DNA of 64,000 nucleotides, from the NCBI GenBank assembly GCA_039555135.1, contig CP114179.1, positions 992,001 to 1,056,000 on the forward strand, written 5' to 3'. Below, piece by piece: positions 1 through 64,000 of this stretch (the first letter of the stretch is position 1; each line of letters opens with the position of its first letter). The translations under genes and the position numbers were made by a program. Source of the DNA: Phycisphaeraceae bacterium D3-23. Its GTDB lineage: Bacteria > Planctomycetota > Phycisphaerae > Phycisphaerales > Phycisphaeraceae. The notes under the pieces were generated by a model. It was not told the DNA's origin, did not search any database, and was given only the letters and a program-made list of their open reading frames with translations.

Positions 1-1
1 T

Positions 2-1528
2 CTGCCCGAAAAGCCCAACTTCTACAAATCGTCAAACAAAGACGCGCAGGAAGCCCACGAAGCCGTCCGCCCCACCGACGCGACGATCACCCCCGAGTCG
101 ATCTGCGGCGCGCTCAACGAAGAGCAGTACAAGCTCTACGATCTGATCTGGCGTCGCTTCGTCGCCTGCCAGATGGTGCCCGCGAAGTGGGACTCGACCG
201 CGATCACGATCAGGCCCGATTCCGTCGATGCACGCTTCCGCGCGACGGGGCGAACGCTCGTCTTCGACGGCTTCCTCAAGGTCATGGGCATCCCCAAGTC
301 CGACGACGTGATCCTCCCGCCGCTCGAAGAAAAGCAGCCACTCGGCCCCGTCGATCTCAACCCGACGCAGCACTTCACCAGCCCCCCGCCGCGCTACAAC
401 GAGGCCTCGCTCCAGAAGAAGCTCGAAGAAGAGGGCATCGGCCGCCCCTCCACCTACGCCGCGATCATCGGCACGATCCAGGACCGCAAGTACGTCGAGA
501 CCGTCACCCCGCGTGACCGCCGACTCCGCGCGACGGACATGGGCAAGGTCGTCACCGACATGCTCGTCAAGGCCTTCCCCAAGATCCTCGACCTGGGCTA
601 CACCCGCGAGATGGAAGCGCACCTCGACGAGATCGAATCCGAGAACAAGGATTGGCGCGAGACGCTGCGCGAGTTCTACGACCCGTTCAAGGATGCGCTC
701 GAGCACGCCCACGAGAACCTCAAGCACGCCAAGGCCGAGACCCAGCCCGCGCCCGACGACCTCAAGTGCCCCAAGTGCGGCAGCCCGACCGAGTACAAGT
801 TCGGGCGCAACGGCCGATTCCTCTCGTGTACCGCCTTCAACGTCCCGCCCGTCGAGGTCGCCCTCGAGGGCCATCCCGGCACGTGGTTCCTGCACAAAGC
901 CAAGGGCAAGGCCCGCCCCAAGGTCATGAGCGAAGACCAGAGCGAAAAGGTCAACTGGACCAAACTCGCCAAAGACGACCAGAAGACGTTTATGGCGCTT
1001 TCGGATGAAATGCCAGAACCGTGCAAGTACGCCGCGCCGATCGACGCGGAGGGGCAACCCATGGAGCCTGAGCAGACCGACATCCTGTGCCCCGACCCGC
1101 CCGAGGGCGATGGGCTGCCGATGATCAAACGCACCGGGCGCTTTGGCCCGTTCCTCGCGGCGGCGAGCTACCCGGACGTGCAGTACATCGTGAAGCTCAA
1201 CGCGAAGACCGGCGCGGTCGAGCTGCCCAAGCCCCCGCCGATGCACACCGACCTGACGTGCAGCAAGTGCGAGTCGATGCTGTACGTCCGCGACTCCAAG
1301 CGAGGCTTGTGGCTGAGTTGTTCGGCCTTCCCCAAGTGCCGTGGCCGCGAGAGCTTCGGCAAGCTGGACGAGGACGTGCAGGCCAAGCTCGAAAAGCAGT
1401 GGAAGAAGCACCTCAAAGACAACCCCCTGCCCGACATCCGCACGACCGACGGGCGGGTTTTAGAGGAAGGCGACAACTACATCCCGGTCGTCCAGGGCCA
1501 GGACGAGCCCGCGGAGGTTGGGGGATAG
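2..1528 (+). CDS. topA: DNA topoisomerase I, C-terminal part (5' end outside window)
   Basis: Type IA topoisomerase that relaxes negative supercoils through a single-strand break. The open frame enters from the left edge, so the Toprim domain and catalytic tyrosine are missing. The visible part begins at the family motif QEAHEAVRPTDAT, then EEGIGRPSTYAAII (about nt 430-470), a strong type IA signature. The C-terminal half has zinc-ribbon-like modules: CPKC at nt 766-777, and CSKC at about nt 1259-1270 followed by CSAFPKC. The first ribbon is stretched (its later cysteine side is CTAFN followed by a long insert), so it may not bind zinc normally. The stop is TAG at 1526-1528. Identification is confident; only the start is unknown. 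Confidence 0.95.
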   Translation: MPEKPNFYKSSNKDAQEAHEAVRPTDATITPESICGALNEEQYKLYDLIWRRFVACQMVPAKWDSTAITIRPDSVDARFRATGRTLVFDGFLKVMGIPKSDDVILPPLEEKQPLGPVDLNPTQHFTSPPPRYNEASLQKKLEEEGIGRPSTYAAIIGTIQDRKYVETVTPRDRRLRATDMGKVVTDMLVKAFPKILDLGYTREMEAHLDEIESENKDWRETLREFYDPFKDALEHAHENLKHAKAETQPAPDDLKCPKCGSPTEYKFGRNGRFLSCTAFNVPPVEVALEGHPGTWFLHKAKGKARPKVMSEDQSEKVNWTKLAKDDQKTFMALSDEMPEPCKYAAPIDAEGQPMEPEQTDILCPDPPEGDGLPMIKRTGRFGPFLAAASYPDVQYIVKLNAKTGAVELPKPPPMHTDLTCSKCESMLYVRDSKRGLWLSCSAFPKCRGRESFGKLDEDVQAKLEKQWKKHLKDNPLPDIRTTDGRVLEEGDNYIPVVQGQDEPAEVGG

Positions 1529-1726
1529 CGTTTTAGCGACGCGACACCCTTTGGCTCCAAGCACGTCCGCCCATCTTGGCGGTATCGCCACACACTGGTC
1601 CTTTTACGCTGCGCCCGGGTTTTGCTTCGGCCGGCGGGGCCGGCGTGGTATGCTGGGGCTCGTTTCTTTTGGGCGTTCTGCCCGGGATGATGGGTGGGCA
1701 CGGATCATCAAGCTTGGAGACAGAAG

Positions 1727-4534
1727 ATGAAACGCACGGCACTGCTCTTGGGCGCGGCGATGGTGTTTGGCTTCCCCCAGCACGCAATGGCGGGGACCGA
1801 GACCGTTGCGGTGACGGGTGAGCAGGCGGGCGGTGTACCGGCGGGGGCGGTGTTCGACGCCCTCTACGCCCCCATTCTCAACGACTTGGGCCAGGTCGCC
1901 TACAGGGCCGAGCTATTGACCGGCGCGGGTGGTGTCACGAGCGACAATGACCGAGGGATTTGGCTCGGCTCAACTCTCATCGCGCGTGAGGGGAACGAGG
2001 CGTTCCGCCCACCCAACGGTGCGGTATTTGATGACCTCTTTAGTCCTGGGGCCATCAACAATTCGGGGCAGGTCGTCTACGAGGGGTTCTTACGGATTGG
2101 GCCCGGGGGCGTCACGTTCCGTCACGACGAAGGGATCTGGATCGACTCGACACGCATCTATTCGGAGGGTGATCAGGCGGGCAATACCCCGACCGGAGCG
2201 CTTTTCAGTGCCTTCGAGGGCCCCGTGGTTAACGATGCGGGGCAGGTCGCCTATTTTGCCGAGCTAGAGATCGGTGCCGGCGGGGTCGTGAGTGGGAATG
2301 ACGTCGGCATCTGGCTGGACAACCGGGTCATCGCCCGCGAGGGCAACCAGGCCGGCGGCACGCCCGGGGCGGTATTCAGCGCTTTTAATCGGCCTGTGCT
2401 CAACAACGCGGGGCAGGTCGCCTACCGCGGCACCCTGCTGAACAATGTCGGTGGGGTCAGCAGCTTGAATAACATCGGCATTTGGCTGGACGACACGCTC
2501 ATCGCACGCGAGGGCAGCCAGGCCGGCGGCACCCCCGCCGGGGCGGTGTTTAGCGACGTTGGCAGCCCCCGCCTCAACGATGCGGGGCAGGCCGCGTATC
2601 TGGGCTCCCTGCGGACCGGCGTGGGTGGTGTGGATAGCTCGAATGACACCGGTATCTGGCGTGACAACACCCTCATCGCCCGGGAAGGCAGCCAGGCGGG
2701 TGGCGTGCTGACCGGGGCAGTGTTCGGTCACTTCTTATTCGACGATGTTGTGCTCAGCAATTCAGGACAGGTCGCGTACCGTGGCTTTCTGCAGAGCGGT
2801 GCGGGCGCTGTCACTGACGTCAATAACGCCGGCATCTGGCGGGACAGCACACTCCTCGCCCGCGAGGGCAGCCAGGCGAGCGGCACGCCGGACGGGGCGG
2901 TATTCGCCAGCTTCTCTGAGTTTGCGATCAATGACGCGGGGCAAGTCGTCTACGAAGCCCACCTGCGCAACGGCACGGGCGGGGTCGATTTCACGAACGA
3001 CGAGGGCCTGTGGATCGCCGGGACCAACGGCGAGTCGTTGCTGGTCGTCCGTTCGGGCGACACCCTGGCGGGCAGGACTGTCGGCGGTGATTTCATCTTC
3101 AGCGGTGTGCGCCTGAACAACTTCAGCCAGGTGGCGTACCACGCCCTCTTCACCAACTTCGACCGGGGCATCTTCCTCTACACCCCCGACATCCACTGGA
3201 CCCGGACGTCCTCAAACTCGTGGGATACCGCGAACAACTGGACCATCGGCCAACTCCCCGGCGACCCGCACGACGTGTTCATCGACCCCGACGTCTCGCT
3301 CACCGTCACCGGGCCCGGCGGGGATGTGAACCTGACGAACCTCACGGTCGGCGGGAACAACGGCATCGCGACGCTCTCGCTCAACGGCGGGACAATCACG
3401 GCTGAGAACGCCGTCACCGTCACCGACACCGGCGTCCTCACCGGGGACGGCGCGGTCGGCGGGGACGTGGACAACTTCGGCACGGTCTTGGCGGACAACC
3501 TCACCGTGGCCGGCACCCTGCACAACTTCAACCTCATCGCCGGCAGCGGGCGGATCAACGCCGAGGTCACCAACGACGGGCGGATCGAGGCCATCGGCAC
3601 CGCGTCCGCGCCCGCCGAGCTCCGCTTCGATGGCGAGGTCAGGAACCGGCCCGGGACCGGCCTGATCGTCAGCCGGAACAGCACGCTGCGCTTCAACGCC
3701 GGCCTCACCAATCACGGCGCACTCGCGGTCAGCTTCGGCACCTCCGACATGTTCGGCGACATCGACAACACCGGCTCCATCGTCCTCTCCGGCGGGTCCA
3801 ACACCACCTTCTACGACGACGTCACCAACAACGGCGGCATCGTCGTCGCCGCGGCCGGCAACGCGACCTCCACCGCCGTGTTCTTCGGCGATGTCTCCGG
3901 CGCGGGCTCCATCACCGGCGGGGGCAACGTCTTCCTCCACGGCGACCTGCGCCCGGGCAACAGCCCCGCCGCCGTCCACCACGACGCGCATCTCTTCCTC
4001 ATGGCCACCGCGACGACACAGATCGAGCTCGGCGGGACGACCCCCGGCAGTCAGCACGACCAGATCAACAACCTCAAATCAACAACCCTCGGCGGCACGC
4101 TCGATATCCAACTCATCAACGGCTTCGACCCTGCGCAGGGCGAAACGTTCGACATCTTCAACCTCGCAACATCATCGGGCACATTCGCGGACATATTGCT
4201 GCCGCTGCTCGATAGCGGCCTCGGCTGGCACCTGGGCAAGCTGTACACCGATGGCGAGCTGCATGTCGAGCTCGCGGGCGACCTGAACCAGGACGGCTTC
4301 GTCGGCGCGGCCGACCTCGACCTCCTGCTCGCCCACTGGGGCGAGAGCGCGCTGGCGTTCGATTACGCGGCGGGCGACGCCTCGGGCGACGGGCTGGTGG
4401 GCCAGGCCGACCTCGCGATCGTGCAGGCCAACTTCGGTGCGGGCACCCCCGGCGGGAACGTCCCCGAGCCGGGATCATTGGCCCTATTGGCCCTGGGCGG
4501 GTTTTTCCTTCGCGGTCGGCGGCGGCGCGTGTAG
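1727..4534 (+). CDS. PEP-CTERM secreted protein with NxxGxxAF-type tandem repeats
   Basis: A 935-residue exported surface protein. The start ATG at 1727 is chosen over an upstream in-frame GTG at 1694 because GGAGA lies 6 nt before it and it opens a signal peptide (MKRT..., hydrophobic core, cleavage near AMAG). Residues about 45-500 hold seven or eight tandem repeats of about 58 residues with the pattern GAVF...LN-AGQVAY...GIW---LIAREGSQAGGTP, resembling the family called NxxGxxAF / choice-of-anchor tandem repeat. A beta-rich stretch with many N-G-G turns follows, then two dockerin-like calcium loops (GDLNQDGFVGAADLD and GDASGDGLVGQADLA), then VPEPGSLALLALGG and an Arg-rich end, which is an exosortase sorting signal. 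Ligand and function are unknown. The next gene is a shorter relative. Confidence 0.85.
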   Translation: MKRTALLLGAAMVFGFPQHAMAGTETVAVTGEQAGGVPAGAVFDALYAPILNDLGQVAYRAELLTGAGGVTSDNDRGIWLGSTLIAREGNEAFRPPNGAVFDDLFSPGAINNSGQVVYEGFLRIGPGGVTFRHDEGIWIDSTRIYSEGDQAGNTPTGALFSAFEGPVVNDAGQVAYFAELEIGAGGVVSGNDVGIWLDNRVIAREGNQAGGTPGAVFSAFNRPVLNNAGQVAYRGTLLNNVGGVSSLNNIGIWLDDTLIAREGSQAGGTPAGAVFSDVGSPRLNDAGQAAYLGSLRTGVGGVDSSNDTGIWRDNTLIAREGSQAGGVLTGAVFGHFLFDDVVLSNSGQVAYRGFLQSGAGAVTDVNNAGIWRDSTLLAREGSQASGTPDGAVFASFSEFAINDAGQVVYEAHLRNGTGGVDFTNDEGLWIAGTNGESLLVVRSGDTLAGRTVGGDFIFSGVRLNNFSQVAYHALFTNFDRGIFLYTPDIHWTRTSSNSWDTANNWTIGQLPGDPHDVFIDPDVSLTVTGPGGDVNLTNLTVGGNNGIATLSLNGGTITAENAVTVTDTGVLTGDGAVGGDVDNFGTVLADNLTVAGTLHNFNLIAGSGRINAEVTNDGRIEAIGTASAPAELRFDGEVRNRPGTGLIVSRNSTLRFNAGLTNHGALAVSFGTSDMFGDIDNTGSIVLSGGSNTTFYDDVTNNGGIVVAAAGNATSTAVFFGDVSGAGSITGGGNVFLHGDLRPGNSPAAVHHDAHLFLMATATTQIELGGTTPGSQHDQINNLKSTTLGGTLDIQLINGFDPAQGETFDIFNLATSSGTFADILLPLLDSGLGWHLGKLYTDGELHVELAGDLNQDGFVGAADLDLLLAHWGESALAFDYAAGDASGDGLVGQADLAIVQANFGAGTPGGNVPEPGSLALLALGGFFLRGRRRRV

Positions 4535-4630
4535 GATGTAAGTCGCGGCTTGGCATATCCTGCTGACGATCAGGTGGATCGAGGGGGCCGTGAGAACGGA
4601 CCGATCACACCATGCTTGAGGAGAGACATC

Positions 4631-6520
4631 ATGCGACGGATTCAATCGCGCTGTAGTGCGCTGGGCTTTTCAACCTGCGCGTTGCTGCTCACGGCCGGGC
4701 CATGCCTGGCGGGGGGCTTTGGCTCACGCCTGATCGCGTTTACGGACGAGGCCGCGCCGGGCGTGCCGGGCATGGAGTTCAGCACGTTCGACGCGCCCAA
4801 CCAGTTCGACATCTATGCGGCCCCGGTGATCAACGCGGCAGGCGACCTCGCGTTCTGGGCAAACCTTAACCCCGTCGGCGGCGGCGGAGGCGGCAACGCG
4901 ATCTTCTTTGAGCACAACGGTGTGATCACGCCGCTGGCCGTCGCCGGGCAGTCGGTGCCGACGATTTCAGGTGCGACCTACGACACGGTCCTGGGGCGGC
5001 GGCTCATCATCGACCACGCGGGCGGTGTCGCGTTCAACATCCAGTACGACCACGCGGGCGGCACGGACCAGGCGATCATGGTCGGCGGCGCGGTCCCGCT
5101 CCGCACTGCGGTCCACGTCGGCCAGACTGTACCGCAGCCCGACCCGGTCTCGCTCGTCTTCGGCTGGGAGTTCAGCTCGCTGGGCTTCGGCGTCAACTTC
5201 CTCAACCCCTACAACGGCGAGCAGTTTGTCTACAACGGCGACCGCATCGCGTTCCAGGCGGCGATCACCAACCCCGACGGGCCCGGCACGCTGCAGGGCG
5301 TCTGGACCGAGCGGCCGCTAGGCGGCGGGACGCCCACAGGGCTCGGGGTCGTCGCGCGCTCCGGGGCCGACACCGACTTCAACCCGTCCGACCAACTCGG
5401 CATCAGCGCGTCGGGCGAGGTCATGTTCGTCACGAGCGTTTCCCCCGGTGACGGCGGCGCATTCAGCGCCATCGCCACCTACACCAACGACATCAGCTAC
5501 ATCGCCCAAACCGGCTCCGGTGCCGGCGGCGACATCAGCTTCACCGGCATCTCCGGGCTCCCGGGCTTCAACCAGGCCGGCCAGGCCGCCTTCGTCGCCG
5601 GGTTCAGCGACCTGCCCGACAGCAACACCGGCATCTTCAAGTCCGACGACCCCAACGGCATCATCGCCACCGAAGGCATCATCGCCAACGGCACCCCCGA
5701 CCTCTCGGGCGACGGCGTCCCCGACTTCACCTTCAACAACTTCGGCGGCGGCTCCGCCCCCCTGCTCAACGCCCAAGGCAACACCGTCTTCTGGGCCTCC
5801 GCCTCCACCCCCGACAACTCGCTGTCCCGCTCCGGGCTCTGGACCGACCGCACCGGCACCCTCACCTCCCTCCAGCCCGTCGCGCTTAACGGCGACCCCG
5901 TGCCCGGACTCGAAGCCGGCACGACCTTCAGCAACATCGCCTTCACCAATATCAACAACGTCGTCATTAACGCCAACGACGACGTCGCCTTCTTCGCGCA
6001 ATTCCGCCGGCCCGACAACTCACTGGACAGCGGACTCTTCGCCGAGGTCGACGGCGTCCTCCAACTCATCGCCGCCACCGGCGAAGAATGGGCTGTGCCC
6101 GGCGGCATCACACGCACCATCAGCGAGATCAGCTTCCTCGGCGGGTCGGGCAATCAGGACGGCCGAACCAGCGGCTTCAGCGACAACGGCGAGATCGCCT
6201 TCCGACTCCAATTCTCCGGCGGCTTCAGCGGCCTCTTCGTCGTCAACACGATGGGCTTCCTCGCCGGCGACCTCAACGGCGACGGCTTTGTCGGCGTCGA
6301 AGACCTCGACATCCTCCTCGCTAACTGGGGCAGCACCGTCGCCGCCAGTAGCCTCACGCTGGGCGACGCCTCGGGCGACGGCTTCGTCAACCAGACCGAC
6401 CTCGACATCGTCCTCAACCACTGGGGCGACGGCACCCCGCCCGGCACCGTCCCCGAACCCGCCAGCGCGGCGCTGCTCGCGCTGGGCGCGTTCGCGGTCT
6501 TGAAGCGGCGGCGACGGTAA
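4631..6520 (+). CDS. PEP-CTERM secreted protein, NxxGxxAF-type, shorter relative
   Basis: A 629-residue exported protein. The ATG at 4631 follows GAGGAGAG (4618-4625) and begins a signal peptide ending near CLAGG; an in-frame ATG at 4550 has no such context. The body contains spaced INAAGDLAFWA, FNQAGQAAFVA, LNAQGNTVFWA, INANDDVAFFA and FSDNGEIAFRL motifs, i.e. degenerate NxxGxxAF repeats with longer spacing than in the gene before it. It ends with two dockerin-like loops (GDLNGDGFVGVEDLD and GDASGDGFVNQTDLD), then VPEPASAALLALGAF and Arg/Lys residues. It lies 96 nt after a related gene on the same strand, so the two probably arose by duplication and divergence. The role at the cell surface is unknown. 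Confidence 0.85.
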   Translation: MRRIQSRCSALGFSTCALLLTAGPCLAGGFGSRLIAFTDEAAPGVPGMEFSTFDAPNQFDIYAAPVINAAGDLAFWANLNPVGGGGGGNAIFFEHNGVITPLAVAGQSVPTISGATYDTVLGRRLIIDHAGGVAFNIQYDHAGGTDQAIMVGGAVPLRTAVHVGQTVPQPDPVSLVFGWEFSSLGFGVNFLNPYNGEQFVYNGDRIAFQAAITNPDGPGTLQGVWTERPLGGGTPTGLGVVARSGADTDFNPSDQLGISASGEVMFVTSVSPGDGGAFSAIATYTNDISYIAQTGSGAGGDISFTGISGLPGFNQAGQAAFVAGFSDLPDSNTGIFKSDDPNGIIATEGIIANGTPDLSGDGVPDFTFNNFGGGSAPLLNAQGNTVFWASASTPDNSLSRSGLWTDRTGTLTSLQPVALNGDPVPGLEAGTTFSNIAFTNINNVVINANDDVAFFAQFRRPDNSLDSGLFAEVDGVLQLIAATGEEWAVPGGITRTISEISFLGGSGNQDGRTSGFSDNGEIAFRLQFSGGFSGLFVVNTMGFLAGDLNGDGFVGVEDLDILLANWGSTVAASSLTLGDASGDGFVNQTDLDIVLNHWGDGTPPGTVPEPASAALLALGAFAVLKRRRR

Positions 6521-6556
6521 CACGACGCACTTGCGCCGGCCCGTGGTACTACAGTG

Positions 6557-6835
6557 ATGGCGGTGAAGCTCAACCCCAAACGACTGCTGGTCAACGCCGC
6601 ATTCGTCGCCGTCTTCAGCGCCGTCGGCGCGGTCGGCGGCGTGCTGTACCCTTACACCGAATTGATCTTCAACGACGACCTCAGCCAACGCCAGCGCGAC
6701 CGCCACACCGACACCCTGATGACCGACGACGGCGGCAAGGCGAAGAAACGCGCGGCCTGGGGCGCGGTGTACTTGGGTGGACTCGGTACGCTGGTGTTGG
6801 TGATGCAGGCGGTGGGGCGTGAGCCCGATGCGTAG
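6557..6835 (+). CDS. small two-TM membrane protein, hypothetical
   Basis: A 92-residue protein with two predicted membrane spans: one near residues 8-30 (LLVNAAFVAVFSAVGAVGGV) and one near residues 66-85 (AWGAVYLGGLGTLVLVMQAV), separated by a charged loop rich in Arg, Asp and Lys. The start is ambiguous: GTG at 6554 and ATG at 6557 are adjacent and no clear Shine-Dalgarno precedes them. I do not recognise a family. Codon use is typical of the neighbourhood (strong third-position GC). It ends convergently to the next gene, with a large inverted repeat between them. Confidence 0.55.
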   Translation: MAVKLNPKRLLVNAAFVAVFSAVGAVGGVLYPYTELIFNDDLSQRQRDRHTDTLMTDDGGKAKKRAAWGAVYLGGLGTLVLVMQAVGREPDA

Positions 6836-6878
6836 GTGCACAATTCGGTCCGATGCCCGTGCAAGACGATTCATCGAA

Positions 6879-6979
6879 CGTGGGGCGGACATTCCTGTCT
6901 GCCATCAGGACGAAGTCCTGAGTTGGTTTCGAGCGGGGTTCAGCTACGCTGAATGGCAGACAGGAATGTCTGCCCCACG
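6879..6979. repeat. inverted repeat, 27-nt arms, between convergent genes
   Basis: Arms at 6879-6905 and 6953-6979 are complementary with a single mismatch; the loop is 47 nt. The element fills the gap between two convergent genes and could act as a two-way transcription terminator, but no T tract follows either arm. The 16 nt at 6973-6988, running out of the right arm, recur exactly at 54434-54449, inside another palindrome family. Confidence 0.8.
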
Positions 6980-7017
6980 GACGGGTTGACTCCGATTCGC
7001 GAAGATCGAACACCGCC

Positions 7018-8880
7018 TCAATCCGTGTCTTCCGAGTCCCCACCCCCGCGCAGCCGATCCCCGATCCCGCGTAGCAGGTTGCCGCCACGTTCGAGCAGTT
7101 CGCCGTCTTCGCCCAGCAGCGGCGCGAGGGCGTCGCTGTGTTCTTCGTCGATGCCGTCCAGGATACTCGCGCGCAGTTTGTCTTCGCCGAGCTGGAGGTA
7201 CTGGCCGGCGATCTGGCGTGCGCCGGCGTCCATCAGGGTCTGGACGAGCAGCTCGCGGTCGAGCGTGAGGCGCGGCGCGCCAAGATCGCCGGTGACGCCG
7301 AACTCGATGGGCAGTTTGTCGAGCGTCACGGGATCGACCTCGGGCAGCGCGACGACGGTGTCGGTGAGCCTGAGCACCATCGGCAGGTCGAGCCCGGTCT
7401 CCGACCAGCCGCCGTCGAGCGCGACCGACCAGGTCCCGCCGGTGAAGGTGGTCTGGCTGCCCAGGTCCATCGCGCCCAGCGCCGCGTCGACGCTCTGGTT
7501 GCGTAAAGCGAAGCTCAGGTCGGACGCCAGCCCGCTGCCGCGCGGGGCGAGAGTGGCGTCCAGCGCGAGAGTCTGGCCCGAGGTGTTGAGCGTGACACGC
7601 GGGCGGTCGGGCACCAGCGAAGGGTGGGTCGAGAGGTTCGTCGCGTGCAGGTCGGTCGTCTCGCCGGCCGGCCAGTCGGCGCGGATCGTGTTGATCTTGA
7701 GGTCGCGGACCAGCAGGGTCGGCGCGCCGTCGATCAGGTGCACCGCACGGACATTGGCATAGCCCATACGCTCGGCCCGGTCGCGCGCCCGGCCGCGGAT
7801 CGTCCCGCTGTCGTCGTCCTTTCCCGCCAGCCCGCGCAGGCGTTCGAGCAGGTCGCGCGCGGTCTCGAGACGGCTACGCCAGACCTTGGCGGTCTCAAAC
7901 CATTCTTCGATCGTCTTGGCCTCGCCCGTGCTGGGGGGCGGGTCGGGCGTGGGCTCGCCGATGCGTCGGCCCGGGAACTGCCGGGGGACGCCGGCCTGCG
8001 CGTCGTCGATCACGACGCTGTCGAAGGTGATGCGCTTGCGCAGCAGGTCGCTTGTCGAGATGTCGGCCGTGAGCCGGGTCGCGCGGAGCATGTCCGTATC
8101 CAGCGCGTTGGGGTCGGCGGCGGCCAGCCGCCCTACCGTCATCCTGCCCGACGCCAGGTCGATCTCCGCGTCGTCGAGATCGACCGTCGCGCCGGTAAAG
8201 CGCTGGAGCCCGTCCTGCAGCGCCCACGCGACGATCGGCCCGGAGCCGAACTGCTGTACGACAAACAGGAACCCGACCAGCAGCAGCGCGAAGACGATGC
8301 CCAGCGGGCGGACGGGGTTGCCGAACTTTTTCTGCTCCATCAGCTCGGCGTAGGACTGCTTCGCCCTACCGCCGAAGAACACCCAGGACAGCGCCTTGAC
8401 CCAGCCCTTGCCCGCCCAGTCGTGATACTTCTTTGAGTCGGTTTCGAGCTTCGCCATCTGTGTCCGGAACTTGCGGAGCATGCCCACGAGTACGACACCG
8501 AGCACCGCGCCGAGCGTTGCACCGAGCACGATACCCCCGGCCGTCGTGTAGTAGTCAAACCCCATCAACGCCGTGACAGGCGCGTTGATCAGCCAGCGGA
8601 ACAATGACTCCAAAGGCCCATCGACCAGCAGCAGCCCGAGCTGAAACGAGACGGGCAGCAGCAGATACGACAGGAGTTTCGCGAACCCGGCGGTGAGTGT
8701 CGCGACAAAGAGGTTGGCGTTGAGGACGGCCAGGAGGATGAGCAGCAGCGCGAGCCACAATGGGCCGTGCATGACGGACGGCGCAAAGCCGATCAGCCCC
8801 CCGAGCATGGCGGCGCTGATGACCTGGTACGGCTTGGCCGAGCCGCGCAGGGTCTTGCCGATTTTTCGCCAGAAGAACAT
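7018..8880 (-). CDS. membrane protein, apparent fusion of TIGR03546-like and TIGR03545-like parts
   Basis: A 620-residue inner-membrane protein. Residues about 1-150 form a multi-span DUF2062-like unit (GLIGFAPSVMHGPLWLALLL..., then further hydrophobic segments), matching my recollection of TIGR03546. After a soluble linker there is another span at about 205-225 (LGIVFALLLVGFLFVVQQFG), followed by a long AsmA-like periplasmic region with repeated 'domain-defining' beta phrases (VDLDDAEIDL, LTADISTSDLL, FDSVVIDDAQAG) that resembles TIGR03545. In other Gram-negative bacteria I know these two families as adjacent genes; here they are one frame. The AsmA-like half suggests a role in outer-membrane lipid or protein traffic, which is inference. 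AGGA lies upstream of the ATG. Confidence 0.75.
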   Translation of the reverse strand: MFFWRKIGKTLRGSAKPYQVISAAMLGGLIGFAPSVMHGPLWLALLLILLAVLNANLFVATLTAGFAKLLSYLLLPVSFQLGLLLVDGPLESLFRWLINAPVTALMGFDYYTTAGGIVLGATLGAVLGVVLVGMLRKFRTQMAKLETDSKKYHDWAGKGWVKALSWVFFGGRAKQSYAELMEQKKFGNPVRPLGIVFALLLVGFLFVVQQFGSGPIVAWALQDGLQRFTGATVDLDDAEIDLASGRMTVGRLAAADPNALDTDMLRATRLTADISTSDLLRKRITFDSVVIDDAQAGVPRQFPGRRIGEPTPDPPPSTGEAKTIEEWFETAKVWRSRLETARDLLERLRGLAGKDDDSGTIRGRARDRAERMGYANVRAVHLIDGAPTLLVRDLKINTIRADWPAGETTDLHATNLSTHPSLVPDRPRVTLNTSGQTLALDATLAPRGSGLASDLSFALRNQSVDAALGAMDLGSQTTFTGGTWSVALDGGWSETGLDLPMVLRLTDTVVALPEVDPVTLDKLPIEFGVTGDLGAPRLTLDRELLVQTLMDAGARQIAGQYLQLGEDKLRASILDGIDEEHSDALAPLLGEDGELLERGGNLLRGIGDRLRGGGDSEDTD

Positions 8881-8931
8881 GGGGCGGTTCCTGAGCCTTG
8901 TGTGCCTTCATCATAGACGCACGGCGTCGGA

Positions 8932-10092
8932 TCAGTCGTCGGCCTGGTGGGTATAGCTTTGACGGTAGGCGCTGGGGGTGCAGGTGAACTGCGCGGAGAA
9001 ATTTTTGGCAAAGACTTCGGGCGAGCGGAAGCCGGCGAGCCCGGCGATCTCGGCGATGCTCTGGCCGGTGTCTTCGAGCAGCTGGCGTCCGCGGTCGAGC
9101 TGGACCCGGCGGATCTCGCGTGCCGGCGTGCTGCCCGTCGCCTGCTGGAAGCGTGTCTCGAACGTGCGTCGGCTGCACGGCAGGCGTTTGACCAGCTGCT
9201 CGACGTTGAGCCCTTTGCAGGCGTGCTCGTGGATCGTGCGGAGCGCGGCGTTGACCAGCGTGTCCCGCGATGCGTAGTGGTCGGTGGACTTCTGCGTGAT
9301 GACGTTGCTCGGCCGAATCAGCACGGGGGCCTCGGGCGATTGGCCCAAGAGCATGTCGTGCAGGAGCCGGGCGGCGCGTCGGCCGCAACGCTGGCCATCG
9401 AGCATGATCGACGACAGCGGCGGGGCCGACAGGGCATTGGTGGCCTCGTCGGCGCCGGTCGAGAGGACCGCGACATGCTTGGGGACGTTGAGCCCCGCGG
9501 CGCGGCACGCCTCGGTGACCTGCCGGCCGCGCGTGTCGTCCCACACGAACACCGCGAGCGGCCCGCGTCGATCCGCCAACCAACGCGCCATCGCGTCGCG
9601 CTGCAAAGGCCAGGGCAGGTCGGCGCGCACCGCGCCCGCGTCGAACGGGTCCACCGCCGTGTAACCCTCCTGCGCGAGGCGTTCCTGGTAGCCGAGCTTC
9701 ATCAGGTCGTGGTATCCATGGCGCTGTCGTGATGACGCGACGTAAGCGAACTGGGCAAAGCCCCGTCTCAGGTAGTAGTCCGCCGCCATCTGCCCGGTGA
9801 GGTAGTCGTCGGTGGTGCAGGTCTGGACGTGCGGGGAAGTGTGGAGGTAGCTTGCGACGTTGACGACCGGCACGCCGAACGACTCGAAGTACGCAAGGTC
9901 GTCTTCGCCGGTGATGCGTGTGATGACGCCGTCGCACGGCTGGCCTTCCGCGAGACGGCAGGGCTCGTACTTGCCGCGCGGCAGCACATCGAGCCACCAG
10001 CTCGGCTGCGCGAGCGCGTACGCGCCTACGCCTTTGACCAAGTCGGCACCCCATGAAGTCGATGTCTCGATAAGCAGCGCGATCTCGGGCAT
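8932..10092 (-). CDS. XylR-type AraC-family transcriptional regulator
   Basis: A 386-residue regulator with two domains. Residues 1 to about 265 resemble a LacI/periplasmic-binding sensor fold (IALLIETSTSWGADLVKGV at the start, DGVITRITG, SIMLDGQRCGRRAARLLHDML near its end). The last 100 residues are an AraC-type double helix-turn-helix (LVKRLPCSRRTFETRF, AREIRRVQLDRGRQLL, IAEIAGLAGFRSPEVFAKNF). This order is that of E. coli XylR, which senses a sugar. It is divergent from a PEP-CTERM gene across a 243-nt AT-richer gap with a pair of direct repeats, so control of that gene and of itself is likely. The inducing sugar cannot be told from sequence. Confidence 0.88.
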   Translation of the reverse strand: MPEIALLIETSTSWGADLVKGVGAYALAQPSWWLDVLPRGKYEPCRLAEGQPCDGVITRITGEDDLAYFESFGVPVVNVASYLHTSPHVQTCTTDDYLTGQMAADYYLRRGFAQFAYVASSRQRHGYHDLMKLGYQERLAQEGYTAVDPFDAGAVRADLPWPLQRDAMARWLADRRGPLAVFVWDDTRGRQVTEACRAAGLNVPKHVAVLSTGADEATNALSAPPLSSIMLDGQRCGRRAARLLHDMLLGQSPEAPVLIRPSNVITQKSTDHYASRDTLVNAALRTIHEHACKGLNVEQLVKRLPCSRRTFETRFQQATGSTPAREIRRVQLDRGRQLLEDTGQSIAEIAGLAGFRSPEVFAKNFSAQFTCTPSAYRQSYTHQADD

Positions 10093-10158
10093 CGCGGCAT
10101 CATCCCCGATTCGCGATTCGCTGACAACGTAAATATGCGGTTACCACGGCGCAAAGCA

Positions 10159-10204
10159 TACGCAAATCCGCACAAAATCGGAATATCTTACGCAATTCGA
10201 CAGA
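10159..10204. promoter_or_regulatory. pair of direct repeats, candidate operator of the XylR-type regulator
   Basis: Two 16-nt direct repeats, tacgcaaatccgcaca at 10159-10174 and tacgcaattcgacaga at 10189-10204, lie exactly 30 nt apart (about three helical turns), in an AT-richer tract between the regulator and the divergent LamG-like gene. Tandem sites in one orientation are usual for AraC-family proteins. This is inference from position and repetition. Confidence 0.45.
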
Positions 10205-10335
10205 ATCTCTGCGCTCGAATCGATACCTTCCCACGCCACCGTTTGGCATACTTCGCCCATGAGATTCGCGGGCGTGTTGCTCCGTGATGTAGCGCCCCAC
10301 GCGGGCAGGCAACGACCTCAATTTGGAGAATGACA

Positions 10336-11145
10336 ATGAATCGCTTGAATGTAAACGTGCTGTTGGCCGGCGGTCTGGTGTGCTTGGCGGGCTCGGCCCA
10401 GGGCGGGCTTGTCGGCCTGTGGGAGTTCGAGAACGCGGGCAACCCCGGGGCCGCGACGGTCGGCAACGACCTCACCTACAACAACATCAACGCCAGACTG
10501 GCCACACAGACCGGCCCGGCAGGCGACGGCGCGGTCAGCATCGGTGTGGGCGACTCGTTCTCGGTGAACCACGACATCGCGCCCAACGGCGGGAGCGCCT
10601 CCTACGTCAACGAGTACACCGTCGTCTACGACCTGTACCTCCCCGCCGCGACCGACGCCACCTGGCGCTCGCTGCTCCAGACCACCACCACGCCCGACGG
10701 CAACGACGGCGACGTGTTCGTCTCCACCGGCAACAACGTCGGCGTCAGCTCGATCGGCTACTCCACCGGCACGCTCGCCGCCGACACCTGGTACCGCGTC
10801 GTCTTCTCCGCCGACATCGGTGCCGCCGGCTCGTCGTTCTTCACCACCGTCCTCGACACCGGCGGCAACGTCGTTTGGAGCTTCGACCACACCGAGCAAG
10901 GCCTCGACGGCCGACATGCCCTCTACTCCACCGCGAACGACAACATCGTCCACTTCTTCGCAGACAACGACGGCGAAGACAACGAAGTCTACACCTCCAA
11001 CCTCGCACTCTTCGACGACAACCTCTCCCCGCAAGCCGCAAGCGCGCTGGGGGCGCCTGGCACCCCCATCGTCCCCGAGCCCGGCTCGCTGGCGCTGCTC
11101 GGCCTGGGCGGCCTGATGATCGCCCGCCGACGACGCACAAACTAA
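10336..11145 (+). CDS. PEP-CTERM protein with LamG/concanavalin-like fold
   Basis: A 269-residue exported protein. The second ATG (10336) is preferred over ATG 10330 because GGAG at 10325-10328 is then 7 nt upstream. A signal peptide (LLAGGLVCLAGSAQGG) is followed by a body starting LVGLWEFENAGNPG, which is typical of laminin-G/concanavalin-like domains in planctomycetal secreted proteins, with YTVVYDLYLP and WYRVVFSADIG strands. The C-terminus is VPEPGSLALLGLGGLM plus Arg-rich residues, an exosortase sorting tag. Unlike the other three tagged proteins here it lacks dockerin-like loops. It is divergent from the XylR-type regulator and probably its target, hinting at a carbohydrate-related job. 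Confidence 0.82.
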   Translation: MNRLNVNVLLAGGLVCLAGSAQGGLVGLWEFENAGNPGAATVGNDLTYNNINARLATQTGPAGDGAVSIGVGDSFSVNHDIAPNGGSASYVNEYTVVYDLYLPAATDATWRSLLQTTTTPDGNDGDVFVSTGNNVGVSSIGYSTGTLAADTWYRVVFSADIGAAGSSFFTTVLDTGGNVVWSFDHTEQGLDGRHALYSTANDNIVHFFADNDGEDNEVYTSNLALFDDNLSPQAASALGAPGTPIVPEPGSLALLGLGGLMIARRRRTN

Positions 11146-11155
11146 CTCTCCTTCT

Positions 11156-11188
11156 CCCCTTGGCCCCAAAACGGGCCGGGGGTTATTT
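11156..11188 (+). terminator. candidate intrinsic terminator after the LamG-like gene
   Basis: GGCCC at 11162-11166 pairs with GGGCC at 11173-11177 around a 6-nt loop, extended by CCCC/GGGG outside. A weak T-rich run (ttattt, 11183-11188) follows. It sits 11 nt after the stop codon. Confidence 0.4.
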
Positions 11189-11242
11189 GGCGTGCTGTGA
11201 CACGGCACAAGACCTGCCTGCCCCCCTTCGCTGGAACCCCAC

Positions 11243-12040
11243 ATGCGAACCCGCCCCAATGCGTTCACCCTCATCGAACTGCTGGTCGTCATCTCCATCA
11301 TCGCGCTGCTGATCGGGATCCTGCTGCCCGCGCTGGGCGCAGCGCGCAAGAGCGCGCGGGACACCCGCTGCAAGTCCCGCCTCAAACAGGTCGGCATCAT
11401 GGAGCAGGCCTTCGTCGCCGACAACAAGGGCGAGCTGGTCGATATGCAGCGGATCGTCGGCGGCGTGGAGTGGTCCTGGCGTGGCATCCTGTACAAGGAA
11501 TACGCGAACCAGACGCCCGACATCTACGACTGCCCCGAGGAGACCGAGGCCCGCTACGCCGACGGCGCGTTCGACGACCGCGGCCAGGTCACCGCGGGCG
11601 AGACCTACCTGCGCAGCGGCACGGGCGCGGTGAATGTCCACTGGCGTTCGCCGGGGTTCATGCCGCCCCACGGCCGACGCGCACCGTACGACGTCGTGCC
11701 TTACGGCAGCGCGCTGCCGATCTCGAAACTCAGCAACGCGTCGGCCGCGTCGGGAACCCCGAGCTTCGGGGACGGCAGCAGCTCGTATGACGCCAACGGC
11801 AACTTCATCGCCTACGGCGAAGACAGCTTCTGGATCGAAAAACTCTCGGCCGTCGCGTCCCCCGGCTACGACCGGTCCGCCGTCGCGGGTGGCGTCGGCG
11901 AACAAGGCCTCGAACGCCACGGCGACCGCTACGCCGCGAACTACGTCTACCTCGACGGCCACGTCGCCACCACCGACGCCCGCGACATCGAGTGCTCCAC
12001 CGACGCCTGCGACTGGGACCTGCAACAAGACCCGCACTAA
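11243..12040 (+). CDS. type II pseudopilin-like protein (prepilin signal, H-x-DG type)
   Basis: A 265-residue protein with a textbook prepilin leader: a short basic N-terminus, then [20 protein letters not shown] and Glu at the +5 position, so it would be cut by a prepilin peptidase and methylated. The body has a DCPEE motif. Near the C-terminus is [16 protein letters not shown], a variant of the planctomycetal 'H-X9-DG' pseudopilin motif with eleven rather than nine residues between His and DG. Such proteins occur in many copies per planctomycete genome, and their assembly into pili or secretion pseudopili is mostly untested. It stands alone here, without secretion genes nearby. The hairpin after the previous gene suggests separate transcription. 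Confidence 0.85.
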
Positions 12041-12049
12041 GCGGTCGGC

Positions 12050-13903
12050 TTAGCGCGCGGTCTGGTCCAGCAGGTTTTCTTCGCCGTTGCGCTTCTCCAG
12101 GTCGTCGAGCGCCAGCGCGGTGTCGATCAACGCGAGGTGCGAGTAGGCCTGCGGGAAGTTACCCAGCTGTCGGCGGTTGTTGACATCAAGGTCCTCGGCC
12201 AGGAGCCCGAGGTGGTTGGTATCTTCGAGCAGCCGGTCGAACGCGGCGCGGGCGCGTTCGTACTCGCCGATGTGGATGAGCGCTTTCACGCCCCAGAAGC
12301 AGCAGACCGTGAACGCGCTGGAGGGTTCGCCGAAGTCGTCGGCGGCGCGGTACCGCATCAATAAACCTTCACCACGGCCCAGGTCGTCCCAGGTCTTGTT
12401 GACCGTCGCAACGTATTGCGGATCGTCGGGCGCGCAGAAGCCATAGTCGGCCATGAGCAGGTTCGAGGCGTCGAGCGCGTCGCTGCCGTAGGTCTGCGTG
12501 AACGCTCCGGCGGTGTCCGACCAACCGTGCTTGCAGATGTCCTTGCGGATCGCGTCGGCCAGCCCGCGGTGGGACTCGGCCCAGCGTACCTGGCCCAAGC
12601 GCTCGGCGATGCGCACGGCGCGGTCGGCGGCGACCCAGCAGAGGACCTTGCTGAAGACGAAGTGACGCTTGGCGCCGCGGAACTCCCAGATCCCGCGGTC
12701 GGGTTTTTTCCAGATCAGCTCGACGGTACGGAACACCGCGCGGACCCGGGTCCACAGGTCTTCGACGACGTCCAGCCGGGTGGCGAAGTGTTCGAGCGAC
12801 TGCCAGAAGACGTCGAGGACCGCGCCGTAGATGTCGTGTTGTTTTTGTTTGTACGCGGCGTTGCCGGTGCGGACGGGGGACGAGCCGTGGTAGCCGGCGA
12901 GGTGGTCGAGGGATCGTTCGGTGAGTGTGCGTTCACCGCGCAGGCCGTACATGATCTGGAGCGGGTCGTCTTTGGTGGGGGTATTGTCCATGACCCAGTG
13001 GACGAACTGGTGGGCCATGTCGTGGTGGCCGATCTTATTGAGCACGGAGACGGTCATGGAGGCGTCGCGTATCCAGCAGAATCGGTAGTCCCAGTTGCGT
13101 TCTTCGCCGATGGTCTCGGGGAGCGAGGTGGTGGGCGCGGCGACGAGCGCGCCGGTCTCGCCGAACTGCATGAGCTTGAGGGCCAGCGCGCTGCGCAGGA
13201 TCTGTTCGCGGTAGCGCCCGGGCGCGTGGGTCGTCGCGCTCCAGCCCAGCCAGTACGCCTCGGTCTGTGCGAGCAGCAGGCGGACGCGTTCGGAGTCGAT
13301 CGGGTGGAGCTTGTCGTTGTAGGTGAGTAAGAGGTGCTCGTCGCGTTCGAGGGTGAACGCCTTGCCGCCACAGATACTTTTCTTGTCCAGGTCGGTGTAG
13401 AGGTAGATCGATTCGTAGTGGTTGATGCCGGCGGTCTTGCCGACGCAACTGCTTTTGTAGAGCCCCTCGCGGAGCTGGCGTGTGGAGGTTTCGTATCGGC
13501 CGTACTCGAGGGCCGGGCGGTAGTCGATCTTCACGCGCGGGGTACCGGCGAGGGGCCTGAACACGCGGACGATGTCGGGCGGCGCGTAGGGGACTTCGTG
13601 CCGGCCTGCCATGCGGTAGCGTGGCATGAAGTCGATGACTTCGAAGCTGCCGTCTTTGCCTTCGAAGGTGGTGACGAGGATGTTGGTGTGCTCGCGGTAG
13701 CGCTGCCCGACGGGCTTGCCGCCGATCATGGCCACGCCCATCTCGCCGCCGCGGCCTTTGTCCAGCAGCGAGCAGAAGGCGGAGCCCGAGTCGAAGTCGG
13801 GCAGGCAGGCGAAGACGATCGCGGCGTCTTTGCGGACAAGCGCGCCGGTCCGGCCGTTGCCGATGAGCCCCATGTGGTAGTTGTTGTCGTAGCGTTTTGT
13901 CAT
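12050..13903 (-). CDS. glycoside hydrolase family 15 protein (glucoamylase/trehalase-like)
   Basis: A 617-residue cytoplasmic enzyme without a signal peptide. GH15 features are visible: the N-terminal MGLIGNGRTGALVRKD, the central TIGEERNWDYRFCWIRDASM (catalytic-region motif of this family), and the C-terminal EDLDVNNRRQLGNFPQAYSH. The ATG at 13903 overlaps the TGA of the upstream trehalose gene by 4 nt (ATGA), so translation is probably coupled. A longer frame to 13966 would run into that gene and starts with an Arg run of no sense. The coupling to trehalose synthesis suggests trehalase activity, as known for actinobacterial GH15 trehalases, but alpha-1,4-glucan hydrolysis is the alternative. 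Confidence 0.87.
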   Translation of the reverse strand: MTKRYDNNYHMGLIGNGRTGALVRKDAAIVFACLPDFDSGSAFCSLLDKGRGGEMGVAMIGGKPVGQRYREHTNILVTTFEGKDGSFEVIDFMPRYRMAGRHEVPYAPPDIVRVFRPLAGTPRVKIDYRPALEYGRYETSTRQLREGLYKSSCVGKTAGINHYESIYLYTDLDKKSICGGKAFTLERDEHLLLTYNDKLHPIDSERVRLLLAQTEAYWLGWSATTHAPGRYREQILRSALALKLMQFGETGALVAAPTTSLPETIGEERNWDYRFCWIRDASMTVSVLNKIGHHDMAHQFVHWVMDNTPTKDDPLQIMYGLRGERTLTERSLDHLAGYHGSSPVRTGNAAYKQKQHDIYGAVLDVFWQSLEHFATRLDVVEDLWTRVRAVFRTVELIWKKPDRGIWEFRGAKRHFVFSKVLCWVAADRAVRIAERLGQVRWAESHRGLADAIRKDICKHGWSDTAGAFTQTYGSDALDASNLLMADYGFCAPDDPQYVATVNKTWDDLGRGEGLLMRYRAADDFGEPSSAFTVCCFWGVKALIHIGEYERARAAFDRLLEDTNHLGLLAEDLDVNNRRQLGNFPQAYSHLALIDTALALDDLEKRNGEENLLDQTAR

Positions 13904-16077
13904 GGTCGGGAATCTAGCAGTCGTTGGAGCAGGGTGTGGATGGCGGCGACGTCGGCGACGCGCCACGCGGCGCGGGTCTCGCCCGGGCCGACCTTGATGG
14001 TTTCGAGATTAGGATAGGCGTCGCGCCGGGCGAACATTTTTTCATCGGTCCGGTCGTCGCCGCAGCACAGCGCCCTATCGGGGGTGTATCGCTGCATGAG
14101 CATGTCGAGGGCGGCGCCCTTGCTGACCTGCTGGCTGGCGACCTCGACGATCTTGTGGCCGTGGTTGACCTCGACGGGCAGGTTCGCGACTACTTCGGTG
14201 AGTTCGCCCAGGAGTTCGCCGGCCTTCCACGCGCCAAACTCGGGGTCGGCGCGTCGGTAGTGCCAAACCAGGGCGGAGCGTTTCTGCTCGACGTGTGTGC
14301 CCGGGGTGAGCGACGACGCCATCTCGAGGATCGGCAGCACCGCGGCGGGCCAGCTCACGTCCGCGCGGGGGTTGGTGTCGATCCATGCCGGGTCGTCGCC
14401 CGCCGCGCGGTAGCGGAAGCCGTGTTCGGCGAACATCGCGACGCGGAGCTTGCCCAGGTGTTGTTCGAGGAACTGCTCGGGCCGGCCCGAGACGATCGCG
14501 AGTTCGACCCCGGACTTCTCGGCGAGCGCGGCGAGCAGCGCGAGGGTTGCGTCGCCGGGTACGGCGTCCTCGGGCTTGGCGGTGAACGCCCGGAGCGTGC
14601 CGTCGTAGTCGAGGATCAGCGCAAGTTTTTTGGCGGACGCCAGCGTGTTGATCAGGTCGTCGTCGGGCTTGGCGGCGGGGTCGTAAGGTGCGCGCTGCTC
14701 GTTGGTGAGGTCGGTGACAAAACCGCGTGCCCACGCCGCGGCGTCGACGTCGCGCACACGCCGCCGCATCGGCGCCATCGCGTGCTCCGCCTCCTCGGGC
14801 GAGCGTGTCAGGGCCTCGCCGATCGCCTCGCTGACACCCTGCGTGTCATACGGGTTCACGAGGATCGCGCCGGCCAGTTCCTGCGCCGCGCCCGCCATCT
14901 CCGACAGCACCAGCACGCCGGGCCGAGCGCCGGGCGCGCCCTTGCAGTCTGTGTACTCCTTGGCAACCAGGTTCATCCCGTCGATCAACGGCGTCACCAG
15001 CGCGACATCGGCGAGCGCATACAGCGCCGCCAGATGGACCGGGTCTGTCCCTCGGTGATAAAAGTGAACGGGCTGCCGGCTGAATGTGCTGTATCGCCCG
15101 TTAATCTCGCCCACCGCGAGCTGTACCTGCTCGGTCAGCTGCTGATACTCCTCGACCCCCTGCCGCGACGGCACGGCGATAATCAGGAACACCGTGTCTT
15201 CCCGCCGCTCGGGGTGGTCCGCCAGGAAGCGATCGATCGACGCGAGCTTCTGCGGGATGCCCTTCGTATAGTCGAGTCTTTCGACGCTGAGCACGAGGCG
15301 TCGGCCCTCGAATTCTTCGCTTAGCTCGCGCAGGTGCTCGGTGTATTGGGGCGACGCGATCGCGCGGTCGAAGCCCGCGCGGTTGTGCCCGATCGGGTAG
15401 ACGCCCATGCGTACCAGTCGGCCGGCGACGACCGCGCTGCCCGGGAGCGACTCCTGCTCGAGCCCACGCAGCAGCGCCGAGCGGAAGTGGCGCAGGTAGC
15501 CGAAGGTGTGGAACCCGATCACGTCCGCGCCCAGGAGCCCGGCGAGCAGGTGCTCGCGCTCGGGCAGCACGCGGAAGACCTCGTGCGAGGGGAACGGGAC
15601 GTGGAGGAAGTAGCCGATCTTCATCGATGGGCTGCGCTCGCGCAGGATCGCGGGCAGGAGCATGAGCTGGTAGTCATGGACCCAGACGGTGTCGCCTTCG
15701 CGGGCCTCGGCGAGTACGGCGTCGGCGAAGCGTTCGTTGGCGACGCGGTAGGCCTCGAACCAGTCGGGCTCGAACTTCGCGCGGTCGGTCATGTAGTGCA
15801 GCAGCGGCCAGAGCGTTGCGTTGGCGTAGCCGTCGTAGAACGCTTCGAAGAGGTCGTCGTCGAGGAAGACGGGGACGCACCCCTGCTCATCGCGCAGACG
15901 CTGGGCGAGTTCGCCTTGCCGAGACCCATCGATCTGTCCGGGCCAGCCGATCCAGAGCTGGTCGGCGTGGTCGAGCGCGCTCATCGCGGAGGCGAGCCCC
16001 CCGCCGCTACGGACAAGTTGGCCCTGGTCGTTGAGCTGGACGGGCAGGCGGTTAGAGACGGTGATCAGGCGGGTCAT
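13900..16077 (-). CDS. otsAB: bifunctional trehalose-6-phosphate synthase / trehalose-6-phosphate phosphatase
   Basis: A 725-residue two-domain enzyme making trehalose from UDP-glucose and glucose-6-phosphate. Residues 1 to about 460 are a GT20 synthase: RSGGGLASA (23-31), HDYQLML (134-140), ERLDYTKG (266-273), DGMNLVAKEY (366-375). Residues about 475-725 are a HAD phosphatase: LILDYDGT with the nucleophile Asp at 490 and acid/base Asp at 492, and a late CCGDDRTDEKMF metal loop. Separate otsA and otsB genes are the rule in proteobacteria; fused forms occur elsewhere. The downstream GH15 gene overlaps by ATGA, forming one synthesis/turnover unit. A TAGGGT hexamer lies 8 nt before the ATG, so the transcript may have little or no leader. 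Confidence 0.94.
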   Translation of the reverse strand: MTRLITVSNRLPVQLNDQGQLVRSGGGLASAMSALDHADQLWIGWPGQIDGSRQGELAQRLRDEQGCVPVFLDDDLFEAFYDGYANATLWPLLHYMTDRAKFEPDWFEAYRVANERFADAVLAEAREGDTVWVHDYQLMLLPAILRERSPSMKIGYFLHVPFPSHEVFRVLPEREHLLAGLLGADVIGFHTFGYLRHFRSALLRGLEQESLPGSAVVAGRLVRMGVYPIGHNRAGFDRAIASPQYTEHLRELSEEFEGRRLVLSVERLDYTKGIPQKLASIDRFLADHPERREDTVFLIIAVPSRQGVEEYQQLTEQVQLAVGEINGRYSTFSRQPVHFYHRGTDPVHLAALYALADVALVTPLIDGMNLVAKEYTDCKGAPGARPGVLVLSEMAGAAQELAGAILVNPYDTQGVSEAIGEALTRSPEEAEHAMAPMRRRVRDVDAAAWARGFVTDLTNEQRAPYDPAAKPDDDLINTLASAKKLALILDYDGTLRAFTAKPEDAVPGDATLALLAALAEKSGVELAIVSGRPEQFLEQHLGKLRVAMFAEHGFRYRAAGDDPAWIDTNPRADVSWPAAVLPILEMASSLTPGTHVEQKRSALVWHYRRADPEFGAWKAGELLGELTEVVANLPVEVNHGHKIVEVASQQVSKGAALDMLMQRYTPDRALCCGDDRTDEKMFARRDAYPNLETIKVGPGETRAAWRVADVAAIHTLLQRLLDSRP

Positions 16078-16130
16078 AGCCCCCGACCCTAACGGGGATC
16101 GCCGGTGGGTTCCAGTGCGGGATTACTTGA

Positions 16131-16210
16131 CGAGCCGCGACCGTCAGGGAGCGGACCGGTGTGATTGGCTAACCCAAGTCCAGGGTCCGCTCCCTGACGG
16201 TCGCGGCTCG
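16131..16210. repeat. perfect inverted repeat, 27-bp arms
   Basis: Arms 16131-16157 and 16184-16210 are perfectly complementary over 27 bp with a 26-nt loop. It sits between two minus-strand genes, upstream of the trehalose operon and downstream of the oxidoreductase. I associate the arm phrase (gagccgcgaccgtcaggga) with repeats widespread in planctomycetes; that is memory, not a search. Confidence 0.85.
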
Positions 16211-16218
16211 TTCAGTTC

Positions 16219-17250
16219 CTAAAACCCTTCGAGCACGATCTTCCCCGTCGCCGAGCCCGCTTCGAGTTCGGCGTGGGCCTGGCGCAGGTTCGCCGCGTCG
16301 ATGGGCGTCATCACCTTGGCCACGGTCGTCTGGATCTTCCCCGCGTCGATCTGCTGCGCGACCCACGCGAGTAGTTTGTGTTGCTCAGCCATGTCGGGCG
16401 TCTCGAACATCGACCGCGCAAACATAAACTCCCACGCGAGCGCGGCGGCCTTGGCCTTCAGCGTGTCCATCGCCAGGGGCTGTTGGTTCTCGACAATCGA
16501 GACGATGGTGCCCTGGGGCCGAATCAGGTCGGTCGCGGCGGGCCAGTGGCCGTCGGTGTCGTTGAAGAGCGCGAGGTGGTCGACGTACTGGAGCCCGAGC
16601 GCTTCGACCTGCGGGCGTAGGGGTTCGCGGTGGTTGATGACGTTGTCTGCGCCCAGCGACTTGACCCACGCGACCGACTCGGGGCGGGAGGCGGTGGCGA
16701 TGACGCGGAGCTTGGCGTGCTTGGCGAGCTGGATGCCGATCGACCCGACGCCGCCCGCGCCGCCGATGATGAGCAGGGACTGGCCTGCGCTATCGCCGTC
16801 ACGGTCGATGCCCAGGCGGTCGAAGAAGGCCTCGTAGGCGGTGATCGTGGTGAGCGGGAGCGCGGCGGCCTGTGCGTGCGAGAGCGATTGGGGCTTGGGG
16901 CCGACGATGCGTTCGTCGACGAGTTGGTACTCGGCGTTGCACCCGGGCCGGGTGATATCCCCGGCGTAGTAGACCGCGTCGCCGGGCTTGAACAGTGTCG
17001 CGTGGGGGCCGACGGCCTCGACGATGCCGCTCGCGTCCCAGCCGAGGATGCGTGGCGGGTCTTCGGCTCGGTCATCGGTTGGCCCGCCGCCTTGGGGTGC
17101 GCGGACCTTGTAGTCGACCGGGTTGACCGCGACGGCGTGTATCGCGACGAGCAGGTCGCGCCCGGTCGGCACGGGCCGGTCTTGCTCGAAGTCGATCAGC
17201 GCGTCGGGGTTGTCGATGGGGAGGTATTGTTTGAGTCCGATGGCTTTCAT
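16219..17250 (-). CDS. MDR-superfamily zinc-type alcohol dehydrogenase / quinone oxidoreductase-like protein
   Basis: A 343-residue NAD(P)H-dependent oxidoreductase. The N-terminal GroES-like domain has DLLVAIHAVAVNPVDYKVRA, the Rossmann part GGAGGVGSIGIQLAKH, and the C-terminal part ends ATGKIVLEGF as in quinone oxidoreductases. The structural and catalytic zinc cysteine clusters of classical alcohol dehydrogenases are absent, so it belongs to the zinc-free or weak-zinc branch (I recall the 'zinc-binding alcohol dehydrogenase family' label for close relatives). The ATG at 17250 is chosen over an upstream frame start at 17355: it gives the usual MKAIGLKQYL beginning and has AGGAA upstream. 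Substrate unknown. Confidence 0.88.
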   Translation of the reverse strand: MKAIGLKQYLPIDNPDALIDFEQDRPVPTGRDLLVAIHAVAVNPVDYKVRAPQGGGPTDDRAEDPPRILGWDASGIVEAVGPHATLFKPGDAVYYAGDITRPGCNAEYQLVDERIVGPKPQSLSHAQAAALPLTTITAYEAFFDRLGIDRDGDSAGQSLLIIGGAGGVGSIGIQLAKHAKLRVIATASRPESVAWVKSLGADNVINHREPLRPQVEALGLQYVDHLALFNDTDGHWPAATDLIRPQGTIVSIVENQQPLAMDTLKAKAAALAWEFMFARSMFETPDMAEQHKLLAWVAQQIDAGKIQTTVAKVMTPIDAANLRQAHAELEAGSATGKIVLEGF

Positions 17251-17362
17251 ATCGGGTGTTCCTGCCGGTGAGGCGTTTAGGGTCGGTTTGGGGTGTAGAT
17301 GCCTGAGCATAGGCGATGTTCCGGCGTACACTGGTTTCGAATGCGTGATGGCCAAGAAACGC

Positions 17363-17390
17363 TTGCGATCCGAAGAAAACTCTGTATCGT
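17363..17390 (+). promoter_or_regulatory. candidate sigma-70-type promoter
   Basis: TTGCGA (17363-17368), a 16-nt spacer and TATCGT (17385-17390) precede the membrane protein gene. The start site would fall near 17397, giving a short leader that contains the hairpin-embedded ribosome binding site at 17397-17410. Confidence 0.4.
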
Positions 17391-17418
17391 AGAGACCTCC
17401 TCGGAGGAGACCTCAAGC

Positions 17419-18045
17419 ATGCGGCTACATGACGCCTTGGAACAGATCTCGGAGATCCGGCAGCAGGTCGGGCGGGCGGTGCTTTATCGTGGGCTGCGGT
17501 CGTCGGCGGTGACGGTCACGGCCGCGCTGGCTTGGGCGGGTGCGGCGGCACAGTCCGTCCTGGTGCCCGAGCCGATGCGCGACATGACCGGGTACATGGC
17601 GGTGTGGTTCGTCGTCGCGCTGGGCAGCGCCGGCGCGGTGGCGTGGGCGATGGTCAAGCGGTCACGCACCGGCGGGTCCAAGCTCGAACGCGAGCAGGCG
17701 CTCGAGGTCGCCGAACGGCTGAGCCCGGTGCTCGGCGTGGGCGCGTGGCTCACGGTCGTACTTGCATTGTGGTCGCGTGACCAGGTATGGATGCTGCCGG
17801 GGCTTTGGGCGGTGCTGTTTGGCTTGGGTGTGCTATCGATGCGGCGGATGCTGCCGCGTTTGATGATGGTGGTGGGGATGTACTACCTCGCGTCGGGGCT
17901 GATGTGTTTGGCCTGGGCGCAGGGGCCCTGGGCGCTGTCGCCCTGGGCGATGGCGTCGACGTTCGGCGTGGGCCAGGCATTGGCGGCGGGGGTGTTGTTC
18001 TGGACCTTGGAGCGGCCGGCGGTCGCGGAGCAGACCTGTGAATAA
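17419..18045 (+). CDS. multi-span membrane protein paired with a winged-helix regulator
   Basis: A 208-residue membrane protein, start ATG 17419 with GGAGGAGA at 17403-17410 (8-nt spacing). About six hydrophobic segments are visible (VTVTAALAWAGAAAQSVLV, MAVWFVVALGSAGAVAWAMV, LGVGAWLTVVLALW, LPGLWAVLFGLGVLSM, LMMVVGMYYLASGLMCLAWA, STFGVGQALAAGVLFW). No recognised catalytic motif. The last 8 nt overlap the start of the winged-helix gene, so they form an operon. Pairs of such a membrane protein with an HTH_34-type regulator recur in many bacteria with unknown physiological role; regulation of membrane or envelope state is a guess. Confidence 0.75.
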   Translation: MRLHDALEQISEIRQQVGRAVLYRGLRSSAVTVTAALAWAGAAAQSVLVPEPMRDMTGYMAVWFVVALGSAGAVAWAMVKRSRTGGSKLEREQALEVAERLSPVLGVGAWLTVVLALWSRDQVWMLPGLWAVLFGLGVLSMRRMLPRLMMVVGMYYLASGLMCLAWAQGPWALSPWAMASTFGVGQALAAGVLFWTLERPAVAEQTCE

Positions 18046-18436
18046 ACCCACCCCCCCCACCGATGATGAAGACCGCCGCTACGCCTACGACGGGCTCGAG
18101 CGTGTGATCCACGAGAAGGCCCGACTGGGCATCATGACCTCGCTGGTCACCCACCCCGCGGGGCTGGTGTTCACCGACCTCAAGCAGCTTGTCGGCCTGA
18201 CCGACGGCAACCTCAACCGCCACCTGGCCGTGCTCGAAGAGGCGGGCTTTGTCGAGCCCCACGCGGTCAAGGCGGCCCAGGGCCCCAAGCGCGGCCGGGG
18301 CAAACGCCCGACGCAGTACAAGCTCACCCGGCTTGGACGCAAACGCTTCCTCGACTATATCGGCCAGCTCGAGCAGGTCGTGCGCGACGCGGGGGAGGTT
18401 GCGCCGGCGACCAACGCGCGGCCGGCGAAGGCGTGA
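18038..18436 (+). CDS. winged-helix transcriptional regulator (HTH_34/MarR-like)
   Basis: A 132-residue protein starting at GTG 18038, inside the end of the preceding gene (8-nt overlap, translational coupling). The core ARLGIMTSLVTHPAGLVFTD--LVGLTDGNLNRHLAVLEEAGFVE is a winged helix of the type that reads DNA with the recognition helix near GLTDGNLNRHL. A basic wing rich in K/R/G (AAQGPKRGRGKRPTQYKLT) follows, and the C-terminal helix probably dimerises. The tail is Ala/Pro rich. It probably controls its own operon with the membrane protein; no operator palindrome was identified with confidence. Confidence 0.85.
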   Translation: MNKPTPPTDDEDRRYAYDGLERVIHEKARLGIMTSLVTHPAGLVFTDLKQLVGLTDGNLNRHLAVLEEAGFVEPHAVKAAQGPKRGRGKRPTQYKLTRLGRKRFLDYIGQLEQVVRDAGEVAPATNARPAKA

Positions 18437-18607
18437 AGACAGTACGTTGACGTCGCAGCAAGAGTGACTTGTTGAGCCTCACCCAACAGCCGTCGCGTTG
18501 TGTTGCTGATAGTGCAAATCGCACCACCCGTTGGGCGACGGCTAATCGAAGCGCAGGTCAAATGGATACGCCCGTATCAACGCAACGGCGCGTTGACGCT
18601 TTCGCGT

Positions 18608-19240
18608 TTACCCCACCGAGTCGTTCCCCGGCATTGACCCGCCCAACTGCTGCGCGGCCAGTTCGGCCTGCGCCGCGGCGTCGGCCAAGGGGCCGGCCGG
18701 CACGGTTGCAAACTCGTCGGGGTCGACGCTGAGCATCTGCATAATCTCGTCCACGGCGGTCGCATCTTCCTCGGCTGTCGGCTGCGGCGCGGTCTTAGCT
18801 GACTCCGCCTCAAAGCTGTCCATCGCGTCGGGCGCTGGGCTCGGCGGTTCGGGCGACTCGATACTGCTTACATAAGCCACGGGTGGCGCGGGCTCGGCGG
18901 CAGGTAGCATGGTGGGTGTATCGACCACTGCTTCCGGCGTCGAATTCAGACTCGGCAGAGGTGTGACGGCGGGCGTGGGCACCGCTTGGGCACAGCGCCC
19001 TACCGCGCTGGCCAGCATCGGCTCTTCCTGCGTCAGCGTATCGAGAATCTGCCCCATCTTCTGCTCGATCCCCGCCAGCGCCTCCTCGGCCAGCGCGACC
19101 TTGCCCTGCAGCTGGCTCACCTGTTGCCGGCCCAGCTCGATCGCTTCGCGGTACTGGTGGGCCTCGGTTTCGAGTGGCCCCAGCAGCGCATCGATGCGCT
19201 GGCCCAGGGTCGAATGCGTGGCGGGTGATGCGTCAGACAT
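18608..19240 (-). CDS. coiled-coil protein with Pro/Ala/Glu-rich tail, hypothetical
   Basis: A 210-residue soluble protein. ATG 19240 is used because it has GGAAG upstream and begins the ordered region; a frame extension to 19309 is likely spurious. Residues about 10-85 form a predicted coiled coil (heptad-like LGPLETEAHQYREAIELGRQ and QGKVALAEEALAGIEQKMGQ). The rest is low-complexity Pro/Ala/Glu/Asp with two short helical phrases near the C-terminus (VDEIMQMLSVDPDEF and ADAAAQAELAAQQLG). There is no signal peptide. I do not recognise a family. The TPR lipoprotein upstream is on the same strand, 125 nt away. Confidence 0.65.
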   Translation of the reverse strand: MSDASPATHSTLGQRIDALLGPLETEAHQYREAIELGRQQVSQLQGKVALAEEALAGIEQKMGQILDTLTQEEPMLASAVGRCAQAVPTPAVTPLPSLNSTPEAVVDTPTMLPAAEPAPPVAYVSSIESPEPPSPAPDAMDSFEAESAKTAPQPTAEEDATAVDEIMQMLSVDPDEFATVPAGPLADAAAQAELAAQQLGGSMPGNDSVG

Positions 19241-19365
19241 GGGCGCTTCCGGTATGGGCAAGAGCGGGCCGGGCAGTTTCCCGGTCCGCCACTCTACTGC
19301 CTTCGGCAAGCTGGGGCTGCTGCTTGAGTTGTGCCGCTATCGCAAGGTCCGAGAACCGGGCCGCG

Positions 19366-20382
19366 CTACTCTTTGCTGTAACGGGCGATGAGGTCGATGA
19401 TCATCGACTGGCTTCGATCGATCTCCAGGCTCGTGCGCCACTTGGCCAGGGCCCGGGCGCGCAGCGCATCGTCGTACTCGCCGCCTTCGAGATACATCGC
19501 CATGAGGCAAACGCCGGCCCCGTTGAGCGAGGCGAGGTCTTCGGGCTCGGTCTTGAGCGCTTCCATATAGGCGGCGAGCCCGTCCTCGAAGCGTGCTTGA
19601 CGGAACAGGACAAAGCCCAGGCGTTCGTACCCGATCGCGCCCGACTCGGTGCGGAGCGTGGCGCGGAGGACGTTTTCGGCACGCTGGTAGTTGCCCAGTT
19701 GGATATGCGCGTCGGCGAGGCCGAGCAGGATCGGCTCGGCCGGGTCGCCGAGCTCAAGGGTCTGGCGGAAGGCCTCGACCGCGCCGGTGTAGTCACCGAC
19801 GAGGGAGTACGCGGCGGCGAGGTTGGCCCAGGCGGCCTGGGACTCGGGGTCGAGCTCGGTCGCGCGCTGGGCGTAGGGGATCGCGGCCTCGGCGTCGCCG
19901 TGCTGGAGGTGGGCCGAACCCATATCGCGGTTGGCGGGGAAGCTGTTGGGACGGAGGACGAGCGCACGCTGGTAGGAGGCGATCGCGGCCTCGGTGAGCC
20001 CGTCGAGCTGGTTGGTCAGCCCGTAGAAGTAGCGGGCGTCGAAGTTATTGGGGTCGGTGAAGATCGCGTTACGGTAGGCGGCGGCGGCGCGGTCGTAGTC
20101 GCCCTGGGTCCGGAAGACGCCGCCGATGCCGAGGTGGGCGTCGGTGAGCTTGGGGTTCCGCTGAAGCGCCTGGGTGAATGCGTCGAGGGCTTCCTCGGTG
20201 TTGCCCTGCTCGGTGAGTGCCTGGCCTTCGTCGACCAGCGCCTCGGCCGCGGCCTGCTGCTGGGCCGAGATCGTGGGGGCGGGGGGCGTGCTGCCTGCGG
20301 GGAGTGAGCGCGGGCCCTGACAGCCCACCAGGGCGCAGGACATCGTGAGCGTGAGCAGGAAACGGGTCGGGTATAGTGGCAT
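19366..20382 (-). CDS. TPR-repeat lipoprotein
   Basis: A 338-residue lipoprotein. The ATG at 20382 gives MPLYPTRFLLTLTMSCALVGC, a lipobox (LVGC) at residues 17-20. From residue about 45 on, at least six tetratricopeptide repeats are readable, for example ALVDEGQALTEQGNTEEALD, AHLGIGGVFRTQGDYDRAAA, YFYGLTNQLDGLTEAAIASY, AWANLAAAYSLVGDYTGAVE and GLADAHIQLGNYQRAENVLR. TPR proteins are scaffolds for protein-protein contact; as a lipoprotein it would act at the periplasmic face of a membrane. A TATACT hexamer 60 nt upstream on this strand may be its promoter, in the gap shared with the divergent sulfatase gene. Confidence 0.85.
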   Translation of the reverse strand: MPLYPTRFLLTLTMSCALVGCQGPRSLPAGSTPPAPTISAQQQAAAEALVDEGQALTEQGNTEEALDAFTQALQRNPKLTDAHLGIGGVFRTQGDYDRAAAAYRNAIFTDPNNFDARYFYGLTNQLDGLTEAAIASYQRALVLRPNSFPANRDMGSAHLQHGDAEAAIPYAQRATELDPESQAAWANLAAAYSLVGDYTGAVEAFRQTLELGDPAEPILLGLADAHIQLGNYQRAENVLRATLRTESGAIGYERLGFVLFRQARFEDGLAAYMEALKTEPEDLASLNGAGVCLMAMYLEGGEYDDALRARALAKWRTSLEIDRSQSMIIDLIARYSKE

Positions 20383-20441
20383 GGATCGCGTTCTTTCTTT
20401 GTCGCCGCGGCATCGAGCCGTGACGCCCCTGAGTGTCCCTA

Positions 20442-20447
20442 GAGTAT
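20442..20447 (-). promoter_or_regulatory. -10 element (TATACT) of the TPR lipoprotein gene
   Basis: On the minus strand TATACT lies about 60 nt before the ATG at 20382, in the divergent gap with the sulfatase gene. No convincing -35 was found. Confidence 0.35.
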
Positions 20448-20495
20448 AGGACACCCGCCGGCCTCTACCAGCGACCATCGACACAAGGAACTCCC

Positions 20496-22655
<2,160 letters not shown>

Positions 22656-22698
22656 AAAACTGCGACCCACACCAACTACAACTTTCCGGGAACCACCC

Positions 22699-23643
22699 AT
22701 GTCCAACGCCACCGCGCTCTTCTACCGACACTCGGGTAAGTTCCCGCCCTACGCCCCGTTCATGATCCTCGGCGGCGGGCTCGTCACCGGCGTCCTCGGC
22801 GGCATGGCCTACGGCATCATCGACTGGCTCGTCCCGTTCATCTACATCCTCATCCTCGCGACGCTCGGCCTGGGCTTTGGCCAAGCCATCGTCGTCTACC
22901 AACTTTTCCGCCTCGCGAAGATCCGAAACCTCCCCGTCGCCGCAGTCTGCGGGCTGGGCAGCGGGCTATTCGCCTGGTACGGCTCGTGGATCGGCTGGAT
23001 CTACGCCGGAAGCGACTGGACCCTGCTCACCTTCAACCCCGTCGAGATCGTCGACATCGCAAGATTCACCGCCGAGACCGGCACCTGGGGCATGTCGTCG
23101 GGCGACCCCGTCACCGGGGGGTTCCTCTACGCCTTCTGGTTCGTCGAGGCCGCGATCATCGTCGTGCCCTCGGCGCTGGTCGCGCACACCAAGTTCGCCG
23201 CCCTGCCCTACAACGAACGCGCCCAGGCCTGGGCAGACGACACCGCCTCGCTCCCCCCGCTCATGCCGCTCAGCGACCCGGAACGCGCCGCGCTCAAACA
23301 GGGCCTCGCCCAGGGCGACTTCGGCACGCTCGTGCAGCTCAGGCCCCTCGAATTCAACAGCGACGTCTTCACCACCATCACCTTCCGCAGCGTCCCGGAC
23401 TTCGACGACGAGCAGTTCATGTCCATCAAAGCCATGACCACCTCCGTCGACTCTAACGGCAAACTCACGGTCAAAGCCAAGCCGATCATCACCAACATGA
23501 TCGTCGACAAAGAGTCCCGCCAGTTGATCCAGGAGATCTACGCGGAGCCCGAAGCGGAGGAGGGCGCTCAATGGGTTAACGAAGCCGATCCCGCCGACGG
23601 GGACGTAGACGACGCGAACGGTTCAGTTCTTCCCAGGAGCTAG
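22699..23643 (+). CDS. membrane protein of unknown function
   Basis: A 314-residue protein with four or five spans in the first 180 residues (APFMILGGGLVTGVLGGMAY, LVPFIYILILATLGLGFGQA, LPVAAVCGLGSGLFAWYG, AFWFVEAAIIVVPSALV) and a soluble C-terminal half rich in acidic residues. ATG 22699 (MSNATALFY) is preferred over an earlier frame start at 22588 that lies within the sulfatase gene. It follows the sulfatase by 43 nt and precedes the cytochrome-like gene by 2 nt, so it belongs to the same transcription unit. I recognise no family; a structural or transport role beside the cytochrome is only a guess. Confidence 0.72.
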   Translation: MSNATALFYRHSGKFPPYAPFMILGGGLVTGVLGGMAYGIIDWLVPFIYILILATLGLGFGQAIVVYQLFRLAKIRNLPVAAVCGLGSGLFAWYGSWIGWIYAGSDWTLLTFNPVEIVDIARFTAETGTWGMSSGDPVTGGFLYAFWFVEAAIIVVPSALVAHTKFAALPYNERAQAWADDTASLPPLMPLSDPERAALKQGLAQGDFGTLVQLRPLEFNSDVFTTITFRSVPDFDDEQFMSIKAMTTSVDSNGKLTVKAKPIITNMIVDKESRQLIQEIYAEPEAEEGAQWVNEADPADGDVDDANGSVLPRS

Positions 23644-23645
23644 TC

Positions 23646-24287
23646 ATGCGTGGAATGCAGAGGTTTGGGGCGATCGCACTGGTGTTCGGGCTCCTCGCGG
23701 GGTGTTCGGGCGGCGACCCGGCGGCGGAGCAACCGCCCGGCCCGGACGAGGCGCGCCTTGTCGAAAACGCCGAACCGGGAACTGCGACCGACCTCGACAG
23801 CGCGGCCTTGTGGGCCGACGCGCTCATCGCCGCTGCCACCCACTGGGAGGCCACGACCCCGCGGCCGGTCGCCATCACCGCCGCCGAGGCCGCGCTGTGC
23901 CGTGAAACCCGCCCCGCCTCCGTCTACGGCCCCCACGGCCGACACGCCTACTGGGTCCGCGTCAACCCCGACGGCGCAGCGGCCTTTGCCGCGTTGGACA
24001 CCATGCCGGTCGGAAGCGTCATCGTCAAAGAAAAACACTACTTCGCCGAGCAAGCCCAGACCCACGCCACCCCCACCGCGCTGGGCGTCATGATCAAACG
24101 CGCGCCCGGCTATGACCCCGACCACGGCGACTGGGAGTACGCCTACATCACCCTCGACGCCGACGGCGCAGCCGATCAAATCACACGCGGGCAGATCGCC
24201 ACCTGTATCGATTGCCACACGAACAACGCCCGGCACGACTACCTCTACCGAAACTACCTGGACAGCTCGATCCCGCGATTGGAATGA
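23646..24287 (+). CDS. cytochrome P460-like lipoprotein with one c-type heme site
   Basis: A 213-residue lipoprotein. AGGAG at 23634-23638 sets the ATG at 23646, and the lipobox is LLAGC with Cys20. The body has W-x-R-V-N-P-D and the phrase VGSVIVKEKHYFAE followed by GVMIKRAPGYDPDHGDWEYAY, a hallmark of the cytochrome P460 / P460-like fold. The single heme-binding motif C187-I-D-C190-H191 lies close to the C-terminus. P460 proteins in nitrifiers oxidise hydroxylamine using a cross-linked heme; in most heterotrophs the related domain has unknown activity. Transcribed with the membrane protein just upstream (2-nt gap). Confidence 0.8.
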   Translation: MRGMQRFGAIALVFGLLAGCSGGDPAAEQPPGPDEARLVENAEPGTATDLDSAALWADALIAAATHWEATTPRPVAITAAEAALCRETRPASVYGPHGRHAYWVRVNPDGAAAFAALDTMPVGSVIVKEKHYFAEQAQTHATPTALGVMIKRAPGYDPDHGDWEYAYITLDADGAADQITRGQIATCIDCHTNNARHDYLYRNYLDSSIPRLE

Positions 24288-24366
24288 TCCAAGTGCCTGT
24301 GGGTAGTGCTCGCAAACAACGGTGTGGCGTGCAAACATGACGACATGAAGTATGTCCATGTGTCGG

Positions 24367-25779
24367 TCAGTGCCCAGCCGCGAGCGTCCCCAGGCGGGGC
24401 GTCAGCTTCGCAAGCAGCGCGGCGAGGGTCGCCTCATCTTTCGCCTCGGCGTTGAGTCGCAGCAGCGGCTCGGTGTTGCTTGCGCGGACGTTGAACCACC
24501 AGCCGCCGCCCTCGACCACGTCGCTGCCGCTGGACCAGCAGTCCACCGTCACGCCGTCGAGGTCGTCGACCAGGTCCGCGCCTTGGCCGAAGTCCGACTT
24601 GAGCGACGCGAGCACGGCGTCTTTGTCGTCGCAGGTGTAGTTGCGTTCGCCCGATTGCGGGTACTTGCGGAACGGCGCGATGAGGTCGCTGAGTTTGGCG
24701 TCCGTGCCGCCGAGCATGCCCAGCGCGACCGCCAGCAGGATCGCGCCCGAGTCGGCGAAGCTGTTGTCCTTGAAGTAGAAGTGGCCCGACAGCTCGCCGC
24801 CGAAGCTGCCGCCGCATTCGCGCAGGGCCTGCTTGATGTTGACGTGGCCGACCTTGCTGCGCACGGGTTTCACACCCAGCGCATCGATCGTCTCTTCGAC
24901 GACCTTGGAGCTGCGCAGGTCGTAGACGACGGGACCGCCGGGGTGCATCGTCACAAACGCCTGGGCCAGCAGCGCCGTCAGATGGTCGCAGCCGCAGAGC
25001 TCGCCCTGGTCATCGACCAGCATGCAGCGGTCCGCGTCGCCATCGAAGCACGCGCCAAGATCGCAGCCGTGCTCGCGCACACCGTCCTGCGTCGGCACCA
25101 TGTTCTCTTCTACGAGCGGGTTGGGCTCGTGCGCCCATTGGTCGGTGTACGTGTCGTTCACAGCGATCACTTCGAGGTTCTCGATCCCGCGGAAGACCTT
25201 GTCGAGCAGCGTTGTGCCCATGCCGTTGGAGCAGTCGACAAAGAGCTTGACGGGCTTGGGCAGCGCGGGCTTGAGGAACGAGCGGATGTGGTCGGCGTAG
25301 TAGTCCCAGATGTCGTGGCTGCTCAGCTTGCCGACCGGCTCGGGGCACGACTTGTCGCCGTCCTCGAGCCCCTGCGCGGTGTCGCGGATCGTTTCGAGCC
25401 CGCTGCCCATCCCGATCGGCTTGGCGCCGGCCCGGCTGATCTTGAAGCCGATGTACTCGATCGGGTTGTGGCTCGCCGTACACTGCACGCCGCCGACGGC
25501 ATTGAGGTGCGGGATCGCGAAGTACTGCACGGAGGTGTCGCACTTGCCGACGTCGACGACGTCCATCCCCGCTGCGCGGAGGCCGGAGATCAGCGCCCCC
25601 GCCATCGACGGCGCGGCCGGCCGGTGGTCGCGCGAGACGACGACCTTGCCGGGCTTGCCGCCGTTTTCTTTCTTGAGGAGTTCGGCGGTGGCGTAGCCGA
25701 CCTTCCAGGCCTCGTCTTCGCCCAGCGGCTCGGGGTAGAGGGCGCGGACGTCGTAGGCCTTGAATACTTTGGAGATCAT
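24367..25779 (-). CDS. phosphomannomutase/phosphoglucomutase
   Basis: A 470-residue alpha-D-phosphohexomutase that interconverts hexose-1- and hexose-6-phosphates. The first residues ISKVFKAYDVRALYPEPL are typical. The phosphoserine loop is in QCTASHNP (Ser of TASHNP), the metal loop is FDGDADRC, the sugar loop is GGELSGHFYF, and the phosphate-binding loop is VRASNTEPLLRL near the end. ATG 25779 gives the family length; a frame extension to 26085 would invade the divergent gene. Products feed cell-wall sugar nucleotides, LPS-type glycans and trehalose/glycogen metabolism, matching waaA and the trehalose operon nearby. Confidence 0.93.
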   Translation of the reverse strand: MISKVFKAYDVRALYPEPLGEDEAWKVGYATAELLKKENGGKPGKVVVSRDHRPAAPSMAGALISGLRAAGMDVVDVGKCDTSVQYFAIPHLNAVGGVQCTASHNPIEYIGFKISRAGAKPIGMGSGLETIRDTAQGLEDGDKSCPEPVGKLSSHDIWDYYADHIRSFLKPALPKPVKLFVDCSNGMGTTLLDKVFRGIENLEVIAVNDTYTDQWAHEPNPLVEENMVPTQDGVREHGCDLGACFDGDADRCMLVDDQGELCGCDHLTALLAQAFVTMHPGGPVVYDLRSSKVVEETIDALGVKPVRSKVGHVNIKQALRECGGSFGGELSGHFYFKDNSFADSGAILLAVALGMLGGTDAKLSDLIAPFRKYPQSGERNYTCDDKDAVLASLKSDFGQGADLVDDLDGVTVDCWSSGSDVVEGGGWWFNVRASNTEPLLRLNAEAKDEATLAALLAKLTPRLGTLAAGH

Positions 25780-25863
25780 GGTGTCGCTCGTGAGTTGGGG
25801 TCGAAACGTGGACTCCGCGATGATAACGGCTTGATCCGGCGTTGTGGCGGTACTAACGAATTG

Positions 25864-25892
25864 AATAGCCGCATTGCAACGCAATGCCGGGG
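25864..25892. repeat. dispersed repeat family C, copy 1
   Basis: Starts aatagccgcattgc and has the partly complementary second half gcaatgccgggg. It aligns with copies at 31820, 38789 and 58815. It lies just left of a family B palindrome. Confidence 0.6.
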
Positions 25893-25898
25893 ACTTCA

Positions 25899-25930
25899 TA
25901 AAGCCCGGCCATGGCCATGGCCGGGCTTTA
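25899..25930. repeat. perfect 32-bp palindrome, family B copy 1
   Basis: Each half is taaagcccggccatgg or its complement, with no loop. Same family as 45212-45243 and 55512-55541. It immediately precedes the -10 element of the next gene. Confidence 0.85.
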
Positions 25931-25936
25931 GACGGG

Positions 25937-25942
25937 TACAAT
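25937..25942 (+). promoter_or_regulatory. -10 element (TACAAT) for a probable leaderless transcript
   Basis: TACAAT ends exactly 6 nt before the ATG at 25949, so transcription would begin at or next to the start codon. There is no Shine-Dalgarno. One of seven such cases in the window. Confidence 0.6.
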
Positions 25943-25948
25943 GCCGCG

Positions 25949-28900
25949 ATGGAAAGACGCACCGTTGTTGTCGGCGCAGCGTTCGGGGCCGCCGCCCTCG
26001 TGCTGTCCGCGTCGATCTTCCTGGGCCCCCCCGCCGGGACACAGGACATCCAGGGCCCCGACGGCGAAAGCATCGGCGCGGCCATGCCCCGACACCGCCC
26101 CGGCGAAGACGCCGGCGTCCCCGGCTACAGCGCCGAGGGCGGCGGGTACGAGGTCTTCGAACTCGTCGGCGATAACAAGGCACGCATCACCCTCCTCGAC
26201 GCCGACAGCGCCAGCACCCAAGGCCAGGGCATCACCCACTTCATGAGGCCCCGCTTCCAGATCATCACCACCGAGTTCGCCACCACGCAGGTCGGTATCG
26301 ATGACCAAGGCGAGCCCATCCTAAAACGCGGCGCCCCCATCGGCGGACAGGCCATGATCCTCTCCGCCGACGCCGCCGAGATGGAGATGGACGGCAACAA
26401 CCCCCAGCGCGGCGTGTTCCAGGGCAACGTCGTCGTCACCCTCCTCAAGGCCGAAGGCCAGGCCGTCATCCTCGACCCCGCCGACCCGCGCTACCCCCTC
26501 GTCAACGAGGTCCAACGCGTCTACATCGACGGCGACGCACGCTTCGGGCTCGACACCAACGAGGTCCGCAGCAACGCCCCCGTCCACGTCACCTCCGCCC
26601 AAGCCGACTTCTTCGGCATCGGGCTCGTGCTCAAGTACAACACCGCCCGCGAACGCATCGAGCAGCTCGTCGTCCGCGAGGGCCGGTACCTGATGTTCAA
26701 CCCCGACGCGCAGTCGCCGACCGCGGCAGGCAGTGACGCGCCGGGCGCTGACGGACCACCCAACGGACAGGGCTCGGCCGACTCTGACGAGCCCGACCAC
26801 CCGCTGGGCCCGAGCCAGTTCTACATCGCCACGTTCTACGACGACATCATCGTCCGTGACACCGACCGCGCGCTGCTCGAAGGCGACGAGCTCAACATAA
26901 GGTTCTCGCTAGGCAGGGAGGCCGTCGAGCCCGAGCCCGTCCGCCCCGCCACCGAGCCAGTGGACGCGGATCGCGCCACCGGCTTCGCGCCGCTCGCGCC
27001 CCCGATCCCCGGCATGCGCCTCGCGCAGGCCGACACCAACACGCTGCCCCCCCTGCCCCCGCCCTTCAACCCCGACCTCGTCCCGCCGATCAACCAAGGC
27101 CGGTCGCTCTACACCGCCGCGCCACACGAAGGCGTCCTCATCACCTGGACCGGCGCGCTGCGTCTGGTCCCGCTCAACGAGCAGCCCGAAGAACTCGAAG
27201 ACGACAAAGATATCGCCATCGCGCTTCAAGGCGAACACGCCTACGCCCAGGCCATGCGCGACGGCAAGGCCCACCGCATCGAGGGCACCTCCCTCCGCTA
27301 CCTCGTCTCATCGCAAGAAGTCTTCGCGCAGGGCAACGAAAACCGCCCCATCACGATCATCTCCACCGAGGCCGGCACGCTCACCGGCGGCGAGCTCGTC
27401 GTCAACATCCCCCAGGGCACCGCCACCATCCTCGGCCCGGGCACGCTCACCCAAAACCCCGACGACGATGGCAAACAACTCACCCTCGCCTGGACCGACC
27501 GCGTCGATCTCGAACTGTTCTTGAAAGAGCCCGACGGCGAAGCGGTCGCAGACGACGGCCGCGGCATCTCGGGCCAATCGCAGATCGCCGGCATCCGCAC
27601 CGCGACGTTCGTCGGCGACGTCACCGCCGACCACCCCGACTTCGACCTCGAAGCCGAGCAGCTCGCCGTCGATTTTCTACGCCCCGACGAAGCCGCCGGC
27701 GTCAAGAACGACCCGACCCGCATCCAGGCCAGCGTCGACGTCACCGTCCGCGCCCAAGGCGACGCCCCCGACGAACAGTTCGCCATCGGCACCCAGTCCC
27801 TCACCATCACGCTCGGCCACGACACCGACGGCGAGGTCTACGCCAAGTCCATGCGCGCCCTCGCCGACGTCGTGATCACCCGGCCCGGGTCGACGCTCAC
27901 CTGCCACCGCGTCGACGTCGCCTTCGCCCTGCCCAGCGAGACCGAGCCCCCGGAAGCCGAAGACGCAACGCGCAACGCACGCTACGCGCAGGTCCAACAG
28001 ATCGTCGCCGTCGGTGATGTCCGCGCGGAGATCGAAGAACAAGGCAACACCATCAACCTCGCCGCCGACCACCTGCTCGCCGATGTCGATGCCGACCGGC
28101 TGACGCTCTACGCCACCGAAGAAGGCGCGCTCGCCGAGGTGATCGATGTCAACGAAGACCGCTTCCTGCGCGGCCGACACATCGTCATGGACGACCAGGC
28201 CCAGGTCGTCCGCGTCGAAGGGCCCGGCACCCTCGCCGCCCGCATGGAAGACCCCGACCAGCCCGGCAACCCGCAGGCCAACATGACCATCGACTGGCAA
28301 CGCGCGATGCGCTTCAACAACGCCACCGGCAAGGCCGAGTTCCACGGCGGCGTCGCGGCCGTCACACGACGCACCGCCGACACCACCGACATGACCTGCG
28401 ACGATCTCGAAGTCTGGTTCACCCAGACCAAGGACGTAGACGCAGACGCGGGCGATGAAAACGCCTTGCATGCCGCCGAAAACGATGCACCAGACGCCGC
28501 CCCCGGCGAAGACGAGACCGACCTGACTAACGCCATCGACGCGACCGGCCGCGACGTCCGCCGCGCCGTCGCGACCGGCGAGGTCCGCTTCGTCGCCGCC
28601 ACCCGCGCCGCCGAGCAGCCCGACAAACCCCATAGCCGCGTCACCATCACCGGCCCGCAGCTCATCTTCACCAACGACGCCCTCGACGCACAGGGCGGCG
28701 ACCTGCCCGACCCCGTCGAGACCGTCGTCGTCAACGGCCCGGGCACGATGCTCATCGAAGACTACACGCCCGAAGACCCCGCCGACGAAACCGACCGCGC
28801 GGCAGAAGGTTCCGGGGGCGACCCCATCGCGTTCACCGGCAAAGGCCAGACCGCGTTCCTCTGGCAAGAGAGCATGGAACTCGACGCCCGCGCCAACACC

Positions 28901-29305
28901 GCGACCTTCGCCGGCGACGCCATCATGCTCCACGACCCGACCCCCGACGACGACACCAACGGCGACTTCGTCCGGCTCGACTGCCAAGAACTCATCGCCG
29001 ACATGCGCGACACCGGCGGGCTGGGCGTGTGGATGTCGGACGACGCCCCCGCCCCCGAGATCAGCGTCGTCACCGCCGCCGGGCCACTCCGCATCCGCCG
29101 CGCGGGCATGGAGATCACCGGCAACCACCTGCGCTACGAAGGCCAAGCCCAACGCGTCGAAATCTGGGCCAACGAAAACCGCGACGTCCTCATCCAGCAA
29201 CAAGACAGCCCCGCCCCCACCCGCGCCGCCAAAGTGATCTGGGACCTCGCCCAAGACCGCATCGAAACCCTAGGCCTACGCGGCGTCACCCCGGCGGAGC
29301 GTTAG
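25949..29305 (+). CDS. giant LptA/OstA-like periplasmic protein, membrane-anchored
   Basis: An 1118-residue protein with one N-terminal membrane span (residues about 5-24, VVVGAAFGAAALVLSASIFL) and a very long periplasmic region. The region reads as successive OstA/LptA-like beta units: RGVFQGNVVVTLLKAEGQAV, ADFFGIGLVLKYNTARERIE, TATFVGDVTADHPDFDLEAE, VAVGDVRAEIEEQGNTINLA, TGKAEFHGGVAAVTRR and TATFAGDAIMLHDP, each pairing a 'modified layer' with a 'gain of function' phrase. LptA and LptC ferry LPS across the periplasm and are usually about 190 residues; this chain is several times longer and could span the gap alone. Linkers are acidic and Pro rich. The role in lipid-A/LPS transport is inferred, supported by waaA 2.7 kb away. 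Confidence 0.72.
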   Translation: MERRTVVVGAAFGAAALVLSASIFLGPPAGTQDIQGPDGESIGAAMPRHRPGEDAGVPGYSAEGGGYEVFELVGDNKARITLLDADSASTQGQGITHFMRPRFQIITTEFATTQVGIDDQGEPILKRGAPIGGQAMILSADAAEMEMDGNNPQRGVFQGNVVVTLLKAEGQAVILDPADPRYPLVNEVQRVYIDGDARFGLDTNEVRSNAPVHVTSAQADFFGIGLVLKYNTARERIEQLVVREGRYLMFNPDAQSPTAAGSDAPGADGPPNGQGSADSDEPDHPLGPSQFYIATFYDDIIVRDTDRALLEGDELNIRFSLGREAVEPEPVRPATEPVDADRATGFAPLAPPIPGMRLAQADTNTLPPLPPPFNPDLVPPINQGRSLYTAAPHEGVLITWTGALRLVPLNEQPEELEDDKDIAIALQGEHAYAQAMRDGKAHRIEGTSLRYLVSSQEVFAQGNENRPITIISTEAGTLTGGELVVNIPQGTATILGPGTLTQNPDDDGKQLTLAWTDRVDLELFLKEPDGEAVADDGRGISGQSQIAGIRTATFVGDVTADHPDFDLEAEQLAVDFLRPDEAAGVKNDPTRIQASVDVTVRAQGDAPDEQFAIGTQSLTITLGHDTDGEVYAKSMRALADVVITRPGSTLTCHRVDVAFALPSETEPPEAEDATRNARYAQVQQIVAVGDVRAEIEEQGNTINLAADHLLADVDADRLTLYATEEGALAEVIDVNEDRFLRGRHIVMDDQAQVVRVEGPGTLAARMEDPDQPGNPQANMTIDWQRAMRFNNATGKAEFHGGVAAVTRRTADTTDMTCDDLEVWFTQTKDVDADAGDENALHAAENDAPDAAPGEDETDLTNAIDATGRDVRRAVATGEVRFVAATRAAEQPDKPHSRVTITGPQLIFTNDALDAQGGDLPDPVETVVVNGPGTMLIEDYTPEDPADETDRAAEGSGGDPIAFTGKGQTAFLWQESMELDARANTATFAGDAIMLHDPTPDDDTNGDFVRLDCQELIADMRDTGGLGVWMSDDAPAPEISVVTAAGPLRIRRAGMEITGNHLRYEGQAQRVEIWANENRDVLIQQQDSPAPTRAAKVIWDLAQDRIETLGLRGVTPAER

Positions 29306-29321
29306 TCCCCTCCCCCCGCGG

Positions 29322-29343
29322 ACTGGTTGCTTCAGCAACCAGT
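29322..29343. repeat. palindrome family A, copy 1 (upstream of transposase relic)
   Basis: ACTGGTTGCT and its exact complement around a TC centre, 15 nt before the start codon of the transposase relic. It matches the element after that gene (29982-30007). Confidence 0.8.
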
Positions 29344-29358
29344 ACCAAGAAACTCACA

Positions 29359-29957
29359 ATGGACAAAAACCTCCGAAAATCCGCAGCCACCAAAACCCAC
29401 ATCTTCAAAGGCAACCACCGCTTCGAACACTGGTACGCCGACAACCAGACCTACTTCATCACCGCCCGCTGCCGCGACCAGGCCCCCGCCTTCGCCGATG
29501 AAGAAGCCAAACAAATCTTCTGGGACCGATTCGACCACTACACCCAGACCTACGGCTTCACCCCCTGGGTCACCTCCCTCCTCGACAACCACTACCACAC
29601 CCTCGGCTACCTCAAACGCGGCGAAGGCCTCGGCCCGATGATGCAACGCATCCACGGCTCCACCGCCAAACTCGTCAACGACACGCTCGACACCCGACTC
29701 AAGCCCTTCTGGCGCGAAGCCGGCCCCAAACCTACTTCGACGGCTGCATCCGCGACGAACAACAAGCCCGCAAGGCCTACCGCTACACCTGCATCCAGTC
29801 CGAGCGACACAACGTCTGCAAAGACTGGACCACCTACCCCCACACACGCATCAACATCGAACTCAAACGTGCAATCAAACGCGCGAACGAACTCAAGGCC
29901 TACATGGAAGGCGTCCCCTAAAAGCGCTACGAATACGATAAGAAACGCAAGCAGTAG
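29359..29957 (+). pseudogene. REP-associated tyrosine transposase-like gene, frameshifted
   Basis: Reads from ATG 29359 as a Y1/RAYT-like protein: FKGNHRFEHWYADNQTYFIT, then the HUH motif in LLDNHYHTLGYL, then MMQRIHGSTAKLVND and KPFWREAGPK. At about 29730 the frame breaks. In the +1-shifted frame the family continues with YFDGCIRDEQQARKAYRYTC, SERHNVCKDWTTYPHTRIN and a TAA at 29919-29921, so one base (probably an A in the CCCAAA run) has been lost. After that TAA the same frame goes on with KRYEYDKKRKQ to TAG at 29955. Relatives I remember end GVPYKRYE..., so the TAA may be a second lesion. The tyrosine-bearing YRYTC region is downstream of the shift, so the protein is inactive unless frameshifting occurs. 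Flanked by matching palindromes. Confidence 0.8.
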
Positions 29958-29981
29958 AGTCCCAACACACACTTCCCGCTC

Positions 29982-30007
29982 GGACTGGTTGCTTAAGCAA
30001 CCAGTCC
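29982..30007. repeat. perfect 26-bp palindrome, family A copy 2 (downstream of transposase relic)
   Basis: GGACTGGTTGCTT followed directly by its complement, 24 nt after the last stop of the transposase relic and upstream of the end of metG. Same family as 29322-29343, 38201-38226 and 54438-54463. Confidence 0.85.
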
Positions 30008-30040
30008 AACCAAGTTTCAATACACCATCTCCCCCGCCCC

Positions 30041-31741
30041 CTACTTCTTCTCCACCTGATACCGCGGGAACAACGCCTCCCCCTTCTCGATCGTCGCCCC
30101 CGGAACCAGTTGCCCCCACTTGACCCATTCCGCAAGGTCCCCGCGCCCGCCATCCTTCAACCGCTCCGCATAATGCCCGCACCCGATCCGCGACCAGAAT
30201 TCCTCGCATTTGTCGGGGATAAACGGCCAGAGCAACACCGACGCGATGCGCAGGGCTTCGGCACAGTTGTAAAGGATCGTGCCGACTTCGGGGAATTTCT
30301 CGGGGTCTTTGGCGAGCTTAAACGGTACGGTCAATTCAATAAACTTGTCAACTTCCTGGACGTACACAACTCCAGCCAAATATGATGCAGATAAAAGCAG
30401 CTTATCTGTGACGGCAATGAAGAACGCAACAGTTTCCTGCGACAATACAGCAAGATCCAGTTCACGAAGCTCACCAACATCTCTAGGGGGCATGTATTGT
30501 GTGGGACGAGGATCACCTGTAGCTAGATAGCTGGCACTAACCTGTGAACCAACATCTGGTAACACACCCTCAAAATACTTCCCAATCATATTCGACACTC
30601 GCGAGCACGAGTTCCCGAACGTGTTCGCGAGGTCGCTGTTGTACACCTCCACAAACAAGTCCGGCGAGAACGCGCTGTCCGTTGTCCCCAGCGGGCCGCG
30701 CGTCGCGAGGAAGTAGCGGAGCGCATCCAAGCCGAACTCATCGACGTAGTTATCAATCGCGGCGGGGTCGAGGAAATTGCCCAGCGACTTACTCATCTTC
30801 TCGCCCGACTCGCTCACCCAGTAGCTGTGCGAGTAGACGAGCTGATTCGCGGCGACGTTCGCGCTCCACACCCAGTCATAACCATCGCACTTAGATAGTG
30901 CCATCTGCAGCGCCGGCCAGATCGCGGCGTGGAACCACAAAATATCCTTGGCAATAAAGTGTGTCGCGCCGCTCTCCCAATACTTGCGTCGCTCATCATC
31001 ATCCACATACGTCAGGTAGTTGAACAGCGCATCGATCCAGACATAGATCGTCTGCTCGGCATCGCCCGGCACGGGGATCCCCCACCCGCCGCTGCCCGAC
31101 CGGCTGATCGGGATGTCGTTGGCTTCCTTGATCCGGTTGATGATCTCGTTCTTACGCGCCTCGGGCTGGACGTATGACCGCCCCGCCTCGTCCCGCGCTG
31201 CATAGAACGACAAGAGCGGCTCGCGGTATTTTTCCAGCTTGAAGAAGTAGTTTTTCTCGGCCTTCTTCACCAGCGGCTTGCCGTTCACATCGGATTTGTA
31301 GTCCTGCGCTTTGGCCTTGTTCTCCGGGACGTACTCTTCCTGGCCCGCGTCGTACCAGCCGGTGTACTCGCCGGCGTAGACATCGCCCGACGCGATCAGC
31401 GCGGCGACATACTCCGTCACTTTCTGTTTATGCCGATCGGACGAGGTCCGCACAAAGTCATCGTTCGTCATCTCCAGCTTCTCGAACGTCCCGCGGAACG
31501 CAGCCGCGTTCTGGTCGGCCCACGCCTGTGCCGACAGCCCGTGCTCGGCGGCCTTGTCGCTGACCTTCGCGGCGTGCTCATCGACGCCGGTGAGGAAGAA
31601 CGTGTCGTCGCCTTTGAGCCGGTGGTACCGGGCGACGACGTCCGCGACCATCGTCGTGTAGACGTGCCCGAGGTGGGGCTTGTCGTTGACGTAGTAGATC
31701 GGGGTCGTGACGTAGAACGTGTTGTTGTCGGGGCTTGGCAT
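30041..31741 (-). CDS. metG: methionyl-tRNA synthetase
   Basis: A 566-residue class I aminoacyl-tRNA synthetase. TPIYYVNDKPHLGHVYTT carries the HIGH-type motif (HLGH), and KMSKSLGNF is the KMSKS loop. VWIDALFNYLTY and WGIPVPGD are also typical. No CxxC zinc-knuckle pair and no C-terminal EMAP-type tRNA-binding domain are present, so it is the short form. The anticodon-binding helical domain occupies about residues 380-540. The stretch at about nt 30361-30540 inside this gene is unusually AT rich (hand count about 47% GC against about 67% at 31321-31380), although the reading frame and protein are normal. TACAAT lies 9 nt before the ATG. Confidence 0.95.
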   Translation of the reverse strand: MPSPDNNTFYVTTPIYYVNDKPHLGHVYTTMVADVVARYHRLKGDDTFFLTGVDEHAAKVSDKAAEHGLSAQAWADQNAAAFRGTFEKLEMTNDDFVRTSSDRHKQKVTEYVAALIASGDVYAGEYTGWYDAGQEEYVPENKAKAQDYKSDVNGKPLVKKAEKNYFFKLEKYREPLLSFYAARDEAGRSYVQPEARKNEIINRIKEANDIPISRSGSGGWGIPVPGDAEQTIYVWIDALFNYLTYVDDDERRKYWESGATHFIAKDILWFHAAIWPALQMALSKCDGYDWVWSANVAANQLVYSHSYWVSESGEKMSKSLGNFLDPAAIDNYVDEFGLDALRYFLATRGPLGTTDSAFSPDLFVEVYNSDLANTFGNSCSRVSNMIGKYFEGVLPDVGSQVSASYLATGDPRPTQYMPPRDVGELRELDLAVLSQETVAFFIAVTDKLLLSASYLAGVVYVQEVDKFIELTVPFKLAKDPEKFPEVGTILYNCAEALRIASVLLWPFIPDKCEEFWSRIGCGHYAERLKDGGRGDLAEWVKWGQLVPGATIEKGEALFPRYQVEKK

Positions 31742-31819
31742 AGGGCGGGGATTGTAAGCGATTCGGGAAGAAGTCAGGAGCTAGGATCGAGGAGCGAGAA
31801 GAGAAGGCAGCTCTTGGAC

Positions 31820-31848
31820 AATAGCCGCACCGCTACGCAGTGCCGGGG
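31820..31848. repeat. dispersed repeat family C, copy 2
   Basis: aatagccgcaccgc followed by tacgcagtgccgggg, matching copies at 25864, 38789 and 58815. It lies in the divergent gap between metG and waaA, beside a larger inverted repeat. Confidence 0.6.
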
Positions 31849-31856
31849 AAACGTAC

Positions 31857-31939
31857 GAACAGCCGGCGGCCTACGGACGCCGGATGTCAAGCGACAAGAC
31901 AAGCGGGAAGGTCCGGCGTCCGTAGGCCGCCGGCTGTTC
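31857..31939. repeat. perfect inverted repeat, 28-bp arms
   Basis: Arms 31857-31884 and 31912-31939 are fully complementary; the loop is 27 nt. It occupies most of the metG/waaA divergent gap. Confidence 0.85.
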
Positions 31940-31984
31940 AAGTCATCTGCCTTCCGCCATCGCACATCCGCCATCCGCCATTCC

Positions 31985-31990
31985 TACAAT
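31985..31990 (+). promoter_or_regulatory. -10 element (TACAAT) of waaA
   Basis: TACAAT ends 7 nt before ATG 31998 and overlaps the upstream ATG at 31989. If this is the promoter, the true start is 31998 and the message is leaderless. Confidence 0.5.
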
Positions 31991-31997
31991 GCCCGCC

Positions 31998-33308
31998 ATG
32001 GGCAAGGGCCGGGACATCCTGTATGCCGCGGGGCTTGGGTTGGCGTCGCCGGTCTGGGGGTGGAAGCTGCTGCGCACGGGCAAGTGGAAGACCGACTGGT
32101 CGGCCCGGCTGGGGCGCGGCGAGTCGCTCGAAGCATTGCCGGGAAAGGCCCGGGGGGCGAAACGCATCCTGATCCATGCCGTGAGCGTCGGCGAAGCAGC
32201 GCTGATCCGTGGGCTGGTGGATGAGTTGCTCGCGCGCGATAGCCAACTCGATCTCGTCATCGCCTCGACGACCAACACCGGCGCCGCACGCGCAGCCACG
32301 CTGTTCGGCCCACTCGACCGCGTCCACTGCACCCGCTACCCGCTGGACTTCTCCGGCGCGGTTGCGCGATTCCTCGATCACGTCCAGCCCGACCTGGTCG
32401 CGACGGTTGAGCTTGAAGTCTGGCCCAACTTCACCGATGCATGTGAAGCGCGCGGCATCCCGCTGGTCGTCGTCAACGGCCGACTGAGTGAGCGGAGCTT
32501 CCGGGGATACAAAAAAATCCGGGGGCTGGTCGCGCCGACGTTTGCGAAGCTAACGCGAGTCGCGGCACAGACCCAGGACTACGCCGACCGATTCGTCGGC
32601 ATGGGCGTCCCGGCCGATCGGGTCGCGGTGCTGGACACGATGAAGTGGGACACGGCGGTCATCGAACCCCCGGAACATGTACAGGGCGCGGATAAACTCG
32701 CGACTGAGTTGGGCATCGACCGCAGCCGGAAGCTGATCGTGGCCGGCTCGACCTCGCCGGGCGAGGAGAAGCTGCTGATCGAGACATGCCCGAGGGATGT
32801 GCAGCTGCTGATCGCGCCGCGCAAGCCCGAGTGGTTCGACGCGGTGGCGAAGGCGGCCCCGGACGCGGTCCGTCGGACCTCGGGCAGGCCCGCCGAGCCG
32901 GGCAAGGGCCAGCGCGTGTTCCTGCTGGACACGATCGGCGAGCTGCGCAGGGCCTACGCCTTGGCCGACGTGTGCATCGTCGGGCGCAGCTTCTTGGGCG
33001 ACCTGTACGGCTCAGACATGATGGAGCCGGTCGCCCTGGGCAAGCCCACGCTCATCGGCCCGCATCACGCCGATTTTGCCGACACCATGAAGGCGCTCAC
33101 TGCGGCGGACGGCATCATGGTCACCGACGACCCCGGCGGCGCGTCGGCCCGGTTGCTCGATGACCCCGAGCGGGCCCAGCAGGTCGCCGCCCACGGCCGC
33201 GCGGTGATCCGCGCGCGTCAGGGCTCGACGAAGCGTCATGCGGACATGATCCTCGGTATGCTGGCAGGTTCGCGTGCAACTGCATCACACCCGGAACCCG
33301 ATGATTGA
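31998..33308 (+). CDS. waaA: 3-deoxy-D-manno-octulosonic acid (KDO) transferase
   Basis: A 436-residue GT30-type glycosyltransferase that attaches KDO to lipid A in the inner membrane. An N-terminal hydrophobic anchor (ILYAAGLGLASPVWGWKLL) precedes the family motifs IHAVSVGEAA, VIASTTNTGAARA, VATVELEVWPNF, LVVVNGRLSERSFRGY and GSTSPGEEKLLI, with AYALADVCIVGRSFL and GPHHADFADT in the C-terminal Rossmann part. ATG 31998 is chosen over 31989 because the latter sits inside the likely -10 hexamer. Presence of WaaA shows that the organism makes an LPS-type lipid A core. Downstream proB is separated by a large nested inverted repeat. Confidence 0.92.
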   Translation: MGKGRDILYAAGLGLASPVWGWKLLRTGKWKTDWSARLGRGESLEALPGKARGAKRILIHAVSVGEAALIRGLVDELLARDSQLDLVIASTTNTGAARAATLFGPLDRVHCTRYPLDFSGAVARFLDHVQPDLVATVELEVWPNFTDACEARGIPLVVVNGRLSERSFRGYKKIRGLVAPTFAKLTRVAAQTQDYADRFVGMGVPADRVAVLDTMKWDTAVIEPPEHVQGADKLATELGIDRSRKLIVAGSTSPGEEKLLIETCPRDVQLLIAPRKPEWFDAVAKAAPDAVRRTSGRPAEPGKGQRVFLLDTIGELRRAYALADVCIVGRSFLGDLYGSDMMEPVALGKPTLIGPHHADFADTMKALTAADGIMVTDDPGGASARLLDDPERAQQVAAHGRAVIRARQGSTKRHADMILGMLAGSRATASHPEPDD

Positions 33309-33475
33309 ACCACGAAGACACGAAGAACACGAAGGAAGGCGGGGAGCGTTCGCCACAAAAAGGCACAATGGCACAAAGAAAGAGAGGGGTCCAATTCCTC
33401 TTTTGTGATTTTTGTACCTTTTTGTGGCTAGAGTCCTTCCTTGCCTTCCTTGCCTTCCTTCGTGCCTTCGTGGTT
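33308..33475. repeat. nested inverted repeat between waaA and proB
   Basis: The outer arms (33308-33339 with 33435-33475) carry cacgaag / cttcgtg phrases. The inner arms (33352-33388 with 33397-33428) carry gccacaaaaaggcac and its approximate complement. Together they could fold into one long imperfect hairpin of about 165 nt. It begins at the waaA stop codon. Confidence 0.75.
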
Positions 33476-33489
33476 AGATTGATTCTCCC

Positions 33490-34662
33490 ATGCCCTCCAC
33501 CGAACTCCGTCAATCTGTACTCCGCGATGCGAAGCGTGTCGTCGTCAAGGTCGGGACCCAGCTCATCACGAAGCAGACACCCGACGGGCCGGGCATCAAT
33601 ACTGCCTTCCTGTCGGCGCTGCTGTCGCAGATCAAGACGCTGCGCGAAGACGGCCGGGAGGTCGTGCTCGTGTGCAGCGGCGCGATCGGCGCGGGGTGCG
33701 CAGAGCTGGGGCTGAGCAAGAAGCCGACGGATGTCGCGACGCAGCAGGCGGTCGCGGCGGTCGGGCAGCGCAAGCTCATGGCCCACCTGCACACGGCCGC
33801 GAAACGGCGGGGCATGGCGGTCGGCCAGGTCCTGCTCACGCGGAGCGACTTCGACGACCGCGCACGGTTCCTCAACATCCGCAACTGCATCACGACGCTG
33901 CACCGGCTCGACGTCCTGCCCATCCTCAACGAGAACGACACCGTCGCGGTGGACGAACTTCGGTTTGGCGATAACGACATGCTCGCCGCGCTGACCGCGA
34001 ACGCGCTGCGGGCCGATGCGCTGGTGCTGCTCACAAGCGTCGCGGGCCTGCTCGACGGCGAAGATCAAGTCATCGACCTGTGCGAAGACCCGATCGCGGC
34101 GCAGCGGCACGCCCGGCAGTCCCAGAGCGCGTGGGGCACCGGCGGGATCGGCGCGAAGCTCGACGCGGTGCGCGTCGTGTGCGAGGCGGGCGAACTCGCG
34201 GTGATCGCGCCCGGCAACCGGAAGAACGTCCTCTTGGACCTGATGCGTGGCGAAAAGATCGGGACGGTGTTTACCTCGCCGGTGCGTCCGCGCTCAGGTT
34301 CGAGTTCGGGAGGCGGAGGGAAGCTCGATAGCCGGGAGCGCTGGATCGCGCTGACCGCCCGGCCGGCGGGGAGCGTGACAGTCGACGAGGGCGCGGCCAA
34401 GGCACTGACGCAGCGGGGCAAGTCGCTGCTAGCGTCGGGGATCACCGATATCACGGGTCGGTTTGATCGCGGGGATGTGTTGATGGTGCGCGACACGAAC
34501 GGCCGAGAGCTGGCGCGTGGGCTGAGCAACTACACCGCCGACGAGCTGGCGCTGATCAAAGGCAAGCGGTCCGCCCAGTTCGAGAAGCTGCTGGGCCGAC
34601 CCGCATACACGGCGGTGGTGCACCGGGATAACCTCGTGCTCGTGGGCAGCGCGGAGGGTTGA
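33490..34662 (+). CDS. proB: glutamate 5-kinase
   Basis: A 390-residue enzyme that phosphorylates glutamate in the first step of proline synthesis. The amino-acid-kinase domain (residues 1 to about 265) has VVVKVGTQLITK, VLVCSGAIGAGCAELGL, RFLNIRNCITTL, LPILNENDTVAVDELRFGDND and TGGIGAKLDAVRV. The C-terminal PUA domain occupies about residues 295-375 (GSVTVDEGAAKAL, SLLASGITDITGRFDRGD, GLSNYTADEL). The linker between them is unusually rich in Ser/Gly (RSGSSSGGGGK). proA is not adjacent. A TAGATT hexamer lies 9 nt before the ATG, so the leader may be very short. Confidence 0.94.
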   Translation: MPSTELRQSVLRDAKRVVVKVGTQLITKQTPDGPGINTAFLSALLSQIKTLREDGREVVLVCSGAIGAGCAELGLSKKPTDVATQQAVAAVGQRKLMAHLHTAAKRRGMAVGQVLLTRSDFDDRARFLNIRNCITTLHRLDVLPILNENDTVAVDELRFGDNDMLAALTANALRADALVLLTSVAGLLDGEDQVIDLCEDPIAAQRHARQSQSAWGTGGIGAKLDAVRVVCEAGELAVIAPGNRKNVLLDLMRGEKIGTVFTSPVRPRSGSSSGGGGKLDSRERWIALTARPAGSVTVDEGAAKALTQRGKSLLASGITDITGRFDRGDVLMVRDTNGRELARGLSNYTADELALIKGKRSAQFEKLLGRPAYTAVVHRDNLVLVGSAEG

Positions 34663-34759
34663 ACCGCGGAGGCGCGGAGGTCGCGGAGAGGGGCGGGGAG
34701 TTTTTGCCGCAGATGGACGCCATCCCTCGCATGTACGCCCCGCTACTATGCACTCCTAG

Positions 34760-35080
34760 CTAAATTGCCCAAGTTCCAAAATTGTCTCCAGGACCTTCAA
34801 CAAACTTATAGAACTGCTTCCTAAACACATCTAGTCTAGGCTCGCACAAGATCGTATCACTTAGCGCGTCCAATTGATTCTGGATCAATGCGTTAGCTTC
34901 GAAGTGCTCATTATTCAATTGTGTCAGCTTAAATAGTACGGTGTTAATCGCTATCTGAGTTTCTTCATCGACTAGTACTTGATCCGAAAACCAACACATA
35001 TTCAGGGTCGAACGGATTCGATCCTGCAAAGCACCTGCTCGAATAATATGCTCGGATAGCGGGTGATTGAGGTTTAGCAT
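34760..35080 (-). CDS. small AT-rich hypothetical protein
   Basis: A 106-residue soluble, mostly helical protein (MLNLNHPLSEHIIRAGALQD..., ending FVEGPGDNFGTWAI). No family recognised. Support for a real gene: a perfect TATAAT on this strand at 35107-35102, 21 nt before the ATG, and TGGAG about 7 nt before the ATG. Base composition is clearly lower in GC than the flanks and codon use favours A/T endings, unlike all neighbours, so it may be a recent arrival. It lies downstream of a zinc-ribbon gene on the same strand. Confidence 0.6.
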   Translation of the reverse strand: MLNLNHPLSEHIIRAGALQDRIRSTLNMCWFSDQVLVDEETQIAINTVLFKLTQLNNEHFEANALIQNQLDALSDTILCEPRLDVFRKQFYKFVEGPGDNFGTWAI

Positions 35081-35101
35081 CGCAGACTCCAGACTTGTCT
35101 G

Positions 35102-35107
35102 ATTATA
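35102..35107 (-). promoter_or_regulatory. -10 element (TATAAT) of the AT-rich small gene
   Basis: Consensus TATAAT on the minus strand, 21 nt before the start codon at 35080, just beyond the end of the zinc-ribbon gene. No good -35 was seen. Confidence 0.5.
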
Positions 35108-35110
35108 GCC

Positions 35111-35485
35111 CTACTTCTTCACCCGCGGGTACTTGCCCACGGGCCAGGTGTAGTCGACGTCTTCGTCGTTGCCGAAGCCGCGGCCGGCTTGTCTTAGGTT
35201 GTCCCAGTGGGCGATTGCCGCGGGGTTCAATCCTTCGCTGGGTTTGGGGTTGGGGTGTTGCCAGCATACTTCGCCGGCGTCGTGGTCGGTGAGGCCGAGG
35301 GTGCATTTGAAGTCGGCTTTGGCGGGTGCGGCTTCTTCGAGGCCTTGCTTCGTGCAGTTGAGGCAGATGACCGAGCCGTGATGGCCTTCGGACATGGGGT
35401 TTTGCTGGGCCTCGTCGTAGGCGTCCCAGTCGGTGCCGCAGAAGTCGCAGGAGATCGTGATGCCGTCGGGGGTGGTGCGTTGCAT
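35111..35485 (-). CDS. small protein with two CxxC pairs, hypothetical
   Basis: A 124-residue protein with C13-x2-C16 (CDFC) and C41-x2-C44 (CLNC), which together look like one zinc-ribbon or treble-clef site, plus further Cys and His residues (KCTLGL, CWQHPNP). The remainder is polar; the C-terminus GFGNDEDVDYTWPVGKYPRVKK is basic at its end. No signal peptide. I recall similar short proteins in Phycisphaerae but no function. It might bind nucleic acid or be an adaptor. The promoter of the next gene downstream begins just after its stop. Confidence 0.7.
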   Translation of the reverse strand: MQRTTPDGITISCDFCGTDWDAYDEAQQNPMSEGHHGSVICLNCTKQGLEEAAPAKADFKCTLGLTDHDAGEVCWQHPNPKPSEGLNPAAIAHWDNLRQAGRGFGNDEDVDYTWPVGKYPRVKK

Positions 35486-35629
35486 GGTTGGGGGTGGGGA
35501 GTGGTTAGGCGCTAGGGCCTAGGGCTTAGGTTGGGGGTCGGGGTGCTGGGTTTCAAGATCGCGGGGCTTGGGGTTCGAAAGAATACCAGACGCTTCGCGG
35601 ACTCAGCGTCGGCGTGTGGGGCGTGGGGT

Positions 35630-35664
35630 GATCCGCACCTTCGCGGGGCTCAGGTACGGCTTGG
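35630..35664. repeat. 35-nt dispersed repeat, intergenic copy
   Basis: Matches 36448-36482 at 33 of 35 positions by eye (gatccgcaccttcgcg, then ctcaggtacggcttgg). It lies in the gap between the zinc-ribbon gene and the TonB-like gene. Confidence 0.7.
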
Positions 35665-35701
35665 GAGGGAGTACTTTGTCTACACCCTACGCCCTACGCC
35701 C

Positions 35702-38158
35702 TCACTCCCCTCTGCGATTGAGCAGGCCGAACTTGTATTCGAGTTGGATGACGAAGTGCGGGTCGGCGCTATCGATGTCGGGGCCCTGGGCGGTCCAGCG
35801 GTAGAGGGCTTCGAGGAGTCGGGCGTCCCAGTCTTCGTAGCCCGTGCCTTCGCCGAGGACCTCGGCTTCGACGACCTGGCCATCGCTGTCGAAGACGATG
35901 CGGACGAGGGTGTCGCGCGGGGTGGCGGTGAGGCGTGCGGTGGTCGAGCCGCGTCGGATGCGGGAGGTGTTGACGCGGACGCCCTGGCCCACGAGGACGT
36001 TGCCCTCTTCGAGGCGGAGCGGGTCGGGGCGGTTGTCGGTGGGGTCGGCCTCGGCGTCGTCGCGCGGGGCGCGGGTGGTCTCCTGCTCCTCGCTGGGGTT
36101 GCTGGGTGGGACGGGGTCGCCCTCGGGGCGGTCGCTTGATTCCTCGGCAGGGTCGGGGGTCTCTGGGGCGTTTTCGTTGTCGCTGTCCGCGTCGCCTTGG
36201 CCGTCGGTTTCCGTGGGTTCTTCGGAGGGCTCGTTGTCGTTGGGCGATTCGCCCGCGCTGTCGTCCATCTCCTCGGACGGCTGGTCGGAGTCGGTGTCGC
36301 TGGGGTTGTTTGAGTCGGTGTCGCTGTCGCGCTCGGCAGGGGTGGCGCTGTCGGTTTCGCTCTCGGTGTCGGGCGCGTCGGGGTCGGCGTCGGACTCGAC
36401 CGTACGGTCGCCGGGGTGGCGGGGGTTGGGGGGGCTGTCGGGCGATTGATCCGCACCTTCGCGTTGCTCAGGTACGGCTTGGGGGGTGGGGTCGCCCTCG
36501 CGGGGCATGGGGAGGTCGTCGGCGCTGCCTTCGATGCCTTCGACCCGCTCGGGGGGCTGGGCGTTGGGGTCGCGCGGGCGCGGAGCGATATTGGAGTCGG
36601 GCGCATCGGGGACGGGCGGCTGGGGTCGGGCGCTATCTTGGTCGTTAGGGTTGATGGGCTGTGTCGGGTCGCTGGGGTCGCCGCCGGCCTGGAGCGCGAG
36701 CGCGGGCGGGGCAGGCGGCTTGGGGTCGTGGACGAGGGGGGCATTGGGGTCGGGGTCGATGAGGTTCTGGATCGCGGGCTGGATCGTGTCGGTGAGGCGG
36801 GCCATGTGCGCTTCGACGCGTTCGTGCTCGATCCATGCGACGGTGAGGCGTGGGCGGTTGTCGGGCTCGCCCAGGTCGGGGTCTTCGTACGCGGGGCGCT
36901 GGGCGAGGAGCGTGATCGGCACGGCGAAGTGGTTGTTGTCCTCGAACGGGCCTTCGTCGATCGCGTCGCCATCGTCGGCGACGACGATGAGGTGCCAGGC
37001 CCCCGGCTCGTAGAGCGGTTCGTTGGGGATGGTGATAGACAAGGCCGGCTCGTCGACGCGCTGCTGCGCGGGGAGCGGCGTCGCGGTGCGCTGCACGGTG
37101 AGGAGGGCGTCGGACGCGTCGAGCGTATCGTCGCGCGAGAGGTAGACGGCGTCGTGCCTGGGCTCGGTGCTATCGACCGAGCCGAGGTTGACGGCGGTCC
37201 ACTGCACGTTGAAAGGTTCGTTGAGCGCGGCGCTGCCGGGCGCGGTGATGGCGGCGATGGCGAGGTCGGGCAGGTTCGTATCGAGCAGCTCGATGGGCTG
37301 GGTAGTGAACCCGGCGGTGAAGGACGGCTGGTCGAGGACCTGGTCGGCGTCGGCGACGAGGATCAGGTGGTAGTGGCCCGGGGTGATGCGTGGCAGTTCG
37401 AGCGCGACGCGGGCATGGGCGTACGCGTCGCCGGGTGCCAGCGGGCTTCGCCGGAGGAAGTCGCGCAGCGGGATGTCGCGCTCGTCGAGGGTCGTGTCGG
37501 CGGAGAGGTAGACGGCGTCGCGCCAGCCACCCCGGCCGTCGGGCGTGGAGGCCCAGCCGGGGCCGTGGTTTTGGACGGTGTAGTCGAGAAAAGTGGTGCC
37601 GCCGGCGATGGCCTGGGTGGGGAGCGTGGCGTGGGTGATCTGGAGTTCGGGGCGCTCGGGGCCATCGATGTAGATCGGGGCGGCGCGGGTGTTGTTGTTG
37701 CGGCCAAAGTCGGGGGTTTGCTCATCGGCGTCGGCCTGGTAGATGAGCCAGTACGGGCCGTCGGCGTCGGGGGGGAGGGTGGCTTGCGGCTCTAATCGAA
37801 CCAGGTCAAGCAACACGGCGCGTTCACGCGAGATCCCTTTCACTTCAACATCGGTAAGCGGGATGCTGTCTGCATCTACCGTGCGATGCCGTGACAGCCA
37901 CAGCCGGTCCTTGCGGTCGAAGCGCGGGGAGATGTAGCTTCGATCTTGTTCGATCTCGATGACTTGGGGCACTACCGTGATCGTCTGGCCGGCCTTCGCG
38001 TGGGCGGGGGCGGTCAGCCGTTCGACGACGAGGTCGAAGCGTGCATCTGCCGTGCCGCCCTCCCCCCCCATCAGCACCAGCGGCAGCACCGCCGCGTGCA
38101 GCGCGACGGCCAGCGCGAACGCCAGGGGGAGGGTCGGGTTGAAGGGGCGTCTGGGCAT
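35702..38158 (-). CDS. TonB-like protein with CARDB domains and long acidic linker
   Basis: An 818-residue inner-membrane-anchored periplasmic protein. One N-terminal span (LPLAFALAVALHAAVLPLVL) is followed by beta-sandwich regions at about 60-170, 175-300 and 300-430. Phrases there such as LDYTVQNHGPGWAS..., AVYLSADTTLDERDIPL, LPDLAIAAITAPGSAALNEP and AVYLSRDDTLDASDALL are typical of CARDB adhesion domains. Residues about 450-720 are a low-complexity Pro/Asp/Glu/Ser linker. The last 85 residues (VRIVFDSDGQVVEAEVLGEG, LLEALYRWTAQGP) form a TonB C-terminal domain, which normally contacts outer-membrane receptors. exbD lies upstream on the same strand, so it probably uses proton-motive force. 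CARDB inside a TonB is unusual. Confidence 0.75.
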   Translation of the reverse strand: MPRRPFNPTLPLAFALAVALHAAVLPLVLMGGEGGTADARFDLVVERLTAPAHAKAGQTITVVPQVIEIEQDRSYISPRFDRKDRLWLSRHRTVDADSIPLTDVEVKGISRERAVLLDLVRLEPQATLPPDADGPYWLIYQADADEQTPDFGRNNNTRAAPIYIDGPERPELQITHATLPTQAIAGGTTFLDYTVQNHGPGWASTPDGRGGWRDAVYLSADTTLDERDIPLRDFLRRSPLAPGDAYAHARVALELPRITPGHYHLILVADADQVLDQPSFTAGFTTQPIELLDTNLPDLAIAAITAPGSAALNEPFNVQWTAVNLGSVDSTEPRHDAVYLSRDDTLDASDALLTVQRTATPLPAQQRVDEPALSITIPNEPLYEPGAWHLIVVADDGDAIDEGPFEDNNHFAVPITLLAQRPAYEDPDLGEPDNRPRLTVAWIEHERVEAHMARLTDTIQPAIQNLIDPDPNAPLVHDPKPPAPPALALQAGGDPSDPTQPINPNDQDSARPQPPVPDAPDSNIAPRPRDPNAQPPERVEGIEGSADDLPMPREGDPTPQAVPEQREGADQSPDSPPNPRHPGDRTVESDADPDAPDTESETDSATPAERDSDTDSNNPSDTDSDQPSEEMDDSAGESPNDNEPSEEPTETDGQGDADSDNENAPETPDPAEESSDRPEGDPVPPSNPSEEQETTRAPRDDAEADPTDNRPDPLRLEEGNVLVGQGVRVNTSRIRRGSTTARLTATPRDTLVRIVFDSDGQVVEAEVLGEGTGYEDWDARLLEALYRWTAQGPDIDSADPHFVIQLEYKFGLLNRRGE
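36448..36482. repeat. 35-nt dispersed repeat inside the TonB-like coding region
   Basis: The second copy of the 35730-region repeat family lies in frame in the acidic linker, where it codes for part of the QAVPEQREGADQSP stretch. Two mismatches to the intergenic copy at 35630-35664. Confidence 0.7.
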
Positions 38159-38200
38159 GGGGGATTGATGGCGGATGGCTTCGAATCATATCCCGGTGCT

Positions 38201-38226
38201 GGACTGGCGGCCTAAGCAGCCAGTCC
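38201..38226. repeat. palindrome family A, copy 3
   Basis: 26-bp palindrome with one mispair, between exbD and the TonB-like gene. Relative to copy 2, the T-A pair at the eighth position is replaced by C-G, preserving the stem. Confidence 0.75.
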
Positions 38227-38282
38227 GGGCGGAGGGTGATTGATCTTAGCGCGTCCACCCTTCACTATCGGTTCAGACGCAC

Positions 38283-38717
38283 CTAGCGGGCCCCGGTTTC
38301 ACCCTGATCAAACTCCGGGAACTGGATCTCTTCGATCCCGGCGCGTTCGATGCGGCCGATGAGCTGCATGTACTGCTCGACGCGGTCGCGGTCGCCCTGG
38401 CCCGACTCCACCGTCAGCACCACCGGCGGGCGGTCCGGGCGCTGGGCCAGCTCCACGAGCGCCGCGTCCAGTTCGTCATCGGGCACGGCTCGGCCGTCGA
38501 TCGCGATCTGGCCCGATCGGCCAAGCTCGATCAGCACCAGCGCGTCCGTCTCGGCCTCGCCCCCGCCCTCGACGGATGCGAGCGTCACGCCCGTCGTCCG
38601 CACCTGCACCAGCACGACCATCGCCACGATGAAGAACGTGAGCAACAAGAACACCACATCGATCAGCGGCGTCAGCTCTACACGGGGCGAAAGGTCGTAT
38701 CGGCGGACTCGGCGCAT
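38283..38717 (-). CDS. exbD: ExbD/TolR-family biopolymer transport protein
   Basis: A 144-residue protein with one membrane span near the N-terminus (LTPLIDVVFLLLTFFIVAMV). The essential Asp of the PLIDVVF motif lies inside it and is the proton-channel residue in ExbD/TolR/MotB-like proteins. The periplasmic part (VLTVESGQGDRDRVEQYMQL) matches ExbD. With a TonB-like gene next on the strand, it should form the energising complex, but ExbB, the third subunit, is not in this window. ATG 38717 is used (MRRVRRYDLSPRVELTPLID); TACAAT lies 6 nt before it, so the message is probably leaderless. Confidence 0.9.
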   Translation of the reverse strand: MRRVRRYDLSPRVELTPLIDVVFLLLTFFIVAMVVLVQVRTTGVTLASVEGGGEAETDALVLIELGRSGQIAIDGRAVPDDELDAALVELAQRPDRPPVVLTVESGQGDRDRVEQYMQLIGRIERAGIEEIQFPEFDQGETGAR

Positions 38718-38723
38718 GGGGGT

Positions 38724-38729
38724 ATTGTA
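38724..38729 (-). promoter_or_regulatory. -10 element (TACAAT) of exbD, probable leaderless transcript
   Basis: On the minus strand GC-TACAAT is followed by 6 nt and the ATG at 38717. No Shine-Dalgarno can fit in the gap. Confidence 0.6.
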
Positions 38730-38788
38730 GCTGTTGGGCGCGGGGGCTCGCGGCCGCCTCACCGCCTGGCCTTTGGCACTCTTCTTTT

Positions 38789-38817
38789 AGATCGCCGCAC
38801 AGCTACGCACTGCCCGG
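38789..38817. repeat. dispersed repeat family C, degenerate copy 3
   Basis: gccgcacagctacgcactgcccgg matches the core of the other copies with several changes. It lies in the gap upstream of exbD and the divergent DUF4870 gene. Confidence 0.5.
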
Positions 38818-38985
38818 AGGTGGTCTGGCATCAGCTAAGCACCGGCACTGTGTAGTCGTGACGCTCATCCCACACTAAACCGCCTCATCCTTGACGTTTT
38901 CGCAGGATCGGCCATACTGGCACCCTAAGCACGCGGGCTGCCCGCCGCTTTCACTTTCTTATATCTACCTTGAAGGATCAAGACC

Positions 38986-39420
38986 ATGTCTGACGAGAAC
39001 CCCAACACCCCGCCGGAAGACGCCCCAGCCCCCGACGCCGCTCCGCCACCACCGGCCGACGCCCCGGCGGCCGACGCCCCGGCGATCTCCGGCGGCGACA
39101 TCCCCGACGACGCCAAGACCATGGCGATGCTCTGCCACCTGCTCGGGCTCACCATGATCGGCACGATCATCATCTGGCTCATCAAGAAGGACGACCACCC
39201 CTTCATCGACCAGGAAGGCAAAGAAGCGACCAACTTCCAGATCACCGCGTTGATCGGCTGGGTCATCGCCTCGGTCATCGCGGCGGTGACGTGTGGCATC
39301 GGGGGGATCCTCTACCTCCCACTGATGGTGTGCGTCGTGATCTTCTGCATCATGGGCGCGCTCAAGGCCAAGGAAGGCGAGGCCTACCGCTATCCGGTGA
39401 ACATCCGTTTCATCAAGTAG
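38986..39420 (+). CDS. DUF4870-family membrane protein
   Basis: A 144-residue protein. The N-terminal 45 residues are a disordered Pro/Ala/Asp segment. Then comes the DUF4870 signature KTMAMLCHLLGLTMIGTIII, WLIKKDDHPFIDQEGKEATN and FQITALIGWVIASVIAAVTC, with a third hydrophobic segment (GILYLPLMVCVVIFCIMGAL). Three to four membrane spans are likely. DUF4870 proteins are common and without known function; the conserved H-P-F-I/V-x-x-x-G/K-x-E-A-x-N loop faces one membrane side. AAGGA at about 10 nt before the ATG is the ribosome binding site. An unrelated but similarly Pro-headed membrane protein follows 85 nt downstream. Confidence 0.88.
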   Translation: MSDENPNTPPEDAPAPDAAPPPPADAPAADAPAISGGDIPDDAKTMAMLCHLLGLTMIGTIIIWLIKKDDHPFIDQEGKEATNFQITALIGWVIASVIAAVTCGIGGILYLPLMVCVVIFCIMGALKAKEGEAYRYPVNIRFIK

Positions 39421-39505
39421 CTTGCACCGTCTTTGTGATTGTAATTTTGATTGATATCCACCCGGGCGCTATGCGTCGCCCGCGAAACCAGTGAGGGCCT
39501 GACTG

Positions 39506-40021
39506 TTGGAAAACATCCCCGAAGATAGCCCGATGCACCCGCAAGACCCGACGGTTCCCCCGCCGCCGCCGGGAGCGCCGCCGCCGCCACCAACAGGACC
39601 GCCCGGCGCGCCTGGCGGGGGCTACCCGCCTGCGGCGGCGGCGATGCAGGGCCCGCCAGGCGGACACATCCCCAAGCCCGGTAAACTCCAGGCCATCGCG
39701 ATCATGATGCTCATCTCGGGCATCATCAATTGCCTCTACGGCGTGCTGCTGATCTTCGGCTGCTGGACCGCGATCCTCACCCCGCTCCTGCTCACCGCCG
39801 GCATCCTCGAAATCATCCACGCCACCAAGATCCTCAAAGACCCGATCGAGGTCTACAAACCCGCGACCGGCATCGCCGTCCTCGAGATCTGTTCGATCCT
39901 CGGCTGCAACGTCTACTCCATGGTCGCCGGTATCATCAACCTTATCTTCTGGGGCGACCCGCAGGTCAAGCAGTACTACCGCGACGTCGCCATCGCCCGC
40001 GGGTTCCAGCCGCAGGTGTAG
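39506..40021 (+). CDS. membrane protein with Pro/Gly-rich N-terminus, hypothetical
   Basis: A 171-residue protein. The first 55 residues are a poly-Pro/Gly/Ala segment (PPPPPGAPPPPPTGPPGAP). Three to four hydrophobic segments follow (LQAIAIMMLISGIINCLYGV, LLIFGCWTAILTPLLLTAGI, IAVLEICSILGCNVYSMVAG). Start choice: the frame opens with TTG 39506 preceded by GAGGG at suitable spacing; the alternative is ATG 39533. No family recognised beyond general resemblance to Pro-rich-headed membrane proteins such as its DUF4870 neighbour, with which it may be co-transcribed. A clear intrinsic terminator follows. Confidence 0.75.
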   Translation: MENIPEDSPMHPQDPTVPPPPPGAPPPPPTGPPGAPGGGYPPAAAAMQGPPGGHIPKPGKLQAIAIMMLISGIINCLYGVLLIFGCWTAILTPLLLTAGILEIIHATKILKDPIEVYKPATGIAVLEICSILGCNVYSMVAGIINLIFWGDPQVKQYYRDVAIARGFQPQV

Positions 40022-40054
40022 CGCAACCTCCAACACCGCTATAAACTCAACCCC

Positions 40055-40086
40055 CGAAGCCCACAGATTCCATCTGTGGGTTTTTT
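40055..40086 (+). terminator. intrinsic terminator (family H hairpin with T tract)
   Basis: CCCACAGA (40060-40067), a 5-nt loop TTCCA, TCTGTGGG (40073-40080), then six Ts (40081-40086). Ends the 38986/39506 unit and faces the end of aroB. Preceded by the flank CGAAG shared with hairpins at 53362, 54992 and 57262. Confidence 0.85.
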
Positions 40087-40091
40087 CTTGG

Positions 40092-41192
40092 CTACCCCCG
40101 CAACGACGCCCACGCCGAACGCACCGCGCCCTCCGGCGTGTCGTCCACCACGCTCACCGCCCCCATCCGATCAGGCAGCACCAGACGCACTTGGCCGTCG
40201 CGGACCTTCTTGTCGCTGCGCATCACGGCCAGCAGGGCCTCATCCTCCGCCAAGCGGTCGCTGGAGGTCGGCAGGCCGATGCGCTCAAGCAGCGCGACGA
40301 GCAAGTCGTACACCGACGCGGCGCATCGGCCGGCATCCACGGCCAACCGCGTCGCGGCGGTCATGCCCAGCGCGACGGCTTCGCCGTGCGAGTACGGATC
40401 GGCGCCGGCGGATTTGTCTTGCGTCGCCTCGATCGCGTGGGCAAACGTGTGGCCAAAGTTCAGGTGCGCGCGGACGCCCTGCTCTTTCTCATCTTCCTGC
40501 ACGACCGCCGCCTTGATCGCGACATTCCGGCGGACGAGTTCGACGAGCGTGTCGCACTCGAGTGCAAGAATCTTGTCGACGTTCGCATCGATCCACGTGA
40601 ACAGGTCGGCGTCGCGGATGACGCCGTGCTTCACGCACTCGGCCAAGCCGCCGCGCAGCTCGCGCGGCGGGAGGGTCGCCAGCGTGTCGGGATCGATGAG
40701 CACAAGCACGGGCTGGTGGAACGCGCCCACGAGGTTCTTGCCCTGGCGGGTGTTGACGCCGGTCTTGCCGCCGACCGAGGCGTCGACCATCGCGAGCAGC
40801 GTCGTCGGAGACTGGACAAACGGCACGCCGCGCAGCAGCGACGCCGCCGCGTAGCCCGCGACATCGCCCGTGATGCCGCCGCCGACGGCGACGACCGGGC
40901 TTCGCCGCTCCATGCGGTGGTCGAGCATCGTGTCCAGCAGCGACGCGACGGTGTCGAGCGTCTTGTGCGTCTCGCTGGCCGGCATCAGACACGCGGCCGC
41001 GTCGTAGCCGGCGGCACCCAGCGCCTCGCGCACCTGCCGGCCGTACGAATCCGCCACCGCCTCATCCACTACCACCGCCGCCCGCGCGTGCGGCGCGGCC
41101 CTCGCGACCAACGCCCCGGCCCGCGCCAAAACGCCCGGCTCAATCACGATGTCGTACGCGCGGGGCGGCAATGTCAATCGGACAGTCGGCAT
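40092..41192 (-). CDS. aroB: 3-dehydroquinate synthase
   Basis: A 366-residue NAD- and zinc-dependent enzyme of the shikimate pathway (DAHP to 3-dehydroquinate). NAD-binding GGGITGDVAGYAAASLLRG, substrate loop QSPTTLLAMVDASVGGKTGV and zinc ligands in ECVKHGVI, HLNFGHTFAHA and HGEAVALGM are all present. Full length. Monofunctional and not fused to other shikimate enzymes; no other aro gene is near. TAAACT lies 6 nt before the ATG on the minus strand, so the message is probably leaderless. Confidence 0.96.
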   Translation of the reverse strand: MPTVRLTLPPRAYDIVIEPGVLARAGALVARAAPHARAAVVVDEAVADSYGRQVREALGAAGYDAAACLMPASETHKTLDTVASLLDTMLDHRMERRSPVVAVGGGITGDVAGYAAASLLRGVPFVQSPTTLLAMVDASVGGKTGVNTRQGKNLVGAFHQPVLVLIDPDTLATLPPRELRGGLAECVKHGVIRDADLFTWIDANVDKILALECDTLVELVRRNVAIKAAVVQEDEKEQGVRAHLNFGHTFAHAIEATQDKSAGADPYSHGEAVALGMTAATRLAVDAGRCAASVYDLLVALLERIGLPTSSDRLAEDEALLAVMRSDKKVRDGQVRLVLPDRMGAVSVVDDTPEGAVRSAWASLRG

Positions 41193-41198
41193 GGCGAA

Positions 41199-41204
41199 AG
41201 TTTA
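41199..41204 (-). promoter_or_regulatory. -10 element (TAAACT) of aroB, probable leaderless transcript
   Basis: Minus strand CGC-TAAACT, then TTCGCC, then ATG. The identical CGC-TAAACT plus 6-nt arrangement precedes the gene at 42247. Confidence 0.6.
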
Positions 41205-41252
41205 GCGAGTTACGTTGCACTGCATCCGACGGGCGGCCGGGGCAAACAGAAT

Positions 41253-41388
41253 GAAACCACCGATGCACACGGATACACACCAATCGTAAGCAGGATGACA
41301 CGACTAACCGACGCTCGCGAATTGACCGTCAACGGGTTCTGTATCACATGTGAATCATCGGCGTTGATCCGTTTGCATCGGTGGTTTC
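41253..41388. repeat. inverted repeat with 22-nt arms upstream of aroB
   Basis: Arms 41253-41274 and 41367-41388 are complementary with one mismatch (phrases accaccgatgca / tgcatcggtggt). The 92-nt loop contains no gene. The right arm touches the end of the upstream gene (stop at 41387). Confidence 0.75.
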
Positions 41389-42247
41389 AAACCTCCCTAT
41401 CCTCCTTCGCCTGCAGGTACGCCAGCGCATCCGCCGGGTCTTCGGGCAGGTCGGGGTCGATGTCTTCACCGTCCTCTTCGTCTGGCTCGTGTCCGCGTTC
41501 TCGGCGGCGCTGCTCGATCATCGCCTGCGAGTGCGCCCGGCCGGCGTTGGCCTTGCGCGACAGGAAGACCCGCATGCCGTAGTACCCCCCGGCCACGAGC
41601 ACGACCGCAATGATGATCATCTTGTTACGGATCGATCCCCCCGCAGCCGACCCCCCGCCCCCGCCGACCACCTCGCGCCCGCCGCCGACGAACGCCAAAA
41701 ACTCCAGCGCCTTGCCCTCACGGTTGGGCACCGCCCAGACCTTGTAAAAACGCGCGGCGACCCGAACTCGCTGCCCGTTCTCCGGCGGCACGACCGCGCC
41801 GTCGGGGTCTACGAAGTAGACCATGACGACATCATCATCGCCTTCGCCGACCTTGATGCCCCAGCCCGTGAGCTGGTCGCCCCAGCGCGTCCGCGTCAGG
41901 TGGTCCCGGCTGTCGCGCGCCTGCGTCGGGTAGCGGACCTGCTCGACGAACAGCCCCTCGATCAGAAACACATCCCCGCGCACCTGCCCCGGGTGCTGGG
42001 CCAGATATTCGTAGTCCGGCGACGCCGGCGTCGCGGCACCACGCTCCCCTGCAAAATCGCCCGCGTCCCAATCGGCCGCGTTCTCCAACAGCACGTACAG
42101 CGCAGGCCCCTGGTCCAGCCCGAGGTCGCCATCGGTCGCGTTGTCTGCCAGCACCTCCCGCTGCGCGTCGGTCAACTCCGGCGCGGCCAACGCCTGCGAC
42201 ACACACGCGAACAAGGCAACCATAAAGCAGAACCAACATCGTCTCAT
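41387..42247 (-). CDS. exported, C-terminally membrane-anchored protein, hypothetical
   Basis: A 286-residue protein with a signal peptide (CWFCFMVALFACVSQALAAP) and one membrane span at about residues 208-228 (NKMIIIAVVLVAGGYYGMRV), followed by a basic then acidic cytoplasmic tail. The outer part is about 170 residues with polar beta-like phrases (DVFLIEGLFVEQVRYPTQAR, RVRVAARFYKVWAVPNREGK). A Gly run precedes the span. I recognise no family, though similar short-lived 'SH3-like plus TM' proteins exist in Phycisphaerae. TAAACT lies 6 nt before the ATG. Unrelated to aroB downstream. Confidence 0.72.
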   Translation of the reverse strand: MRRCWFCFMVALFACVSQALAAPELTDAQREVLADNATDGDLGLDQGPALYVLLENAADWDAGDFAGERGAATPASPDYEYLAQHPGQVRGDVFLIEGLFVEQVRYPTQARDSRDHLTRTRWGDQLTGWGIKVGEGDDDVVMVYFVDPDGAVVPPENGQRVRVAARFYKVWAVPNREGKALEFLAFVGGGREVVGGGGGSAAGGSIRNKMIIIAVVLVAGGYYGMRVFLSRKANAGRAHSQAMIEQRRRERGHEPDEEDGEDIDPDLPEDPADALAYLQAKEDREV

Positions 42248-42253
42248 ACGGGC

Positions 42254-42259
42254 AGTTTA
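42254..42259 (-). promoter_or_regulatory. -10 element (TAAACT), probable leaderless transcript
   Basis: Minus strand CGC-TAAACT, then GCCCGT, then the ATG at 42247. Confidence 0.6.
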
Positions 42260-42275
42260 GCGGGGACGCGGTGGG

Positions 42276-42415
42276 GGAATGCACGAATGGCGAATGTCGA
42301 ACACACGAATCAATGCCCAAGCTCCAATGTCCAGTGACGAAACGGGCGTGCCTTGCTTTAGACAATTCGGTTTGGTCATTCTTTCGACATTCGTGCATTC
42401 GCCATTCGACATTCC
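42276..42415. repeat. inverted-repeat element family G, copy upstream of guaA
   Basis: The outer arms carry cgaatgtcgaa / ttcgacattcg phrases (left 42276-42302, right about 42383-42415). The core contains caatgcccaa and aatgtccagtgacgaa phrases. A closely related element lies just after guaA (44160-44299). Confidence 0.75.
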
Positions 42416-42503
42416 CCGCCGCCCTCACCCCCCGCATCCGCTATCATGCGCGGTTTCCCATTCCGCACCCCCTCCCGCCGAAAACCCCCTCCACGAGCCG
42501 GCC

Positions 42504-44144
42504 ATGACCACCCCCGGAACCGCCTCCGCCGCACAAGTCGACCCCACCGCCGCCGCGATTGCCGACATCCCCGACGCCGCCCGCGGCCAGGTCGTCCCCA
42601 TCCTCGACTTCGGCAGCCAGTACGTCCAGCTCATCGCCCGCCGCGTCCGCGAGCAGGGTGTCTACTCCATGCTCGTCGGCCCGCAGATCACCTACGAACA
42701 GCTCAAGGCCCTGAACCCCAAGGGCATCATCCTCTCCGGCGGGCCCTCGTCCGTGAACGACGAAGGCGCGCCCAAGCCCGACCCCCGGCTCTTCGACCTC
42801 GGCGTCCCCATCCTCGGCATCTGCTACGGGATGCAGGTCGGCTGCGAACTGCTCGGCAGCGAAGTCAACAACGCCGCCGCCCGTGAGTACGGCGGCGTCA
42901 AGCTCCACATCACCGACGACTCCGACATCTTGAGCCGAGTCCCCGAACACACCACCGCCTGGATGAGCCACGGCGACCAGGTCCAGTCGCTCTCCGATGA
43001 CTTCCTCCCCCTCGCCACCACCGGCACCTGCCCCTACGCCGCAGTGAAACACAAGACCAAGCCGTTCTTCGGCGTGCAGTTCCACCCCGAAGTCACCCAC
43101 ACGCCCCACGGCAGCGACATCCTCTCCAACTTCCTCTTCCACGTCTGCAAGTGCGACGGCTCGTGGAAGATGGCCAACTACCTCGAACACGAGATCGAAC
43201 GCATCCGCGACACCGTCGGCGACCAGCAGGTCATCTGCGGGCTCTCGGGCGGGGTCGACTCGGCCGTCGTCGCCGCCATGCTCCAACGCGCGATCGGCAA
43301 TCAGCTCACCTGCATCTTCGTCGATAACGGCCTCCTGCGCAAGGGCGAACGCCAGTTCGTCGAGACCACCTTCCGCGACCACTTCGACATCGACCTCCGC
43401 GTCGTCGATGCCGAGAAGGCGTTCCTCGATGACCTCGCAGGCATCACCGACCCCCAGGAAAAACGCACCCGCATCGGCCACCGCTTTATCGATGTCTTCA
43501 AGGCCGAGGCCAACGCCGACGCTGAGAAGCGCAGCGCCGAAGCGTCGGGTACCCCCTTCCTCGCCCAGGGCACCCTCTACCCCGACGTCATCGAATCGGG
43601 CCACGGCTACGCCGGCACCGCCGCGAACATCAAGCTCCACCACAACGTCGGCGGGCTCCCCGAACAGCTCGGCTTCGACCTCATCGAACCGCTGAGAAAC
43701 CTCTTCAAAGACGAGGTCCGGCAGCTCGGCCTCGTGCTCGGGCTCCCCGAGTCGATGGTCTGGCGTCACCCCTTCCCCGGTCCTGGGCTGGCGGTCCGCG
43801 TGCTGGGCGAAGTCACGCACCCGCAGCTCGAGCTGCTGCGCGACTGCGACGAGATCCTGCTCGAAGAGATCGTCGCGAACAACCTCTATCGCCGGACGGC
43901 GCAGGTGTTTGCCGTGCTGCTGCCGGTGAAGAGCGTGGGCGTGATGGGCGATGGCCGAACGCACGAGCAGGTCGTCGCGGTGCGTGCGGTGGAGAGTCAG
44001 GACTTCATGACCGCCGACTGGGCGCGGATCCCCTACGACGTCCTCGCGACGATCTCCAACCGCATCATCAACGAGGTCCGCGGCGTGAATCGCGTGTGCT
44101 ACGACATCTCGTCCAAGCCGCCGGCGACGATCGAGTGGGAATAG
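42504..44144 (+). CDS. guaA: GMP synthase (glutamine-hydrolysing)
   Basis: A 546-residue enzyme converting XMP to GMP. The N-terminal class I glutamine amidotransferase domain ([27 protein letters not shown] with the nucleophile Cys; FHPEVTHT with catalytic His/Glu) is followed by an ATP-pyrophosphatase domain with P-loop [13 protein letters not shown] and a C-terminal dimerisation domain ending [20 protein letters not shown] 42504 gives the usual length; a frame extension to 42279 runs through a repeat element. There is a 27-residue N-terminal extension before VPILDFG. guaB is not adjacent. Flanked on both sides by copies of one repeat. Confidence 0.96.
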
Positions 44145-44159
44145 GGACGCGGCGGCCGC

Positions 44160-44299
44160 GGAATGTCGAATGCACGAATGGCGAATGTCGAAAGAATGAC
44201 CAATGCCCCAATGACGAAGCCCGGATTGTGCGATCGGCATTTGGGCTTTGTCATTTGGATTTCTTTCGACATTCGCGCATTCGACATTCGTGCATTTCG
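44160..44299. repeat. inverted-repeat element family G, copy downstream of guaA
   Basis: Left part 44161-44195 and right part about 44261-44299 share gaatgtcgaatgcacgaatg-type phrases with the copy upstream of guaA. The core includes aatgaccaatgccccaatgacgaagc-type short periodic phrases. Confidence 0.75.
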
Positions 44300-44371
44300 G
44301 CGCAGCCGTAACACTGCTATCCTGCGGTTCGTCCTTCCGCCCTGTCACCGCCGTCTCCTCGGGGCCCACCC

Positions 44372-45214
44372 ATGCCTGTCGTCGCCCAAGTGTCGGACCT
44401 GCACCTCTCGCCGCGCGTGCCCGAGCGTCAGGCGCAGGCGGAGCTGGTGCTGGCGGGTATCAACAAGGCCAAGCCCGACCTGACCGTCGTCACCGGCGAC
44501 CTGACCGACGACGGCTGGGACCGCCCCGACGACCTGGTGTGGGCGAAGCAGTGGATGGATGAACGGCTGGACCACGAGTGGTTCGCGGTGCCGGGGAATC
44601 ATGATGTGGGGAACTTCGCGGGGGCAAAGGTGGGTGCGATTTGCGGGAAACGTATTCAGGCATGGCAAAAAACATTTGATGATCGATCTACAGATTGGTT
44701 CTGGAAGACGTCGGGTTCTTGGGAATTGGTCGGGATTAACAGCATGGTGTATGGTCCTGACGGCAAGGTGAGTCAACTGCAATGGGAACGCTGTTACGGC
44801 CAACTACGGGGCTCAGATTGGAGTAGCCGTTACCTTGCGCTCTTTCTTCATTCGCCGTTCTTTGTAGATACACTTGATGAGCAGGAGGCCGAATCAACCG
44901 AATACTGGCTTGGTCATCGCGAAGCTCGATATCAGGTATGGGACGACATTAATGTCACAGGCCTGGGTCTGATCGCATCGGGCCATGTCCACCAAACCAA
45001 ACTCGACACATTTGATGGCACCCACATCGTCTGGGCCCCGCCCGCGTCGGGGACGTGGGTGCATGCGCCGGGGCTGCCGAATCCGCCGGCGCCGGAGAAG
45101 ACGGGGTTTGTGCTGCACCATCTTGGGGAGGATGGGTCGGTGCGGAGCGAGGTGGTGGCGTGTGCGCCGATGTTGAAGACGGTGTTTTACGACCCAACGG
45201 GCGGCGCGGGGTAA
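44372..45214 (+). CDS. calcineurin-like metallophosphoesterase
   Basis: A 280-residue two-metal phosphoesterase of the CpdA/3',5'-cyclic nucleotide phosphodiesterase-like type. The motif series is D-x-H in VSDLHLSP, GDLTDDGWD, VPGNHDVGNF, a His in LFLHSPFF, and SGHVHQTKL. No signal peptide, so cytoplasmic. Substrate not predictable. From about nt 44641 to 44990 the DNA is much less GC rich (hand counts 40%, 52% and 53% for three 60-nt lines) than both ends of the same gene, though the frame stays intact. The stop codon TAA is part of a perfect 32-bp palindrome. Confidence 0.85.
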   Translation: MPVVAQVSDLHLSPRVPERQAQAELVLAGINKAKPDLTVVTGDLTDDGWDRPDDLVWAKQWMDERLDHEWFAVPGNHDVGNFAGAKVGAICGKRIQAWQKTFDDRSTDWFWKTSGSWELVGINSMVYGPDGKVSQLQWERCYGQLRGSDWSSRYLALFLHSPFFVDTLDEQEAESTEYWLGHREARYQVWDDINVTGLGLIASGHVHQTKLDTFDGTHIVWAPPASGTWVHAPGLPNPPAPEKTGFVLHHLGEDGSVRSEVVACAPMLKTVFYDPTGGAG

Positions 45215-45243
45215 AGCCCGGCCGAGGCCTCGGCCGGGCTTTA
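45212..45243. repeat. perfect 32-bp palindrome, family B copy 2
   Basis: taaagcccggccgagg followed directly by its complement. Its first three bases are the stop codon of the metallophosphoesterase gene. The centre differs from copy 1 by changes that keep full self-complementarity. Confidence 0.85.
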
Positions 45244-45300
45244 GGGATTCCGCGCGGGGGTGGGTATCATGGTGGGGTGTGCAGGGGAAATGGAGGCGAC

Positions 45301-47103
45301 ATGCAGCGATTGACTTCGATGGCGGTTCTTTCCGTGAGTGCGGGTCTCACCGCGTTTTCTGCGGCGGCGCAGGTCACGGGGTACGAATCGCTCACGCACT
45401 GGGACGCGCTGTCGTGGTCCAAAGCGAGTACGGGATCGCTGCTCTTCAGCAGCTACGACCGCACGGGCGGGAACCTGGACTACAGCTATTTTCTTTCGCC
45501 GACCGGGCACCAGACGGGCGATGTGTCGGGCGCGGTGGTCGCGTCGGTCACGGGGCCCGGCGTGGTCAGCCGGTTCTGGATGCCGCACTCCACCGCCGAC
45601 CGCCGGTTCGACATGCGCGTCTACGTCGATGGCACGCTCGTCATCGACACCGACACGAACCTCTACCTCGCGGGCGGCTTTGGCTACACGGACGGCGCGC
45701 TGACCCACACGATGGCGGGCGGGCAGGCGAGCTACGAGCCGATCGTGTTCCAGGAGTCGCTGCTGATCACGTCGAACAACTATGGGACGGGCGACTCGTC
45801 GCGTCGCAAGCACTACTACCAGTACAACATCCAGACCCTGTCGCCCGGCGCACACGTCCACGCGACGACGGGCACGCTCTCGCCCGTGCAGCAGGCGGCA
45901 CGCGACCAGGCCGCAGGCGTGATGCAGAACATCGGCCAAAACCCCGGCGGCGCGAGCGCGACGTCGACGACATTCACCACCGGCGCGCAGTCGATCGGTG
46001 CCGGGCAGTCCCTCTCGCTTGCCGGGCTCACGGGCGGCGGCACGGTGCAGTCGCTGAACCTCGGGCTGCAGGGCGCGACCGATGCCCAGCTCGACGGGCT
46101 GCGTCTGCGGGTGCGCTACGACGGCGACTCGGCCCACGCGGTGGACCTGCCGGTGTCGCACTTTTTCGGCGTCGGGCAGGGCCGGCAGGACTACCAGTCG
46201 CTGCCGATGGGCGTGTCGGACGACGGCTCGTTCTACGCCTACTGGCCGATGCCGTTCCGCGACGGCGCGGCGGTCGAGCTGTTCAATGCGACGGGCGACG
46301 CGATCGCGCTGGGCGGCGCTACGGTCGAGGCGGAGCTGGGCGGTGTCGCGCCGCAGGCGGGCTACTTCCATGCGGTGTACCACGAGCAGACGACGACGCC
46401 TGGGCAGCTAACGCACGAGCTCTTGGATGTCGACGGCGCGGGGCACTACGTCGGCAACCTGCTGTGGGTCGAGCTCGAAGACGACCGGCGGAACATCCTC
46501 GAAGGCGACGACCTCATCACGATCGATGGGACCCAGGTGCTCTACGGCACGGGGCTCGAAGATGCGTACAACGGTGGGTACTACTACAACCATATCGGCG
46601 GGCTGGCGCACGACGGCGACACGCCCTTCCCCGAGAGCGACGATGCGCCCTTCGCCGGGCTGCTGCGCATGGACTTCGACACACAGGGCGACCCCCAGAC
46701 CCGCACCGACCAGTACCGCTGGCTCATCACCGACCCCGTCGCGTTTGAAGATAGCATCCACGTCGTCATTGAAAACTTCGGCAACCAGGGCGGCGCGACG
46801 TTCGGCTCGACCGCGTTCTACTACCTCGTCACCGCGCAGCAGGGCGACCTCAACGGCGACGGCTACGTCGGCGCGGCGGACCTGGACATCGTGCTCGCGA
46901 ACTGGGAGACCGGCGTGACGCTGGGCGACTGGCGGCTAGGCGACGCGACGGGCGACGGCTGGGTCGGGAGCGACGACCTGGAAGTTGTTTTAGCGCACTG
47001 GGGCCAGGGCGTGCTGCCGGGCGGGTCGGTGCCCGAGCCGGGGGCGGCACTCCTGCTGGCGGTCGGGGCGGGGGGTTTGGTGCGGCGTCGAAAGCGGGGG
47101 TGA
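45301..47103 (+). CDS. PEP-CTERM protein with DUF2961 domain and dockerin-like loops
   Basis: A 600-residue exported protein. GGAGG at 45292-45296 sets ATG 45301, and the signal peptide ends near FSAAAQV. Residues about 25-540 form a DUF2961-type hexameric-jelly-roll-like region: GPGVVSRFWMPHSTADRRFD, MRVYVDGTLVIDTD, LPVSHFFGVGQ, YAYWPMPFRDGAAVEL, GTGLEDAYNGGYYYN. DUF2961 is now linked to glycan-active enzymes (alpha-D-fructofuranosidase / difructose dianhydride synthase type), so a secreted glycosidase is plausible. Then two dockerin-like loops (GDLNGDGYVGAADLD, GDATGDGWVGSDDLE) and the sorting tail SVPEPGAALLLAVGAGGLV plus Arg/Lys. A TATCAT hexamer lies about 30 nt upstream. Confidence 0.85.
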   Translation: MQRLTSMAVLSVSAGLTAFSAAAQVTGYESLTHWDALSWSKASTGSLLFSSYDRTGGNLDYSYFLSPTGHQTGDVSGAVVASVTGPGVVSRFWMPHSTADRRFDMRVYVDGTLVIDTDTNLYLAGGFGYTDGALTHTMAGGQASYEPIVFQESLLITSNNYGTGDSSRRKHYYQYNIQTLSPGAHVHATTGTLSPVQQAARDQAAGVMQNIGQNPGGASATSTTFTTGAQSIGAGQSLSLAGLTGGGTVQSLNLGLQGATDAQLDGLRLRVRYDGDSAHAVDLPVSHFFGVGQGRQDYQSLPMGVSDDGSFYAYWPMPFRDGAAVELFNATGDAIALGGATVEAELGGVAPQAGYFHAVYHEQTTTPGQLTHELLDVDGAGHYVGNLLWVELEDDRRNILEGDDLITIDGTQVLYGTGLEDAYNGGYYYNHIGGLAHDGDTPFPESDDAPFAGLLRMDFDTQGDPQTRTDQYRWLITDPVAFEDSIHVVIENFGNQGGATFGSTAFYYLVTAQQGDLNGDGYVGAADLDIVLANWETGVTLGDWRLGDATGDGWVGSDDLEVVLAHWGQGVLPGGSVPEPGAALLLAVGAGGLVRRRKRG

Positions 47104-47188
47104 TACGTATCGCGTTGCGTCCGTATACGGACCGAACGTGCCACGGTCGATCCGCTGCTCGGAGCGGTCGGCCGTGTCCCCTGTCTAC

Positions 47189-47215
47189 GCACGGCCGTGG
47201 CGGAGGCCGTGCTTT
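47189..47215. repeat. degenerate palindrome of family B
   Basis: gcacggcc and ggccgtgc arms with an 8-nt unpaired centre, then ttt, resembling family B copies at 25899, 45212 and 55512. In the same gap a 14-bp perfect palindrome (gtccgtatacggac) lies at 47119-47132. The gap separates the DUF2961 gene from the next gene. Confidence 0.5.
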
Positions 47216-47252
47216 GGCGCGGGGGTCTTATCTTCTGGAGTAGCATGCGGGG

Positions 47253-48287
47253 GTGAGTCAACCGATCGACGAAGACAAAGCGGGGAACGCCAAGCGGAAA
47301 CGGCGGTGGGTCTGGCGTGGCCTATTGCTGGTCGTGGTGTTCGTGGCCGGGTGGTACGTCATCGCGCGTGCGACGGATGCCGGCCGACGGGTCCGGCTTG
47401 TGGAGACGTCGGCGTCGATGCCGGGCAGCTCGGCTGCGCCGGTGTGGGAGGAGGACGAGGCGTTGACCGTCGCGGCGTACAACATCGCGCACGCGCGCGG
47501 GCTGGCGGTGACGAACTGGGCGGGCGATCGTAACGATCGGCTGACGGAGATCGCCGCGCTGATCGCGTCGTGGGACGCGGACATCGTCGTGCTTAACGAG
47601 GTCGATCTGGATGCGAGTTGGAGCGGGCGGGTGAACCAGGCGCGGGTGATCGCGGAGCGTGCCGGGTTTGTGTATCGCGTGGAGCAGGCGAACTACGACC
47701 TGTCACTGCCGGGCTTTCGTTTGCGGTTTGGTAACGCGGTGCTGAGCCGGCACCCGATCGTTGATGCCCATCCGATCGACTACCCGGCGGTGAGCGGGCT
47801 GGAGTCGCTGGCGTTTGGGCAGAAGCGCGGCGTGGTGTGTACGGTTGATGTCGGGGGCGGTCGGCGGGTGCGGGTGGTCGCGGTGCACTGGGACTCGCGC
47901 GACGCGGCGGTGCGTGCGGGCAGCGCGGATGTGCTCACACACCTCGCGGCGGATGGCGGCCCGCCGATCATCGCGGCGGGCGACTTTAACGCCCCGCTGG
48001 TCACGGCCCTGGGGCTGACCCGGCCGCCCGAGGAGAGCGCGGCCGAGCGGCTTGTGACGCAGACCGACCTGGCCTGGATCGTGCCCACCGCCCACGAGCC
48101 GGTGCCCGACTCGTTCCCCAGCGCCGCCCCGGCGAAGCTGATCGACTACATCCTGGCCCAGCCGCCGCTGAGGGTCGCACGGTTCGAGGTCGTCGATTCG
48201 CAGCTTTCCGACCATCGGCCGGTGCTGGCGGAACTCCTCTGGGCCACGGAGACGGCTGAAAATGACGCACCAAGCCCCGCCGAATGA
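47253..48287 (+). CDS. endonuclease/exonuclease/phosphatase-family protein, membrane-anchored
   Basis: A 344-residue protein starting at GTG 47253. One N-terminal span (residues about 22-40, GLLLVVVFVAGWYVIA) anchors an EEP-fold domain: AYNIAHARG, DIVVLNEVDLDAS, GNAVLSRHPI, VVAVHWDSRD, IIAAGDFNAP, KLIDYILAQPP and SDHRPVLAELLW. All metal and catalytic positions of the family (Asn, Glu, Asp-x-Asn, Asp, His) are visible. The domain would face the periplasm, as in inositol-phosphatase/sphingomyelinase-like or nuclease members; the substrate is unknown. TATCTT lies 18 nt upstream as a candidate -10. Confidence 0.82.
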   Translation: MSQPIDEDKAGNAKRKRRWVWRGLLLVVVFVAGWYVIARATDAGRRVRLVETSASMPGSSAAPVWEEDEALTVAAYNIAHARGLAVTNWAGDRNDRLTEIAALIASWDADIVVLNEVDLDASWSGRVNQARVIAERAGFVYRVEQANYDLSLPGFRLRFGNAVLSRHPIVDAHPIDYPAVSGLESLAFGQKRGVVCTVDVGGGRRVRVVAVHWDSRDAAVRAGSADVLTHLAADGGPPIIAAGDFNAPLVTALGLTRPPEESAAERLVTQTDLAWIVPTAHEPVPDSFPSAAPAKLIDYILAQPPLRVARFEVVDSQLSDHRPVLAELLWATETAENDAPSPAE

Positions 48288-48370
48288 ACTTTTGCGCGGG
48301 TTTTTCCGTAAGGAAGCGTATACTTGAGGGGCTCTGCCTCTCTGTTTTCTTCTGCCGCAAAGGATGCCGG

Positions 48371-50992
48371 ATGATCGATCGCCTGTGGATGCTTGGGCTG
48401 GCCTGCGCTTGCGGGGTGAGTATCGGGGCTGCCGCGCAGCCGGCGATCTTGGATCTCGAAGGCGACGCAGCCGACACATCGGGCCAAGACGTGGCGGCCG
48501 AGCAAGGGGCCCAGCAGCCCGAACACAGCGCGCGGCGTGTCGTCGAAGCCGAACTCAGCGAGGGCGAGTTTTTCGACCTCTACGAGATCGAGGTCGAGCT
48601 TGGCCACCACGTGATCGTCAACGTACGGACCTCGGCGTTTGATGCGTACCTGTCGGTCGTGTCGCCCGCCGGCGAGGTCACGAGCAACGACGACTGGAAC
48701 CTGACCAACACGCACAGCCACGTCCACCTGGTCGCACAGGAAGCGGGCGTCTGGCGCGTGCGCGTTGCGGGGTTTGATATCCACCAGCAAGGGCCCTACC
48801 GGGTCGACATGTTTACCGGCGCTGAGTCGCCCGACGGGTCGCGGCCGCCGATGGTCGAGCGCGGTGTGCTCGAGGCGGGCGACGACGAGGTGCCCGGCGA
48901 CCCCGAGCGGTATATGGATTCGTACACGCTCCAGGGTGTGGCGGGCGAGCACCTGACGATCGACCTGACGTCGCGCGTGTTCGACACGTTCGTCATCCTG
49001 CAGCAGGACGCGACGGGCCAGCGCTGGGAGAACGACGACTTCCAGTCGAGCCAGGCGCTGTCGCACCTGTCGCAGACGCTGCCGGCCGACGGCGACTACA
49101 CCCTCATTGTCACGAGCTTCAGCGCGAAGGAGACCGGCGGGTACGACCTGCTGGTCCAGCGCGGCGCGCCCCCGCCGGCCCCGGTCGCGGACAACCAGGA
49201 AGAGCACGAAGGCGCCCTCGCCGCCGATGACGAAAAACGCGAGGACGGCGAGTCATTCGACGCGTACACGATCGAGGGCCTCGAAGGCGAAGAGGTCACG
49301 ATCGACCTGCGGAGCAGCGCGTTTGATACCTACGTGCAACTCATCCAGGCCGGTGAGGGCGGCCGGGTCTGGGAGAACGACGACTTCTCGGCGGGCACGA
49401 CCGACCACTCGCAGCTTGCGCTGACGCTCCCGGCGGATGGCGAATACACCGTCGTCGCGAGCAGCTACGACCGGGGCGAGGCCGGCGCGTACACGCTGAC
49501 GATCGCGCGGGTCGCGCCGCGTGACGGCGAGCTGATCGAGGGCGAACTCACGGCCGACGACGCGACGCACCGCCAGGGCGAGCTGATCGACTGGATCGAC
49601 CTGCCCACCGAGCCGGGCCAGGTGGTCGAGGTGGATTTGCAGTCGGAGGATTTTGATACGTACCTGATCCTGCAGACGCCGACGGGCGAGACGGTCGAGA
49701 ACGACGACTACGAAGGCAGCGCATCACGCAGCCACGCGACGATGGACATCCAGCGCCTCGGCGTGCACCGCGTCGGGGTGACGACCTTCGAGCCCGGGAT
49801 GTCGGGCGCGTACAGCGTCGACATCCGCATCACCGCCGCGGACGACCCGCGCGCCCAGCGCGACATCTCGCACCTCACCCACGGCGACACGATCAACGGC
49901 GAACTCGAGTTTGGCGATGTCACGACCGACCGCGGGGCGATGGCCGACCGCTACAGCTTCGATGCCGAGCTCGGGCAGCGCGTCGTGATCGACCTGACCT
50001 CCAACGCGTTTGATACGTTCATCACGGTGACCGCGCCCGACGGCGAGACGATGGTCAACGACGACTTCGACGGGCAAGGCCACTCGCGCCTGAGCTTTGA
50101 TGCCGAGCAGTCCGGGCCCTACCGGCTATCCGTGACGTCGTACGGCGCGGGGGCGGTGGGCGACTACCGGCTTGGGCTTTCGATGATGCAGCGCGCCGAT
50201 GTGCCCGTGCCCGATGTGCCGGGCCGGCGGGTTTATGGGCTGTTCGTCGGGATCAGCGACTACGGCGGGATGGGCGACCTGCCCTTCTGTGCCCAGGACG
50301 CGGTGAAGCTGCACACGGCGATGCGCGACGGGTTCGGGATGCGGCCCGAGGACGCGGTGCTTTTGACCGACCAGAAGGCGACCGTCGCGGCGGTCGAGGC
50401 GGCGCTCAAGGAGATCGCCCAGCGCGCGAGCACGGACGACGTCGTCGTCATCTTCTACTCGGGGCACGGCGGGCAGGTCGCGCTCGATACGTTCAATGCG
50501 CAGGACCCCGACGCGATGGACGAAACGATCGTGCTGGTCGATGGGGAGATGACGGATGACGCGTTTAGCGAATCGCTCAGCGCGGTCCGCGCGGGCACGC
50601 AGCTGGTGATGCTCGATGCGTGTTTCAGCGGCGGGTTCGCGAAGGATGTCGTCAGTCGGCCGGGCCGGATGGGCCTGTTTTCCTCGGAGGAGGATGTCTT
50701 GTCGATGGTGGCCGACCGCTTCGAGGCGGGTGGGTACCTGTCGATGTTCGTCGCCGAGGCGATGGGCGAAGCGCGCGAAACCGCCGACCTCAACAGCGAT
50801 AAGATGCTCACGGCTCTTGAGCTTTGCCACTATGTTTCCGCCCGATATCACGAGATTGTCGTCCAGCCCAAGCCGATAGACCAGTACGTCGAGCCGGACA
50901 CGGTGGACCCGAGCATCAACCTGAGCTTCCAGAAACTCGTCGCCGACCGCGGCGGCGTCAGCCCAAACCACGTCCTGCTGCGGTGGGAGTAA
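48371..50992 (+). CDS. secreted caspase-fold (C14) peptidase with five PPC repeats
   Basis: An 873-residue exported cysteine peptidase. ATG 48371 has AAGGA upstream and opens a signal peptide (WMLGLACACGVSIGAAAQ). Five bacterial pre-peptidase C-terminal (PPC)-like beta domains lie at about residues 55-150, 160-265, 285-380, 390-485 and 505-605, each with a FDTYVQL...ENDDF...ADGEYTVVASSY pattern. The caspase domain (about 618-870) begins RRVYGLFVGISDYG; the catalytic dyad is His699 in YSGHGG and Cys751 in DACFSGG. A canonical EF-hand loop (DLNSDKMLTALE, 806-817) lies within it. PPC repeats normally sit on secreted proteases, and calcium may control activity. The next gene is a paralogue; no inhibitor or effector gene is evident. 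Confidence 0.88.
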   Translation: MIDRLWMLGLACACGVSIGAAAQPAILDLEGDAADTSGQDVAAEQGAQQPEHSARRVVEAELSEGEFFDLYEIEVELGHHVIVNVRTSAFDAYLSVVSPAGEVTSNDDWNLTNTHSHVHLVAQEAGVWRVRVAGFDIHQQGPYRVDMFTGAESPDGSRPPMVERGVLEAGDDEVPGDPERYMDSYTLQGVAGEHLTIDLTSRVFDTFVILQQDATGQRWENDDFQSSQALSHLSQTLPADGDYTLIVTSFSAKETGGYDLLVQRGAPPPAPVADNQEEHEGALAADDEKREDGESFDAYTIEGLEGEEVTIDLRSSAFDTYVQLIQAGEGGRVWENDDFSAGTTDHSQLALTLPADGEYTVVASSYDRGEAGAYTLTIARVAPRDGELIEGELTADDATHRQGELIDWIDLPTEPGQVVEVDLQSEDFDTYLILQTPTGETVENDDYEGSASRSHATMDIQRLGVHRVGVTTFEPGMSGAYSVDIRITAADDPRAQRDISHLTHGDTINGELEFGDVTTDRGAMADRYSFDAELGQRVVIDLTSNAFDTFITVTAPDGETMVNDDFDGQGHSRLSFDAEQSGPYRLSVTSYGAGAVGDYRLGLSMMQRADVPVPDVPGRRVYGLFVGISDYGGMGDLPFCAQDAVKLHTAMRDGFGMRPEDAVLLTDQKATVAAVEAALKEIAQRASTDDVVVIFYSGHGGQVALDTFNAQDPDAMDETIVLVDGEMTDDAFSESLSAVRAGTQLVMLDACFSGGFAKDVVSRPGRMGLFSSEEDVLSMVADRFEAGGYLSMFVAEAMGEARETADLNSDKMLTALELCHYVSARYHEIVVQPKPIDQYVEPDTVDPSINLSFQKLVADRGGVSPNHVLLRWE

Positions 50993-51064
50993 GCCAAACG
51001 CCGCCCCGCCGTCTTTATCTAACCCATCCGACCCAACCCCAAACCCGCTCCCTGGAGACCGACC

Positions 51065-53338
51065 ATGAACCACCTAACGACACGCGCTTTGCTCGCGGCC
51101 CTGCTGGGCCTGGGGCTCGCGGCCCCGACCCTCGCCCAGGCCGACCCGATTGTCGAGCAAGGCACGCTGACCGACTCGGACGAGAAGCTGCCCGACGAGA
51201 GCCCGTTTGATAGCTACACCTTCGAGGCCTCCGCCGGCGACCGCATCGTCATCGAGATGACCTCGACCGAGGTGGATACCTACCTCGCGCTCGACAGCGA
51301 CACGATGGCCGAGGTCCTCGAGAATGATGACGCGGGTGAAGCCACCACCAACAGTAAGATCGAGTACACCGCGACGGCCGACGGCGAGTTCCTCGTCATC
51401 GCGACCTGCTACGACCCCGAGGCCCGGGGCGAGTACACCGTCACGATCACCGTCACCCCCGGCGCGGGCGGCGGCAACATCGACGAAGACATGGACGACG
51501 ACACCCACGACGCCGTCGATGGCCAGCACGCCGAAAGCGTCACGCTCGTGCTCGACAATACCGAGCCCCGCGTCGAGCAGGGCACGCTCAGCGACGACGA
51601 CCCCGTGCGCGAAGCCGACGACCGCCACTACGACGCCTACACCTTCGTCGCCGAGGAAGGCGAGCGTATCGCGATCGATCTGCGCTCCGAGCAGGTCGAC
51701 CCGTACCTGTCTGTGATGGGCCCCGGCCTGGACGAGCCGGTCGAGAACGACGACTACAACAACTCACGCCGCCACAGCCGTGTCGAGTTTGTCGCGCCCG
51801 CCGCCGGCGAGTACACCGTCCACGCCACCTGCTTCGACAAGGACGACCGCGGCGACTACACCCTGAGCTTCGGCGGGTCGACCTCCGTCTCGGGCGAGCT
51901 CGCCGGCAACGAACCCACCCTGCCTAACGGCGAGTACATCGACTGGTACGACGTCACCTGCGAAGAGGGCCAGCTCCTCATGCTCCAGATCGACGGCCAG
52001 GGCTTTGACACCTACCTCATCCTCGAAGACCCCATGGGCTCCTGGGAAGAAAACGACGACCACGGCGACACCCTCACTAGCCGCATCGAGTCCAACATCT
52101 TCCAGCCCGGCAACTACCGCGTCGGTGTCACCAGCTTCGAGGGCGGGGAGACCGGCACCTACACCCTCTCCGCCAGCACCGCGCCCGGCTACCTCGCCAC
52201 CCGCGTCAACGGCAGCGGCGTCGTCCGGGGCGAGTTCGACGGCAGCGAAGCATCGCTCAACGGCAACGGCTACGTCGACGCCTACGCCTTCGAGGCCGAA
52301 GCCGGCAAGACCGTCATCCTCACCCTCGAGTCCGACGACGTCGATACCGTCCTCAAGATCAAAGGGCCTGGCCAGCTCGTCGAGATGAACGACGACTACC
52401 ACGCCGGCGACACCAACTCTCAGATGGCCTTCCGCGTCTCGGAGTCGGGCACCTACTACGTCTCGGCCACGACCTTCCGCAGCGGCGAAAAGGGTAGCTA
52501 CGCGCTGGACATCAACCTCGACGCCAACAAGTTCGACGCCGGCGAATGGGCCGTCAAAGAAGGCGGACAGGTCTACGGCGTATTCGTCGGCATCAACGAC
52601 TACCCCGGCGACGGCGACCTGCCCTACTGCGACGCCGACGCCACCCGCACCTCCCGCGTCTTCCGCCAGCACTTCGGCATGGACCGCGACCACTCGGTCG
52701 TCCTCACCAACGACGACGCCACCATCGAAGACATCCGCCAGGCCATCACCGACATAGGCGCGCAGGCCGGCCCCGACGACATGTTCGTCTTCTTCTACTC
52801 GGGCCACGGCGACCAGGTCGCACGCAGCGGCGGCACCGACATCGCCGACCCGGACGGCAACGACGAAACCCTCTCCGTCTACGACGGCGACATCTCCGAC
52901 GACGAGTTCGCCGCCATGCTCGATGACATCAACGCCGGCACCACCCTCGTCGTGGTCGACTCGTGCTTCTCCGGCGGGTTCGCCAAGGATATCGTCACCA
53001 AGCCCGGCCGCATCGGGCTCTTCTCCTCCGAAGGCGACTGCCTCTCGATGGTCGCCGAGAAGTACCAGGCCGGCGGCTACCTCTCGCTGTTCTTCACCGA
53101 CGCGTTCAACAAGGATAAGGACGAGGCCGACATCAACGGCGACCACATGCTGACCGCCCACGAGCTGACCTTCTACCTCCAGCAACGCTTCGACGAGATC
53201 GTCCGCTCGGGCCAGCGCGGCCGATCAAGCCGGCTCTACCCCAACGGCGCGATCGACCCCGGCAACAACCTCGGCTACCAACGCATCATCAGCGACCGCG
53301 ACGGCGTCAGCCCCCACATCATCCTGCTGGACTGGTAA
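51065..53338 (+). CDS. secreted caspase-fold (C14) peptidase with four PPC repeats, paralogue
   Basis: A 757-residue exported cysteine peptidase, 72 nt after its paralogue. GGAG precedes ATG 51065, and the signal peptide is ALLAALLGLGLAAPTLAQA. PPC-like domains are at about residues 28-130, 165-270, 275-370 and 385-485. The caspase domain begins GQVYGVFVGINDYPGDGDL, with His581 (YSGHGD) and Cys634 (DSCFSGG). The EF-hand loop DINGDHMLTAHE (689-700) is at the same place as in the paralogue. An acidic insert (about 138-150) separates the first two PPC units. The caspase part is much more conserved between the two than the PPC part, consistent with an old tandem duplication. An intrinsic terminator follows. 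Confidence 0.88.
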   Translation: MNHLTTRALLAALLGLGLAAPTLAQADPIVEQGTLTDSDEKLPDESPFDSYTFEASAGDRIVIEMTSTEVDTYLALDSDTMAEVLENDDAGEATTNSKIEYTATADGEFLVIATCYDPEARGEYTVTITVTPGAGGGNIDEDMDDDTHDAVDGQHAESVTLVLDNTEPRVEQGTLSDDDPVREADDRHYDAYTFVAEEGERIAIDLRSEQVDPYLSVMGPGLDEPVENDDYNNSRRHSRVEFVAPAAGEYTVHATCFDKDDRGDYTLSFGGSTSVSGELAGNEPTLPNGEYIDWYDVTCEEGQLLMLQIDGQGFDTYLILEDPMGSWEENDDHGDTLTSRIESNIFQPGNYRVGVTSFEGGETGTYTLSASTAPGYLATRVNGSGVVRGEFDGSEASLNGNGYVDAYAFEAEAGKTVILTLESDDVDTVLKIKGPGQLVEMNDDYHAGDTNSQMAFRVSESGTYYVSATTFRSGEKGSYALDINLDANKFDAGEWAVKEGGQVYGVFVGINDYPGDGDLPYCDADATRTSRVFRQHFGMDRDHSVVLTNDDATIEDIRQAITDIGAQAGPDDMFVFFYSGHGDQVARSGGTDIADPDGNDETLSVYDGDISDDEFAAMLDDINAGTTLVVVDSCFSGGFAKDIVTKPGRIGLFSSEGDCLSMVAEKYQAGGYLSLFFTDAFNKDKDEADINGDHMLTAHELTFYLQQRFDEIVRSGQRGRSSRLYPNGAIDPGNNLGYQRIISDRDGVSPHIILLDW

Positions 53339-53361
53339 AACTCACGGCAACACGAAACCCC

Positions 53362-53398
53362 CCGAAGCCCACGCTCATTGAGCGTGGGCTTCTTTCTT
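53362..53398 (+). terminator. intrinsic terminator after the second caspase-like gene (family H hairpin)
   Basis: A 13-bp perfect stem (53364-53376 with 53380-53392, 3-nt loop) followed by tttctt. Ends the tandem caspase-like unit 25 nt after the stop. Flank and stem opening (cccgaagccc) match the hairpin at 40055. Confidence 0.8.
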
Positions 53399-53431
53399 GC
53401 GACAAACGGCCGTGAACCACACCGCGTCTGC

Positions 53432-53437
53432 TACGAT
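53432..53437 (+). promoter_or_regulatory. -10 element (TACGAT) for a probable leaderless transcript
   Basis: GC-TACGAT, then TCACGG, then the ATG at 53444. With the terminator just upstream this shows that the retropepsin gene has its own promoter. Confidence 0.55.
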
Positions 53438-53443
53438 TCACGG

Positions 53444-54415
53444 ATGCCATCACCACGCTTTCTCGTCTTGATCCTCCTACTCGCCGCACTCGGCGTCCCC
53501 GGCTGCAACACCTCCGGCGGATCGACCGCACCGCCCCCCGCCACGCGCCCCACCATCGACCTCACCGACCCGTCGACCCTCCCCGCCTCCGTCACGATCC
53601 CGCTCACCCGACACCGCTCGTACCTCTTCGCGCGCGGGCAGGTCAACGGCACAAACGCCGGGCTCATGCTCCTCGACACCGGCAGCAACCTCACCCTCGT
53701 CGACAACGGGCTCGCCAACCGGCTCGGCCTCGCCGTCGTCGGCGAAGGACGCACACGCGGCATCGCCGGCACCGCCGACTTCGAGTTCCGTGAGGTCGAC
53801 TCCCTCGCGCTCCACGGCGTCGCCATCCCCAACCAACGCATCGCATCCCTCAGCATGCGCAAACTCACCGGCGGGCTCGGCGTCAGCCCCGGCGGGCTCG
53901 TCGGCTTCAACGCATTCGCCGACCACCCCTTCACCCTCGACTACCCGGGCAACACACTCACCGTCTACCGGCGCGACGCCTTCACACCGCCCCGCGGTGC
54001 CGACCGCGTCGAGCTTAGAAGCTACCGCGGCCTCCCCGCCGTCGTCGCCACCCTCGGCGGCGGGCAGGAAGTCCTCCTCATCCTCGACACCGGCGCCAAC
54101 AACACCGTCTCGCTCCCACGCAACGTCGCCGACTGGCCCCGCATCCTCGCGACCAACACCGCCGGCGCGGGCCGGGCCCGCGGCGTCGGCGGCAGCATCG
54201 AAATCCAGAACAGCTGGCTCCGCCGGCTCGATGTCTTCGGCCTCCGCCTCGCCGACGTCGCCGTCACTTTCGAGCCCCAGCCCCTCGGACTCAGTTCCCC
54301 CCACCACGCCGTCGGACGCATCGGCAGCGAAATCCTCGCCTCCTTCCGACTCACCTTCGACATGCCCAACCGCATGCTCTACATCGAGTTCGTCCCCGAC
54401 GCATCCCACGAGTAA
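53444..54415 (+). CDS. retropepsin-like aspartyl protease lipoprotein with two DTG motifs
   Basis: A 323-residue lipoprotein (LGVPGC with Cys21, an atypical Pro at the -2 position). It contains two retropepsin-like halves: LMLLDTGSNLTLVD (Asp78) and LLILDTGANNTVSL (Asp215). Each is followed by the expected hydrophobic and glycine-rich strands (LGVSPGGLVGFNAFADHPFT; AVGRIGSEILASFRLTFD). One chain with two DTG motifs could form a pepsin-like active site without dimerising. It would act on the periplasmic face of a membrane. It follows two caspase-like peptidases but has its own promoter and is separated by a terminator. Confidence 0.82.
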   Translation: MPSPRFLVLILLLAALGVPGCNTSGGSTAPPPATRPTIDLTDPSTLPASVTIPLTRHRSYLFARGQVNGTNAGLMLLDTGSNLTLVDNGLANRLGLAVVGEGRTRGIAGTADFEFREVDSLALHGVAIPNQRIASLSMRKLTGGLGVSPGGLVGFNAFADHPFTLDYPGNTLTVYRRDAFTPPRGADRVELRSYRGLPAVVATLGGGQEVLLILDTGANNTVSLPRNVADWPRILATNTAGAGRARGVGGSIEIQNSWLRRLDVFGLRLADVAVTFEPQPLGLSSPHHAVGRIGSEILASFRLTFDMPNRMLYIEFVPDASHE

Positions 54416-54437
54416 CCCGAACCCCATTCTTCCCCCC

Positions 54438-54463
54438 ACGGACGGGTTGCTTCAGCAATCCGT
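54438..54463. repeat. palindrome family A, degenerate copy 4
   Basis: acggacgggttgct and agcaatccgt around a TC centre, with a small bulge. Shares the loop-proximal ggttgcttcagcaa with copy 1 (29322-29343). Confidence 0.6.
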
Positions 54464-54566
54464 AAGCCCCCCTAAAAGCCCCGATAACTCACCCGCCCCC
54501 TACCGCTCCGCGCCCACCGCCCGGTCTGCCGATGTCCTACCGACGACCCCGACCCGGAGCGACCCG

Positions 54567-54965
54567 ATGGCCCCCCCCACCTACGAACACACCCGCGCCT
54601 GGAAACAAGCCCTCGCGCTGGTCGCACACGTCTACAAGCTCACCCAGACCTTCCCCGCCGAAGAAAAGTCCGGGCTCGCCGGCGGCATGCGCAAATCCAT
54701 CGCAGCCCTCCCCCTCAAGCTCGCCGACTGCTGGGCACAAGACGAATACGAACCCGCGCTCGCCGCCGCCAGCGCCGGCCACGCCCTCCTGCGCGACACA
54801 CTCGTGCAGGCCCAGGTCGCCTACCACCTCGCCCTCCTCAACAAGCACCAGCTCGCCGACCTCCGCAAACGCACCGCCCGCACCGCCCACACACTCGACG
54901 CCATGCTCGACGACCTCTTCGAAGACGACACCCCCGAGCAGACCACGAAGCGCCAGGCGGCCTAG
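54567..54965 (+). CDS. four-helix bundle protein (S23/23S rRNA-intervening-type)
   Basis: A 132-residue soluble, mostly helical protein. ATG 54567 with GGAG 8 nt upstream starts the conserved YEHTRAWKQALALVAHVYKL, then FPAEEKSGLAGGMRKSIAAL, the hallmark of the 'four helix bundle protein' family (TIGR02436). Despite the old name this family is not tied to rRNA intervening sequences in most genomes and its role is unknown. A reading frame in the same phase runs upstream through the preceding gene, but that is a shadow. A family H hairpin lies 27 nt downstream. Confidence 0.88.
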   Translation: MAPPTYEHTRAWKQALALVAHVYKLTQTFPAEEKSGLAGGMRKSIAALPLKLADCWAQDEYEPALAAASAGHALLRDTLVQAQVAYHLALLNKHQLADLRKRTARTAHTLDAMLDDLFEDDTPEQTTKRQAA

Positions 54966-54991
54966 CACCTCTCACGAAAATCGATGCCCGG

Positions 54992-55020
54992 GCGAAGCCC
55001 GTAGATTCCATCTGCGGGTG
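54992..55020. repeat. family H hairpin after the four-helix-bundle gene
   Basis: cccgtaga / tctgcggg stem (one G-T pair) with the same TTCCA loop as at 40055. No T tract, so termination is less likely. Confidence 0.6.
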
Positions 55021-55077
55021 GCTCCCTGTCTGCGCTGCTAAACTGCCTCGTTTACACCCACCCAAGGAGACACCCCC

Positions 55078-55482
55078 ATGGCAGACATCACCCTCGACCA
55101 GGCCAAAGCCGCAGTCAAAGCCGCGCTCGCAAAATCAGCAGACGTCGGCACGAAGATGGACATCGCCGTCGTCGACGCCGGCGCCAACCTCAAGGCCTTC
55201 GCCCGGGAAGACGGCGCATGGCTCGGATCCATCGATATCGCCATGAAAAAAGCACGCACCGCACGCTGGTTCGACATGAACACCGGCGACATCGGCGGCC
55301 TCAGCCAGCCCGGCGGTGCGCTCTATAACATCGAACACTCCAACGGCGGGCTCATCACCTTCCCCGGCGGCGTCCCCATCAAAAACAGCGCCGGCGAAGT
55401 CATCGGCGCCATCGGCGTCTCCGGCTCCTCCGTCGAAAACGACCATACCGTCGCCCAGGCCGGTGCGGATGCGGTGAGCTAA
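55078..55482 (+). CDS. HbpS/GlcG-like heme-degrading-family protein
   Basis: A 134-residue small protein of the PF03928 (GlcG/HbpS-like) fold. [40 protein letters not shown] (visible as [13 protein letters not shown]), [14 protein letters not shown] and [20 protein letters not shown] are hallmarks. AAGGAG precedes the ATG at a good distance. Members bind heme or act as accessory proteins of glycolate oxidase; the residues seen do not decide between these. No signal peptide, so cytoplasmic. Single gene between a repeat and a B-family palindrome. Confidence 0.87.
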
Positions 55483-55511
55483 GCCCAACACGCACGGTAA
55501 TCCAAACCACT

Positions 55512-55541
55512 AAAGCACGGCCGTGGCCACGGCCGTGCTTT
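55512..55541. repeat. perfect 30-bp palindrome, family B copy 3
   Basis: aaagcacggccgtgg followed directly by its complement. Relative to copies 1 and 2, the C-G pair at the sixth stem position is an A-T pair, preserving pairing. Confidence 0.85.
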
Positions 55542-55563
55542 CGCATAGCGACATCAGTCAGTC

Positions 55564-56622
55564 TCAAGGGAAAGGAACCCGAGCGCCAGCGACTCCCTCC
55601 GCAACGCATGTCACCTCGATCGGATTCGACACCACAATTCCCGTCACCAAATGCTCGATTCCCAGCCGATCCGCATCGTCGCGATAAGGCATGCCGTCAT
55701 ACTCGTACGCAAGTCGCAGCACGATGCGCCGTCCGGGCTCGTATACCGCCAGCCGACGCCCCTGATGTGCCCCGTTCGTCTGTATCAGGCACAGCACCTC
55801 GCCGGGGAGTTGCATTTCTCTCAGGAACTTCCGCTCGATACCCATCGATCGACGAACGAACTCGTATCGCTCGGTGTACCGGATTTCCTCGCCCGGCAGA
55901 AGCACACGGAAGTTCTGCTCTTTCACATCGTAGAAGATGGTTGCGCCTTGCATCTCGATCAGGTGATCACCATCTGCCGAAATGCAGCGGCTGATCGAGT
56001 AGATCGGGAAGAACAAGGCGAGCGGGCTTTCGCCGCCATTACGCATCGTCACCGTGACCTCGAACGCATCACCCTCACCGACCGTGTCACGATCGAGTGT
56101 CGCCCTGATCCGCAAGGGGGAATGGGTCTCGATCGTCGCGTCCGGGAGACGATCCAGGCTGGATCGGTCGCCGAGCATCTGCAGCGCGAAACGGCAGTCG
56201 TTGTAAACATAACTGTACGTCGTGGTCCGGCACCGCCGGCGAAGCGCGGGGATCGCGGCGGGATCACCGATCGCGCCCAGCGCCAAGGCGTAGTATCGGT
56301 TCTCCTGCTCATGCAAGAGCCCGCACAAACGCTCGACAGTCTCAGGGTGGGCGTCAGCGACGAGCGCCGTCAGGACCGCGATGAAATCCATCTGCTTGAT
56401 CGACGCCTCCGAGCCAAGAGCCGACAGCAGCAGGGTGCGCTCCGCATCGCTCAACGGGCCCTGCAAAGCTAGTCCACCAGCCGTATGAGCGTCATCACTT
56501 CTAGGGGTAACCAAGGCCGTGACTTCGCTTCGCACCTCCAACCGCTTACCCGTCGAGGAACACCCCGCGAAGATCAAGGTGGCGATCAAACCCAGCAATA
56601 GGAGTGCGAAGCGAAGCATCAC
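55564..56622 (-). CDS. lipoprotein with HEAT-like N-terminal part, hypothetical
   Basis: A 352-residue lipoprotein (FALLLLGLIATLIFAGC, Cys near residue 21). Residues about 55-155 have HEAT-like helical pairs (TVERLCGLLHEQENRYYALALGAIGDPAAI-type phrases). Residues about 165-340 are a beta-rich region (LRIRATLDRDTVGEGDAFEV, VTVTMRNGGESPLALFFPIY) resembling an Ig-like fold. Start codons GTG 56622 and ATG 56619 are adjacent; TAAGAT ends 6 nt before the GTG, so the message is probably leaderless. Base composition is a little lower in GC than the surroundings. No recognised family. Confidence 0.75.
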   Translation of the reverse strand: MMLRFALLLLGLIATLIFAGCSSTGKRLEVRSEVTALVTPRSDDAHTAGGLALQGPLSDAERTLLLSALGSEASIKQMDFIAVLTALVADAHPETVERLCGLLHEQENRYYALALGAIGDPAAIPALRRRCRTTTYSYVYNDCRFALQMLGDRSSLDRLPDATIETHSPLRIRATLDRDTVGEGDAFEVTVTMRNGGESPLALFFPIYSISRCISADGDHLIEMQGATIFYDVKEQNFRVLLPGEEIRYTERYEFVRRSMGIERKFLREMQLPGEVLCLIQTNGAHQGRRLAVYEPGRRIVLRLAYEYDGMPYRDDADRLGIEHLVTGIVVSNPIEVTCVAEGVAGARVPFP

Positions 56623-56628
56623 CGATTC

Positions 56629-56634
56629 ATCTTA
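56629..56634 (-). promoter_or_regulatory. -10 element (TAAGAT), probable leaderless transcript
   Basis: Minus strand TAAGAT, then GAATCG, then the GTG at 56622 and ATG at 56619. Confidence 0.5.
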
Positions 56635-56669
56635 TGCCCTGGGCATCGACGCGCCTACAACGTACTGAT

Positions 56670-57251
56670 TCACCCGTCTAACAACTCCCGCACATCCACC
56701 ACCGCCATCCCCGCCGCCCGCGCCGATTCGATCCCCGGGTCCGCATCCTCATACGCCCGGCAGCGCGACGGGTCCACCCCCAACAACTCGGCCGCGCGCA
56801 GGAACGTCTCGGGGTGCGGCTTGTGGTGTTCGACATCATCGGCGGTCACAATCGCGTCAAAGAGATGCGTCGCCTCAATCGCCGCCAGCGTGCGCTCGGC
56901 CGCCGCACGCTTCCCGCCCGTCGCCACCGCCAGTGGGACCTTGCCGTGGTGCGCGAGCGCGACCGACATCACCGCGTCGATCGGCTTCACCGTATCCACA
57001 TACTCGAAAAATCCGTCGTACTTCGCCTTCACGATCCCGGCGACATCGACTGCCTTGCCCTGCTCGGCCGCGAGCATCTCCACTATCCGCCACGTCGGCA
57101 TCCCGCCGCACGCGTAGAACCGCGTCTCGGGAAACACAAGCCCGTGCGGCGCGAGCACCGCCTGCCACACCACAAAATGCACCGGCATCGTGTCCGCCAG
57201 CGTGCCGTCGAGATCAAAAACCAACGCGTCAACATCAGTCAAAACAACCAA
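56670..57251 (-). CDS. HAD-superfamily phosphatase (beta-phosphoglucomutase-like)
   Basis: A 193-residue HAD hydrolase. Motif I is VFDLDGTLADTMPVHF, motif II is VATGG, motif III includes KPHPETF, and motif IV is AYEDADPGIESARAAGM. The DxDGTLADT-PVH arrangement is that of YqaB/beta-phosphoglucomutase-like sugar phosphatases. The start is not secure: the frame opens with TTG codons at 57251 and 57242 and has no ATG in the right place; GGGAG at about 57254-57258 favours the latter. The true protein may be 3 residues shorter. It lies between a lipoprotein gene and a permease on the same strand. Confidence 0.87.
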   Translation of the reverse strand: MVVLTDVDALVFDLDGTLADTMPVHFVVWQAVLAPHGLVFPETRFYACGGMPTWRIVEMLAAEQGKAVDVAGIVKAKYDGFFEYVDTVKPIDAVMSVALAHHGKVPLAVATGGKRAAAERTLAAIEATHLFDAIVTADDVEHHKPHPETFLRAAELLGVDPSRCRAYEDADPGIESARAAGMAVVDVRELLDG

Positions 57252-57261
57252 ACTCCCATCA

Positions 57262-57287
57262 CGAAGCCCACACTTTCCAAGTGTGGG
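57262..57287. repeat. family H hairpin between HAD and permease genes
   Basis: cccacactt / aagtgtggg stem (57267-57275 with 57279-57287) and flank acgaag, as in the other three copies. No T tract on either strand. Confidence 0.6.
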
Positions 57288-57293
57288 TACCGA

Positions 57294-58772
57294 TCAGTCA
57301 ACAACCGTCACCCCATCATCCGACCCCGGGATCACTTCCCCACACTCCGGGCACACGGCCGACGATGCCCGCAGATCGTACCCGCAGCCCACACACACGT
57401 CGCGCGGGTCGGGCGGCTTCTTGAACACACGCTGCGCGATCCGCTGCCAAAACAAACCCACAACGATCAGCACCAGCCCGGCGATCCAGTACCTCGGCTC
57501 GACCCACCACGCCAGGAACAAACACCCGCCCAGCCCCGCCCACGCAAACGCGCGCGGGTACAGCCGGTCCTCCGGCGGCAGGCGCAGACACGCGAGGTTC
57601 GTGATGCCGTAGTAGATCAGCACCGTAAACGCCGCGAACGACCAGGTTGCCTTGACATCGCCGACGAGCGTCAATGCCGCGATGATCCCCGCCACCAACA
57701 GCACCGCCGGCACCGGCGTCGTCCCGCCCGCATTGACCTTCGCAAACACCCGAGGCATATCCCCTCGCCGCCCCATCGCCAGCGCGACGCGCGAGAGGCC
57801 GAGGATCAGATTGAGCAGCACACCGAGCATCGCGGTGATCGCGGCGAAAGCGATGGCATGCAGCATCACGCCGCCACCGCCCGACCAGCGGACCGCATAG
57901 ATCAGGGGATTGAGCTGCCGACCCTCGGCAAACCGGGACGAGGCATCGAAGCCGACGCCGGAGAGTAGCAGCGCGTATCCAACCAGCAGATAGATCAACG
58001 CTGTTGCGGCAAGCGTCCACAGAATCGCGACCGGGATGGTTCTGCGCGGACTCCTCACCTCTTCACCCAACGTCGCAACCCGCCCATACCCTGTGAATGC
58101 AACAAACATCAAGGCGGTCGCGGGCAGCAAGGCATTGACAATGACGTTCTGGGCGTAATGATCGGAATGCTGGTATTGGAAGCGCACATACTCGAACGGC
58201 CGCCACCAGGGTATCTCGGTGCTGAAGAAAACAAACAAGCAAGCGACGCCGAGCCCACCCAGGGTGACGCTCACCAGCAGGGAGTTCAACAGCGCAGACC
58301 GCCGCAAGCCCAATAGCACAGCCGAGGCAACCGTCACGAGCGCAATCGCCGCAAAAAGCACGGTGATCCACGCGTCAAAGCGATACAAACTCGGGATCCA
58401 ATCCCGATGGAACGTGTATTGATGGTCCAGATAGCCCACCACCCCCAGCGCCGCCGTCGCCGCGCTCGCGCTCTTCGCGCATAGGAACATCCACCCCGCC
58501 GTGAAGCCGAGCTTGTCGTTGAGGTACTTGTAGCCGTACTCGTACGTCCCGCCCGCCACCGGGTGCGCGGCCGCGAGTTGGGCGCTGCTCAGCCCGTTGC
58601 ACAGCGCCAGCACCGCCGCCAGCACGATCGCGACCAGCACCGCCGGGCCCGCGACGCCCGCCGCGATGCCGATCGACACGAACACGCCCGTCCCGAGGAT
58701 CGACCCCAGCCCCAGCAGCACGGCATGGAACAGCCCGAGTTCGCGCTTGAGATGTCCGCCAGCATGAGCCAT
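57294..58772 (-). CDS. APC-family amino acid permease with C-terminal zinc ribbon
   Basis: A 492-residue inner-membrane transporter. About twelve spans begin LGLFHAVLLGLGSILGTGVF (the APC signature) and continue HPVAGGTYEYGYKYLNDKLG, the amine/cation-facing GYGRVATLGEEVRSPRRTIP, and GLSRVALAMGRRGDMPRVFA. After the last span the chain ends with CVGCGYDLRASSAVCPECGE: a four-Cys zinc ribbon of the planctomycetal C-x2-C-GYDLR type. Such a tail on a permease is odd. ATG 58772 is used; TATACT lies 6 nt before it. GC content drops within about nt 58090-58440 (hand count 52% for 58141-58200). Confidence 0.87.
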   Translation of the reverse strand: MAHAGGHLKRELGLFHAVLLGLGSILGTGVFVSIGIAAGVAGPAVLVAIVLAAVLALCNGLSSAQLAAAHPVAGGTYEYGYKYLNDKLGFTAGWMFLCAKSASAATAALGVVGYLDHQYTFHRDWIPSLYRFDAWITVLFAAIALVTVASAVLLGLRRSALLNSLLVSVTLGGLGVACLFVFFSTEIPWWRPFEYVRFQYQHSDHYAQNVIVNALLPATALMFVAFTGYGRVATLGEEVRSPRRTIPVAILWTLAATALIYLLVGYALLLSGVGFDASSRFAEGRQLNPLIYAVRWSGGGGVMLHAIAFAAITAMLGVLLNLILGLSRVALAMGRRGDMPRVFAKVNAGGTTPVPAVLLVAGIIAALTLVGDVKATWSFAAFTVLIYYGITNLACLRLPPEDRLYPRAFAWAGLGGCLFLAWWVEPRYWIAGLVLIVVGLFWQRIAQRVFKKPPDPRDVCVGCGYDLRASSAVCPECGEVIPGSDDGVTVVD

Positions 58773-58778
58773 CGGCGG

Positions 58779-58784
58779 AGTATA
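58779..58784 (-). promoter_or_regulatory. -10 element (TATACT) of the permease, probable leaderless transcript
   Basis: Minus strand TATACT, then CCGCCG, then the ATG at 58772. Confidence 0.6.
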
Positions 58785-58814
58785 GTCCCGGTGAACGAAC
58801 GGGTCGCCTACAGC

Positions 58815-58845
58815 AATAGCCGCGTTGCCACGCAAAGCGGCTATT
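58815..58845. repeat. dispersed repeat family C, copy 4, perfect outer stem
   Basis: aatagccgc (58815-58823) and gcggctatt (58837-58845) are fully complementary; the inner gttgc / gcaaa pair is partly complementary. This is the only copy with both outer arms. Confidence 0.7.
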
Positions 58846-58877
58846 CAATCACTTGCAACTCGCAAAATCCTAACACC

Positions 58878-59342
58878 CTACCGCAGCGCTACCACGCGCG
58901 GCGACTTCAGCATCCCCCGCAGCGCATCGCGCTTCAGCTTCACCTGCGCGACGCGCTGACGCGACTCGGACAGCGCCCGCTCGATCACCCGCTGCACAAA
59001 GCCCGGCGACAGGTCGCGCTTCAGTAAAAACGCATCCGCCCCGGCGCGCAGCAGGTCGGCCGTCAGATAGCCGCAGTCCTCACACGCCGTCGCGATGATC
59101 GGCCGCTGCTCGCCCAAAGCCCGCGCGGCCGCGATGACCTCGCACCCGGTCACCGCCGGCAGCCCGTTATCAATCACTAGCACGTCCGCGCGCAGCCGAC
59201 TCAGCCGACGCAGCGCGACGCCCGCGTCGGGCTGGTGGTGGAACGTGACGTCGTAGGGCGCGAGCTGCGACAGGCACAACTCAAGACGACGCGCGTCGGC
59301 AACATCGGCATCGAGACACAAGATAGACAAGGCGTTGGGCAT
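58878..59342 (-). CDS. stand-alone response-regulator receiver domain
   Basis: A 154-residue protein of one CheY-like receiver domain. The acidic pocket is D11/D13, the phospho-acceptor is Asp58 (VLVIDNGLPAVTG), the signalling Thr is 85 (IIATA) and the conserved Lys is 108 (AFLLKRD). The last 40 residues are a basic helical tail (RQRVAQVKLKRDALRGML) without an output domain. It may be a signalling hub or a phosphate sink; no histidine kinase is adjacent. Lone receivers are common in planctomycetes. Confidence 0.85.
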   Translation of the reverse strand: MPNALSILCLDADVADARRLELCLSQLAPYDVTFHHQPDAGVALRRLSRLRADVLVIDNGLPAVTGCEVIAAARALGEQRPIIATACEDCGYLTADLLRAGADAFLLKRDLSPGFVQRVIERALSESRQRVAQVKLKRDALRGMLKSPRVVALR

Positions 59343-59532
59343 AGCGGGGCTCGCGAGTGCGTTCGTGACGTGACATGCCCCTCCGCCTCCAGTGTACGAC
59401 GCACACCCCGCTTCTCCAAGGGTTTCTCAACCGATTGCGACGGTAGGTGTGAACACGGCCAGTCCCGACGTCCCGAAAAACAAGCCCAAAAACGCTACAA
59501 TCGGCCATCCCACCCTTGGAACCCCCGCCGCG

Positions 59533-60477
59533 ATGAACACGACGCCCGCCCGCCCGATCTGTTGTGCCCTGCTCGCCGCGATGTTATCGGGAGTCGGCTG
59601 CGAGACCGACCCCGCCACGCCCGGTGGTGCAGCCACCAATCCGTCGGGTAACGGACGAGACACCACGCTGCCCACGACGCAATACGCCACGCGCACCACC
59701 GCCGCGGTCGACGCGTTCGACGAGGCGCTCGCGCGCGGGATCGCCGACAACGACGAACGTTTGGCGCTCTTGCAGCGCCGATGGTCGGCGGTGCAACGCG
59801 CCGTCGCCGCGGCGGGCGTCGACCACGAAGGCGCGTTCTACGCCGCGCGCGGCTACTGGCACACCGGCTTCCTGCGCAGCGGCGACTGGTCCTGGCAGCA
59901 GTCCGGCGACCTCGACGAACCCATCGTCATCGACGGCCGCGGCACCGTGCTCATCCAAGGCAATGCCAACGCCGACATCACCGTCAACGACGACGCCGTC
60001 GTCCATATCCTCGGCGACCTCAACGCGTCGCTCATCCTCCGCGGCGCAGGCGAAGTGGTCATCGCCGGCAGCATCAACCCGGCCGGCCACCTCGTGGCCG
60101 GCGGCACGCTCGACCTCTACACCGGCGGCGGCGTGTCGGGACGCATCACCGCCCAGGGGTCGGGGGTCCTCGTGATCGACGGCCCACTCATCGGCAACCT
60201 CACCACCGGCCAGCCGGTCACCGCGATGCACATCACCGGCGACTGCATCGGCCAGATCAACGCGCCCGACGACGCCGCGGCATTACTCACCCTCCGTGTG
60301 GATGGGTACATGCCACAGGCATCGCTCCAGGCCGCGCTCAACTCGGGCTTCACCCGGCTCACCGCGACCATCGCGCGAAGCGATGCACAGCCCGGACTCT
60401 ACCCCGCACACTCGGACACCGAGCCCGCCGGCCGACCGACCTCGCGCTGGGTTATCCACGAACGCGCGCAGCGCTAA
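59533..60477 (+). CDS. lipoprotein with bactofilin-like beta-helix, hypothetical
   Basis: A 314-residue lipoprotein (MLSGVGC lipobox). Residues about 45-110 are helical (AFDEALARGIADNDERLALL). Residues about 135-260 form a regular beta-helix of short phrases (GTVLIQGNANADITVNDDAV, HILGDLNASLILRGAGEVVI, AGSINPAGHLVAGGTLDLYT, GPLIGNLTTGQPVTAMHITG), the rhythm of polymer-forming bactofilins, here outside the cytoplasm. TACAAT lies at 59496-59501 with a 31-nt leader before the ATG. The tautomerase-like gene follows 12 nt later. Function unknown. Confidence 0.75.
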   Translation: MNTTPARPICCALLAAMLSGVGCETDPATPGGAATNPSGNGRDTTLPTTQYATRTTAAVDAFDEALARGIADNDERLALLQRRWSAVQRAVAAAGVDHEGAFYAARGYWHTGFLRSGDWSWQQSGDLDEPIVIDGRGTVLIQGNANADITVNDDAVVHILGDLNASLILRGAGEVVIAGSINPAGHLVAGGTLDLYTGGGVSGRITAQGSGVLVIDGPLIGNLTTGQPVTAMHITGDCIGQINAPDDAAALLTLRVDGYMPQASLQAALNSGFTRLTATIARSDAQPGLYPAHSDTEPAGRPTSRWVIHERAQR

Positions 60478-60489
60478 CGCAACCACGCC

Positions 60490-60843
60490 ATGCCGATCCT
60501 CAACGTCGAACTCGTGACCGACGATGGCCAAGTCCCCGCCGACCTTGCGGCACGCATCGCGGACGCGGCGGGCAACATCTTCGACGCCGAGCTCGGCCGG
60601 GTGTGGGTCAAGCTGGCCGGCACCCCCACCCACTGCTACGCCGAAAACGCTGTACCTCAAGACGAAACACCGCGCCCCGTGTTCGTCTCGGTCCTGCTGT
60701 GGACGCACCCCCCGGCCAACGAATGGGAGCGAACCGTCAAAGCCCTGACCCGCGCGATCGCGCAGTGCAGCGGCCGGCCGACTGAAAACGTCCACCTCCT
60801 GCTCGAACCCGAGGCCCGCGGGCGAATCGCTTTCGGCGGGTAG
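60490..60843 (+). CDS. tautomerase/MIF-superfamily protein
   Basis: A 117-residue protein with the superfamily hallmark Pro immediately after the initiator Met (MPILNVELVTDDGQV), which acts as the catalytic base after Met removal. The chain has the beta-alpha-beta repeat length of the MIF/4-oxalocrotonate tautomerase group, with RPVFVSVLLWTHPP and VHLLLEPEARGRIAFGG typical of the longer members. Substrate not identifiable. It begins 12 nt after the previous gene and is probably co-transcribed with it. No Shine-Dalgarno. Confidence 0.78.
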   Translation: MPILNVELVTDDGQVPADLAARIADAAGNIFDAELGRVWVKLAGTPTHCYAENAVPQDETPRPVFVSVLLWTHPPANEWERTVKALTRAIAQCSGRPTENVHLLLEPEARGRIAFGG

Positions 60844-60860
60844 CGGGTATAGCCGAGCCC

Positions 60861-61610
60861 TCACGCGCGCTCCGCCAGCCACGCCCGTACGATCCCCGCA
60901 GTGAATCGGCTGGCGACCTCGGTGATGAAGCGTTGGAAATCGACCGCCGAGCCCTCGGCCGCGCCGTCCGAGATCACACGCACCACTGTCAGCGGCACGC
61001 CGTGCTCGTGCGCCACCTGCGCCACCGCCGCGCCCTCCATCTCCACACACAGCACGCCGGGCACCAACGCTTCGACACGCGCCCGCGCCGCCGCGCTCGC
61101 GATGAACTGGTCCCCGCTCGCGACCGAGCCAACATGCACACGCGGCGACGCCACGCCCAGCACCGCCAACTCCCCTGGCTCAACATGCTCCGCCAGCCGA
61201 CCCAGAAACAACGCGCCCGCCCGGACCCCGCGCTCGACCCGTTCACGCTCCACCGCGAAGCAGCACGCCCCCAACAGCGGCACCTCCATCGGCGCAAACA
61301 ACGGGCTCGCGTCCAGGTCGTGCTGATACAGCGCATCCGCGACGACGATATCGCCGACGTTCAGCCCCCCGTCCACCGCACCCGCGACGCCGGTGAACAC
61401 GAGCTCACGCACGCCGAATCGGTCGACCATCGTCGTGGCGGTGGAGGCCGACGCGACTTTCCCCCACCGCGAAAATGCGAGTACGGCCTCGCGCCCGTCG
61501 AGCCGGCCTACGTGGTAGTCGCGCCCGCCGACGCGGTGCGTCGTGACATCGTCGAGCGCCTCCCGCAGGTGCGCCACTTCTTCCTGCATCGCGCCCATCA
61601 GTCCAAGCAT
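60861..61610 (-). CDS. mtnN: 5'-methylthioadenosine/S-adenosylhomocysteine nucleosidase
   Basis: A 249-residue nucleosidase cleaving MTA and SAH to adenine and a thio-sugar. The start MLGLMGAMQEEV is the family N-terminus; TGVAGAVDGGLNVGDIVVAD, SGDQFIAS, CVEMEGAAVAQVAHEHGVP and VRVISDGAA carry the purine-binding and catalytic residues. GGAG about 7 nt before ATG 61610 is a good ribosome site. It lies 31 nt downstream of the WD40 gene on the same strand, probably in one operon. Confidence 0.94.
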   Translation of the reverse strand: MLGLMGAMQEEVAHLREALDDVTTHRVGGRDYHVGRLDGREAVLAFSRWGKVASASTATTMVDRFGVRELVFTGVAGAVDGGLNVGDIVVADALYQHDLDASPLFAPMEVPLLGACCFAVERERVERGVRAGALFLGRLAEHVEPGELAVLGVASPRVHVGSVASGDQFIASAAARARVEALVPGVLCVEMEGAAVAQVAHEHGVPLTVVRVISDGAAEGSAVDFQRFITEVASRFTAGIVRAWLAERA

Positions 61611-61641
61611 CTGTGTCTCCTGGCGGTCAAACCGACCGGCC

Positions 61642-62775
61642 CTACTCCTCTTCCTCAACCACCTCATACCGCATCGACTCGACAAGCGTAAACGTCTGCG
61701 CACCGTAGAGCATGACCGCGCCCGACGACGACGACGCGGCCAGCCACTGCCCGTCCGGGCTGAACGCCAGGCGCGAGATGTCGGCGTCCGTGCGGAGTCG
61801 GTGCGCGATCGAATAACCGTCGGCCGCGTCGTAGATGACGATCTTCCCGGATTCACCGCCCGCCGCGAGGTATCGGCCATCTGCGCTGTAGGCAATGGCG
61901 AACTGTCGGCTGTTGCTCCCGCGCAGCGTCTTGATCAGCGCACCGGTTCTGACTTCGTGGACGCGCACCGTGGTGTCGTAGCTCACGGACGCAAGGTGCT
62001 CCCCGTCGGGCGAGAACGCGAGATCGAGCACATCACCCTCGTGGCTGTCGAGGGTGCGCAGCAGACCGCCCGATTGCGCATCGAACAGTCGCACATGGTC
62101 GTCCCGGCTACCCGTCGCGATCACTGCGCCGTCGGGCGAAAGCTCAAGCGCCGGCACCTGCTCATCATGCGGCGTGATGTCGTAGACCACCGACCCGTCG
62201 TCCAGGTCCCACGCGATCAGCCGGCGGTCGTCGCCGGCCGAGTACATCCGCCGCTGGTCGGGCGCGACCGCGATCGCGTGGACATCGTTGGTGTGCCCGC
62301 CCGGCTCGAACACGTGCTGCTGCTGCAGGTCGGCGTCCCAGCGGACGATACGGTTGTCGCCCCCGCCGGTGACGATCGACGCGTCGTCGAGGAAGGCGAT
62401 GGCGAAGGCCCAGTCGTCGTGCGCCGCGAGCCGGGTGGCCGACGGATGCTCGGGGTCCTGCGCGTGCGCTAAGAGAAGCGCCAACTCGATCCGCATCACC
62501 CCGCCATCGCCCGCCCCCAGCGCGAGGTAGGCGCTGTCGTCACTGAACGCCAGCGCGTGTACCGCATAGGTATAGACCGGCCGACCGATCAGGTCGGACG
62601 CTACCTCATCCCGCGCGGGCCCACCCTGCAACCCCTGCGTCGGCGGCTGCGGGTCGCTGGAATCGACATGCGAAGACCGCCCCAACGACCCGGGCCAGAC
62701 AAAGACACCCAGCAACAGCAACGCAACTCCCAACGCGATGGAAAGTACGATCATGATACGGGTGCGTGGTTTCAT
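61642..62775 (-). CDS. membrane-anchored WD40-repeat protein
   Basis: A 377-residue protein with one N-terminal span (IMIVLSIALGVALLLLGVFV) and a beta propeller of about seven WD40 blades (e.g. HALAFSDDSAYLALGAGDGG, VHAIAVAPDQRRMYSAGDDR, LELSPDGAVIATGSRDDHVR, LDLAFSPDGEHLASVSYDTT, LAFSPDGQWLAASSSSG). Start is ambiguous between ATG 62775 (MKPRTRI, used) and ATG 62796 (MARNKFAMKPR). The propeller would be periplasmic. Probably a scaffold; no partner is evident. mtnN follows in the same direction. Confidence 0.82.
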   Translation of the reverse strand: MKPRTRIMIVLSIALGVALLLLGVFVWPGSLGRSSHVDSSDPQPPTQGLQGGPARDEVASDLIGRPVYTYAVHALAFSDDSAYLALGAGDGGVMRIELALLLAHAQDPEHPSATRLAAHDDWAFAIAFLDDASIVTGGGDNRIVRWDADLQQQHVFEPGGHTNDVHAIAVAPDQRRMYSAGDDRRLIAWDLDDGSVVYDITPHDEQVPALELSPDGAVIATGSRDDHVRLFDAQSGGLLRTLDSHEGDVLDLAFSPDGEHLASVSYDTTVRVHEVRTGALIKTLRGSNSRQFAIAYSADGRYLAAGGESGKIVIYDAADGYSIAHRLRTDADISRLAFSPDGQWLAASSSSGAVMLYGAQTFTLVESMRYEVVEEEE

Positions 62776-62924
62776 GGCGAACTTGTTCCGAGCCATCGAG
62801 GACCCAGATCACGGCTTTAGGGAGATTAGTCGGAATACGTTGCAGTCGTCGAAAGATACGTCCCCGCATTGTACGGAAGCGCGTGGCGTTTCCGCAGCGC
62901 TAATAGAAACTGGGTCTAAAAACA

Positions 62925-62959
62925 ACAGCCCCGCCGGGTGACCGGCGGGGCTGTGTTCG
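62925..62959 (-). terminator. intrinsic terminator of the RRM gene
   Basis: A 13-bp perfect stem (62925-62937 with 62942-62954) and a 4-nt loop; on the minus strand it is followed by TGTTTTT. It lies about 67 nt after the stop of the RRM gene. Confidence 0.88.
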
Positions 62960-63021
62960 ATTCATCGTTTGGCAATCACGCGCATCGTTTCCGGTGGGCG
63001 TGCTTGTCTAGCGGGTTGGGT

Positions 63022-63342
<321 letters not shown>

Positions 63343-63472
63343 CGCGAAGCTCCTGGGTTTTCGAGGCGGATCGTTGGGCTACCGGGGAGGCCAGGAGAGG
63401 CCGGGGACCTGGGGCTTCGCGAACGTCTCAGTCAAGTGTCGCCACGCGACAGTGCGTGGCTGCTGGGCGAAA

Positions 63473-63502
63473 ATTATACCCGGACAGGCCCGGGCCTGCC
63501 AA
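63473..63502 (-). promoter_or_regulatory. near-consensus sigma-70 promoter of the RRM gene
   Basis: Minus strand TTGGCA (63502-63497), 18-nt spacer, TATAAT (63478-63473); start site near 63466. A 14-bp perfect palindrome (CAGGCCCGGGCCTG, 63485-63498) fills most of the spacer and could be an operator. Confidence 0.8.
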
Positions 63503-63769
63503 GCCGGTCGGGTGGGGAACGCCCGCCGCGTGGCGTCTTGATGGGATTTAGTGGCCCAAAAGGGCCTTGGCGGGCTTTCGTCGCCGGTCACAAGGCCCGA
63601 GGGGGTCGCGTCTTCGGACTCGGCCCGCGTTTCGGGAGGCCCGTCTCGGCACGGGCTGGGGCAGGCGGGGTGAGTGGGATACGCGTGAGAGTCTGGGCAA
63701 GATGCGGCCGCCGCGCATGGCTGCGCGTGTGCCCGCAGGGTCCACTGCAATAACCCGCCGCGATTTTCG

Positions 63770-63798
63770 TTGGCCTGATGTCAATCGCTGCGTAAGAT
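63770..63798 (+). promoter_or_regulatory. candidate promoter of the haloperoxidase-like gene
   Basis: TTGGCC (63770-63775), 17-nt spacer, TAAGAT (63793-63798), about 65 nt before the start codon. Confidence 0.5.
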
Positions 63799-63862
63799 TG
63801 ATACATCGAACGCGGGTGGGACTTCGTTCGTTTTTCCCTCCACTTTGTATTGGGGTTACCAC

Positions 63863-64000
63863 ATGAATCGTCTCCGCTACCTCGTGGCCGCGCATGCGCT
63901 GGCCGGGCTCGGCCTGTTGGGTGTCTCGTCCGACGAGGCCCGGGCCGACGAAGTCCTCGACTGGAATCAGTTCGCCAGCGAGATGATCGTCGCCAACGAA
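63863..64000 (+). CDS. exported protein, possibly vanadium haloperoxidase-like (3' end outside window)
   Basis: Only the first 46 codons are visible. MNRLRYLVAAHALAGLGLLG is a signal peptide, probably cut after EARA. The mature start DEVLDWNQFASEMIVANE resembles the N-terminus of PAP2-fold vanadium-dependent haloperoxidase-like proteins as I remember them. Catalytic residues lie outside the window, so this is a weak assignment. ATG 63863 is used; only a G run stands in for a Shine-Dalgarno. Confidence 0.5.
   Translation, partial: MNRLRYLVAAHALAGLGLLGVSSDEARADEVLDWNQFASEMIVANE

Follow-up and report, generated by a model that had tools for sequence, protein, structure and literature searches.

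A decayed RAYT-like transposase gene and a dispersed palindrome family in a Phycisphaeraceae genome, probably a dead REPtron

In a stretch of 64,000 nt from the genome of Phycisphaeraceae bacterium D3-23 (the stretch is called the window below, its genome G000) a broken gene lies between two palindromes. A preliminary description, made from the sequence letters, had interpreted it as a decayed REP-associated tyrosine transposase (RAYT) bracketed by its own palindrome. The question is what such an arrangement represents: the remains of a REPtron, a degraded insertion sequence, or a dead gene with palindromes of another function around it. The upstream neighbour of the pseudogene is a large gene with its end at 29305. 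The downstream neighbour, which presumably codes for a methionyl-tRNA synthetase-like protein, lies on the opposite strand and ends at 30041. The features discussed below are collected in Table 1.

Table 1. Features of the pseudogene and of the related palindromes, in positions of the window
Feature	Position	Strand	Basis
Decayed RAYT-like HUH/Y1 transposase gene (pseudogene)	29359..29957	+	Profile matches of the N piece; 30/33 invariant columns kept
HUH motif (HYH within NHYH)	29590..29598	+	NHYH in 25/26, NHCH in 1/26 homologues
One-base frame change, approximate place	29728..29730	+	Read from the letters; in the same homologues, both pieces match adjoining segments
Inferred catalytic tyrosine codon (YTCIQ; Y---Q motif)	29784..29786	+	Y142 and Q146 invariant in 26/26; aligned by eye with Y---NP of L132-L134
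Premature TAA in place of the invariant Tyr187 (GVP-Y-KRY), a residue other than the catalytic-type Tyr	29919..29921	+	Homologue alignment
Left REP of the gene, oriented, with CGG foot and CTTCAG centre, AGTACC at its end	29320..29345	+	11/13 pairs
Right REP of the gene, symmetric, a perfect palindrome of 26 bp with CTTAAG centre	29982..30007	+	13/13 pairs
Diverged dispersed REP copy	38201..38226	+	4 mismatches to the consensus 26-mer, 11/13 pairs
Diverged dispersed REP copy, CTTCAG type	54440..54465	+	6 mismatches to the 26-mer, 9/13 pairs; 1 mismatch to the 16-nt core

The frame opened by the ATG at 29359 carries the NHYH motif. The C-terminal part of the protein is read in another frame from 29730 to 29918, followed by the TAA at 29919 and a later TAG at 29955–29957. 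The frame break that had been proposed near 29730, ahead of the tyrosine region, is present in the assembly letters as a one-base shift at about 29728–29730. The codon of the catalytic-type tyrosine (29784–29786) is itself unaltered, but since the frame change precedes it, the window copy no longer has this tyrosine in frame. The TAA at 29919 is a second lesion, separate from the frame change; both are read from the assembled sequence. This stop had been suspected to replace a tyrosine, and it does occupy an invariant tyrosine column (Y187 of the homologue L024, conserved in 26/26 proteins). However, 29919 was ruled out as the place of the catalytic tyrosine because the homologue alignment puts its column at Y187, the catalytic-type residue being Y142. 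Of the 33 columns invariant in 26 open-frame homologues, the three lost from the window pieces lie at or after the stop. The N piece (29359–29727) scored 43.1 bits against the NCBIfam model of REP-associated tyrosine transposases, NF047646 (cut-off 80), and 16.4 bits against PF01797, the general IS200 model (below its cut-off of 23).

We searched 400 genomes of the same order, Phycisphaerales, for homologues of the transposase gene. At E 1e-5 there were matches in 23 genomes, 21 of them strong, the window's genome included; the matches in G338 and G383 showed 23–27% identity and are members of other subfamilies. Each genome holds 1–3 diverged matches, and open-frame homologues were present in 20 other genomes of the order. 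We aligned 26 open-frame proteins from 20 genomes. The window copy and a second relic from G000 (L010) were left out of this alignment, as were L011, L034 and L035 (other subfamilies), L033 (broken), L012 and L027 (duplicates of L039 and L013) and two further matches in G064 and G085. At E 0.001, NF047646 was the single NCBIfam model matched by these proteins, and it was matched by all 26. Their scores of 53.6–79.8 bits all lie below the cut-off of 80, L042 falling short by 0.2 bits, and PF01797 was matched by 10 of the 26 at E 0.01. A profile search across the phylum gave matches in 8 of 392 genomes, five from the same order (including the window's) and three from distant relatives.

Every aligned protein contains NH(Y/C)H and Y142, that is, a HUH motif with one downstream catalytic-type tyrosine. 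The tyrosine is followed by glutamine at +4 (Y142, Q146), giving a Y---Q motif in 26/26 proteins and Y---NP in 0/26. The three distant relatives from the phylum-wide search (L132–L134) show Y---NP at the matching place when aligned by eye. A profile search of the PDB by sequence gave no HUH relative and one chance match (E 0.14). In the structural comparison, the predicted model of the homologues (mean pLDDT 84.9) was closest to 4ER8, the E. coli RAYT with its REP hairpin (Z 15.3 over 142 residues at 3.5 Å; Foldseek rank 1). IS608 came next (Z 11.8 over 103 residues at 2.4 Å), and ISDra2 also ranked behind 4ER8. Further down the list were Thg1 guanylyltransferases and ribosomal S6, which we take as reflecting a shared ferredoxin-like arrangement. 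The HYH codons, the NF047646 match and the RAYT-like predicted fold bear out the HUH motif and the RAYT-like layout first ascribed to the gene.

The left palindrome reads ACTGGTTGCT-TC-AGCAACCAGT (29322–29343, within the 26-mer from 29320), with 15 nt between it and the ATG. A gap of 24 nt separates the final TAG from the right one, GGACTGGTTGCTTAAGCAACCAGTCC, of which identical or near-identical copies were found elsewhere. Both spacings agree with those given in the preliminary description. Two further copies had been reported at 38201 and 54438; both are present, but as diverged relatives with 4 and 6 mismatches and not as identical copies. Allowing at most one mismatch, GACTGGTTGCTT gave 5 half-site matches in the window where 0.18 were expected, and 0 of 100 shuffled sequences reached 5. 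A looser and weaker test with GGTTGCTTNAGCAACC and at most three mismatches gave 6 matches in the window against 0.93 expected, a number reached by 1 of 100 shuffles. Chance does not explain the palindrome matches around the gene, since the 5 half-site matches stand against 0.18 expected and 28 sites of the genome lie within one mismatch of the core.

Across the whole genome G000, GGTTGCTTNAGCAACC occurs exactly at 23 distinct places and with at most one mismatch at those 28, both gene-flanking ones counted. At up to two mismatches there were 39+38 strand matches, compared to 6+9 for the reversed control. In the examined stretches of G000 we counted 36 copies at a limit of 7 mismatches to GGACTGGTTGCTTAAGCAACCAGTCC, with no copy exceeding 6, versus one for a shuffled sequence; the figure of 36 is not a density, because the stretches were chosen around known sites. 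Copies differ by base-paired changes on both arms, e.g. GGTCGC..GCGACC. Two main forms can be distinguished, one symmetric with CTTAAG, the other oriented and in most cases CTTCAG-centred. The latter is conserved in its 5' foot, which is CGG in 10/10 exact CTTCAG copies; with the next letter the foot reads CGGC in 7 and CGGA in 3. Among the 11 exactly symmetric copies the C of CGG stands on one strand only in 10 and on neither in 1. By a crude gene caller 28 of the 36 copies lie outside predicted genes, many of them near 3' ends and nine between convergent genes, in stretches that the same caller divides into 24% non-coding and 76% coding DNA. The second relic of the gene family (L010, L080, L098) is shorter and lies at C1:1062736–1062920 of G000, 6.7 kb past the window end. 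It is partial, shares about 80% DNA identity with the window copy and is the only other relic in this genome. We searched for the family palindrome within 1.5 kb of this relic and of the three other PF01797 genes of G000 and found none.

We analyzed the association between gene and palindrome in 28 genes including the window copy, scoring palindromes with an arm of at least 10 within 130 nt of a gene end. Such a palindrome flanks 16/28 genes (15/27 without the window copy) compared to 6/381 control windows, a contrast that looks stronger than it is because the control windows include coding DNA. Arm-10 palindromes are located in 14/28 upstream and 11/28 downstream flanks, and nine genes have both. 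CTTNAG-centred palindromes were found in 19 of 56 flanks (12 upstream, 7 downstream) and in 0/381 control windows. The remaining 12 of the 28 genes have no arm-10 palindrome within 130 nt, and a flanking palindrome is not a feature of every gene. Genes with more similar proteins also have more similar stems (Mantel r 0.66, 14 genes, 0/5000 permutations as high); this test used one hand-picked stem per gene and left out genes without a CTTNAG-centred palindrome as well as the broken L033.

Dispersal was assessed with four patterns covering 11 gene-flanking palindromes. Nine of these recur in their own genome (those of the window copy, L017, L018, L024, L037, L042, L033, L030 and L026, the last with one further copy only), and such recurrence in the cognate genome was seen in G264, G274, G276 and G394 besides G000. 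The L022 / L036 palindrome occurs once in each of its own genomes and is not dispersed. Among 43 genomes, the window-type pattern reached at least 5 strand matches in 8 of 21 genomes with the gene and in 1 of 22 without it (G021). The G010-type palindrome gave 43 forward matches in G010, 7 in G025, 3 in G079, 1 in G000 and 0 in the other 39 genomes; G079 has palindromes, and the homologous gene was not found there. The G015-type palindrome was present in 2 of the 43 genomes, with five distinct sites in G015. Oriented copies carry an AGG foot in 20/20 cases in G010 (RAGG in 18) and in 22/23 cases in G264, G274 and G276 (RAGG in 18). Inverted close pairs of palindromes occur in G264 and G274. 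The single gene of G005 has no palindrome of arm 10 within 130 nt despite many in its genome. With exceptions such as G005 and L022 / L036, genomes with open-frame homologues often have matching palindromes both beside the gene and dispersed. The absence of the palindrome from such genomes, which would have refuted the preliminary interpretation, was therefore not borne out. The decay of the window gene, its RAYT kinship and its tie to a dispersed palindrome, as originally proposed, all survive testing.

L030 (G015) resembles the window copy in the centres of its palindromes, CTTCAG upstream and CTTAAG downstream. This order is not general: of the 9 genes with palindromes on both sides, 2 show it.

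None of the four congeners of G000, two of them less than 90% complete, gave a match to the transposase gene. The exact palindrome core was likewise absent from all four, with one near copy in G026. In this congener both gene neighbours are kept with 184 nt between them, compared to 733 in the window, and the 184-nt interval contains no hairpin of arm 10. The copy at 38201 is also missing from the matching place of G026, where the unaligned stretch measures 31 nt compared to 121 nt in the window genome. The intergenic DNA of G026 does not align with the window locus. These data fit either a gain and spread of the gene/palindrome pair in the window lineage or its loss in the congeners, with the enzyme dying later; which way the change went would be a matter of inference.

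Comparison with known systems places the Phycisphaerales proteins near the REPtrons formed by RAYT/TnpAREP proteins, described as class 2 by Quentin et al. 2018 (PMC6006769). They share with these the HUH motif with one tyrosine, the RAYT fold and a low copy number (G000 has one partial relic in addition to the window copy), as well as gene-flanking palindromes that are dispersed singly, are lineage-specific and form inverted close pairs in some genomes. They differ in the tyrosine motif, which PMC6006769 gives as Y---NP for class 2 RAYTs and as Y---Q for IS200 transposases. They also differ in that all 26 stay below the NF047646 cut-off, and in the foot, which is AGG (mostly RAGG) or CGG in three palindrome sets here whereas GT[AG]G is canonical. 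TnpAY1 class 3 is characterized in PMC6006769 by NHVH, Y----Q (Q at +5), an atypical CnGA foot, a REPtron-like organization and Planctomycetes among the hosts. The host phylum, the organization and a glutamine in the tyrosine motif are shared. As to the foot, symmetric G000 REPs often have CGGA, but with C next to GGA on one strand only in 10 of 11; oriented G000 copies show CGGC more often than CGGA, and other genomes have AGG. The family is nevertheless set apart from the class 3 description by NHYH (25/26) and Q at +4. By motif the Phycisphaerales proteins therefore belong to neither class as PMC6006769 describes them, because they combine NHYH with Y---Q at +4 instead of Y---NP or NHVH with Q at +5. 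With the IS200/IS605 transposases of IS608 and ISDra2 they share the HUH/Y1 fold, Y---Q and a gene between two hairpins; in contrast, those have DH[VI]H where NHYH is found here and lack the extra C-terminal part ending in GVPYKRY. PMC3733652 describes TIRYT genes as RAYT-like, with terminal inverted repeats of which some are self-complementary, and without a GTAG tag. Flanking repeats of this kind are found here too, but the TIRYT motif GGGGWSAS is, by eye, not shared by the family palindromes.

The Y---Q motif speaks for the alternative of a degraded IS200-like insertion sequence, with the two palindromes as its ends (left CTTCAG, right CTTAAG) and the dispersed ones as solo ends or MITE-like derivatives. 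All 26 proteins have this motif, as IS200-type TnpA does in the motif table of PMC6006769. The whole unit is absent from congener G026, and the difference between left and right palindrome is common to the window and L030. On the other hand, 2/9 is a small share of the genes with palindromes on both sides, HMM and fold comparison favour RAYT over IS200 TnpA, and single palindromes are far more numerous than units. Near-identical multi-copy units, as in IS200/IS605, are lacking in G000: its one other relic is partial at 80% DNA identity, and genomes of the order hold 1–3 diverged matches. We consider this explanation unlikely. Less probable still is a function of the palindromes as intrinsic transcription terminators or as binding sites of proteins, with their position around the gene being incidental. 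Their frequent location outside predicted genes (28/36) in stretches that are 24% non-coding, with many near 3' ends and nine between convergent genes, would agree with such a function. However, TTTT within 10 nt on the 3' side was seen in 0/36 copies on the plus strand and 1/36 on the minus strand, the exact core is absent from 4/4 congeners (with the one near copy in G026), and the stem sequence varies by lineage together with the transposase. A role as terminators was rejected because T tracts are lacking and the palindromes are lineage-specific.

The best explanation, to which we assign a probability of roughly 85%, is a dead REPtron that left behind an orphaned REP population and belongs to a RAYT lineage restricted to the order. 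In related genomes the frame is open, and many of these genes come with matching palindromes of their own. Based on the published RAYT/IS200 mechanism, the substrate of the intact enzyme would have been single-stranded DNA in which the palindrome forms a hairpin, with a short foot on its 5' side, and the enzyme would have cut at the palindrome edge by its HUH-metal site and tyrosine. Joining of the REP into new single-stranded sites would have produced the 28 or more recognisable, mostly intergenic copies. In the window lineage the gene has lost its frame and contains a stop, and the copies remain. Without the enzyme in cis the REPs would be stranded as passengers, possibly with a remaining role as hairpins at 3' ends.

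As a dead REPtron the locus is ordinary in kind; the Y---Q motif and the AGG/CGG feet are its two departures from canonical systems. We tentatively raise the further idea, which we would not rate as probable, that the Phycisphaerales proteins form a TnpAY1 lineage of their own, intermediate between insertion sequences and REPtrons. Such a lineage would combine the RAYT fold and REP dispersal with an IS200-type Y---Q, AGG/CGG-footed CTTNAG palindromes and hairpins whose loops are not alike on the left and right of at least two genes, as may be the case for the ends of insertion sequences. If so, the window would be a natural knockout with orphaned REPs beside congeners that never expanded REPs. 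Our literature searches gave no description of this RAYT lineage of Phycisphaerales. The origin of RAYTs from IS200-type transposases and the maintenance of REPs in genomes are discussed as open questions in PMC6006769 and PMC8266576. A RAYT fold with an IS200-type tyrosine motif and palindromes that vary with the protein offers natural enzyme-substrate pairs for recognition tests, and in a genome with a dead enzyme and surviving repeats REP decay can be traced without the enzyme in cis.

Some further observations concern other genomes. G021, in which no gene homologue was found, contains five GGTCGCTTAAGCGACC-like sites and is a second candidate for an orphan REP population. G005 (L013, L027) has two palindrome types, a GGTYRC type with 16+15 strand matches and a GGCCCGCTTMAGCGGGCC-like type with 16 sites. 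Long palindromes with arms of about 18 bp, possibly fused inverted pairs, are located downstream of the open-frame genes L025 and L039. Upstream of L034 (G383), a member of another RAYT-like subfamily, lies an inverted repeat with 31-bp arms of GGGGTCAGACTCC units, and it is this repeat that fits the GGGGWSAS motif given for TIRYT repeats in PMC3733652.
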